Assembly: GCA_039196715.1 (NCBI GenBank)
Contig: JBCCUP010000039.1
Span: forward strand, 1-41,669
Reading direction: 5' to 3'
Source: Pseudomonadota bacterium
GTDB lineage: Bacteria; Pseudomonadota; Gammaproteobacteria; CALCKW01
Length of the DNA stretch: 41,669 nt
Below, piece by piece: positions 1-41,669 of this stretch. Within the stretch, counting starts at the first letter, position 1, and each line of letters starts with the position of its first letter. Below the pieces are notes generated by a model. That model searched no databases. It was not told where the DNA came from and worked only from the letters and a program-made list of their open reading frames with translations. Both the position numbers and the translations under genes were made by a program.

Positions 1-110
1 CCGAGGCCGACGCCATCAACAGCGAATGCGGCATGACCCGCTTGATGCGGGAAAAAATGATGAACCCGGAGTTCATGTCGGCCGTGATGTCGCTGATGAG
101 CGAAAACTGA
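1..110 (+). CDS. C-terminal fragment of an unrecognised protein
   Basis: An open frame runs in from the window edge and ends with TGA at 108-110. The visible 35 residues are rich in methionine (MREKMMNPEF... ending in MSEN) and look helical. I do not recognise the family from so short a piece. No terminator is visible before the convergent gene that ends at 187. It is called as coding because the frame is open to the edge and the composition is not that of a frame shadow, but the support is thin. Confidence 0.4.
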   Translation, partial: EADAINSECGMTRLMREKMMNPEFMSAVMSLMSEN

Positions 111-186
111 CCAGCCCAGCGCTGCGGCACCGCGCTCGGCTGCCTGTGACAACCGCGTTGGACACCGACAAAGGGGGGTATACGCC

Positions 187-939
187 CTAGGCCGCTTTCG
201 GCAGGGCGTACGGGTCGTCAAGCTCGCTGGCGAGATCACACAACAGCTCGACGGCCATCTCCAAACGCAGGCGCACGTCGTCTGCAATCAATTCGTCGCG
301 TTCGATGTAGAACAGGCGGTCGTCCCGCAACACAATCGCACCGCCAACAGCGTCTTGCTGTTCGAGCAGAATGCGCTGGAACCCATCATCCAGTGACCGC
401 GTCGCGCGGGACTGCCGGGCGTGGCCCACTGTAAAGTGGCTGTCGAACTCAGCACTGCCCGTCGGGTGTTCACACCACACGTCGAAATCCGCGATACCGA
501 TGCGATTGCCTTTGCGACCAACCCGAAAACGTCTGCCCGTTGCGGTCGGCAGACGGAGGACAACCAGGCTGTAGTCCACTGAACGCTTGCCTCCGGATAC
601 ACAGACCGTGGTGATCGTCGTGTGGAAGCCTCGGTAACGCCCTTCCACCTTGTCGTTTGTCTCGATGGCCTCAGTCCACGGAGCAAACCAGGACCGGGAC
701 TGCCGTGGCACCTCGGCGAGCGCAAACCGTGTGGCCAGCGTGCTGAGTTGGGCACGTTTGGCACGGGTGTTCGATCGCGAAAATGGCACGATCGGCAAGA
801 CGATGGCCGCCCCGAACACGAGCGGCACGATGATGTCGACCTGATCGCCTTGCGTGAACCCGGGCCAGGCAAAAGGCAACACGAAGAAGAGCGTGAAAAA
901 CACACCAAACATGATGACTGCGAAGCGTTTAGAGCTCAT
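187..939 (-). CDS. Hypothetical membrane protein with two N-terminal transmembrane segments
   Basis: I do not recognise this gene. From the ATG at 939 it encodes about 250 residues. Two hydrophobic segments lie near residues 4-25 and 34-52, followed by a soluble domain of about 190 residues rich in beta-type sequence that ends in an acidic helix (ELLCDLASELDD). The layout of two membrane helices plus a cytosolic domain recalls DUF3137-like proteins, but that is only a resemblance. The frame continues upstream to an ATG at 984; 939 is preferred because the first helix then starts at once. Neither start has a clear ribosome binding site. It is convergent with the fragment at 1-110 and lies downstream of ygiQ on the same strand. 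Confidence 0.65.
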   Translation of the reverse strand: MSSKRFAVIMFGVFFTLFFVLPFAWPGFTQGDQVDIIVPLVFGAAIVLPIVPFSRSNTRAKRAQLSTLATRFALAEVPRQSRSWFAPWTEAIETNDKVEGRYRGFHTTITTVCVSGGKRSVDYSLVVLRLPTATGRRFRVGRKGNRIGIADFDVWCEHPTGSAEFDSHFTVGHARQSRATRSLDDGFQRILLEQQDAVGGAIVLRDDRLFYIERDELIADDVRLRLEMAVELLCDLASELDDPYALPKAA

Positions 940-1035
940 GGCAAGACCGAAAGGCCGGTTGGAGCGACAGGCCGCTTCGCGCAAATCGCGTGCCCATCGC
1001 TACAGCCCAGTGGCTGCCACCCGAGTGTCGCCGCG

Positions 1036-3261
<2,226 letters not shown>

Positions 3262-3372
3262 GGCGACCTCCGGCCACACGGATCAAGACGTAACTCTCTA
3301 TTATCTCACGACATTGCCGGCTTGACCGGGCACCGACACACAGCACCGGTTCGCGCCGGCAGGGCCGGGGCG

Positions 3373-4566
3373 TCAGCTCGTGCGCGCAACGAACACCCGC
3401 ACCAGTGTGCTGAGGCCGCTGTAGCTCGCCTCGACAATCGCGGACGTCTGCGTGGTGATGCCGCTCGCGGCGGCCACCGTGCCCTTGCTGCCGGCGGTGT
3501 TGTTGACCGACAACGCACTGGTGTCCCCCAATGTCACGGTCCACTCAGCCTGCTCGGTGACGATGACGCTGCTGCCGTCTGCGAAATGCGCCGTGAGCAC
3601 CAGGGCTTGCGTTGCACCGGAGGCGAGGTCGATGTCGCCCGCGCCGCTGCCGATTTCGATCCGCTGCAGCACAGCGCCCGGATCGACCACCACCGAGGCA
3701 TCTGCCTGCAGACCGCCGCACGCGAACCGCACCGTGCCCGAGCCGGTCGCATCGGCCTGGACGAGACCGTTCGTCGTCGTGGACAGGGTCAACGCCGTGG
3801 TGGGTGTCTCATCGACCAGCGTCCAGGTGCCGAGGTTGCTGACGTCGAGTGTGCTGCTGTCGGAAAAGGTGGCCGTGGCGACAAACTGCCGAGTGGCGCC
3901 CACTGCCAGCGACACACTCGTCGCGTCGAGCGCGAGGCTCGCGAGGGTGTCGGCGGCAACCAGGTTCAGCGTTGCTGGCACGCCGCTGTCCGACACCTGC
4001 ACGGCGTAACTGCCCGACGCCTGTGCGTGCACGCCGAGGCTGTCGTCGCCGTTGGTGACGACGACGTTGCTCGGTGCGCTGACCAGGAACGGCGGCAACA
4101 GCAGGAAGCTGCTACCGTCGGCGAAGCTGCCGGTCGCCGTGGCGTTGCCGGTTCGGCACTCGTCCACCGAGAGCGGGTCCGGGTTGAAGGCAAACGAGGC
4201 CAGCGGACTGGCGTAGGCCTCGAGCGTTGTGCTCGCCTCGGCGGCACCGACACGCGCCGTCACGGTGCTCGTGCCGACGGCCAGACTGTCGAGCAGCCCG
4301 CTGTTCACGCTGATGACGCTGCCCTCGCTCGATTGCCAGGTGACGTCACCGGTGAACACGGACTGCTGGCCCTCGAAATCCGTGGCGAGCAGCGTCAAAC
4401 GCTGCGCTGCCCCCACAGGGAGCCGGGCGGAGTGCGACTCGAATGCAATCGAGACCACCCCCTGCTCGCGCTGCTCGACCGCATCGAGGAGCGGGCCAAC
4501 GCTGTCGTTGCACCCCGCGACCAGCACAGCCGTGCACAGCGCCACATGCCGACACCGGAGCCTCAC
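3373..4566 (-). CDS. Predicted lipoprotein with Ig-like (BIG2-type) repeats
   Basis: About 397 residues. The N-terminus has a short basic region, a hydrophobic stretch and the lipobox VAGC, so it should be lipidated and anchored in the outer or inner membrane. The rest is Ser/Thr/Val/Ala-rich beta sequence in three or four repeats, with phrases such as SLAVGATRQFVATATFSD and DLASGATQALVLTAHFADGS. These are typical of bacterial Ig-like group 2 domains of surface proteins. The GTG at 4566 is chosen because it overlaps the TGA of the upstream barrel gene as GTGA, which implies translational coupling. A GTG at 4581 is also possible. A role in adhesion or the envelope is inferred from the fold type only. 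Confidence 0.8.
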   Translation of the reverse strand: MRLRCRHVALCTAVLVAGCNDSVGPLLDAVEQREQGVVSIAFESHSARLPVGAAQRLTLLATDFEGQQSVFTGDVTWQSSEGSVISVNSGLLDSLAVGTSTVTARVGAAEASTTLEAYASPLASFAFNPDPLSVDECRTGNATATGSFADGSSFLLLPPFLVSAPSNVVVTNGDDSLGVHAQASGSYAVQVSDSGVPATLNLVAADTLASLALDATSVSLAVGATRQFVATATFSDSSTLDVSNLGTWTLVDETPTTALTLSTTTNGLVQADATGSGTVRFACGGLQADASVVVDPGAVLQRIEIGSGAGDIDLASGATQALVLTAHFADGSSVIVTEQAEWTVTLGDTSALSVNNTAGSKGTVAAASGITTQTSAIVEASYSGLSTLVRVFVARTS

Positions 4567-5195
4567 GGGCGTACCGTCCACGAGAGGCTGCCGCGCAGCG
4601 CACCCGAGGTGATGTCTTCATCGAGCCGCAGGTAGACCGCCTCGATCGACCAGTCCCAACGCGCCGACAGGGCGCGCTGCACCCCCAGACTGAAATGCAA
4701 GCCAGACCTATCGATGTCGGTGTTGGTGTTGCCGCGTTGCTCGAGCCCGGCGAAACTCGCACCGACGCGCGAGAGCAACCGGTAGCCGCTCGGCCCGGGG
4801 GGCGCCACCATGCGCAAAGACGCCGACGCGTAGTGCCCGAGGCCCAGCCGCAAGTCGCCAAGCGTGTCCTCGTCAAGGCCGCTGCCGGCGGTGAGTTCAA
4901 ACAGCAGGCCGTCGCCCACCGGTACACCGACACCGACGCTGAGCACAGGTATGTCGAAATCCGACTCGCTGAGCGTGTAGCGCTGAACGTCCAGGTTCAC
5001 GCGGGCGACCGCGCCATGCCAATCCAGTGCGGGCGCGGCCAAGCCAAGCTGACAGAACAGTGCAGCGCCAGCCGCCATTGCGCAGCGCCGGAATCGCGCA
5101 AGCAGGCCACGCCGTGGCAGATCGAGAAGGCGGGTGATCCAGGTGCTCGTCATGGGATGGGTCCCCGATACGCGCCGCGCGGACGTGCGTTGCAT
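4563..5195 (-). CDS. Predicted small outer-membrane beta-barrel protein
   Basis: About 210 residues. An N-terminal signal peptide is visible (basic RRGLLARFRR, hydrophobic AMAAGAALFCQLGLAAPA, likely cut near APA). It is followed by alternating strands with aromatic girdles such as RLGLGHYASASLRMV and SLGVQRALSARWDWSIEAVYLRL, ending in SLSWTVRP. This is what an eight-stranded porin-like barrel looks like; the C-terminus lacks the usual terminal Phe. The ATG at 5195 shares one base with the hemH stop (TGATG). A second ATG at 5153 gives a more usual signal peptide length and may be the real start. It is coupled to the lipoprotein gene by a four-base overlap, so the two products probably act together in the outer membrane. 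Confidence 0.75.
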   Translation of the reverse strand: MQRTSARRVSGTHPMTSTWITRLLDLPRRGLLARFRRCAMAAGAALFCQLGLAAPALDWHGAVARVNLDVQRYTLSESDFDIPVLSVGVGVPVGDGLLFELTAGSGLDEDTLGDLRLGLGHYASASLRMVAPPGPSGYRLLSRVGASFAGLEQRGNTNTDIDRSGLHFSLGVQRALSARWDWSIEAVYLRLDEDITSGALRGSLSWTVRP

Positions 5196-6232
5196 CAGTT
5201 CAGACTACACCACCCTGACAACTCGTTGCTGGCCAGGGTTTCGAGTACGTCGATACACTCCTCACTCGCATTCAGGCAGGGGATGGTCGCGAAGTGCTCG
5301 CCACCGGCTTCGAGGAACGTGTCACGCCCCTCGAGCGCGATCTCCTCGAGCGTTTCGACACAGTCGGAGATGAAGGCCGGGGCCGCCACCATGACCCGTT
5401 TGATGCCTTTTTCGCCGAGGGATTCCAGTGTCTTGTCGGTGTAGGGCTGCAACCATTCGGCGGGCCCGAAGCGGGATTGGAAGCTCATGCGCAAACGGTC
5501 TTCGCTCCAGCCGAGGCGCTCACGCACCAGCCGTGTCGTTTTGCAACAGTGGCAGTGGTACGGGTCACCCTTGTCGAAGTATTTCTTCGGGATGCCGTGG
5601 TACGACAGCAACACCACCTCCGGGTCGAAGTCGGCAGCCGCCACGCCATTCTCGATGCTTCTGGCGAGGCGATCGATGTAGATCGGGTGGTCGTGGAAAG
5701 CGGGCAAGGTGCGTATCGACGGCTGCCAGCGCATGTCATTGAGCGCGAGGAAGGTCTTGTCGTACACCGTGGCCATGGTGGTGGCGCTGTACTGCGGGTA
5801 GAGCGCCATCACCAGGATCCGCTGACAGCCCTGCTCCCGCAGCGCTTCGAGCCGCGACGCAATCGAGGGGTTGCCGTAGCGCATCGCCCAGTCGACAACC
5901 ACATTCGGGTTGTCCACCCGTTCAACGAGCGCCGCCGCCTGGTCGCGGGTGTACTTGCGCAGCGGGGATTCGTCCGTTTCTTCGATCCAGATCGACTTAT
6001 AGGCCTCGCCACTCTTGCTCGGCCGAATCGTCAGGATGATGCCCTGCAGGATCGGCTGCCAGAGCCATTTCGAGGTTTCAATGACGCGCGTGTCGCTGAG
6101 AAACTCCGACAGATAGCGTCGCATCGACCAGTAATCGGTCGCGTCAGGTGTGCCCAGGTTCACGAGCAGTATCCCCACCTTTGGCGAGGGTACAGCGGGG
6201 TGGCTTGGGGGCAACTGAAGGGGACTGTTCAT
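5195..6232 (-). CDS. hemH: Ferrochelatase
   Basis: This enzyme inserts Fe2+ into protoporphyrin IX, the last step of protoheme synthesis. At 345 residues it has the usual length. Visible family signatures are GILLVNLGTP near residue 20, YLSEFLSDTRV near 40, the catalytic histidine in SYHGIP (His212) and the acidic residues of FISDCVETLEEI (about Glu293-Glu297). A cysteine cluster YHCHCCKTT at about 225-233 lies where many proteobacterial enzymes carry conserved cysteines. No Shine-Dalgarno is obvious at the ATG at 6232. It is followed without a gap by the barrel and lipoprotein genes, which is not a usual heme-gene neighbourhood. hemB lies elsewhere in this window (27552). Confidence 0.96.
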   Translation of the reverse strand: MNSPLQLPPSHPAVPSPKVGILLVNLGTPDATDYWSMRRYLSEFLSDTRVIETSKWLWQPILQGIILTIRPSKSGEAYKSIWIEETDESPLRKYTRDQAAALVERVDNPNVVVDWAMRYGNPSIASRLEALREQGCQRILVMALYPQYSATTMATVYDKTFLALNDMRWQPSIRTLPAFHDHPIYIDRLARSIENGVAAADFDPEVVLLSYHGIPKKYFDKGDPYHCHCCKTTRLVRERLGWSEDRLRMSFQSRFGPAEWLQPYTDKTLESLGEKGIKRVMVAAPAFISDCVETLEEIALEGRDTFLEAGGEHFATIPCLNASEECIDVLETLASNELSGWCSLN

Positions 6233-6315
6233 GGTGTTGGGGACGGAAAGACACTGCGACAGTGTACCAACTCACAGGTTCAATCGCGTTCGAACACCCC
6301 TTCACCGGAGTTGCG

Positions 6316-6876
6316 TTATGACGCGTCATCTCCGCCGTGGGATCGCGCCAGCTCGAGGCTGTGGATCAGCTTAAACAGCTTGCGCGCCGACTTGGGCGGG
6401 GCGTCGACGGCGGCTTCCTGCGCTGCGCTTCGCACCCACTGCCTCACCTGCTGTCGATCGATCTCGGGGTGGCGCGCAAAGAGTTCGCCCACGGCGTCGG
6501 CGTCGTTGGCCAGCAGGCGATCGCGTAGCCGCTCGGCACGGTGCAAGGCCTGCACGCCCTCGCGATGCGGCGCACGGTGGCGGGCCAGCACGGCCCGCAG
6601 TGCGTCCGGGTCGACGTCAGCCAATTGACGGGCGAGGTGTCGCACCTCCCGATTGAGCGCCTTCGGGACCAGGCGTTTCGCTGCGTCAAGCGCCTCGCGC
6701 AACGGTGCGGCCACCGGCAGGCTGTCGATCAGCGGGCGCGGCAACGCCACCAGGTCACGTACGGTGGCCTGCAGGGCCTTGTGGTCCCGCTTGCGCTGTG
6801 AGCGACTGGGCCCGAGGTCTGTCGGGTCGAACGCGTCATCGCTGTCACGGTCTTCGTCGTGGTCATACTCGTTCAT
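6316..6876 (-). CDS. darP: DarP/YjgA, 50S ribosomal subunit assembly factor
   Basis: This 186-residue protein matches the YjgA/DarP family, which binds late 50S assembly intermediates and helps maturation near the peptidyl transferase centre. The N-terminus is acidic. The family hallmarks SRSQRKRDHKALQ, LPLIDSLP-like and RKLFKLIHSL are visible, and most of the protein is predicted helix. Its ATG overlaps the stop of the upstream permease gene as ATGA (6873-6876), so translation is probably coupled. An 83-base gap separates it from hemH, with no strong promoter or terminator visible. Confidence 0.93.
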   Translation of the reverse strand: MNEYDHDEDRDSDDAFDPTDLGPSRSQRKRDHKALQATVRDLVALPRPLIDSLPVAAPLREALDAAKRLVPKALNREVRHLARQLADVDPDALRAVLARHRAPHREGVQALHRAERLRDRLLANDADAVGELFARHPEIDRQQVRQWVRSAAQEAAVDAPPKSARKLFKLIHSLELARSHGGDDAS

Positions 6877-7748
6877 GCTGTGTTCCGCGCGGACGCGTTT
6901 GCCTCCTGGTGGGTGACCCAGCTCGCACCGCCGACGATCAACAGCGCACCGAGCGCAACCAGCACACTCGGCTGCTCGGCGAACAGCGCAAAGCCCGCCA
7001 ACGCGCTCCAGACCAGTTGCAGGAATTCAACCGGCTGCGCAGCGGTCACGTCAACGGTCTTCAACCCCTGCGCAACGCACCAGTGGCTCAAGGTGGCAAA
7101 CACGGCGGTGCCAAACAAGACGGCGAGCTGCCAGGGTGCCGGGGTTTCCCACACAAACACCGCAAACGGTGCCATCGTCAGCGTACAGAACACCGCGAGA
7201 TAGGCAATCACGGTCTCGCTGCTGTCGCGGCGCACGAGCGATTTGGTCAGCAGTTTCGACACCGCAAAGAGCGGCGCCGCCAGCAGCATGGCGACAGTGG
7301 CAGCGCCGATCGGCACCCAGCCCGGTCGAAGGATCAACATCACACCAACCAGCCCGATCAGCACCGAAGCGATCCGCACACCGGTCAGGCGCTCGCCGAG
7401 AAACAGCCAGGCGCCGAGCAGCACGTAAAGCGGTGACGTGAAGCTCAACGCCGTGATGTCGGCGAGCGGCAGGCGCGAGATGGCGAAGAACCACAGCAGC
7501 ACACCGACCCCGTGCGACACGCCGCGCACCGCATGCCCCGACACCCGCTGACTCTGGAACAACCGGGCCCCTTGGCGCCAGACCAGCGGCAGGATCAACA
7601 CCAGGCCGAGAGCATAGCGAATGAACGCCGCCTGAATCGGGTGCAACGAGAGCGACACGAGACGGACGAGCACCATGAAGGCAACGAACAACAGACCGCC
7701 CAGAGCGATCCAGGCCAAACCACGAGATTGATCAGACAGCGCGACCAC
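6873..7748 (-). CDS. DMT-superfamily EamA-type permease
   Basis: About 291 residues with ten predicted membrane helices arranged as two EamA repeats. The second repeat carries a glutamate-containing segment (QPVEFLQLVWSALAGFALFAEQPS) and the first a typical LPLADITALSFTSPLYV, both usual for drug/metabolite transporters. The frame is open back to 7838, but the extra residues are arginine-rich and unlike the family. The GTG at 7748, giving MVALSDQSRGLAWIALGG, is preferred. The substrate cannot be predicted. The gene overlaps darP by four bases. Confidence 0.88.
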   Translation of the reverse strand: MVALSDQSRGLAWIALGGLLFVAFMVLVRLVSLSLHPIQAAFIRYALGLVLILPLVWRQGARLFQSQRVSGHAVRGVSHGVGVLLWFFAISRLPLADITALSFTSPLYVLLGAWLFLGERLTGVRIASVLIGLVGVMLILRPGWVPIGAATVAMLLAAPLFAVSKLLTKSLVRRDSSETVIAYLAVFCTLTMAPFAVFVWETPAPWQLAVLFGTAVFATLSHWCVAQGLKTVDVTAAQPVEFLQLVWSALAGFALFAEQPSVLVALGALLIVGGASWVTHQEANASARNTA

Positions 7749-7872
7749 GTTTCGCTTTTCCGTTGTGCGTCGGCGGCGACGCCCGATCCGGGTACTCCGG
7801 CCAGACACCCACACGCGTTGCCCGTGCAGACCCGACACACAGCGTGCGTGTCAGGTCGAGCGGTTCACCGAT

Positions 7873-9051
7873 CTAACAATCGCAAATCACGCGCAAGGCA
7901 AACACATGCGGCAAGGCGCGCAGCTCGTCCAGCATGTCGCTCGGCGGATCCGAGTCGATGTCCAGGATATTGTACGCGACATCCCCTCGGCTCTTGTTCA
8001 TCATGTCCGCCACGTTGACCTCGAAGCGCTTGAGTACGGACAGCACGTCCCCAAGGACACCCGCAACGTTGGTGTTGGCGAAGGTCAAACGGCAGCAACT
8101 CTCCCGGTGCATGGCGATCGCAGGAAAGTTCACGCTGTTGCGGATGTTGCCGTTTTCGAGGTAGTCCATGAGCTGATCGACGGCCATTCGCGCGCAGTTC
8201 TCCTCGGCCTCGCGCGTCGATGCGCCGATGTGCGGCATCGCCAGCACATCGTCACGCCCGAGCAGGCCTGGCTCCGGAAAATCGCAGACGTAGGTGCGCA
8301 GCGCGCCGCTGTCGAGCGCACGCACCACCGCAGCCGCATCGACCACACCACCGCGGGCGAAGTTCAGCAGCACCGCACCCGATTTGGCCTGCGCCAACGT
8401 GTCGGCGTTGATCATGTGCTTGGTTGCTTCGATCGCCGGCACGTGCAGCGTGATGTAATCGGACCGCGCGATCAGGGCATTGATGTTCTCCGCGCGCTGA
8501 ACACGACTCTGGAGGCGCCAGGCCGCTTCGACGGAAATGGCTGGGTCGTAGCCGATCACGTCCATGTCGAGCGCAAGCGCCGTGTCCGCCACGAGTGAGC
8601 CAATTGCGCCGAGGCCGATCACACCCAGCGTCTTGCCGCGGAGCTCGCTGCCGGCAAACTGCTTCTTCTGCTTCTCGAGCAACGCATTCATGGTGGCGCC
8701 ATCCTCGAGGTCTACCAGACTCTGGCTGTATGCCAGGCCCGGCACGATCCCGCGCGACGCCAACAACATGCCGGCAAGCACCAGCTCCTTGACCGAGTTG
8801 GCGTTTGCGCCCGGCGTGTTGAAGACCACCACGCCATTGGCAGTGTAATCCTCCACCGGAATGTTGTTGACGCCGGCGCCGGCGCGCGCCACGGCCAGCA
8901 GTGACTCCGGCACGTCGAGGCCGTGGAGCTTCTGGCTGCGAAGCAGGATCGCCTCGGGTGTGTCGACCTCCGGTCCAACGGTGTAGCGGTCGGTGTTGAA
9001 GCGCGAGAGCCCGACATCGGAAATGGCGTTGTAGGTTTTGACAGTGAACAT
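7873..9051 (-). CDS. serA: D-3-phosphoglycerate dehydrogenase
   Basis: This enzyme oxidises 3-phosphoglycerate to 3-phosphohydroxypyruvate with NAD+, opening serine biosynthesis. The 392-residue form has the substrate domain, a Rossmann fold with GVIGLGAIG (GLGAIG at about 146-151), the catalytic residues Arg233 (FARGG), Glu260 and His284 (MPHIGAST), and a C-terminal ACT domain from about residue 320. It lacks the large intervening domain of the 520-residue type. The ACT domain suggests feedback control by serine. The ATG at 9051 lies 10 bases after the serC stop; the longer open frame into serC is a shadow. It forms a two-gene operon with serC. Confidence 0.95.
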   Translation of the reverse strand: MFTVKTYNAISDVGLSRFNTDRYTVGPEVDTPEAILLRSQKLHGLDVPESLLAVARAGAGVNNIPVEDYTANGVVVFNTPGANANSVKELVLAGMLLASRGIVPGLAYSQSLVDLEDGATMNALLEKQKKQFAGSELRGKTLGVIGLGAIGSLVADTALALDMDVIGYDPAISVEAAWRLQSRVQRAENINALIARSDYITLHVPAIEATKHMINADTLAQAKSGAVLLNFARGGVVDAAAVVRALDSGALRTYVCDFPEPGLLGRDDVLAMPHIGASTREAEENCARMAVDQLMDYLENGNIRNSVNFPAIAMHRESCCRLTFANTNVAGVLGDVLSVLKRFEVNVADMMNKSRGDVAYNILDIDSDPPSDMLDELRALPHVFALRVICDC

Positions 9052-9061
9052 CGGGTTTTTC

Positions 9062-10219
9062 TCAAGCATCAGAAGTGGCAGGGGCAGTGGCGGTGGCGGT
9101 GGCGGTGTAAAAGGCCCAGTCCAACCAGGGGACCAGTGCCTCGAGGTCGGCCGTTTCCACCGTCGGGCCGCACCAGATACGGAGTCCAGCCGGTGCATCG
9201 CGGTAGGCACCCACATCAAACGCGGCCGCTTCGGCGGCGAGCAGCTGAACCATGGATTTGACGGCGGTCGGGTCGGCATCGACCGCCAGGCACACACTGG
9301 TGGTCGAGCGGGTGGCCGGGTCACGCGCGAGGTGGCTCAACCACGGCCGTTCGGCCACGGCAGCCTCGAGCACGGCCGCATTGCGTCGCGTCCGGGATTG
9401 CGTTTCCCCGACACCACCGATGTCCTCGACCCACGTGAGCGCGTCCAGGCAATCGGCCACACACAACATCGACGGTGTGTTGATCGTTGCACCGCGGAAG
9501 ATCCCGTCGATCAGCTTGCCGCCCTTGGTCAGGCGAAACACCTTGGGCACAGGCCAGCTCGGGGTGTAGGTTTCGAGTCGTTCCACTGCGCGGGGGCTGA
9601 GAATCAACACACCGTGCGCGCCCTCGCCGCCCAGCGCCTTTTGCCAGGAAAAGGTGGCAACGTCGATCTTTGCCCAGGGGATGTCCATGGCAAACACCGC
9701 CGAGGTCGCGTCGCACAGCGTCAGGCCGCTGCGCTGGTCGTCGATCCAGTCGCCATTGGGCACTCGCACACCGGAGGTCGTGCCGTTCCAGGTGAACACC
9801 GTGTCTGCATCAGGCCGCACCTCGGACAGGGCCGGCAGGTCGCCGTAGTCGGCTTCCAGACGTCGCACATCGGGCAGCTTGAGTTGATTGACGACATCGC
9901 TGACCCAGCCCGAGCCGAAGGATTCCCAGGCCAGGATGTCGATGGGGCGCTGTCCGAGCAGAGTCCACATCGCCATCTCGAAGGCGCCGGTGTCGGACCC
10001 CGGTACGACACCGACCCGGTAGCCCTCGGGCAAGCCGAGGATGCCTGCGGTGCGAGCACACACCTCCGCGAGCTGTCCCTTGCCCGGCTCGGCCCGGTGC
10101 GACCGGCCGAGCGCCGCAAGGTCGAGCGCGTTCACGCTGTACCCGGGACGCTTGGCACAGGGGCCAGAGGACAAATGCGGGTTGGCAGGCCGGCGGTGCG
10201 GTTTGGGCGGGGCAGTCAT
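9062..10219 (-). CDS. serC: Phosphoserine aminotransferase, Methanosarcina-type
   Basis: This PLP enzyme converts 3-phosphohydroxypyruvate and glutamate to phosphoserine and 2-oxoglutarate. The 385-residue protein starts with [15 protein letters not shown], the hallmark of the SerC group named after Methanosarcina and common in alphaproteobacteria rather than the E. coli group. The PLP lysine is in [13 protein letters not shown] (Lys194) and its partner Asp in CDATSAVF (Asp170). The ATG at 10219 has GAGGAT upstream. The C-terminus ends in a Thr-Ala repeat written by a GGCGGT hexanucleotide repeat, which looks like a dispensable, length-variable tail. It is followed directly by serA. Confidence 0.94.
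9089..9106. repeat. GGCGGT hexanucleotide repeat in the 3' end of serC
   Basis: Three perfect copies of GGCGGT lie in tandem, with degenerate copies extending back to about 9077. On the coding strand they write alternating Thr-Ala at the end of SerC. Slippage would change the tail in whole Thr-Ala units without shifting the frame. Confidence 0.85.
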
Positions 10220-10545
10220 GGGATCCTCGACAGAGTGTGAAGCGTGAGTGGTGTTCTCCAACCCGAAGGCTGGTGATCACGTCGCGCCTCAGGTCGGGGA
10301 TGGGATCAGGCAGATGAACCTGACGAACGGGCACAGGACGATGCGCCGCAGCCCGACGCGACGGCGGCGCTCAGCGGACGGGCCGCGTGTGCGATATCGG
10401 TCGAAGTGCAGGCGATGGGCATCGGGTGACAGCCGCTGGGCAGGAAAGAGCAGAAGCCCAGTATTTAAGCGCACCACCGGACACAAAGCAACTTAACCCG
10501 ACTTGTATTTAATCAAATGCGACAGAATGGTACCGGAGCAGGCAC
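10220..10545. other. Intergenic region upstream of serC
   Basis: Between the rpsI terminator and the serC start there are about 326 bases without a convincing gene. Short open frames here are arginine-rich and look like composition artefacts. The AT-rich stretch at about 10440-10540 contains the likely serC promoter, leaving a leader of about 230 bases. I see no clear riboswitch or attenuator in that leader. Confidence 0.6.
10462..10491 (-). promoter_or_regulatory. Possible sigma-70 promoter for serC-serA
   Basis: On the minus strand TTGCTT (10486-10491) and TAAATA (10462-10467) are separated by 18 bases, or 17 if TTAAAT is taken as the -10. It sits in the AT-rich part of the gap, just downstream of the rpsI terminator and facing serC. 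Confidence 0.4.
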
Positions 10546-10571
10546 AAAAAAAGCCCCGCGTGACGGGGCTT
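10546..10571 (-). terminator. Rho-independent terminator of rplM-rpsI
   Basis: Reading the minus strand, a GC stem (AGCCCCG / CGGGGCT with a short loop) is followed by a run of seven T. It lies about 20 bases after the rpsI stop and cleanly ends the ribosomal protein operon. Confidence 0.9.
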
Positions 10572-10591
10572 CTTTCGACGCCAGGGTGCAA

Positions 10592-10981
10592 TCAGCGCTT
10601 GCTGAACTGCGTGGCGCGACGGGCCTTGCGAAGGCCGACTTTCTTGCGCTCAACCTTGCGCGCGTCGCGCGTCAGGAAGCCGTGGCGACGCAGGTCTGCC
10701 CGCAATTCTTCGTTGTAGGAGAGCAGCGCGCGTGCGATGCCGAGGCGAATGGCGCCCGCCTGGCCACTGCTGCCACCGCCATTGACGGTGATGCTGAAAT
10801 CGAACTTGTCTGCCACCGAAAGGGCTTCGAGCGGCTGACGGACGATCATGCGCGAGGTCTCACGGCCAAAGAAATCCTCCAGCGGCTTGCTGTTGACGGT
10901 GATCGAACCACCGCCGGCACGCATGAACACGCGGGCGCTGGAGGTCTTGCGGCGGCCGGTGCCGTAGTACTGTTCGGGCAT
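10592..10981 (-). CDS. rpsI: 30S ribosomal protein S9
   Basis: Small-subunit protein uS9, whose C-terminal tail reaches the P-site tRNA. The 129-residue protein begins [19 protein letters not shown] and ends [17 protein letters not shown], with the invariant Lys-Arg terminus. The ATG at 10981 is chosen by family length; the frame is open further upstream into rplM. It follows rplM by 10 bases and is co-transcribed with it, as in nearly all bacteria. Confidence 0.98.
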
Positions 10982-10991
10982 AGTCGGAATC

Positions 10992-11420
10992 TCAGATGTC
11001 CAGCGGCGTCGGCTGCTGCGCGACGTGCGAGTGGTTGGAGCCGGCAAACACGCGCAGTTTCTTCAACATGGCGCGTCCCAGCGGGTTTTTCGGCAGCATG
11101 CCTTTCACGGCGGTCTGCAGGATGCGCTCGGGGTGCTCGGCGCGCTGCTTGGCCAGGTTCACTGTCTTGAGCCCACCGATGTAGCCGGTGTGGTGGTGGT
11201 AGAGCTTGTCGCTCTCCTTGCTGCCGGTCACAGCGATCTTTTCCGCGTTGATCACGACGATGTAGTCGCCGGTGTCAACATGCGGTGTGTATTCCGGCTT
11301 GTGCTTGCCGCGCAGTCGACGCGCGATCTCGCTGGCGAGCCGCCCCAGGGTTTTGCCCTCGGCGTCGACCAGGAACCACTGTCGCTTCACCTCGGCCGGT
11401 TTGGCGCTGAAGGTTTTCAT
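10992..11420 (-). CDS. rplM: 50S ribosomal protein L13
   Basis: Large-subunit protein uL13, an early assembly protein. The 142-residue sequence starts [20 protein letters not shown] and includes the conserved [24 protein letters not shown] and [18 protein letters not shown]. The ATG at 11420 has a GGAG ribosome binding site. It is the first gene of the rplM-rpsI operon and has its own promoter about 70-100 bases upstream. Confidence 0.98.
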
Positions 11421-11492
11421 CACTTGCTCCAGAGTGGCCACGTGGGCCTTGGCAGCCACGTTCGACCTGAATGTGGCGCAGAGAAACCGTCA

Positions 11493-11521
11493 ATTGTAAG
11501 GGACGCTACTGTGGTGCACAA
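11493..11521 (-). promoter_or_regulatory. Probable sigma-70 promoter of rplM-rpsI
   Basis: Minus-strand -35 TTGTGC (11516-11521) and -10 TACAAT (11493-11498) have an ideal 17-base spacer. Transcription would begin near 11486, leaving a leader of about 65 bases before rplM. Confidence 0.65.
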
Positions 11522-11618
11522 GTCCGAGCCGTGCAATCAGGCCCCAGCGACGGTACCCGACCTCCCCGGACACCCCTTCCAGCCGTAAGAAAACAGCCCA
11601 AACTTTTGTTTTCAAAGC

Positions 11619-11654
11619 AAAAAAGGCGCATCGCCGGATTCGATCGGAGACGCC
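11619..11654 (-). terminator. Probable terminator of the OsmC-family gene
   Basis: On the minus strand an imperfect GC-rich stem (GGCGTCTCCG and its partner around 11625-11654) is followed by TTTTTT. It lies just after the stop of the OsmC-family gene and separates it from rplM. The stem has mismatches, so efficiency is uncertain. Confidence 0.55.
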
Positions 11655-11663
11655 CCTGCCGCG

Positions 11664-12086
11664 TCAGGCAGCGCCGGTCTCGAGCTCCAGCGCCCAGGTG
11701 ATGTCCACCGTCGGTTCGAGCATCTTGGTGACCGAACAGTATTTCTCCATCGACAACGAGACAGCCCGGTTCAGCGCCTTCTCATTGAGCCCGTCGCCCT
11801 CGAATCGGAACACCAGGTGAATCGACTCGAACACGGCCGGCACCGCGTCCGCCCTGACCGCCTCCATGGTCACCTCGAAAGCCAACGGCAACTGTCGGGA
11901 CTTCTCCAGCATCACCACCACGTCAAAGGCCGAACACCCGCCAAGCCCGACCAGCACCATCTCCATCGGCCGGCCCGCGAGGTTCCGGCCACCTGAGTCC
12001 GGCGAACCGTCCATCGCAACCGTATGACCACTGCCGGTGTGTGCCACAAAAGACTTTTTTTCCAGCCATTTGACGCGGGTTTGCAT
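11664..12086 (-). CDS. OsmC/YhfA family protein
   Basis: A 140-residue member of the OsmC superfamily, cysteine-based peroxidase-like proteins. Both conserved cysteines are visible, in [16 protein letters not shown] and in [15 protein letters not shown]. The sequence is closest to the YhfA branch, whose function is unknown. It is divergent from crp with about 170 bases between the starts, the same arrangement as yhfA-crp in E. coli, which supports orthology. Whether it is an active hydroperoxidase cannot be told from sequence. Confidence 0.92.
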
Positions 12087-12259
12087 GGTGTTTGCTCAGA
12101 GGAACTGTCGATAAGGATTCAAATTCTACCCGTTCGGGCCGATACCCCGGAAACGGGCGTGCAAATGCACCCCCTGCAGCGTGGCTTCTAGCGATTCTGC
12201 CCAACCGTCGGCCACGAGCACCACTTGAGAGCACAGGAATGAATGGAGCGTCAAGGATA

Positions 12260-12898
12260 ATGATTCCGCCGCGAAACTTGGCCCAGCCGGAAGCCTGGCT
12301 GCAGACACTCCTTCGCCACAGCCACCGCCGGCAGTACGCGAACAAAACCACCATCATCCACCACGGTGACCAGCCGGAGACGCTGTACTACATCGTCGAC
12401 GGGTCGGTCAGTGTGGTGGTCGAAGACGACGACGGTCGGGAGATCATCCTGGCCTACCTGAACAAGGGCGACTTTTTCGGTGAGATGGGACTCTTCGAGG
12501 AAGCAGCCAACCGCTCGGCGTGGGTCGTCGCGCGCTCCAAATGCGAGTTCGCAGAAATCAACTACGAACAGTTCAAGCGACTGGCGAAGCAAGAGCCCGA
12601 GATTCTCTTCGCACTGACCCGCCAGATCGCGTCCCGCCTGCGCAAGACATCGAGCAAGGTCAAGGACCTGGCGTTTCTGGACGTCACCGGCCGTGTCGCG
12701 GCCACCCTGCTCGACCTCGCCAAGCAGCCCGACGCAATCACCCACCCCGACGGCATGCAGATCCGCATCACACGTCAGGAAATCGCCCGCATCGTCGGGT
12801 GCTCTCGCGAGATGGTCGGCCGGGTGCTCAAGGACCTCGAAGAGCAGAACATGATCCACGCACGTGGCAAGACCATGGTGATCTACGGCACACGGTAG
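12260..12898 (+). CDS. crp: cAMP receptor protein (catabolite activator)
   Basis: Global transcription regulator of the Crp/Fnr family, about 212 residues from the ATG at 12260 (E. coli 210). The cAMP pocket is intact: [15 protein letters not shown] (Glu and Arg-Ser) and the Thr-Ser of the central helix ([17 protein letters not shown]). The helix-turn-helix [20 protein letters not shown] is almost the E. coli sequence, so it should read the TGTGA-N6-TCACA type of site. An ATG at 12239 is an alternative start; both have poorly spaced ribosome binding sites. It is monocistronic, ended by the hairpin at 12932. Confidence 0.96.
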
Positions 12899-12931
12899 CC
12901 AAACTTACCAGCCTGCAACACACACCAGCTC

Positions 12932-12957
12932 AAAGCCCCGCACACGCGGGGCTTTTT
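12932..12957 (+). terminator. Rho-independent terminator of crp
   Basis: The stem GCCCCGC / GCGGGGC with a four-base loop is followed by TTTTT, 35 bases after the crp stop. It insulates crp from the ABC importer operon downstream. Confidence 0.9.
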
Positions 12958-13143
12958 GCGTTGGCGGGCCGCTTTTGATCAGCGAACACGCGTCCACAGC
13001 CGGCTAACAGGCCGTTCGATGCACCACCGCGAAGGCGATCGGTGCCAGTGCTGCTGTGGTACCGTCTACTTGAACTGCCGCCCCGCCGCACGCATGTCAG
13101 AACCGAAGACACGCGGTCCGGAATGCGGGCCGAGAGACACAGC

Positions 13144-14439
13144 ATGAGCACATCCAAATCGACTGCCGCCGACATCTCGCGACGCGGCTTTCTGACCACG
13201 GCCGGCACGTCGGCGCTGGCCTTGGCGACCGGCGCGTCGCTGGGACACTACGTCCAGGCCCAGAGCGCCGAACCCATCCGTATCGGCTTTCAGCAACACA
13301 GCACCGGCATCGGCGCGGCCTACGGGCGCTGGTACGGTCGCACCAGCGAGGCCGCCGTGGCTGCGATCAACGAGATGGGGGGCATCAACGGCCGCCCGGT
13401 CGAGCTGGTCGCCGAGGACGACGGCACCGACCCCAAACGCGGCGCTGAGGTGGTCGAGAAATTTGCCAAGCAGCGCAACTGCGACGTGGGCTTCGGCACC
13501 CTGTTCAGTCACGTCGTCATCGGCTCGGCACCGCGCGCGGGCGAGCTGAAGCTGCCCTACTTCGTCGTGTCCGAGGGCCACCACGTGGCGTCGGGTATGC
13601 TGAACCGCTACACCCTGCAACCGGCCATCACAGACGTGAAAAGCCAGGTTCAGGCGATGGCCCCTTACGTTGCTGACACGCTCGGCAAGAAAGTCACGAT
13701 GATCTACCCCGACTTCGCGTTCGGCCACGACCACCGCGATTACTTCTCCGCCGCAATCGAGGCGCAGGGAGGCACGGTAATCGAGAAGATCGCAATCCCG
13801 CCGACCGAGACGAGTTTCACGCGCTACTTCCCGCGCATCCCGCGCGACACCGAGGTGATCTACCACGTGATGGTCGGCCCCGCAGTGTTGACCTTCGTCA
13901 AGGAGATGGGCGAGTTCTTCGGTGGCCGCGGGCCGCAGATGTTCGGCTTCATCGACAGCCTGGAAGCCGTTGACATCCAGTCGCCGGGCCTTGAGTTTCT
14001 CGAAGGCAGCTACTTCTGGGAGGGCAACCCGCGCTACGCGCAGAGCGACCAGACCGACTTCGACAAGGCCTTCCGCGCAGCGGTCGGCGTCGACGACAAC
14101 GGCGCCTCGATCTCGGATGGCCGCGACGTGTCAACCTACGCCCACATGTTCGGCTGCTGGGAAACACTCTTCGTGATCAAGCGTGGCATGGAGGCCTGCG
14201 ACTACAAAGGCCCCGCGGACCGCGCCAAATTGATCGAAGCAGTCGAAGCGATGAGCGGCTTCGAGGAATCGATGCAGTTCCCGCAAGGCCCGAAGGTGTT
14301 CAACGGGAAGACGCACCAGGCTTTCGGCTACCAGTACATCTCGAAGGTTGAAAACGGTCGGCTCAACCGCGTGCACACCACCGGCATGGAAGACGGCTTC
14401 TACGAAGACGAAGTCGACTACACCTCGCACCCGCTCTGA
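13144..14439 (+). CDS. ABC importer substrate-binding protein (branched-chain amino acid/amide type), Tat-exported
   Basis: A 431-residue periplasmic binding protein of the HAAT (LivK-like) family. The signal peptide has the twin-arginine motif SRRGFLTTAG and a hydrophobic stretch ending near YVQAQS. The mature part begins PIRIGFQQHSTGIGAAYGR and keeps the family's NEMGGINGRPVELVAEDDGTDPKRGAEV. Ligand identity cannot be read off; it is neither a close UrtA (urea) nor a close LivK sequence by eye. The ATG at 13144 is preceded by a purine-rich GAGAG. It leads a five-gene operon of the LivKHMGF layout. Downstream MarR and nicotinamidase genes hint at a pyridine or amide substrate, which is inference. 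Confidence 0.9.
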   Translation: MSTSKSTAADISRRGFLTTAGTSALALATGASLGHYVQAQSAEPIRIGFQQHSTGIGAAYGRWYGRTSEAAVAAINEMGGINGRPVELVAEDDGTDPKRGAEVVEKFAKQRNCDVGFGTLFSHVVIGSAPRAGELKLPYFVVSEGHHVASGMLNRYTLQPAITDVKSQVQAMAPYVADTLGKKVTMIYPDFAFGHDHRDYFSAAIEAQGGTVIEKIAIPPTETSFTRYFPRIPRDTEVIYHVMVGPAVLTFVKEMGEFFGGRGPQMFGFIDSLEAVDIQSPGLEFLEGSYFWEGNPRYAQSDQTDFDKAFRAAVGVDDNGASISDGRDVSTYAHMFGCWETLFVIKRGMEACDYKGPADRAKLIEAVEAMSGFEESMQFPQGPKVFNGKTHQAFGYQYISKVENGRLNRVHTTGMEDGFYEDEVDYTSHPL

Positions 14440-14455
14440 CGTCCATCGAGCGAGG

Positions 14456-14484
14456 GTTGGCGTCGCCGAGCCGGCGGCGCCAAC
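14456..14484 (+). other. Intercistronic stem-loop after the binding-protein gene
   Basis: GTTGGCGTCGCC (14456-14467) pairs with GGCGGCGCCAAC (14473-14484), with one mismatch and a short loop. There is no T-run, so it is not a standard terminator. Such hairpins after a binding-protein gene are known to protect the upstream message and raise binding protein relative to permease; that role here is inference. Confidence 0.6.
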
Positions 14485-14569
14485 ACCCAAGCGCTGTAGC
14501 CGCCCTTCAACCTGTCCCATCCGCCGTTTTGAGCTCATGGCGCGACGACGATAGCTGGACACGCCCCTG

Positions 14570-15499
14570 ATGGAACTTGGACCGCACCTGGTTCTCGCGC
14601 TGCTCGAAAGTGCCGTGTCGACGGCCGTGCTTGCGCTGACCGCCATCGGGCTGGCACTGGTGTTCGGCATCATGCGCGTGGTCAATGTGGCGCACGGCGA
14701 ATTCTTCATGCTCGGCGCCGTGTTCGCCTGGTGGATCGCCGACACGCTCACCGGCTGGTCGCCGGCCGTCGGCTTCGTGCTGGCGCTGCTGTTCAGCCCG
14801 GTGATCGTCGGCGCCGTGGCCTACGCCTCCGATCGCATCGTGATCAGCCGCGTGCAGTACGACCCCGAGCGCACCATCGTCGCCACCGTCGGCCTGCTCT
14901 ACATCTTTCAACAGGTCTCGTTGATGACCTTCGGCCCCGATGCGCGGCCGGTCGAGCCGCCGTTCAACACGCGACTCGCGATCCCGTGGTTCGAACACAC
15001 CGAGTCCGGTTGGAGCATCTACTGGCCCTGGGGGCTCAGCATCACCAGCTACAAACTGGCAGTGATCGCGACCGCGGTTGTGCTCCTGATCGGCGTGTGG
15101 CTCGTGCTGACACGGACCAAGCTTGGCTTGATCATGCGGGCGACACAGCAGGACAAGGACATCGCCCAGGCGTTCGGCATCCGCATCGAACGCGTGTATG
15201 CCCTGGTGTTTGCCAGTGGCGGTGCACTCGCCGCGCTCGGTGCGGTCTTGATCGTGCCGATCCAGCAAGCCCACTACCTGATGGGCGGCGACCCCTTGCT
15301 GCTGTCGTTCATCGTCGTGATTCTCGGTGGGCTCGGGAGCCTCTCGGGCACCCTGCTCGCCGCGGCCATCATCGGCCTGGGCAATGGCATGATCGCGGTG
15401 TTTTTCTCCCCCACGCTGGCCAAGATCCTGGCCACGTTGTTGGTCGCCATGGTGCTGATCTGGCGCCCGCACGGGTTGTTCGCGAGGGCGAGCCGATGA
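14570..15499 (+). CDS. ABC importer permease, LivH type
   Basis: Inner-membrane permease subunit of about 309 residues with roughly eight hydrophobic segments. The family features are clear: LTAIGLALVFGIMRVVNVAHGEFFMLGA near the N-terminus, an EAA-like cytoplasmic loop (MRATQQDKDIAQAFGIRIERVYAL) and a GGLGSLSGTLLAAAIIG segment. The ATG at 14570 lies 130 bases after the binding-protein gene, behind the stem-loop, and has a weak ribosome binding site. Its stop overlaps the next start as ATGA. Confidence 0.93.
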   Translation: MELGPHLVLALLESAVSTAVLALTAIGLALVFGIMRVVNVAHGEFFMLGAVFAWWIADTLTGWSPAVGFVLALLFSPVIVGAVAYASDRIVISRVQYDPERTIVATVGLLYIFQQVSLMTFGPDARPVEPPFNTRLAIPWFEHTESGWSIYWPWGLSITSYKLAVIATAVVLLIGVWLVLTRTKLGLIMRATQQDKDIAQAFGIRIERVYALVFASGGALAALGAVLIVPIQQAHYLMGGDPLLLSFIVVILGGLGSLSGTLLAAAIIGLGNGMIAVFFSPTLAKILATLLVAMVLIWRPHGLFARASR

Positions 15500-16437
15500 A
15501 CTCGCGCCGCTCAGTCGTGTTCACCGTGGGCACGTTGCTCGCACTGTTCGCGCTGGTCATGCTCCTGCCCGAATACCACCAGGGCAACTTCGCCCGCATC
15601 ATGGTGCTCGCCTGCTTCGCGTGCGCCTACAACATCACCTTCGGCTACACCGGCCTGTTGAGCCTCGGACACGCGATGTTCTTTGCCGCCGGCCTGTACG
15701 GTCTGGGGCTTGGCGTGCAGGTCTGGGGCGCGTCCGCCGGCGGCGGGCTGGTGCTTGGCCTGCTCTGCGGACTCGGCTTGTCGCTGGCGGTTGGCCTGTT
15801 GGCCCTGCGCACCACAGGTGTCTCGTTCATGATCGTGACGCTGATGTTCTCGCAGGCGTTTTTCCTCACCGTCCTGCTGTTTGGCGAGTACACGCGCGGC
15901 GACGAGGGCTTCGTGATCGCGCGCGAACGCCGGCAGTTGTTCGGCGTCGACTTGTCGAACGACGGCACCCGCGTGGTGTGCGCCTGGCTGCTGCTGAGTG
16001 TGTGTGTGCTGCTCTGCCAATGGTGTGTTCGCAGCCGACTCGGCAAGGTGCTGATTGCGATCCGCGAAAACGAGGAGCGGACCCGCATGTTGGGTTACGA
16101 CGTGTTCCGCGCCAAACTCCACGCGGTGTGCATCTCCGGCACGCTCTCGGCGCTTGCAGGTGCGGCCTACGCCCTCCTGTTCGGCTACGCCGGCGCCACC
16201 TTCGCGTCGGTGCAATACTCGATCTTTCCACTGTTGTGGGTGTTGCTCGGCGGCGCCGGCACCCTGCTCGGGCCACTGGTCGGCACCACGCTGATGTTCT
16301 ACCTGATCGACATCAGCAGCGGGCTGACATCGGCCTACATGCTGATCGCCGGCGTGACGCTCGTGCTGCTCACCCTGTTCGTGCCCGAGGGTATCGTCGG
16401 CACGTTGCGTCGGCGCGTCGCCCCGTGGATTCAGTGA
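15496..16437 (+). CDS. ABC importer permease, LivM type
   Basis: Second permease subunit, 313 residues. It shows the LivM signatures NITFGYTGLLSLGHAMFFAAGLYG, the loop IRENEERTRMLGYDVFRAKL and the segment LLGGAGTLLGPLVGTTLMFYL. It has about nine membrane helices. The ATG at 15496 overlaps the LivH-type stop by four bases, so the two permeases are made in equal amounts. The next ATPase gene starts 10 bases downstream. Confidence 0.93.
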   Translation: MNSRRSVVFTVGTLLALFALVMLLPEYHQGNFARIMVLACFACAYNITFGYTGLLSLGHAMFFAAGLYGLGLGVQVWGASAGGGLVLGLLCGLGLSLAVGLLALRTTGVSFMIVTLMFSQAFFLTVLLFGEYTRGDEGFVIARERRQLFGVDLSNDGTRVVCAWLLLSVCVLLCQWCVRSRLGKVLIAIRENEERTRMLGYDVFRAKLHAVCISGTLSALAGAAYALLFGYAGATFASVQYSIFPLLWVLLGGAGTLLGPLVGTTLMFYLIDISSGLTSAYMLIAGVTLVLLTLFVPEGIVGTLRRRVAPWIQ

Positions 16438-16447
16438 GACCCTGACG

Positions 16448-17155
16448 ATGGCATTGCTTGAAGCCCGGGGATTGAACAAAGCCTTTGGCGGCCTCAGGGC
16501 CACCGACAACGTCGACCTGTCGGTCGAGCCCGGCACGATCCACGCGCTGATTGGCCCGAACGGCGCAGGCAAATCCACGCTGGTCAATCAGTTGAGCGGG
16601 CGCATCGCGCCCGACAGCGGTACCGTGCACCTGCAGGGCGACGACATCACCCACCTGCCCGCGCACCAACGCGTCCAGCGCGGCTTAGCCTACACCTTTC
16701 AGATCACCTCGGTGTTCCCTAACATGACGCTCGCCGCCAACGTCGAGATCGCCGCCCTGGTGCACCAGCCCGACGACCGGGCCGTCGAGGCCGCCGTGTT
16801 CAAGGCGCTGGACACGGTCGGGTTGCTCGAGCGACGCGACCAGCTCGCCGGCGACCTCGCCTACGGGCACCAGCGCCTGCTCGAGATCGCACTCGGCATC
16901 GTGCAGGAACCGGCACTGCTGATTCTCGACGAGCCGACGCAGGGCCTCGGCGACGCCGAAGTGGCGTGGTTTGTCGACTTGCTGAAGCAGCTCCGCGGCG
17001 ACACCACGCTGCTGCTGATCGAGCACAATATGGACGTTGTCATGGCCTGCGCAGACACGATCACGGTGTTGCAATTCGGCGCCGTGATCGCCAGCGGTGA
17101 TCCGGCGAGCATTCAATCCAACGACGCTGTACAGGCAGCGTACCTCGGAGGCTGA
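16448..17155 (+). CDS. ABC importer ATP-binding protein, LivG type
   Basis: ATPase subunit of 235 residues. Walker A is GPNGAGKST, Walker B is LLILDEPTQGLG, and the switch histidine is in LLIEHNMDVV. The signature motif reads LAYGHQRLLEIA instead of the standard LSGGQ, a change usual in the LivG branch. GLAYTFQITSVFPNMT is the Q-loop. It pairs with the LivF-type ATPase whose GTG begins one base after this stop. Confidence 0.94.
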   Translation: MALLEARGLNKAFGGLRATDNVDLSVEPGTIHALIGPNGAGKSTLVNQLSGRIAPDSGTVHLQGDDITHLPAHQRVQRGLAYTFQITSVFPNMTLAANVEIAALVHQPDDRAVEAAVFKALDTVGLLERRDQLAGDLAYGHQRLLEIALGIVQEPALLILDEPTQGLGDAEVAWFVDLLKQLRGDTTLLLIEHNMDVVMACADTITVLQFGAVIASGDPASIQSNDAVQAAYLGG

Positions 17156-17156
17156 G

Positions 17157-17852
17157 GTGTTGACGCTCGACGGTATCGCCGCGGCCTACGGTCGCGTCCG
17201 GGTGTTGCACGACGTGTCGGTGGCGCTGGACGCCGGCGAAGTCGTCTGTGTGCTCGGCCGCAACGGTGCTGGTAAGACGTCGACGATGAAAGCCATCATG
17301 GGTCTGCTGCCGCTGGTCGACGGTGCGATCTCGGTCGATGGCACGCGCATGGACACGCTCTCGGCCGATCAGGTGGTACAACACCGAGTCGCCTACACAC
17401 CGCAGGGACGGCGTCTCTTCCCGGAACTCACGGTGCGCGAGAACCTCGAGATCGGCCTGATGGCGCGCAAGCGGGATGCCGACACACTCGATTGGGTGCT
17501 CGAGCTGTTCCCGCAGCTGAGCGAACGTCTCGATCAGCTGGCCAACACGCTGTCGGGCGGCGAGCAGCAGATGGCTGCGATCGGCCGGGCTCTGTGCACC
17601 CAGCCTCGCTACCTGTTGCTTGACGAGCCCACCGAGGGCCTGCAACCGTCGATGGTGGCGCTGATCCGCGACGTGGTGAAACAGCTTGCCGGTGAAGGCG
17701 TCGGCATCCTGATGGTGGAGCAGCGCTTCGACGCGGTCCTGACCACTGCCGACCGCGTCGTGTTCATCGAGAACGGCTACAGCCGTGACACCGTCGACGC
17801 TTCAGTCTTGCAGAACGACCGCTCCCTGCTCGACACCTATCTCGGCGTCTGA
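17157..17852 (+). CDS. ABC importer ATP-binding protein, LivF type
   Basis: Second ATPase, 231 residues. Walker A is GRNGAGKTS, the Q-loop is AYTPQGRRLFPELTV, the signature is the standard LSGGEQQ, and Walker B is YLLLDEPTEGL. The GTG at 17157 has GGAGG five bases upstream and follows the LivG-type stop by one base; the longer open frame into that gene is a shadow. It closes the importer operon. The MarR gene follows after about 107 bases on the same strand. Confidence 0.94.
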   Translation: MLTLDGIAAAYGRVRVLHDVSVALDAGEVVCVLGRNGAGKTSTMKAIMGLLPLVDGAISVDGTRMDTLSADQVVQHRVAYTPQGRRLFPELTVRENLEIGLMARKRDADTLDWVLELFPQLSERLDQLANTLSGGEQQMAAIGRALCTQPRYLLLDEPTEGLQPSMVALIRDVVKQLAGEGVGILMVEQRFDAVLTTADRVVFIENGYSRDTVDASVLQNDRSLLDTYLGV

Positions 17853-17959
17853 GTCGCAGCGTCGAACAGGTTTTCGGTTTGTCAATAATGCCCACCGCAC
17901 ACCCTGCGAGTCCGGCTGCGACCGTATACTGTCGCCCTCGGATCTTCGGCGCGCGCACC

Positions 17960-18376
17960 ATGAGCGGAAGCTACCTACTCGACGAGCAAATCGGCTTTGC
18001 ACTCCGACTGGCGGGTCAGCGGCACACCGCGATTTTCCAGGAGATAATCGAGGATGAACTGACGCCCACTCAATTCTCGACGCTGATCCGTTTGAGTGAA
18101 GTCGGTGCCAGCTCGCAGAACCACTTGGGGCGCCTGGTGGGTATGGACGTCGCCACGACCAAAGGTGTGGTAGACCGCTTGCGCAAAAAGAACCTGATCT
18201 CGAGTGTCGTCGACGAGACCGACGTGCGCCGCCGGAAGATTCAACTCACGGACGAGGGCGCGGTGCTGGTCAATCGACTCAAACGGCGCGGCAAGGAAAT
18301 CACCCGCCAAACGCTCGAGCCGCTCGACAACAGTGAGCGGGCCACCTTACTCGCGCTGCTGAAGAAGATCTCCTGA
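17960..18376 (+). CDS. MarR family transcriptional regulator
   Basis: A 138-residue winged-helix dimer of the MarR family. The core SQNHLGRLVGMDVATTKGVVDRLRKKNLISSVVDETDVRRRKIQLTDEG is complete, with the wing at DETDVRRRK. The N-terminal LLDEQIGFALRLAGQRHTAIF and LTPTQFSTLIRL recall the branch that includes NicR, the nicotinate-catabolism repressor, but this is a judgement from memory of the family. It lies between the importer operon and a convergent nicotinamidase gene, so it probably represses one or both. A palindrome of MarR-operator style is at 19412-19427. Confidence 0.9.
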   Translation: MSGSYLLDEQIGFALRLAGQRHTAIFQEIIEDELTPTQFSTLIRLSEVGASSQNHLGRLVGMDVATTKGVVDRLRKKNLISSVVDETDVRRRKIQLTDEGAVLVNRLKRRGKEITRQTLEPLDNSERATLLALLKKIS

Positions 18377-18510
18377 ACCCGTTGCCGTCTGCTGTTGACC
18401 GGCTGGTGATCCGCCTCCCCCGGTACAGAGACGGTGGCGTGTCAGACCGTATCTGGCTGCGCTGCCCGCTGACTGAACGCCGGTCGGATCTTGCGATCGG
18501 GACACGACAG

Positions 18511-19113
18511 TCAGATGACCGAAACACCTGCTTGATGCATCTGCACGGTGGCACTGGCCAGCGTTTCGCCGTTCATGTCGATGGCACGGCAAGCGCTGGT
18601 TCGCACAGTGACCGCGTAGCCCAACCGAGCCGCATCGAGCGCCGAGTAGGCGACACAGAAATCCGTCGCGAGGCCCACCATCACCAACGACGACACCGAA
18701 CGCTCCTGCAAGAAGCCGTGCAGACCGGTCGGCGTGCGTTTGTCGTTTTCGAAGAAGGCTGAATAGCTGTCGATCGCAGGGTTGCTGCCCTTGCGGATGA
18801 TGGCCCCGACACGGTCGAGGTCGAGTCCGGCGTGAAACGCCGCGCCCTCCGTTCCGATCACGCAGTGGTCAGGCCAGAGCACCTGTTCGCCGTAAAAAAG
18901 CGTGGTCGTCGAGAACGGGTCGGCACCGTGGCTGCTGGCAAAGGAGCCGTGGCCTGCCGGATGCCAGTCCTGGGTCGCTACCACGGTTGCATAGTCCGCC
19001 TGCAGACTGTTGATCTCGTCGACGATCTCGTCGCCACCGGCCACGGCCAATGCGCCGCCCGGACAGAAATCGTTTTGCATATCCACAATGATCAACGCCG
19101 TATGTTCCGTCAT
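18511..19113 (-). CDS. pncA: Nicotinamidase (pyrazinamidase)
   Basis: Hydrolyses nicotinamide to nicotinate and ammonia for NAD salvage. The 200-residue protein has the full isochorismatase-fold active site: Asp11 (VDMQNDF), Lys108 (IRKGSN) and Cys153 (ATDFCVAYSA). The metal site DWHPAGH (Asp49, His51, His55) is also present. The ATG at 19113 is preceded by 390 bases without a gene on this strand. It is convergent with the MarR gene, and a possible operator lies about 300 bases upstream of its start. Confidence 0.95.
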   Translation of the reverse strand: MTEHTALIIVDMQNDFCPGGALAVAGGDEIVDEINSLQADYATVVATQDWHPAGHGSFASSHGADPFSTTTLFYGEQVLWPDHCVIGTEGAAFHAGLDLDRVGAIIRKGSNPAIDSYSAFFENDKRTPTGLHGFLQERSVSSLVMVGLATDFCVAYSALDAARLGYAVTVRTSACRAIDMNGETLASATVQMHQAGVSVI

Positions 19114-19503
19114 GACGCACTCAACCTTTGCTCTGTCGTGTCCGCATTCTGCTGGACCCGGGTGGATTCAGCGGTGCACACGGCGCACCGCGCCCTGTCA
19201 CCGCGCCGAGCACCAACGCAGTCCGTGCTCGCCCTTCACCCAAGCGGCGTCGAGGCCACCGACCCGGAGCCGCGGCCGGACGCTGTCGATCACCGCCACG
19301 GCCTTGCGCATCGGAGCTGAGGCCGCCCTGTCCCCGTCGCGTTCGCTGATCTCGTCACTGCCCCAGGTTTTCGGAAGTCCACTCTCATCACGACAATCCG
19401 CACAGCTTTATCGTTAGTAAGCTAACGTAACAGCGAACCCGCAGGGTGTCAAGGCAGCCCGCCGAACGCACCTGGCCTGTGGCCGCTCTGCGCGTGGCCA
19501 GGT
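19114..19503. other. Intergenic region between pncA and leuS
   Basis: About 390 bases without a convincing gene. The only minus-strand candidate is a 37-codon frame from an ATG near 19310, which resembles nothing I know. The 5' part holds the MarR-like palindrome and a -10-like GATAAA abutting it. The edge next to leuS holds an inverted repeat (ACCTGGCC at about 19470 with GGCCAGGT at about 19494) that could fold downstream of the leuS stop but lacks a T-run. Confidence 0.55.
19412..19427. promoter_or_regulatory. MarR-type operator palindrome
   Basis: CGTTAGTAAGCTAACG is an inverted repeat with six-base arms and a four-base centre, in the style of MarR-family operators. On the minus strand GATAAA (19407-19412) abuts it as a possible -10, so a bound dimer would block transcription toward pncA. 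I did not find a second copy upstream of the importer operon or the MarR gene. Confidence 0.55.
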
Positions 19504-22095
19504 CTAGCCGACGACGATATTGACCAGCCGACCCTTCACGACAATGACCTTGCGCACCGTCTTGCCCTCGAGGTGGCGTTGCACCCCCTCCTCGGCCTTG
19601 GCGGTCTGCTCGATGGTGTCGTTGTCGGTGTCAGTGGGCACTTCGATCTGCCCACGCACCTTGCCGTTGACCTGCACAACCATGCTGACCGTGTCGGCCA
19701 CGAGCGCCGATTCGTCGGCTTCGGGCCACGCGATGTCCACCGCTGCGCCCTCGCCGCCGATGGCCGGCCACAGCGCGTGAGCGGTGTGCGGTGTGATCGG
19801 CGACAGCAGTGCGACGGCCGTTTGCAGAGCCTCGCGCACGACCGCGTGGGCCTGGGCGCCCTCGCCCTTGAAGCGCCCGATCTCGTTGACCAGCTCCATG
19901 ACGGCGGCAATCGCGGTGTTGAAGGTGTAGCGTCGGCCGATGTCGTCGGACACTTTCTTGATGGTGCTGTGCGTCTTTGCGCGCAAAGCCCTGTCGTCGT
20001 CCGAACACAGGTTGACGTCGAGCGCAGCCACCGGCTGCTCCCCGCCCTCTGTCACATGGTTGTGCACCGCCCGCCAGAGCCGCTTGATGAACCGGTGCAT
20101 GCCCTCCACGCCCGCTTCTTTCCATTCGAGCGATTGGTCCGGGGGCGAGGCAAACATGGTGAAGAGCCGTACGGTGTCGGCGCCATAGCGGTCGATCATC
20201 TCCTGCGGGTCAACGCCATTGTTCTTCGACTTCGACATCTTCTGGATCTTGCCCACGGTGACCGCGTCACCGTCTTCGAGCAAGGTCGCGCCGACGATGG
20301 CACCACGGCTGTCGCGTGACAACGCCACTTCGTTCGGCGCGAAGTAGGTCTTCTTGCCAGCCGTGTCCTCGCGGTAGAAGGTTTCGGACACCACCATACC
20401 CTGTGGCAGGTAGCGCAAGGCCGGTTCGTCGGAATCAACCAGACCCATGTCTCGCATGAGTTTGTGGAAGTAGCGGAAGTACAGCAGGTGCATCACCGCG
20501 TGCTCGATACCACCGATGTACTGGTCGATCGAAAGCCAGTGGTTCGCGCGCTCGTCGAGCATCCCGTTGGCACCGGGACAACAATAGCGGGCGTAGTACC
20601 AGCTCGACTGAAAGAAGGTGTCGAAGGTGTCGGTTTCGCGGCGGCCCGGCGTGCCGTCGGGCAGCGTGGCACCGAGAAAGGCCTCGTCCTTCTGCAGCGG
20701 CGAGGTCACACCCTCGAAGTGCACGTCTTCGGGCAAGACCACCGGCAAGTCTTCCGCCGGCACCGGGTAGGCTTCGCCCGCCGCGTCGTACACGACCGGG
20801 ATCGGCGTGCCCCAATAGCGCTGGCGTGACACCAGCCAATCGCGCATGCGGTAGTTGACCTTGCGCTCGCCGTTGGCGTGTTCCACAAGGTAGTCCGCGG
20901 TCGCCGCGAGGGCGGCGTCGTGGTCCAGTCCGTCGAACGCGCCGGAGTTGACCAGCACCGTGTCACCCTTGGTGATAAAGGCCTCGTCTTCCACGTTCAC
21001 CGAGCCGTCGGCCGCATCGACCACCTGCACGATCGGGATGCCGTACGTGCGGGCAAAGTCGTGGTCGCGCTGGTCGTGCCCGGGCACCCCCATCACGGCA
21101 CCGCCACCGTAGCTCATCAACACGTAGTTGCCGACCCAGACCGGCACCGGTTGGCCGGACACCGGGTGTGTCACATCGACTCCCAGTGCCATGCCTTTCT
21201 TTTCCAGTTTTTCGATCACCGCCTCTGATGTGCCGGTGCGCTTGCACTCGGCAATGAACGCGGCCACGGCCGGGTTCTGCTCGGCGACCGCCTGGGCAAC
21301 CGGGTGCTCGGCGGCCACCGCCATGAAGGTGACACCCATGATGGTGTCGGGGCGGGTCGTGTAGACGCGCACGGTAGCGTCCTGCGCCGGCAGGGACCAA
21401 TCGAACTCGACGCCTTCGGAACGGCCGATCCAGTTGCGCTGCATCGTCTTGACCATGTCGGGCCAATCGATCGTGTCGAGTCCGTCGAGCAGTTCCTGTG
21501 CGTAATCGGTGATGCGCAGGTACCACTGGGCAATCTCGCGGCGCTCGACCGGGTTGCCACAGCGCCAGCAGCAGCCGTCCTCGACCTGCTCGTTGGCAAG
21601 CACGGTCTGGTCGGTCTCGCACCAATTCACCTCACCGTTCTTGCGGTAGGCGTCTCCCCGCTTGAGCAGCTCGGTGAAGAACCATTGCTCCCAGCGGTAG
21701 TAGTCGGGTTTGCAGGTGGTGACCTCGCGCGCCCAGTCGAAACCGAAACCGAGTGCCTGCATCTGCTGCTTCATGTAGTCGATGTTGGCGTAGGTCCACT
21801 CGGCGGGCTGTCGGCCCCGCTCGATGGCGGCGTTCTCTGCCGGCATGCCGAACGCGTCCCAGCCCATCGGCTGGAGCACGTTGTAGCCGTTCATCCGACG
21901 GTACCGGCTGATGACGTCGCCGATGGTGTAGTTGCGGACGTGGCCCATGTGCAGCTTGCCGCTGGGATAGGGCAACATGCTCAGGCAATAGTACTTCGGC
22001 TTGTTCGAGTCCTCGCTGACGGCGAAGGACGCGTGGGTGTGCCAGTAGGCCTGCGCGTCGCGCTCGACCGCGCGGACGTTGATTTCGGCTTGCAT
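19504..22095 (-). CDS. leuS: Leucyl-tRNA synthetase
   Basis: Class I aminoacyl-tRNA synthetase charging tRNA-Leu. At 863 residues it matches the bacterial length (E. coli 860). The HIGH motif is HMGH at residues 49-52 (LPYPSGKLHMGHVRNY) and the second motif is KMSKSKNNG. The CP1 editing domain carries VYTTRPDTIMGVT and GVPGHDQRDHDFA, so proofreading of mischarged tRNA should be intact. Four cysteines of a zinc knuckle are in the CCWRCG region. It lies 80 bases after ubiH; no clear ribosome binding site is seen at the ATG. Confidence 0.98.
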   Translation of the reverse strand: MQAEINVRAVERDAQAYWHTHASFAVSEDSNKPKYYCLSMLPYPSGKLHMGHVRNYTIGDVISRYRRMNGYNVLQPMGWDAFGMPAENAAIERGRQPAEWTYANIDYMKQQMQALGFGFDWAREVTTCKPDYYRWEQWFFTELLKRGDAYRKNGEVNWCETDQTVLANEQVEDGCCWRCGNPVERREIAQWYLRITDYAQELLDGLDTIDWPDMVKTMQRNWIGRSEGVEFDWSLPAQDATVRVYTTRPDTIMGVTFMAVAAEHPVAQAVAEQNPAVAAFIAECKRTGTSEAVIEKLEKKGMALGVDVTHPVSGQPVPVWVGNYVLMSYGGGAVMGVPGHDQRDHDFARTYGIPIVQVVDAADGSVNVEDEAFITKGDTVLVNSGAFDGLDHDAALAATADYLVEHANGERKVNYRMRDWLVSRQRYWGTPIPVVYDAAGEAYPVPAEDLPVVLPEDVHFEGVTSPLQKDEAFLGATLPDGTPGRRETDTFDTFFQSSWYYARYCCPGANGMLDERANHWLSIDQYIGGIEHAVMHLLYFRYFHKLMRDMGLVDSDEPALRYLPQGMVVSETFYREDTAGKKTYFAPNEVALSRDSRGAIVGATLLEDGDAVTVGKIQKMSKSKNNGVDPQEMIDRYGADTVRLFTMFASPPDQSLEWKEAGVEGMHRFIKRLWRAVHNHVTEGGEQPVAALDVNLCSDDDRALRAKTHSTIKKVSDDIGRRYTFNTAIAAVMELVNEIGRFKGEGAQAHAVVREALQTAVALLSPITPHTAHALWPAIGGEGAAVDIAWPEADESALVADTVSMVVQVNGKVRGQIEVPTDTDNDTIEQTAKAEEGVQRHLEGKTVRKVIVVKGRLVNIVVG

Positions 22096-22175
22096 CGGAG
22101 AGGGCCAGTGTTCGTTGCGACAACCCTCTATGATAAATCAACCGAGCCAATCCGTTGGCGCCCAAGGCAGTCGAT

Positions 22176-23372
22176 TCAGACCGGATCCGGCACCCGCGGC
22201 AGCCGCCCGGCAAGTCCCATGAACTGCCTGGCCAGCCGACGTCGCAGTGGCGCGGCCCGGTCGGTGAGCACCAGGCCCGCACCCCGCAGGTGCCCAAGCA
22301 GCGTCGAGTCACCCCGAAACAGCCGGGCAAAGGCCTCGGTACCCGCGCGCGTGGCCACTTGGTCCACCCGGCGCAGCCCCTGGTAACGCCGGGCGATGTG
22401 CTCTGCTGCCGGGTCCTGGCCCGGCGCGAATTCGCCGAGCAGCTCCGCGAGGGTCAGGGCGTCGCGCAGCGCCAGGTTGAAGCCCTGCCCGGCGACCGGG
22501 TGCAGGGTACGCACGGCGTTGCCAAGCAACACCAGGCGCTGCCGCCAGCTCGCTTCGGCCTCGACCGAGACCAGTGGGAAATGCGCGCGCTGCGACACCG
22601 CCTCGAAGCGGCCGACGAAGCCGGCACGCGCCTGGATATCGGCGAGAAACGCGTCGTCGCTCGCCGAGAGCACGCCGTCGAGCTGGGTATCCGGCACGGT
22701 GTAGACGACTGACAGCGTGTCTGCGTCGAGCGGCAACAACGCCAGGGGACCGAAATTGCAGAAACGCTCCCAGGCGCGGCCGGCGGGCCAACCCCGGCCG
22801 GTCACCTCGGTCACCACGGCGTGTTGATCGAAACGGATATCGCGCTTGAGACCGATGCCGGCAGCCTCCCGCAGCGCGGACTGCGCCCCGTCGGCCGCCA
22901 CCACGAGACGGCTGTACACGGTTTCGCCGCTGTCGAGTTCGAGCCGGGTACCGTCTTCGGATTGAGTGAAGGCACGAACGGTGTCCGGGCTCATGACGGT
23001 CACCCGATCGGCCCCGGCGATCCGGTCGCCAAATGCCGCCGCCAGGGCTCGGTTGGGCGCGACGTAGCCCAGCGCCGGCACCGCCATGTCCTCAGCGGTC
23101 AGCAGGACGGAGCCAAAGTGGTGCTGCTGAGACACGTGCACGGAGCGGATGGCGCAGGTGTCGTCGGCGATCTCGTCCCAGAGACCCAGGGCGTCGAGCA
23201 ACCGCTGCGAGGCCAGTGCCAGTGCCGTGCTGCGGGGGTCCTCGACACTGCTCGACAGGGCACGACGGTCGATCCACACCATCCGCAGTGCGGTCGCGGA
23301 CAGCGCGTGTACCAGACTGGCACCAACCAGCCCGCCGCCGACCACGGCGACGTCGAAAGGCTCACTCGCCAA
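22176..23372 (-). CDS. ubiH: UbiH/UbiF family FAD-dependent ubiquinone hydroxylase
   Basis: A flavoprotein mono-oxygenase of ubiquinone biosynthesis, about 398 residues. The FAD motifs are visible: VAVVGGGLVGASL at the start, ADGAQSALREAAG in the middle, and LLGNAVRTLHPVAGQGFNLALRD near the C-terminus. The GN in place of GD and the QGFNL sequence match UbiH. The only reasonable start is TTG at 23372, overlapping the end of pepP by 11 bases; the open frame further upstream is a shadow of pepP. The ygfB-pepP-ubiH order matches E. coli and supports UbiH over its paralogues, though UbiF cannot be excluded. Confidence 0.9.
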   Translation of the reverse strand: MASEPFDVAVVGGGLVGASLVHALSATALRMVWIDRRALSSSVEDPRSTALALASQRLLDALGLWDEIADDTCAIRSVHVSQQHHFGSVLLTAEDMAVPALGYVAPNRALAAAFGDRIAGADRVTVMSPDTVRAFTQSEDGTRLELDSGETVYSRLVVAADGAQSALREAAGIGLKRDIRFDQHAVVTEVTGRGWPAGRAWERFCNFGPLALLPLDADTLSVVYTVPDTQLDGVLSASDDAFLADIQARAGFVGRFEAVSQRAHFPLVSVEAEASWRQRLVLLGNAVRTLHPVAGQGFNLALRDALTLAELLGEFAPGQDPAAEHIARRYQGLRRVDQVATRAGTEAFARLFRGDSTLLGHLRGAGLVLTDRAAPLRRRLARQFMGLAGRLPRVPDPV

Positions 23373-24690
23373 CGGACGTCGCCATGGTGCGCTCGATGTC
23401 CTCGACCGTGAGCGGCGCCCCTGCCGAGATGACATCCGCGCCGTCGCGCGCCACCGCAACATCGTCTTCCACGCGAATGCCGATTCCGCGGTACGCCTTC
23501 GGCACACCCGGGCCGGAGGGAATGTACAGGCCCGGTTCAATCGTGAGCACGTTGCCCACATCGAGCTCGCGCCAGGCCTTGTCCGTCTTGTACTCGCCCA
23601 CGTCGTGCACATCGAGGCCCAGCCAGTGGCTCGTGCGGTGCGGGAAGTACCGTGTGTGTTCGCCGGCCCGGATGAGGCTGTTCGCGCGGCCCTTGAGGAT
23701 ACCGAGCTTGACGAGGCCGCGGGTCAGCTCCGTGACGGCGGCATCGTGTGGGTCACAGAAGGCGTTGCCCGGCTGCACCGCGTCCATGGCGGCACGGTAG
23801 GCCGAGAGCACCACTTCGTACACCTCGCGTTGCGGGTCGGTGAAGCGGCCGTTGACGGGAAAGGTGCGGCTGATGTCGCCGGCGTATCCGTCCAGCTCCG
23901 CCCCGGAATCGATCAACACCAGGTCGCCGTCTTCCAGCGGCTGGTGGTTGCTGACATAGTGGAGGGTGCAGGCGTTCTCACCACCGGCCACGATTGGCTC
24001 GAAGGCGTGGGTCCCACCCGCACGGCGGTAGTGGTAGCCGAGTTCGGCCTCGAGCGCGTACTCCATCATGCCGGGTTCGCAACACTGCATCGCACGCACG
24101 TGCGCGCCCGCCGACAGCTGCCCTGCCCGACGCATCTGGGCAATCTCGGTGCGCGATTTGCCTGTGCGCATCTCGTGCATGAGTGGGTCGAGTGCGACGA
24201 ACTCCGTTGGCGTGTTTTGCCAACCCCGGGTCTTGGCGTGGACCTGGTTGATCCAGCTCATCAGTTGCGCGTCGAACTCACTGTCCAGCCCGAAGGTGTG
24301 GTAGACCTGATCGCAGCCCTCGATCAGGCCCGGGAGGATCTCGTCGATATCGTCGATCGGAAAAGCGTCGTCGCACTCGAGCACCTGCGGCGCGAGCATC
24401 ACGCCGACGCGCTTGCCATCCCATTGCTCGCGCTGCGGGTCGCGGTCGCGGCAGAAGATCAGGTACTCACCCTGTTTGCGGCCGGGAATGAACACCGCCA
24501 CCGCGTGCGGCTCCTCGAAACCGGTGAAGTAGAAAAAGTCGCTGTTCTGTCGGTAGCTGTGGTGCGTGTCACGGCTGCGCACCTGCTCGGCGGCCGCGGG
24601 CAGAATGGCGATGCCGCCGGTGCCCACAGCGCGCAACAGGTGGCGCCGACGGCGCGCGCGTTCGTTCAGTAGGGTTTGCGTTGAAGCCAT
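23362..24690 (-). CDS. pepP: Xaa-Pro aminopeptidase II
   Basis: M24-family metallopeptidase that removes an N-terminal residue before proline. Its 442 residues match E. coli PepP (441). The N-terminal domain has HSYRQNSDFFYFTGFEEP. The dimetal ligands are the two Asp of LIDSGAELDGYAGDISRTFPV, the His of HRTSHWLGLDVHD, and the Glu of LTIEPGLYIP and IRVEDDV. The ATG at 24690 is set by family length; no strong ribosome binding site is visible. It lies 56 bases after ygfB and overlaps ubiH. Confidence 0.95.
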   Translation of the reverse strand: MASTQTLLNERARRRRHLLRAVGTGGIAILPAAAEQVRSRDTHHSYRQNSDFFYFTGFEEPHAVAVFIPGRKQGEYLIFCRDRDPQREQWDGKRVGVMLAPQVLECDDAFPIDDIDEILPGLIEGCDQVYHTFGLDSEFDAQLMSWINQVHAKTRGWQNTPTEFVALDPLMHEMRTGKSRTEIAQMRRAGQLSAGAHVRAMQCCEPGMMEYALEAELGYHYRRAGGTHAFEPIVAGGENACTLHYVSNHQPLEDGDLVLIDSGAELDGYAGDISRTFPVNGRFTDPQREVYEVVLSAYRAAMDAVQPGNAFCDPHDAAVTELTRGLVKLGILKGRANSLIRAGEHTRYFPHRTSHWLGLDVHDVGEYKTDKAWRELDVGNVLTIEPGLYIPSGPGVPKAYRGIGIRVEDDVAVARDGADVISAGAPLTVEDIERTMATSVGE

Positions 24691-24746
24691 GGTTGAAGCA
24701 TTTCGACGGGGTCTGTGGGGGTGAAGCCACGCAGCCGGTGCAGGCG

Positions 24747-25310
24747 TCAGTGGACGCTGTTCCGACTGGCGGCGAGCACCGGTTGCATTTCCTCGAACAC
24801 GAGCATGACACCGACACGCACGTACTCTTCGAGTTCGATCAGGGCATCCTCGGCCTCGGCATCGTCGTCGTCGGCACCGTGGCCGGCGGCCGCGATGGCG
24901 CCGACGTCGTTGAGCAGCTCGCGCGCCTCCTCGCTCAGGACCCGATCGGGTTGCAGCGCACTGAGCGAGAGGGCGTAGGCGTAGCCCCGGCACCAGTCCG
25001 CCAGCGCATCTGCCCGTTCGATGAGGCTGCTGCTGTCGTCCGGCAGCAAGGGGCTGAAGTCAAGTTCGTCACCGGCGAGCGACGAGAGCGTGCGGTCGTA
25101 CAAGGCGCGCAAGCTGCCTTTGAGCCGTTGGCCGAGCGCGTCGTCGTCCTCCGGCACGACAAAGAGCTCGTCGAACCAGCGCTCGAACCCGGGCGCGGCC
25201 TCACCACACGCGAGACCGACCAACACACCGTGGCTCTCCGCCACGCTGACGTTGCACTCGAGCTCGTCGGCGGCCTGAATCAATTCTGCGTAATCGGCGG
25301 CTGTGTTCAT
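24747..25310 (-). CDS. ygfB: UPF0149 family protein (YgfB/YecA-like)
   Basis: A 187-residue acidic helical protein of the UPF0149 family. Recognisable segments are SVAESHGVLVGLACGE, WFDELFVVPEDDD and LADWCRGYAYAL. There is no catalytic motif and the biochemical function is not established. Its place directly before pepP and ubiH, and divergent from the TIGR02449-zapA pair, is conserved in gammaproteobacteria. An acidic run (GADDDDAEAEDALIELEEYV) lies near the C-terminus. Confidence 0.93.
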   Translation of the reverse strand: MNTAADYAELIQAADELECNVSVAESHGVLVGLACGEAAPGFERWFDELFVVPEDDDALGQRLKGSLRALYDRTLSSLAGDELDFSPLLPDDSSSLIERADALADWCRGYAYALSLSALQPDRVLSEEARELLNDVGAIAAAGHGADDDDAEAEDALIELEEYVRVGVMLVFEEMQPVLAASRNSVH

Positions 25311-25339
25311 GCGTGCATTCTACTCGACCCGAATTGCCG

Positions 25340-25367
25340 TTTACCGCTTTGTGTCATCTGGTAGGAT
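25340..25367 (+). promoter_or_regulatory. Possible sigma-70 promoter for the zapA operon
   Basis: TTTACC (25340-25345) and TAGGAT (25362-25367) are 16 bases apart, in the gap between divergent ygfB and the coiled-coil gene at 25414. Transcription would begin near 25374. Confidence 0.45.
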
Positions 25368-25413
25368 TGTGCCCGATTTGGCAAATCGTGATCGGTACGG
25401 CGACGCTCTGCTT

Positions 25414-25638
25414 ATGGACCCCTCTCATCCTCTCAACACGCGGCTCTCGCGCCTGGCGTCTCGCGTCGACGACATGGCCCGTGAACTCGAACGCCTGCGG
25501 CGAGAAAACCGCTCGTTACTGACGCAGCGCGAAGGCCTGCTCGATGAACGCGCGAAGCTGAAAGAGAAGAACGAGCTCGCCAAGGTCCGCGTCGATGCGA
25601 TGATCTCGCGCCTGCGCTCACTGGAGTCAAACTCGTGA
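25414..25638 (+). CDS. Small coiled-coil protein, TIGR02449 family
   Basis: A 74-residue protein, almost all coiled coil: heptads run through LNTRLSRLASRVDDMARELERLRREN and on to ISRLRSL. It matches the short family found next to zapA in gammaproteobacteria, whose function is not known; a link to cell division is inferred from the neighbour. The ATG at 25414 follows the family start MDPSHPLN-like; the frame is open further upstream but crosses the promoter. Its TGA overlaps the zapA GTG as GTGA. Confidence 0.88.
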   Translation: MDPSHPLNTRLSRLASRVDDMARELERLRRENRSLLTQREGLLDERAKLKEKNELAKVRVDAMISRLRSLESNS

Positions 25639-26003
25639 GCGACAACACGGCTGTCACTGTCAAGCTGCTCGAACGCGACATCAAGCTCGCCTGCCCCCCC
25701 GAGGAAGTCGACAACCTGCACGCCGCCGCCAAGCACCTCGACGCGCACCTGCGAGACCTGCGCAAGCGCGCCGCGTCCAGCTCACCCGAAAAGCTCGCGC
25801 TGGTCGCTGCCATGAACATGACCAGCCAGCTGCTGAGGGCACAGCACGGCGGGCCTGACATCGACACCGTGGTCGACATCCTCGGCAGCATCGAGTCCAC
25901 CGTGGAGACCGCACTGAGCACCGACGCCGAGGGGGTTGCTGAAGCGAGCACCGACCCGGTCGAAGACGTCGATCACAGCACGCCAGCCACCCCGGCCTCC
26001 TGA
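25635..26003 (+). CDS. zapA: Cell division protein ZapA
   Basis: ZapA binds and bundles FtsZ protofilaments at the division ring. The 122-residue protein has the N-terminal beta/alpha head (VTVKLLERDIKLACPPEEVDNLHAAAKHLDAHLRDLR), the ALVAAMNMTSQLL helix and a coiled-coil region, then a Thr/Asp-rich disordered tail. The start is GTG at 25635, inside the stop of the preceding gene. 6S RNA follows, the same order as in E. coli. Confidence 0.93.
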   Translation: MSDNTAVTVKLLERDIKLACPPEEVDNLHAAAKHLDAHLRDLRKRAASSSPEKLALVAAMNMTSQLLRAQHGGPDIDTVVDILGSIESTVETALSTDAEGVAEASTDPVEDVDHSTPATPAS

Positions 26004-26050
26004 GGCGCCGGCCGGCGTGGTTGGCCAGCAAACTGCTACTATCGGTCTCA

Positions 26051-26237
26051 AGGACACCCCCTGGTGAATCACGGTCGGCTGGGTATACCCTTGAGCCTTA
26101 ATTCACTACCCAGGGAAGCAGTGTGCGACTGACAGTGAGCACGTCCGCCACGGCGGAAAGCCTAAATCAGTCCCTTCGCCTCCCACCTGAACCGTATGGT
26201 TCAAGGTTTTTTGGCCGACTGCACCAGGGGTGTGTCC
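26051..26237 (+). ncRNA. ssrS: 6S RNA
   Basis: The RNA that binds and inhibits sigma-70 RNA polymerase in stationary phase. A closing stem pairs GGACACCCCCTGGTG (from 26052) with CACCAGGGGTGTGTCC (ending 26237), giving about 187 bases (E. coli 184). Inside, the conserved blocks are visible: CCCTTGAGCC, TTCACTACC, GTGAGCACG with a CGCCACGGCGG hairpin followed by AAGCCT, and the CACCTGAACC / GGTTCAAGG arm. A -10 (TACTAT, 26037-26042) puts the start near 26050. Position after zapA is conserved. Ends are set by the stem and may be off by a few bases. Confidence 0.92.
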
Positions 26238-26272
26238 GGTCTGCCTGATGTCATCTCCGCCCACAGGCATAC

Positions 26273-28536
<2,264 letters not shown>

Positions 28537-28615
28537 GGTACTCAAACGCCTGACCCGCGCCGTGGCATGAACCGTGGACTGCTGAGGGGGAACCCGCTCA
28601 CAGGCACCCCGGAAC

Positions 28616-29764
28616 ATGCCTCTGCCCCACCCGGTTCAACCGGGCCGAAACCCCTTGCTCGACGTGGCACGGCTGCTCGCGGCGCTGGCCGTCGTGGGCT
28701 ACCACTACACTGCCTACGGTCCCGCAAACGGGCTGACCGGCGGCAGTGCGTTCCCGGGGCTGGAACCGCTGTTCCGCTACGGCTACCTCGGTGTCCCGTT
28801 CTTCTTCCTGATCAGCGGCTACGTGATCCTGCAGTCGGCCCAACGCTGCACCGCCTTGCAATTCGCCGGACTGCGGGCGCTGCGTCTCTACCCGGCCTAC
28901 TGGCTTGCTGTGCCCATCGCGGCGATCGCGGCCCACGCGGTGCCGGCGATCGACCCGCCGTCCCTGCAAACCCTGGCGATCAACCTGACCATGGTGCAAG
29001 GCTACCTGGCGACACCCCACGTCGACGGCGTCTACTGGACGCTGACGGTCGAGCTGATGTTCTACGCCTGGGTGTTCGGCTTGCTGCTGGTCGGCCGGCT
29101 GGACTGGTTGCCCGTCCTCGCGGTCGCACTGCTCGCCGCTGCGACGGTGCACCACAGCCTCGGCGTGCCCCGCGCCATCTACCTGCTGACCCAGCCCGAC
29201 TGGTCTCCCTACTTCGTCGCGGGCTGCACACTCTACTGTTGGCAGACGCGAATCCACCGCCGCGTGTCAGCGGCGCTCTGGTGCTGGGCATTGATGCTGT
29301 GCCTGTGGCAGGCAACGGCGGCTGCCGCACACATGAGTTCGCTGCTCGACGCCACCGTGTCGACAACCGCGTCCGGGGTGCTGACCGGTCTCGCGTTCGT
29401 CGGTTTTGTCGCCGTGGTGCAATCCGGTCGTCACGTGGCTGTGCCGCTCGCGGGCCTCGCCGGCGCCCTCAGCTACCCGCTGTACCTGCTGCACCAGAAC
29501 GTCGGCTACGCCGTGTTCAGCCGCTGGGGTTCCTCGGTCGACGACACGCTCCTCGGTGTGCTGTTGCTCGCGGCGTTGCTGGTGGTGTGCGCCGGCATCG
29601 CGCTGCTGTTCGAAGCGCCTCTACGCCGGGCGCTGCGCCCGCTCGTGCTGTCGCCAACAGGCCCCTGGTTCTGGACTCGCGACGATCAGCCGCAGGGTGT
29701 CAGAGCTCGCCGGAGCGCAGCTGATCTGCGTAGGACTGGAACGTCTGGCGCTTGGCGCCACTGA
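28616..29764 (+). CDS. Acyltransferase 3 family membrane protein
   Basis: A 382-residue integral membrane protein with about ten helices, of the OafA/acyltransferase 3 family that O-acylates cell-surface sugars. The conserved N-terminal block is visible: NPLLDVARLLAALAVVGYHYT with the family histidine, GYLGVPFFFLISGYVI, and AGLRALRLYPAYWLAV. The HVDGVYWTLTVELMFYAWVF segment is also typical. The last 22 residues are Arg/Ser-rich and are read across the 3' end of the convergent PPK2 gene, so the two genes overlap by 65 bases. The acyl group and acceptor are unknown. Confidence 0.9.
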   Translation: MPLPHPVQPGRNPLLDVARLLAALAVVGYHYTAYGPANGLTGGSAFPGLEPLFRYGYLGVPFFFLISGYVILQSAQRCTALQFAGLRALRLYPAYWLAVPIAAIAAHAVPAIDPPSLQTLAINLTMVQGYLATPHVDGVYWTLTVELMFYAWVFGLLLVGRLDWLPVLAVALLAAATVHHSLGVPRAIYLLTQPDWSPYFVAGCTLYCWQTRIHRRVSAALWCWALMLCLWQATAAAAHMSSLLDATVSTTASGVLTGLAFVGFVAVVQSGRHVAVPLAGLAGALSYPLYLLHQNVGYAVFSRWGSSVDDTLLGVLLLAALLVVCAGIALLFEAPLRRALRPLVLSPTGPWFWTRDDQPQGVRARRSAADLRRTGTSGAWRH

Positions 29765-30578
29765 CTTTCGGCCACTCGAGCGGCAGGGCCTCGAGGTGCT
29801 TGCGGATGACCTTGGCCACCTCGTAGCGCATGCGTGGCTTGTCGTCTGCGGGAATCGAATACCACGGCGCGCGCCGCGTTGACGTGCGCTGCATCGCAGC
29901 CTCGTAGGCCGACATGTAGCGCTCCCAGTGCTGCCGCTCGTTGAGGTCGTTGGCGCTGAACTTCCAGTTTTTTTCCGGCTCCTCGAGGCGCGAGAGAAAG
30001 CGTGCGGCCTGCTCTTCACGCGAGACATTGAGAAAGAACTTGATGACCTGTGTGCCGTTCTCGACCAGATGCCGCTCGTGGTCTGCGATGGCACGCAGAC
30101 GACGGCGCCAGATGTCATCGCCCAGGCTGTCCGCCGGCAGCCGTTGCGAGGACAGGATAGCGGGGTGCACCCTGACCACGAGCACCTCTTCGTAGTAGCT
30201 GCGATTGAAGACACCGATGCGACCGCGCTGCGGCAGCGCGCGCGCAGTGCGCCAGAGAAAATCGTGTTCGAGCTCGTTGTCGCTGGGTTTCTTGAAACTC
30301 GAGACCTGGAAACCCGCCGGATTGACACCGGTGAACACCGCACGGATGGTGCTGTCCTTGCCGGCCGCGTCCATCGCCTGAAACACGCACAACAACGCGA
30401 AATGATCGTGCGCGTAGAGCTTCTCCTGCAGCGCACTGATACGTTTGACCTCGCCCTTGAGCTTCTTCTTCAGCGCCTTGCGGTCCAGCGTCTCGTCTGC
30501 GATGCGCGTCGGCTGATCGGCCAGGCGCCAATCGTCCTGCCGCGGTACGCGCCAGGCACTCTTGACCCGGCTGCTCAT
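29700..30578 (-). CDS. Polyphosphate kinase 2 family protein
   Basis: PPK2 enzymes transfer phosphate between polyphosphate and nucleotides. The 292-residue protein has the Walker [16 protein letters not shown], the [16 protein letters not shown] block, the lid-like arginines and [18 protein letters not shown]. It resembles the single-domain group that often works as polyphosphate:AMP or polyphosphate:NDP phosphotransferase; which nucleotide is preferred cannot be read here. The ATG at 30578 overlaps the msrA stop as ATGA. The 3' end overlaps the acyltransferase gene on the other strand. Confidence 0.93.
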
Positions 30579-31234
30579 GCACCCGACTCCACAGGCGCCG
30601 GGATCGCACAGCTCACACCGGTGCCACGCAAGCCGCAGTAGCCCCCGGGGTTCTTCGCCAGGTACTGCTGGTGTTCGTCCTCGGCGTAGTAGAAGGGACC
30701 GGCCAGGCCGATCTCGGTGGTGATCGCAGCGTGGATACCACTGCCGCGCAGCGCCGCCTCGTACGCCGCACAGGAGGCACGCACCGTTTCCCATTGCGCG
30801 TTGTCCTGGCAGTAGATGGCCGAACGGTACTGGGTGCCGACGTCGTTGCCCTGTCGCATGCCCTGGGTCGGATCGTGTGCTTCCCAAAAGACTTTCAACA
30901 GTGACGTGAGCGGCAGTTGTGCCGGGTCGAACACCACGCGCACCACCTCGGTGTGGCCCGTCGAACCAGAACACACGTCCCGGTAGGACGGGTTGGCCGT
31001 GAATCCGCCTGCGTAGCCGACGGCGGTCACATGCACACCGGGCTGTTGCCAGAAGCGCCGCTCCGCCCCCCAGAAACACCCCATACCCACATCGATGACG
31101 TCGCAGTCCGAGGGAAAGGGGTCGTTGAGATCCGTGCCGAGCACCACGTGCAGCCGGTCGATTCGGATGGGCGTGGGCCGGTCGGGCAGCGCTGACGTCG
31201 CCGAGATCATGCGTTGCTTGGAAAAGGGGAACAT
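30575..31234 (-). CDS. msrA: Peptide methionine sulfoxide reductase A
   Basis: Repairs methionine-S-sulfoxide. The 219-residue protein has the catalytic [12 protein letters not shown] motif (Cys53) and downstream family blocks [49 protein letters not shown] and a C-terminal [15 protein letters not shown] whose cysteines can resolve the disulfide. The N-terminal extension resembles the long E. coli-type MsrA. The ATG at 31234 has a GGAG site. Translation is coupled to PPK2, an unusual partner. Confidence 0.96.
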
Positions 31235-31384
31235 AGCGAGACTCCTCAGCCCATCTGGTGTGAGTGTACCAACACCCACACGGCCAAAAGACGACCGAGA
31301 CCACAGACCCGGCCATCGCCAGCACCACCGGTGCAGGACGGCAGAGCGCCGTCGGTCACGGCGTTACGCGCGCGGCGCCGGCCC

Positions 31385-32041
31385 TCAGCCGTCAGATTCG
31401 CGGGCTACCGACACAGCGTGCGACTGTTCGAAAAACTCGAGCATCACGCTGGCTGGGACCGCCAGCGACATGTTCGGTTCACGCTGCAGGGTGCCCTCGA
31501 AGTCACGCGCACCGAAGCCGGTCACCAGGCCCGCAAGCAGCGCCCGGCCAGCGTGACAGGCGATCAGGGCGCCTCCGGATTGACCGGCCTCGACCAGCGG
31601 CGTGATACGCGCTGCGCCGCGCCAATCGCCGAGGTAGACGCCCTCGCCGACGGTCTGAAACTGCCCCGCGGGCCAGCCGAAGGCCCAGACGGCTTCACCC
31701 GCCTGAAGCGTGCGGTCAAGCAGGGTCACCGGTGTCGCACGCAAGGTTGGCACCGTCAGCAAGGCCAGGTCACGTTCGGCGTCGTACTGCACGTGGGACG
31801 CGGCGTACCAGGCGCCGTCGATGTGCACCTGCGGTTGCGGGTTGCCGACCAGCCCGTGCCAGACGGTGACCACGCGGTCGTGTGCAACCACCACACCGGA
31901 CTGTTGAATGCCATCGGACACGGCCACCTTGACCACGGCATCGCGGAGCCCGCCGGCAATGTGCGCGCTGTCGCAGGCCGCCTGGGCGTGGGTCAGCGGC
32001 GCGTGGAGAAGCATCAGGGATATCAGCAGTCGGAAGAACAC
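31385..32041 (-). CDS. Secreted trypsin-like serine protease
   Basis: A 218-residue predicted periplasmic or secreted protein. It has a signal peptide (FFRLLISLMLLHAPLTHAQA) and a chymotrypsin-fold domain. The triad can be placed at His62 (VVTVWHG), Asp91 (ERDLALL) and Ser155 (EAGQSGGALI). No PDZ domain follows, so it is not DegP-like. The GTG at 32041 is chosen because it puts the signal peptide at the N-terminus; a longer frame runs to 32137. It is divergent from a prepilin gene. Confidence 0.85.
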   Translation of the reverse strand: MFFRLLISLMLLHAPLTHAQAACDSAHIAGGLRDAVVKVAVSDGIQQSGVVVAHDRVVTVWHGLVGNPQPQVHIDGAWYAASHVQYDAERDLALLTVPTLRATPVTLLDRTLQAGEAVWAFGWPAGQFQTVGEGVYLGDWRGAARITPLVEAGQSGGALIACHAGRALLAGLVTGFGARDFEGTLQREPNMSLAVPASVMLEFFEQSHAVSVARESDG

Positions 32042-32209
32042 CGGTGAACTCGGCAAGGCGTGCGAGCCGAAGTGTAGTAGACGGGCTGGCGTTGCAGTAA
32101 AGCGACAGCACCAAGCAGAGCAAACCTGTTCTGCCACCGGCGTCGGCGCCGCGTGCTTTCCCCGTGCAGCGCGGCCGGGCAGGCTCAGTCACCACAACGG
32201 AGAACTGAC

Positions 32210-32845
32210 ATGAAAACACAACGCGGATTCACCTTGATCGAGATCGCACTGGTGTTGGTGGTGGTGGGTCTCATCCTCGGCGGCGTGCTCAAGGGGCAAT
32301 CGGTGATCGAAAACGCGCGCGTGCGCTCGCTGGCCAACCAGATCCACGGCATCAACGCGGCCTGGTATGCCTTCATTGACCGCTACCGCGCCCTCCCCGG
32401 CGATCTCACCACCGCCAGCACCCAACTCGATACCGCCCTTGCAAATGGCGACGGCAACGGCAAGGTCAACAGCGCTCAGGAAGTGGCGCTGGTGTGGCAA
32501 CACCTCGCCAGCGGCGGCTTCATTTCCGGTCGCTTCGACGGCAATGCCGAGAGCGCGGGCACAACAGGAGACACCGAGTGCGCCGCCAGCACGTGCCCAC
32601 AGAACCCCTACGGCGGTTTCTTCAAACTCAGCAGTGGCACCGACGGTACGGGTACGGTGCATCTCATCACCGGCGCCAACATCTCACCCGCCGCTCTGCT
32701 GCAGCTGGATCTGAAAATCGACGATGGTGACCCGGACACGGGGGCGTTCATCAGCTTCCCCGCCGATGACGCGTGCACCAGCGACGGCGCCTGGAAAGTG
32801 GACGCCGCATCGGCAAGCTGCAGTGGTGCGTGGATCGGCTTCTGA
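32210..32845 (+). CDS. Prepilin-type N-terminal methylation protein (solitary pseudopilin)
   Basis: A 211-residue type IV pilin-like protein. The N-terminus MKTQRGFTLIEIALVLVVVGLILGGVLKG has the prepilin peptidase site after Gly6, Phe as the first mature residue and Glu at +5. The rest is a globular Ser/Thr/Gly-rich domain with cysteine pairs (TECAASTCPQ and a second pair near the C-terminus). A GGAG site precedes the ATG at 32210. No other pilus or type II secretion gene is nearby, so it may be a minor pilin used by machinery encoded elsewhere. Confidence 0.9.
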   Translation: MKTQRGFTLIEIALVLVVVGLILGGVLKGQSVIENARVRSLANQIHGINAAWYAFIDRYRALPGDLTTASTQLDTALANGDGNGKVNSAQEVALVWQHLASGGFISGRFDGNAESAGTTGDTECAASTCPQNPYGGFFKLSSGTDGTGTVHLITGANISPAALLQLDLKIDDGDPDTGAFISFPADDACTSDGAWKVDAASASCSGAWIGF

Positions 32846-32887
32846 TGGGCTCCGGTCACACCGGCGCGTCGCGAACCGGCGCCGGCG

Positions 32888-33913
32888 TCACCCCGCCAAC
32901 AGGCTCGCTCCACCGACGAAATGCACGATCGCCGTGGCCTTGTAGACGAGCGACAACGTGGCGTGGTGGCCCGCCGCGACATCGGGCCGCCGGTTGGAAA
33001 CCACAAGCGGTGTGTCGTGAGAGGGCTCGATTCGGTGACGCGCCGACCGAATCGAGTCCTCGCGCAACTCGGCGTCGACATCGTGCTGGATCGCGTCCTT
33101 CGCCGCCTGCCACTCGTGCTGGTCGATGTCGCCGTCGGCATTCGCATCAAAGCGCGCAAGCAGCTCACGACGGTTGGCCTTCAACGCGCGCAAGCGGTCC
33201 AGCCAGCGCGCCTTGCGCACCTCGGCGCCCGTGTCCGGGCGGTGGCTCGAAAACCGACCCAACACGTAAACCGGCGCACCCGGGCGCAGGTACTGCACGG
33301 TGTAGATGCTGTTGCCGATGCGCTCCTCCCAGACGTCAGCGCTCAGGCAGTGGACGCGTCCCGGCGCGGTGCGAACCACGCAGTGACCGCTCGGGTCTTC
33401 AATGACGAAGCCGGCGGGCATGTCCGACGCGGTGGGCAAGTCGCCGTAGCCGCCGACCCACTCCGTGAGGCTCGCGAACACGCTGCGGTTCCGACGCACC
33501 TCGACCACGCTCACGGCAAACCACACACACTCGGGCATGCCGCGAAATGGCCGGTGCTGGACACCCTCCCGCGCCCGCGCTACACCCTGCACCGCTACGT
33601 GGCCTTGTGCCGCAGTTGCAATTGCTGTTGTGGGGGTGTCGGTGATGAGGTGCGCTTTGCGACGGTGCTGCGTGCCCCGCAGCAAGTAGAAGCCAGCGAC
33701 ACCGAGCGCAACCAGCCCGACCACAACCGACCAGCCTGCATAGGGCAGGATGACCATCACACGGGCCTGCAGGGCTACGTAGACCGCCGCGGCGACCGCC
33801 GCGCTGCCGCCCACCCGCGCGACCTCACGGCGCAGCATGCGCGAGGCCGACTGACCCGACCGCAGAACCGCCGCGACATCGACGTCCCCGGCGACACCGA
33901 GCAGCTCCTTCAT
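32888..33913 (-). CDS. GIDE-like membrane protein with an EF-hand
   Basis: A 341-residue protein with membrane segments near residues 38-56 and 60-78 and a third hydrophobic stretch near the C-terminus. The middle part (PFRGMPECVWFAVSVVE, then GFVIEDPSGHCVVRTAPGRVHCLS, and GAPVYVLGRFS) matches the GIDE domain that in eukaryotes belongs to membrane E3 ligases; no RING domain is present here. Residues 256-267 (DANADGDIDQHE) are a textbook calcium-binding EF-hand loop. It overlaps lemA by four bases, a pairing often seen in bacteria. Function is unknown; a calcium-responsive envelope role is inference. Confidence 0.85.
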   Translation of the reverse strand: MKELLGVAGDVDVAAVLRSGQSASRMLRREVARVGGSAAVAAAVYVALQARVMVILPYAGWSVVVGLVALGVAGFYLLRGTQHRRKAHLITDTPTTAIATAAQGHVAVQGVARAREGVQHRPFRGMPECVWFAVSVVEVRRNRSVFASLTEWVGGYGDLPTASDMPAGFVIEDPSGHCVVRTAPGRVHCLSADVWEERIGNSIYTVQYLRPGAPVYVLGRFSSHRPDTGAEVRKARWLDRLRALKANRRELLARFDANADGDIDQHEWQAAKDAIQHDVDAELREDSIRSARHRIEPSHDTPLVVSNRRPDVAAGHHATLSLVYKATAIVHFVGGASLLAG

Positions 33914-34509
33914 GAGGCGCGCCGAATGTCCTCAACCGGGTTGAAGAGCGTGGCCACGTTGACATCGGCCTTCTTGGCCTCGGGCACCACCAGCAAGTCG
34001 GCAGAGACGAACGCGAAAGCGCGCGCCACGATCACGGCCGGAAACTCGGCGATGGCGATGTTGTTCGCGTTCACCGACGCGTTGTAGAACTCGCGCCGGT
34101 CGGCGATGCTGTCTTCGAGCGTGCTGACCCGACTCTGCAAGTGGGTGAAGGACTCGTCGGCCTTCAACTCCGGGTAGTTCTCAGCGAGCGCAAACAGCCC
34201 GCCGAGACTCGAGCCCAACAGCGCCTCTGCGGCCCCGAGCGCGCCGACATCGCCCCGTTCACGCGCCTGCTCCACACCCGCGCGCGCATTGACCACGGCT
34301 TCGAGTGTGTCGCGTTCGTACGCCATGTATTGCTGACAGGTCGCCACCAGGTTCGGCAGCTCGTCGTGGCGCTGTTGCAGCAGCACGTCGATGTTGCTCC
34401 AGGCCTCCGACACATTGTGCTTGACGCGAACCAAGCGGTTGTAGATCTGGACCAGCCAGATCAACGCAACGGCGACGATGGCGCCGATCAACAGAGTGGA
34501 AATGTCCAT
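33910..34509 (-). CDS. lemA: LemA family protein
   Basis: A 199-residue protein with one N-terminal membrane helix (LLIGAIVAVALIWLVQIYNRLV) and a long helical bundle. LemA hallmarks are VKHNVSEAWSNIDVLLQQRHDELPNLV, the YERDTLEAVV helix and REFYNASVNANNIAI. The family function is not defined. The ATG at 34509 has a GAGG site; an upstream ATG at 34572 is unlikely. It is the first gene of a two-gene operon with the GIDE-like protein. Confidence 0.93.
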   Translation of the reverse strand: MDISTLLIGAIVAVALIWLVQIYNRLVRVKHNVSEAWSNIDVLLQQRHDELPNLVATCQQYMAYERDTLEAVVNARAGVEQARERGDVGALGAAEALLGSSLGGLFALAENYPELKADESFTHLQSRVSTLEDSIADRREFYNASVNANNIAIAEFPAVIVARAFAFVSADLLVVPEAKKADVNVATLFNPVEDIRRAS

Positions 34510-34681
34510 GGAACTGCCTCGATTCGAACGGGTTGCACGCCGTGGCCGGTGTTTCCGTGGAAAGACCGCCACTCAGGGCATGTAACGGTCGCCGTGGGCG
34601 CTTTTTGAGCGCGGTCGGGCGCATTCGACGTGGGCAAAGCGCAGACTGTGACGCAGTTCACACTGAGGTGGCTCGCAGACC

Positions 34682-36091
34682 TCAGAGATCGAGCTCGCTG
34701 ATCTTTCGCGTCAGGGTGTTACGGCCCCAGCCCAACAAGCGGGCGGCATCCTGGCGCCGGCCACCGGTCGCCGTGAGTGCCGCGCCGATCAGCGTGCGTT
34801 CGAGCGACTTGGTCGCGTCGGTCATCAGGCCGGTCTGCCCGTTGGACAGCGCGCCATCGGCCCACTGCCTGAGCAGGGTTGTCCAGTCACCGGCTGTGGT
34901 GGTGTCGTCGGTGTCCGGGTTGCGCAGGGTGTCCGGCAGGTCGGAAATGTGCAATTCACGGCCGCTGGCCATCACTGTAAGCCAGTGGGCGGTGTTTTCG
35001 AGTTGGCGCACATTGCCCGGCCAGGACAAGCGGGACAGGTAATCCAACACCTCCTGCGTCGGTTGCTTCCGGGTCACGCCGAGTTCGGTGGCCGAGTGCG
35101 TGAGAAAGTGTTCGAGCAACAGCGGGATGTCCTCACGCCGCTCACGCAGGGGGGGGACCCGCAAGCGGATCACGTTCAGCCGGTGGAACAGGTCTTCGCG
35201 AAATTCGCCGTTCGCAACCCGGGTTTCCAGGTCCTGGTGCGTCGCCGCGACGATCCGGACGTCCGCTTGCAGCGGCCGCGCCCCGCCCACGCGAAAGAAC
35301 TCGCCGTCGGACAGTACACGCAGGAGCCGGGTCTGCAAATCACTCGGCATATCGCCGATTTCATCGAGGAACAGCGTGCCGCCGTTCGCCTGTTCAAAAC
35401 GCCCAATGCGCTGGGTTTGCGCACCGGTAAAGGCACCCCGCTCGTGCCCAAACAGCTCGGACTCCATCAACTCGCGGGGAATGGCCGCCATGTTCAAAGC
35501 GATAAACGGGCTGGCAGCCCGCGGGCTGTGACGGTGGAGGGCGCGGGCGATGAGCTCCTTGCCCGTGCCCGACTCACCGTTGATGAGCACGGTGATGTTG
35601 GAGCGGGACAGCCGCCCGATGGCACGAAAGACATCCTGCATGGCGGACGCCGCGCCGATGATGTCGGTCAGCGTGTCAGGGGTGGCATCTTCGGCCACCG
35701 CCGTGTGCCGACTGGACCGGCTGTGGGCCGCTGCGCGCTGCGCCAGCTCGACCGCGGCGTCGATGTCGAACGGTTTGGGTAAGTAGTCGAAGGCACCGCC
35801 CTCGTAGGCGTTGACCGCGCTGTCGAGGTCCGAGTGGGCGGTCATGACAATCACGGGCAGGTCGCTGTGCATACCTTGCACCGTCCGCATGAAGCTGATC
35901 CCGTCCATACCGGGCATGCGCACGTCGGTGATGATTGCGTCCGGGAGTGCCGGCGACGCATCGAGCTGGTCGATGACTTCTTCACCGTGCTCGAATGTGC
36001 GCACACTGATGTCCGCCTTCTCCAGTGCGCGCGACAACACCCAACGGATTGACCGGTCGTCGTCGACGACCCAAACGGTGTCAGCGCTCAT
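34682..36091 (-). CDS. ntrC: Nitrogen regulation response regulator NtrC
   Basis: Sigma-54 enhancer-binding activator of nitrogen assimilation genes. The 469-residue protein has a receiver domain with Asp56 (AIITDVRMPGMDG) as phosphorylation site. Its AAA+ domain carries Walker A GESGTGKE, the sigma-54 contact loop ELFGHERGAFTGA and Walker B GGTLFLDEIGD. The C-terminal Fis-type helix-turn-helix is ATGGRRQDAARLLGWGRNTLTRKI. The ATG at 36091 overlaps the ntrB stop as ATGA. Its likely binding sites are visible at 37293, 37315 and 39788. Confidence 0.97.
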   Translation of the reverse strand: MSADTVWVVDDDRSIRWVLSRALEKADISVRTFEHGEEVIDQLDASPALPDAIITDVRMPGMDGISFMRTVQGMHSDLPVIVMTAHSDLDSAVNAYEGGAFDYLPKPFDIDAAVELAQRAAAHSRSSRHTAVAEDATPDTLTDIIGAASAMQDVFRAIGRLSRSNITVLINGESGTGKELIARALHRHSPRAASPFIALNMAAIPRELMESELFGHERGAFTGAQTQRIGRFEQANGGTLFLDEIGDMPSDLQTRLLRVLSDGEFFRVGGARPLQADVRIVAATHQDLETRVANGEFREDLFHRLNVIRLRVPPLRERREDIPLLLEHFLTHSATELGVTRKQPTQEVLDYLSRLSWPGNVRQLENTAHWLTVMASGRELHISDLPDTLRNPDTDDTTTAGDWTTLLRQWADGALSNGQTGLMTDATKSLERTLIGAALTATGGRRQDAARLLGWGRNTLTRKISELDL

Positions 36092-37161
36092 GCATCCGAC
36101 TCCAGAGGTAAATATAGTGAAAAGACCGTGTTGCCGGGCACGGAGTGGCATTCGATCAGGCCACCGTGTCGCCCGATCAAGGACTGCGCTATGGGCAACC
36201 CGAGTCCGGTGCCGTCTGCACGGCCGGTGATCAACGGCAAGAACAAGGTGTCGGCGATCTCTGGCGGCACGCCGGAGCCGGTGTCGCACACCTGGATGAC
36301 ACCGACGAGCCGGTGCACCGAGGACCCGATGGTGAAGTTCTGCACCACCCGGGTTCGCAGGGTCAGGACGCCCGCCTCACCGATCGCCTGCAGGGCGTTG
36401 AGTCCGACGTTCAGCAGGGCTTGCACCAGCCACTCGCGGTCGCCGTTCAACGGCGGCAGCGAGGGGTCGTAGTCGCGTTCGATTTCGACCTGTTCGGACG
36501 CTTCGGATTCGAGCAGCGGCAACACGTACTCGGTGACCTGATGCAGGTTCAGCGGCGCGAGGTTGGGCCGGTCGGCCGGCCCCGACAACCGATCGATCAG
36601 GCGCTGCAGACGGTCTGCCTCGTCGATGATGATGCGCGTGTATTCCTTCAGGCCGTCTTCGTCGAGCTCGCGCTCGAGCAACTGTGCCGCACCGCGAAGC
36701 CCACCGAGGGGGTTCTTCACCTCGTGCGCGAGGCCGCGAAGCAACAGCCGGCTCGACTCGGACTGCGCCAGCAACGCATCCTCGCGCGCGATGCGCAATT
36801 GCCGATCGAGCGAGCTGATTTCGAGCAACACACCGCTGTCGAGCAGCGGTGCAGCGCGCACATCGGCAATCACACGGCCACCGTGGCGCAATTCGAGGGG
36901 GGTTTCGCGCTCGGTCAGCGGTTGGCCGGTTGCCGCCGACTCTTCGAGGTGGGCAACCACCTTGTCCGGCATGCCGAGCAACGCAATGACAGGCTGGCCC
37001 ATGGCCATACGCATGCTGATCGACAACAGCTCTTCTGCCGCAGAATTCATCGATTCCACGACCAGGTCGTGCGAGAGCTGCAGCACAGCCGTGCCGAGTG
37101 CATCGAGCACCGCCACCGTGTCCCACTCACGCAAGTCAACCATCCGTTGCCAGCCATTCAA
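36088..37161 (-). CDS. ntrB: Nitrogen regulation sensor kinase NtrB
   Basis: Histidine kinase/phosphatase that sets NtrC phosphorylation in response to PII. About 357 residues, with no membrane helix, so cytosolic. A PAS domain is followed by the H-box RGLAHEVKNPLGGLRGAAQLL. Nucleotide-binding boxes follow: LVQALLNVGLNALQAIGEAG (N), VCDTGSGVPPE (G1) and GRADGTGLGLPIAQSLIGRHGG (G2). An ATG at 37143 is an alternative start; neither has a good ribosome binding site. A pair of NtrC-like sites lies 130-170 bases upstream. Confidence 0.96.
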   Translation of the reverse strand: MNGWQRMVDLREWDTVAVLDALGTAVLQLSHDLVVESMNSAAEELLSISMRMAMGQPVIALLGMPDKVVAHLEESAATGQPLTERETPLELRHGGRVIADVRAAPLLDSGVLLEISSLDRQLRIAREDALLAQSESSRLLLRGLAHEVKNPLGGLRGAAQLLERELDEDGLKEYTRIIIDEADRLQRLIDRLSGPADRPNLAPLNLHQVTEYVLPLLESEASEQVEIERDYDPSLPPLNGDREWLVQALLNVGLNALQAIGEAGVLTLRTRVVQNFTIGSSVHRLVGVIQVCDTGSGVPPEIADTLFLPLITGRADGTGLGLPIAQSLIGRHGGLIECHSVPGNTVFSLYLPLESDA

Positions 37162-37292
37162 TCATCGCATGTCCGTTATGGTGCGATTTTTGGACCGTCT
37201 GGCCGAATTGGAATTTTTTATATCTATTTCAATGAGTTGTAGAAAAACCAACGCGGAAATTCGCGTGTTTCAGCCGTTCAGACGATTCGCGA

Positions 37293-37309
37293 TGCACTCT
37301 ATAGGTGCA
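37293..37309. promoter_or_regulatory. NtrC binding site upstream of ntrB
   Basis: TGCACTCTATAGGTGCA matches the NtrC consensus TGCACY-N5-RGTGCA at every fixed position. It lies about 130-150 bases upstream of ntrB and just beyond the end of the DUF4124 gene. With the neighbouring site it suggests autoregulation of ntrBC. Confidence 0.8.
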
Positions 37310-37314
37310 TTTTG

Positions 37315-37331
37315 CGCCCCAATAGGGTGCG
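37315..37331. promoter_or_regulatory. Second, weaker NtrC-like site upstream of ntrB
   Basis: CGCCCCAATAGGGTGCG keeps most of the consensus, with a good RGTGC half. Its centre is 22 bases, two helical turns, from the centre of the perfect site, so two dimers could bind cooperatively on one face of the DNA. Confidence 0.5.
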
Positions 37332-37353
37332 CATCAAGGCCGTCAGGCTGAGG

Positions 37354-38013
37354 TCAATCGGTGTTCGGGAAGGCTTCTGCGGGCACGGCCGTCTCCGGTC
37401 GCACGGCATCGGTGACGCTGGGGTGCATCAGTCCGGACTGGCGGTTGATGATGCTCGGCCGCAAGACATGCACCGTGCGCTCTCCGCTGGTGGCAACGCG
37501 CTGGTCGGCGCCATCCCGCACATCCACGCGCAAGGTGTGCGAGCCGCGGTCGACGCCCTGCAGTGTCAACACGTTGGCACGTCCACGCGCCAGTTCGCGC
37601 CCGTCCAGAAGCACCGCCAATTCCTGATCCGCACCGAGCCCGGGCGACACCGAGACGGTGACCTGAAGCGCACCGCCGCCACTCCAATAGGCTTCGCCTG
37701 CGGTCGGTGACAGGATTTCGACATCGGGCACCACGGCCGAGACCTCCTGAGCCTCGGGCGCAACCGTCGCGCCAGACTCGCTCCCCCAACTGACCCAGGT
37801 GCCGTCTGACGCCGCGTCTTCGTCGGACACGTCGGGCTCAGCCTGACGCAACGCCGGCAACACGGTGAGGTTGTCCGGCAGCACCACCTCCGTCGCCTGT
37901 GTGCCCTGGGGCTCGTCGGTGTAGACCAGGTTGCCGTCGGCGTCGCGGTAGCTGTACACGGTGGCCAACGCCTGCCCGCTGATCATTGCAAGCACTATCA
38001 GGCTGAATTTCAT
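37354..38013 (-). CDS. DUF4124 domain periplasmic protein
   Basis: A 219-residue exported protein: signal peptide FSLIVLAMISGQALA, then the DUF4124 core VYSYRDADGNLVYTDEPQG, a polar acidic linker, and a beta-rich Ig-like region (VEILSPTAGEAYWSGGGALQVTVSVSPGLGADQELAVLLDG). The function of DUF4124 is unknown. The ATG at 38013 has GGAAG upstream. Genes of this type often sit between glnA and ntrB in gammaproteobacteria. It follows the glnA terminator, so it may have its own promoter. A half-site GGTGCA is at about 38054-38059. Confidence 0.88.
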   Translation of the reverse strand: MKFSLIVLAMISGQALATVYSYRDADGNLVYTDEPQGTQATEVVLPDNLTVLPALRQAEPDVSDEDAASDGTWVSWGSESGATVAPEAQEVSAVVPDVEILSPTAGEAYWSGGGALQVTVSVSPGLGADQELAVLLDGRELARGRANVLTLQGVDRGSHTLRVDVRDGADQRVATSGERTVHVLRPSIINRQSGLMHPSVTDAVRPETAVPAEAFPNTD

Positions 38014-38058
38014 GGGCAGGGCTTCCGGGTTACGCGGGTGTGTTGCCACTTTAGGTGC

Positions 38059-38087
38059 AAAAAAAACGCCCGCACAGTCGCGGGCGT
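38059..38087 (-). terminator. Rho-independent terminator of glnA
   Basis: Reading the minus strand, ACGCCCGC and GCGGGCGT form a perfect stem with a six-base loop, followed by eight T. It lies about 50 bases after the glnA stop. Confidence 0.92.
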
Positions 38088-38137
38088 TCGCTTTTTCTGC
38101 GCGGGCAGCGCATACGCCGCCGCCCGCAACAGGCGGC

Positions 38138-39553
38138 TTACACGCTGTAGTACAGCTCGTACTCTTTGGGGTGCACCTGCAAGCTCATCTCGGTGACCTC
38201 CTCCTGCTTGAGGTCGATGTAGGCGTTGATCATGTCGTCGCTCATGACGCCGCCGGCGGTCAGAAAGCCGCGGTCCTGGTCAAGCGCCTCCAGCGCGTCA
38301 CCGAGGCTGCGCGCCACCTGGGGAATCGCCTTTTCCTCCTCGGGCGGCAGGTCGTAGAGGTCCTTGTCCATCGCGTCGCCCGGATTGATCTGATTCTTGA
38401 TCCCGTCGAGTCCCGCCATCATCAGGGCCGTGAAGCACAGATAGGGGTTGGCCGTGGGGTCCGGGAAGCGGACTTCGATGCGCCGGCCTTTCGGGCTGGA
38501 GACGTAGGGGATGCGAATCGACGCCGAGCGGTTGCGTGCAGAGTAGGCCAGCATCACAGGGGCCTCGAAGCCCGGCACCAGGCGTTTGTAGCTGTTGACC
38601 GATGCGTTGGCAAAGGCGTTGATGGCCTTGGCGTGCGCGATCACCCCGCCGATGTAGTAGAGCGCGGTCTGCGAGAGGCCACCGTAGAGGTCGCCGGCAA
38701 AGATGTTCTCGCCACCGAGCGACAGCGACTGGTGCACATGCATGCCACTGCCGTTGTCGCCGACCAGAGGCTTGGGCATGAAGGTGGCGGTCTTGCCGTA
38801 CTGGTGCGCCACGTTGTGCACAACGTACTTCAGCACCTGGTTCTGGTCAGCGCGCCGCACCAGTGTGTTGAACTTGGTGCCGATTTCGCACTGCCCACCG
38901 GTCGCCACTTCGTGGTGGTGGACTTCCACATCCAGGCCCATCTGCTCGAGCACCACGCACATCGCCGCGCGCATGTCGTAGAGCGAGTCGACGGGTGGCA
39001 CCGGGAAATAACCGCCCTTGATGCCAGGCCGGTGCCCATAGTTACCTTCCTCGTAGGTCTTTGCCGTGTTGGTGCAGAGCTCGACAGAATCGATCTTCGC
39101 GAAGGTGTCGCCGATCCGTGTGCCGAAACGCACGTCGTCGAACACGAAAAATTCCGGCTCCGGCCCGAAGTAAGCGGTGTCGGCGATGCCCGTTGACTGC
39201 AGGTACGCCTCGGCGCGCTTGGCCACCGATCGGGGGCACCGCTCGTACCCCTGCAAGGTCGACGGCTCGATGATGTCGCACCGCAAGTTGAGCGTCGGCT
39301 CCTCGGTAAACGGGTCCATGACCGCAGAGCTTGCGTCCGGCAACATGATCATGTCCGACGCCTGAATGCCTTTCCAGCCGGATATCGAAGAACCGTCAAA
39401 CATCTGCCCGTCCTCGAACAGGTCCTCGTCAACCACCGAGGCCGGCACTGACACATGCTGTTCCTTACCCCGCGTATCGGTGAACCGCAGATCAACGAAG
39501 CGCACGTCGTTGTCACGTATGAGGTCGATGACCTCGCTACCAATCTCAACCAT
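38138..39553 (-). CDS. glnA: Glutamine synthetase, type I (beta subdivision)
   Basis: Makes glutamine from glutamate, ammonia and ATP as a dodecamer. The 471-residue protein has [12 protein letters not shown], the metal-binding EPEFFVFD, the [11 protein letters not shown] and NRSASIRIP blocks, and the adenylylation site [11 protein letters not shown]. The last marks the GSI-beta subclass, regulated by GlnE. The ATG at 39553 has AGGAGA upstream. A sigma-54 promoter and a perfect NtrC site lie 130-250 bases upstream, so nitrogen control by NtrBC is well supported. Confidence 0.98.
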
Positions 39554-39683
39554 GGGGGTCTTGTCTCCTGAATCGTGAAGCGTGGGAAAGGCGGTTAGTC
39601 GCGCCACGCAAGTGGTGGTAACGCGCGGGTCGCGCGGGCACCACAGAGGAGCGTAGTGCCCAGACGACGTCACAACACGCCGG

Positions 39684-39699
39684 AGCAGGTTGTGTACCA
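39684..39699 (-). promoter_or_regulatory. Sigma-54 promoter of glnA
   Basis: On the minus strand TGGTACACAACCTGCT matches the -24/-12 consensus TGGCAC-N5-TTGCW with two mismatches and correct GG-to-GC spacing. Transcription would begin near 39674. The NtrC site at 39788-39804 is then about 120 bases upstream of the start, the usual enhancer distance. Confidence 0.75.
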
Positions 39700-39787
39700 G
39701 CTTTCTGAATCGGCTTTTTCTGCTTTTTCAATGCGTTATTGACTGGCACACGCGCCATGCACTGCTGCTGTGCGGAAAAGTCTGAAA

Positions 39788-39804
39788 TGCACCTCTTTGG
39801 TGCA
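39788..39804. promoter_or_regulatory. NtrC enhancer site upstream of glnA
   Basis: TGCACCTCTTTGGTGCA is a perfect match to the NtrC consensus. It is placed to activate the sigma-54 promoter of glnA at 39684-39699. Being in the shared glnA-glnII gap, it might also influence glnII, though that start is more than 600 bases away. Confidence 0.88.
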
Positions 39805-40064
39805 ATCCGTGTAAATTCAACGGATTCACCTGGCCCTCCGGCAGCCGATTGGCGCGGTTGGCGACGACCCGAGAAAAAAGTCTACCGCCCCACCTGTCAC
39901 CTCCGAGAGCGAGTTGCACTGAGAAATCGCGGTTGCCGACACGAGGCGGGGCACGGCGACGTGTGAACGCACGAGGACGGGGGAACCACCGCACTGCGCC
40001 GGGCGCGTGACGAAGCGCATGCCACCAGAGTTTCGCTAAGTCTCTGTATCAAAACATTTTATCT

Positions 40065-40090
40065 ACCAGTACCAGAAACAGACCAGTACC
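40065..40090 (+). repeat. Direct repeat ACCAGTACC, two copies
   Basis: Identical nine-base copies at 40065-40073 and 40082-40090 are 17 bases apart, within an AT-rich island in a high-GC gap. The spacing and place suggest a regulator binding site or a promoter region for glnII, but no known regulator is implied by the sequence. Confidence 0.5.
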
Positions 40091-40279
40091 GGGTTAACAC
40101 AAATGAAGGACGAGCCGGCCGGGGACGGAGCTGCGTTTTTTCGGGAAATTCGCGGGTGAGTGCGAGAGAAAGCGTGCCGTGAAAACCGGCGCCACGTCAC
40201 ATCACGTCAACGCGGTTGCTGCATTCCGACGGAATCTGGCAGACTTGATCTGTTGTGCCTGAATGAAATGCCCACGGGC

Positions 40280-40296
40280 TGCTTCATTTTGGTGCA
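40280..40296. promoter_or_regulatory. Imperfect NtrC-like site upstream of glnII
   Basis: TGCTTCATTTTGGTGCA keeps 10 of 12 fixed NtrC consensus positions, with one perfect half. It is about 140 bases upstream of the glnII ATG. The best sigma-54-like match downstream (40315-40330) lacks one G of the -24 pair and is very close, so NtrC control of glnII is possible but unproven. Confidence 0.4.
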
Positions 40297-40436
40297 GAGC
40301 GCACACAGACTGTATCGCACATCACCAGCGGACCGCCACCCGAATCGGGTGACGGCGCAGCCCCGAACACGGCTGACAGCGCTCGCTGGCGACGGGATAC
40401 CGGATTTCACTCGATGATCATTGGAGAAACGCGATC

Positions 40437-41447
40437 ATGAAAAGCAAGCTAGAGTACATCTGGCTCGACGGCTACAAGCCGACTCAAAGCCTCCGCAGCA
40501 AGACGATGGTCAGAAATGACTTCAGCGGAAACCTCGAAGACTGCCCCGTGTGGTCCTTCGACGGCAGCTCGACCGAGCAGGCCGAGGGCAACGATTCAGA
40601 CTGCCTGCTGAAGCCGGTAGCGATCATTCCCGACCCGGATCGCAAGAACAGCTACCTCGTCATGACCGAGGTGCTCAACGCCGATGGCACACCGCACGAA
40701 TCCAACGGCCGCGCCACCATCGAAGAAGACGACGACGATTTCTGGTTCGGTTTCGAGCAGGAGTATTTCCTGATGAACACCGAGACCAAACTGCCGCTCG
40801 GCTTCCCGGCCAATGGCTACCCCGGGCCGCAAGGTCCCTACTACTGCTCCGTCGGTGGCGCCAACGCATTTGGCCGTGAAATCATCGAAGAGCACCTGGA
40901 CATGTGCCTCGAGGCTGGCCTGAACGTCGAAGGCATCAACGCCGAAGTGGCCGCTGGCCAGTGGGAATTCCAGATCTTCGCCAAGGGCGCGAAGCGCGCC
41001 GGTGATGAAATCTGGCTCGCGCGTTACCTGATCGAGCGCACCGCCGAGAAATACGGCGTCTCGGTCGACTGGCACCCCAAACCGCTCGGCGACACCGACT
41101 GGAACGGCTCGGGCATGCACGCCAACTTCTCGAACGGCGCCATGCGCACCGCGGGCAGCGAAGACGTGTTCAACAAGATCTGTGAAGGCTTTGGACGCAA
41201 CATCGAACGCCACATCAGCGTCTATGGCGCGGACAACGACCAGCGCCTGACCGGCAAGCACGAGACCCAGGCGATCGACCAGTTCAGCTACGGCGTCTCG
41301 GACCGCGGCGCGTCCATCCGCATTCCGGTTGGTACCATCGAAGACGGCTGGAAAGGCCGCCTCGAAGACCGCCGTCCGGCGTCCAACGCGGACCCGTACA
41401 AGGTCGCAGCCGCGATCATCAAGACCAGCACGGAAGCGCTGAGCTAA
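40437..41447 (+). CDS. glnII: Glutamine synthetase, type II (eukaryotic-type)
   Basis: A second, unrelated-length glutamine synthetase of the GSII class, 336 residues. Visible signatures are LEYIWLDGYKPTQSLRSKT, the VWSFDGSSTEQAEGNDSD block, WFGFEQEYFLM, the YYCSVGGANAFGREI loop, EVAAGQWEFQI, the NGSGMHANFS motif and GKHETQAIDQFSYGVSDRGASIRIP. GSII is not controlled by adenylylation and works as a smaller oligomer. A GGAG site lies 11 bases before the ATG. GSII is common in rhizobia and actinobacteria but scattered in gammaproteobacteria, so past transfer is possible. It ends in a strong terminator. Confidence 0.96.
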   Translation: MKSKLEYIWLDGYKPTQSLRSKTMVRNDFSGNLEDCPVWSFDGSSTEQAEGNDSDCLLKPVAIIPDPDRKNSYLVMTEVLNADGTPHESNGRATIEEDDDDFWFGFEQEYFLMNTETKLPLGFPANGYPGPQGPYYCSVGGANAFGREIIEEHLDMCLEAGLNVEGINAEVAAGQWEFQIFAKGAKRAGDEIWLARYLIERTAEKYGVSVDWHPKPLGDTDWNGSGMHANFSNGAMRTAGSEDVFNKICEGFGRNIERHISVYGADNDQRLTGKHETQAIDQFSYGVSDRGASIRIPVGTIEDGWKGRLEDRRPASNADPYKVAAAIIKTSTEALS

Positions 41448-41490
41448 GGCTCGGCACACAGTGGCACGCCCGACCCGGGCGTGAAGAAGG

Positions 41491-41518
41491 CCCCGCGCTC
41501 GCCGCGGGGTTTTTTTTG
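41491..41518 (+). terminator. Rho-independent terminator of glnII
   Basis: CCCCGCG and CGCGGGG form a perfect stem with a five-base loop, followed by eight T, about 45 bases after the glnII stop. Confidence 0.93.
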
Positions 41519-41620
41519 CGTACACGCGTCGCACGCGGGGCTGACGCGTCGAGCGCGGACACAGTCGCAGCCGGGCGCACTGGTCTACACTGAAGGGCCC
41601 CTCGCCTCGGGTTCCGCCTC

Positions 41621-41669
41621 ATGGACGAGTACCCCAAGCTCAAGCTGCCCGACAGTCCCCAACTGATCG
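41621..41669 (+). CDS. N-terminal fragment of an unrecognised protein
   Basis: An ATG at 41621 opens a frame (MDEYPKLKLPDSPQL) that runs to the window edge. Codon use is normal for the region, but 16 residues are too few to name a family, and no ribosome binding site is obvious. Confidence 0.35.
   Translation, partial: MDEYPKLKLPDSPQLI

Follow-up and report, generated by a model that had tools for sequence, protein, structure and literature searches.

A LivHMGF-type importer, a BpsR-like regulator and a nicotinamidase as a putative niacin-salvage remnant of a nicotinate-degradation cluster

A gene row between crp and leuS in a DNA stretch of 41,669 nucleotides, analysed whole (the window), is on balance best explained, from sequence comparison, as a nicotinate importer that came from a catabolic cluster and was reduced to a niacin-salvage module, a reading that we hold with moderate confidence. 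The cargo is likely nicotinate (niacin); nicotinamide or a close pyridine carboxylate may be carried as well. The importer, regulator and nicotinamidase are probably used for scavenging vitamin B3. In relatives, a molybdenum enzyme would hydroxylate the nicotinate taken up and 6-hydroxynicotinate reductase (HNR) would reduce the product, after which an enamidase would open the ring. The importer may formerly have been part of such a degradation cluster, whose catabolic genes have since been lost in a deletion history that we infer, leaving the importer, a MarR regulator and the nicotinamidase in the window genome. During salvage, nicotinate would enter via the importer, PncA would deamidate nicotinamide, and nicotinate phosphoribosyltransferase would lead on to NAD.

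The importer locus

The row opens with a Tat-exported binding protein and LivHMGF-type parts, followed by a MarR regulator and, in convergent orientation, a nicotinamidase (Table 1), and the window runs unbroken from crp to leuS with no catabolic genes at the locus. The initial annotation had claimed an importer, a MarR regulator and a nicotinamidase convergent with marR at 13144–19427, and every one of these genes was found in its place; the nicotinamidase and both flanking genes scored over model cut-offs, CRP, upstream of the importer, with 348.6 bits (NF008732, cut-off 266). Position 19427 is the last base of the block as first delimited and also of the palindrome listed in Table 1.

Table 1 Features of the importer block and its downstream neighbour
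Feature	Position	Strand	Evidence
HAAT-family substrate-binding protein, Tat-exported, probable nicotinate binder	13144–14439	+	Pfam Peripla_BP_6 PF13458, 171.8 bits
LivH-type permease	14570–15499	+	PF02653, 124.1 bits
LivM-type permease	15496–16437	+	PF02653, 130 bits; start inferred, overlaps LivH stop; open frame
LivG-type ATPase	16448–17155	+	PF00005 and PF12399 over cut-off
LivF-type ATPase	17157–17852	+	PF00005 over cut-off; GTG start inferred; open frame
BpsR-like MarR regulator	17960–18376	+	PF01047, 35.5 bits vs. 24.6; ATG start inferred
pncA, nicotinamidase	18511–19113	-	NF008623 equivalog, 235.4 bits vs. 174
Operator-like palindrome CGTTAG-N4-CTAACG	19412–19427		about 300 bp before pncA; one exact copy in window
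leuS	19504–22095	-	TIGR00396, 1105.6 bits vs. 548.4; downstream of block

With a Peripla_BP_6 protein, two BPD_transp_2 permeases and two ATPases in one row, the system is a HAAT ABC importer. The Tat signal of the binding protein is borne out (TIGR01409, 20 bits vs. a cut-off of 16.7), but its description as atypical is not, as 82 of 83 cluster members, the window protein included, carry an RR pair no later than residue 95 of the called frame. The permeases and ATPases match UrtB-E best, followed for some by Liv models, all below curated cut-offs: for UrtA-E the scores were 38.9, 173.5, 133.8, 201.9 and 227.2 bits vs. cut-offs of 492.75, 250.3, 296.2, 304.1 and 285.8 bits, and no importer subunit reached a urea or Liv cut-off.

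The model of the binding protein resembles aromatic-acid and amide binding proteins. Its best fold matches are the aromatic-acid binding proteins of Rhodopseudomonas palustris (4F06, 4EVS and 4EVQ; Z 33.4–32.8 over 351 residues), a likeness of overall fold at 17–20% identity. Matches to binders of aromatic acids, amides, urea and branched-chain amino acids lie only about 1–2 apart in Z, and no single ligand class stood out in the fold search. The best sequence match in the PDB is the amide receptor AmiC of Pseudomonas aeruginosa (1PEA/1QNL, E 5.9e-12), from which the window protein differs in being encoded with importer subunits.

Gene neighbourhoods and co-occurrence

The relatives link the binding protein to nicotinate catabolism generally, and few of them have pncA nearby. 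We counted the molybdenum hydroxylase, its FAD subunit, HNR, enamidase, AA_synth and UPF0280 as core genes in the neighbourhoods of the best 80 of 382 relatives of the binding protein. One or more core genes lie in the fetched flanks of 51 of these 80 loci, and of 42 of the 60 loci that span 20 kb or more; HNR itself lies within the flanks of 42/80. Twenty of the 29 genomes without local core genes carry HNR elsewhere, and the nine genomes (of 80) that have neither count against the proposed link. So do the non-nicotinate contexts of some relatives: in L036 and L016, which share the same gene clusters, the relative adjoins a type II dehydroquinase and a GFO/IDH oxidoreductase, and in Sagittula P11 it adjoins a GMC oxidoreductase and a tannase/feruloyl-esterase-family gene. 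The initial annotation had named co-occurrence of binding protein, MarR and pncA as a check; with pncA in only six of the 80 fetched loci, this pattern is confined to a minority.

No Pfam or NCBIfam model is named for HNR or enamidase, and NCBIfam was unmatched by the copies in G003, a genome of the same genus. HNR was therefore named from public annotation, which many plasmid records carry for this gene, and from the description of the cluster in PMC3511419, and enamidase from PDB 2VUN, which the enamidase of one relative matches at E 3.6e-105. Among plasmid records with the binding protein, 10 of 12 also have HNR, less than 10 kb away from start to start (several of these ten being near-copies), vs. 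a background of 26 in 72,556 plasmid records overall. In a tree rooted on the rows of Sagittula P11 and Rhizobium SSA_523, these plasmid rows without HNR join at 97, apart from the part that holds the window; the window pairs with L009 at 100, amid rows with nicotinate context. The LivH proteins of this pair are 87.7% identical. All 5617 of 5617 overlapping bases of L009 and contig C173 of G003 are identical, so that the two are the same contig and L009 and G003 one genome.

At the genome level, 44 of 150 genomes from the family that includes a Roseovarius pacificus genome carry a relative of the binding protein; the genome at the centre of this draw, G110, is itself a carrier. Both binding protein and HNR are present in 37 genomes, the binding protein only in 7, HNR only in 26 and neither in 80 (Fisher P = 1.2e-11, a value that ignores relatedness). 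The occurrence of HNR without this binding protein in those 26 genomes is a point against the association. For the neighbourhood counts of the 80 loci, each gene family was represented by no more than six sampled queries, with fixed bit thresholds. Two 150-genome draws with the same settings were taken as the same genomes; matched handles agree, and unmatched ones are listed in part.

Regulator and predicted operator

The MarR assignment of the initial annotation stands, whereas its comparison with NicR fits less well than one with BpsR. The closest solved relatives are 2NNN (E 3.5e-29) and BpsR of Bordetella (6PCP, E 1.3e-20; also 6PCO), and, according to PMC6837509, Pseudomonas putida NicR is without the ligand residues of BpsR, a regulator that responds to 6-hydroxynicotinate. 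At the ligand positions of BpsR the window protein reads Y-F-R-H: Tyr15, Arg26 and His32, three of the four 6-hydroxynicotinate contacts, are kept, as they are in 31/31 cluster members (L009 and L090 being one gene), but His23 is replaced by Phe. A further difference is that no enzyme that would make 6-hydroxynicotinate was detected in the window genome, a point against our reading if this compound is the inducer of the MarR protein.

The best solved relative of PncA is the nicotinamidase 2WT9 (E 4.6e-60), and the protein is 71% identical to the PncA encoded inside the catabolic gene row of G003. The palindrome before pncA is the predicted target of the MarR regulator, which probably binds there. 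This region matches the catabolic promoter of G003 over 25 bp at 96%, and exact GTTAG-N4-CTAAC occurs in six copies vs. 0.20 expected in 1.61 Mb, the window site included. The palindrome was first chosen by eye in the window and tested afterwards. A blind search of 347 promoter stretches for common 5-base dyads left it unranked (the best dyads occurred in 8, 7 and 7 loci, vs. a best of 5 in the shuffled control), so that the case for the operator comes from the targeted search. It is present in a subset of loci only, and two of another nine sites that have one mismatch, in L071 and L084, do not precede a cluster gene. Within the window, the stretches before the importer and before marR showed no operator-like site, which counts against the reading, and sites with up to three mismatches are not above chance (4 vs. 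10.3 expected). A search of the window against Rfam found no riboswitch before pncA, its only match being a 6S RNA elsewhere, and sigma-70 and terminator scans gave nothing above chance.

Catabolic and NAD genes in the genus

No match to HNR (at E 1e-5) or enamidase (at E 1e-10) was found in the window genome, and its hydroxylase family has only members of 29–30% identity. The three other genomes of the genus (G001–G003) have the catabolic hydroxylase and HNR. All three genes are present in G002, on three contigs and with two stop codons in the enamidase match, and in G003, where the pathway stands beside the importer on a crp-bearing contig; enamidase had no match in G001, an assembly that is 79% complete. 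NadA and NadC had no match in any of the four genus genomes, the window genome included, vs. 12 of 14 control genomes for each. The bacterium thus seems unable to build NAD from scratch, which makes niacin salvage the likely use of the importer, and a nicotinate phosphoribosyltransferase over its equivalog cut-off is present in the window genome. It is conceivable, at slightly less than an even chance in our estimate, that the importer and MarR, together with the promoter/operator of the lost operon, were retained and became connected to pncA, forming a dedicated B3 salvage system in a lineage that lacks the quinolinate route to NAD; if so, a HAAT-type ABC transporter would act as a vitamin importer.

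Alternative explanations

The importer could instead still serve a working nicotinate degradation, with the enzymes encoded in a region of the genome that is missing from the assembly. Catabolic hydroxylase and HNR in the three congeners and the dispersal of the genes over three contigs in G002 fit this, and at 96.2% completeness in 169 contigs, genes not found in the window genome may be unassembled. We nevertheless think it unlikely: HNR, enamidase and a close hydroxylase are all three missing, and the contiguous sequence from crp to leuS is free of the genes that adjoin the importer in G003. Less probable still is another aromatic or cyclic carboxylate as cargo (benzoate-, quinate- or trigonelline-like), with a partial link to nicotinate genes. 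The solved structures nearest in fold are binders of 4-hydroxybenzoate and vanillate, and the contexts of L016, L036 and Sagittula P11 would suit such a cargo, but the binding protein co-occurs with HNR, pncA belongs to the unit, the operator-like site is common to the catabolic promoter, and the plasmid rows without HNR branch apart from the window.

That a branched-chain amino acid or urea/short-amide importer of the usual kind lies by chance beside an ordinary pncA appears very improbable. The ranking of the Urt and Liv models and the AmiC match would favour it, yet the curated cut-offs for urea and Liv are not reached, and the nicotinate genes and HNR co-occurrence of the relatives point elsewhere. 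The nicotinate or nicotinamide cargo of the initial annotation is thus supported by gene neighbourhoods, co-occurrence across genomes, residues of the regulator and the common operator-like sequence; a pyridine carboxylate seems a more likely cargo than an amide.

Known systems and implications

A "putative nicotinate ABC transporter" in nicotinate clusters with HNR is already in print (PMC3511419); as the literature covered is open-licence, further descriptions of such importers may exist elsewhere. By gene context, the clusters of Azorhizobium caulinodans and Bradyrhizobiaceae SG-6C given there resemble many relatives in having an ABC importer beside HNR-type pathway genes; the window differs in having no catabolic genes and in keeping pncA. 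The R. pomeroyi transporter study PMC10130141 contains no occurrence of nicotin-, HAAT, branched-chain or hydroxybenzoate, and PADLOC gave no match for the membrane protein encoded upstream in the relatives.

The proposed salvage module points to a way in which a degradation cluster may decay into a vitamin-salvage unit, and provides a testable cargo and a predicted operator for the importer family. If the nicotinate assignment is true, one binding protein could track both niacin degradation and niacin need. Public records name the family as branched-chain amino acid or unspecified ABC transporter, and many such annotations should then read nicotinate.

Results and discussion

The initial annotation proposed that an importer, a MarR regulator and a nicotinamidase form an uptake unit for nicotinate, nicotinamide or a related amide feeding pncA. 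The core of this proposal is borne out and is extended here. The block, in which several start codons are inferred, is flanked by crp and leuS, whose CRP and LeuS scores exceed the curated cut-offs, and no NCBIfam urea or branched-chain transport model reached its cut-off for the importer proteins. The binding protein's AlphaFold model (mean pLDDT 74.8) is most similar to Rhodopseudomonas palustris proteins that bind 4-hydroxybenzoate and vanillate, and nearly as similar to AmiC and to binders of urea and amino acids; the predicted structure fits an aromatic-acid cargo and is not decisive.

Features of the importer locus in the window
Feature	Position	Strand	Basis
Binding protein, Tat-exported	13144-14439	+	Peripla_BP_6 above curated cut-off
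Permease 1	14570-15499	+	BPD_transp_2 above curated cut-off
Permease 2	15496-16437	+	BPD_transp_2 above curated cut-off
ATPase 1	16448-17155	+	ABC_tran above curated cut-off
ATPase 2	17157-17852	+	ABC_tran above curated cut-off
MarR regulator	17960-18376	+	MarR family above curated cut-off
Nicotinamidase, convergent	18511-19113	-	PncA equivalog NF008623 above curated cut-off
Palindrome CGTTAG-TAAG-CTAACG	19412-19427		Sole exact copy in window

Gene context of relatives

Searching genome contigs for the binding protein yielded 382 relatives, of which the best 80 (74-86% identity; by record titles mainly Rhodobacterales and MAGs labelled Granulosicoccaceae) were kept. Reading frames around them were clustered, and one representative per cluster was searched against family models. 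Recurrent neighbours are a molybdenum protein of the xanthine dehydrogenase family and its FAD subunit, UPF0280, AA_synth (PF06684), hydantoinase A/B, MarR, an amidohydrolase matching the solved enamidase 2VUN (E 3.6e-105), in some loci PncA, and a 493-residue protein whose representative had no Pfam or NCBIfam match. Many public plasmid annotations name the latter 6-hydroxynicotinate reductase (HNR), others "hypothetical protein" or nothing; HNR and similar pathway names are used here as annotation labels. In Neorhizobium NCHU2750 the importer adjoins genes that the annotation calls nicA, nicB and hnr.

Of these best 80 loci, 51 have one or more of six core genes (molybdenum hydroxylase, FAD subunit, HNR, enamidase, AA_synth, UPF0280) in their flanks; among the 60 that are 20 kb or longer, the number is 42. 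Individually, HNR flanks 42 of the 80, MarR 31, enamidase 15 and PncA 6. Where no core gene is local (29 genomes), HNR was found elsewhere in 20, leaving 9 of 80 with neither (7 of the 9 are MAGs by title). Co-occurrence was also scored in 150 genomes (minimum completeness 90) drawn from the family of a Roseovarius pacificus genome that itself has the binding protein, at E up to 1e-120 for the binding protein (44 genomes) and 1e-80 for HNR (63 genomes): 37 carry both, 7 the binding protein only, 26 HNR only and 80 neither. Both genes share one contig in 23 of the 37, within 15 kb in 18 of these. Among plasmid records with the binding protein, 10 of 12 also carry HNR. The gene context of its relatives thus points to nicotinate as the cargo of the window's binding protein, and nicotinate gene clusters of this type were stated in 2012 to carry a putative nicotinate ABC transporter (PMC3511419).

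Some relatives have a different gene context. The two plasmid records without HNR are Rhizobium SSA_523 (without annotation) and Sagittula P11. The Sagittula binding protein shares 61% identity with the window's, and its gene neighbours those for a GMC oxidoreductase, an aldehyde dehydrogenase and a tannase/feruloyl-esterase-family gene. In a tree rooted on these two, which branch together (support 97), the window pairs with a same-genus relative, G003 (support 100), in a part made up mainly of rows with nicotinate genes adjacent or elsewhere, many inner forks being weak. In two MAGs labelled Granulosicoccaceae, genes for a type II dehydroquinase, a GFO/IDH oxidoreductase and a family 3 binding protein adjoin the importer (L016:15548-17858, L036:15490-17876; families assigned from the L036 copies, L016 sharing the same clusters). 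HNR matches are absent from both genomes, and their importer may serve another cargo.

Directly upstream of the binding protein, 77 of the 80 loci encode a membrane protein of ~450-500 residues (e.g., L057:8375-9790 +), which did not turn up among the window's reading frames. Searches of one representative against Pfam and NCBIfam, of the profile against PDB sequences (E up to 1) and of the confident many-helix model (pLDDT 89.6) with Foldseek (E 0.001 or better) all came back without a match; five histidines are invariant across 31 aligned copies. It may be an uncharacterised family linked to nicotinate uptake. Separately, no permease gene and no core gene was recognised near the binding protein in 10 of the best 80 loci; two (L024, L049) are contigs ending shortly past it, whereas in L020, L048, L055, L059, L060, L062, L071 and L072 the contig continues and the binding protein is an orphan preceded by the membrane protein.

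Regulation and the proposed locus reduction

In G003 the binding protein (86-87% identical to the window's) lies ~7 kb from crp. The same contig, of which L009 and L112 are both parts, carries one row of ferredoxin, a ferredoxin-NADP-reductase-like gene, FAD subunit, molybdenum protein, HNR, UPF0280, two AA_synth, PncA and enamidase, followed by importer and MarR; its first 1.7 kb has no leuS match. G002 has nicotinate pathway genes spread over several contigs, and G001 (79% complete) has HNR and hydroxylase, with no enamidase match. In the window's own genome, the assembly search found no HNR or enamidase match, hydroxylase-family members only 29-30% identical, and one AA_synth protein with no cluster gene recognised in 16 kb around it. 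The catabolic genes are absent at the window locus because the crp-to-leuS stretch is contiguous; any copies elsewhere could have escaped the assembly, which is 96% complete.

Across the window and fetched loci (1.61 Mb), GTTAG-N4-CTAAC occurs in six exact copies vs. 0.20 expected, and the same half-sites with all other spacers of 0 to 12 give one copy in total. The exact copies lie before pncA in the window, before the binding protein in L009 (G003) and L067, between enamidase and a membrane-protein gene in L025, immediately before the FAD subunit in G002 (L113 8045), and ~90 bp before the ferredoxin heading the G003 catabolic row (L112 377). The window and G003 sites have 25 bp in common at 96% identity (E 1.8e-6 in a small comparison). 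No comparable site lies upstream of the window's importer or marR (best scores -0.8 and -2.2 vs. 23.5). The simplest reading is that pncA now stands behind an old catabolic promoter.

BpsR, a Bordetella MarR regulator, contacts 6-hydroxynicotinate via Tyr15, His23, Arg26 and His32 (PMC6837509). Tyr15, Arg26 and His32 are shared by the whole MarR cluster of 31, the window's protein included (two of the 31 being one gene), and residue 23 is Phe in 24 and Tyr in 7. Only His32 distinguishes them from 2NNN, a Pseudomonas aeruginosa MarR, since its alignment reads Tyr, Phe, Arg, Tyr at these positions. In a genome without a nicotinate hydroxylase, a different inducer would be required for the window's regulator.

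Probable NAD salvage

NadA (PF02445) and NadC (TIGR00078) gave zero matches in all four genus genomes; among 14 control genomes NadA was detected in 12, and NadC likewise in 12. A kynurenine-type route to NAD also needs NadC. The nicotinate phosphoribosyltransferase family (PF04095) was matched in all four, the window genome's copy scoring 556 bits vs. an equivalog cut-off of 469. These gene inventories make niacin auxotrophy of the lineage probable, in which case it would have to import the vitamin. As far as the searched literature shows, the stripped-down form, with pncA behind a shared operator-like site in a genome where NadA and NadC are undetected, is new.

Additional observations

Between crp and marR, G003 also carries, at L009:3229-8983, another HAAT operon together with a Rieske oxygenase (Rieske, VanA_C), and at L009 9040 a weaker operator-like site (17.4 bits); speculatively, this oxygenase could conceivably be a demethylase supplying nicotinate, e.g., from trigonelline. 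Elsewhere in the window, a 6S RNA lies at 26074-26222 (+), scoring 51.9 bits vs. a gathering score of 46.4.
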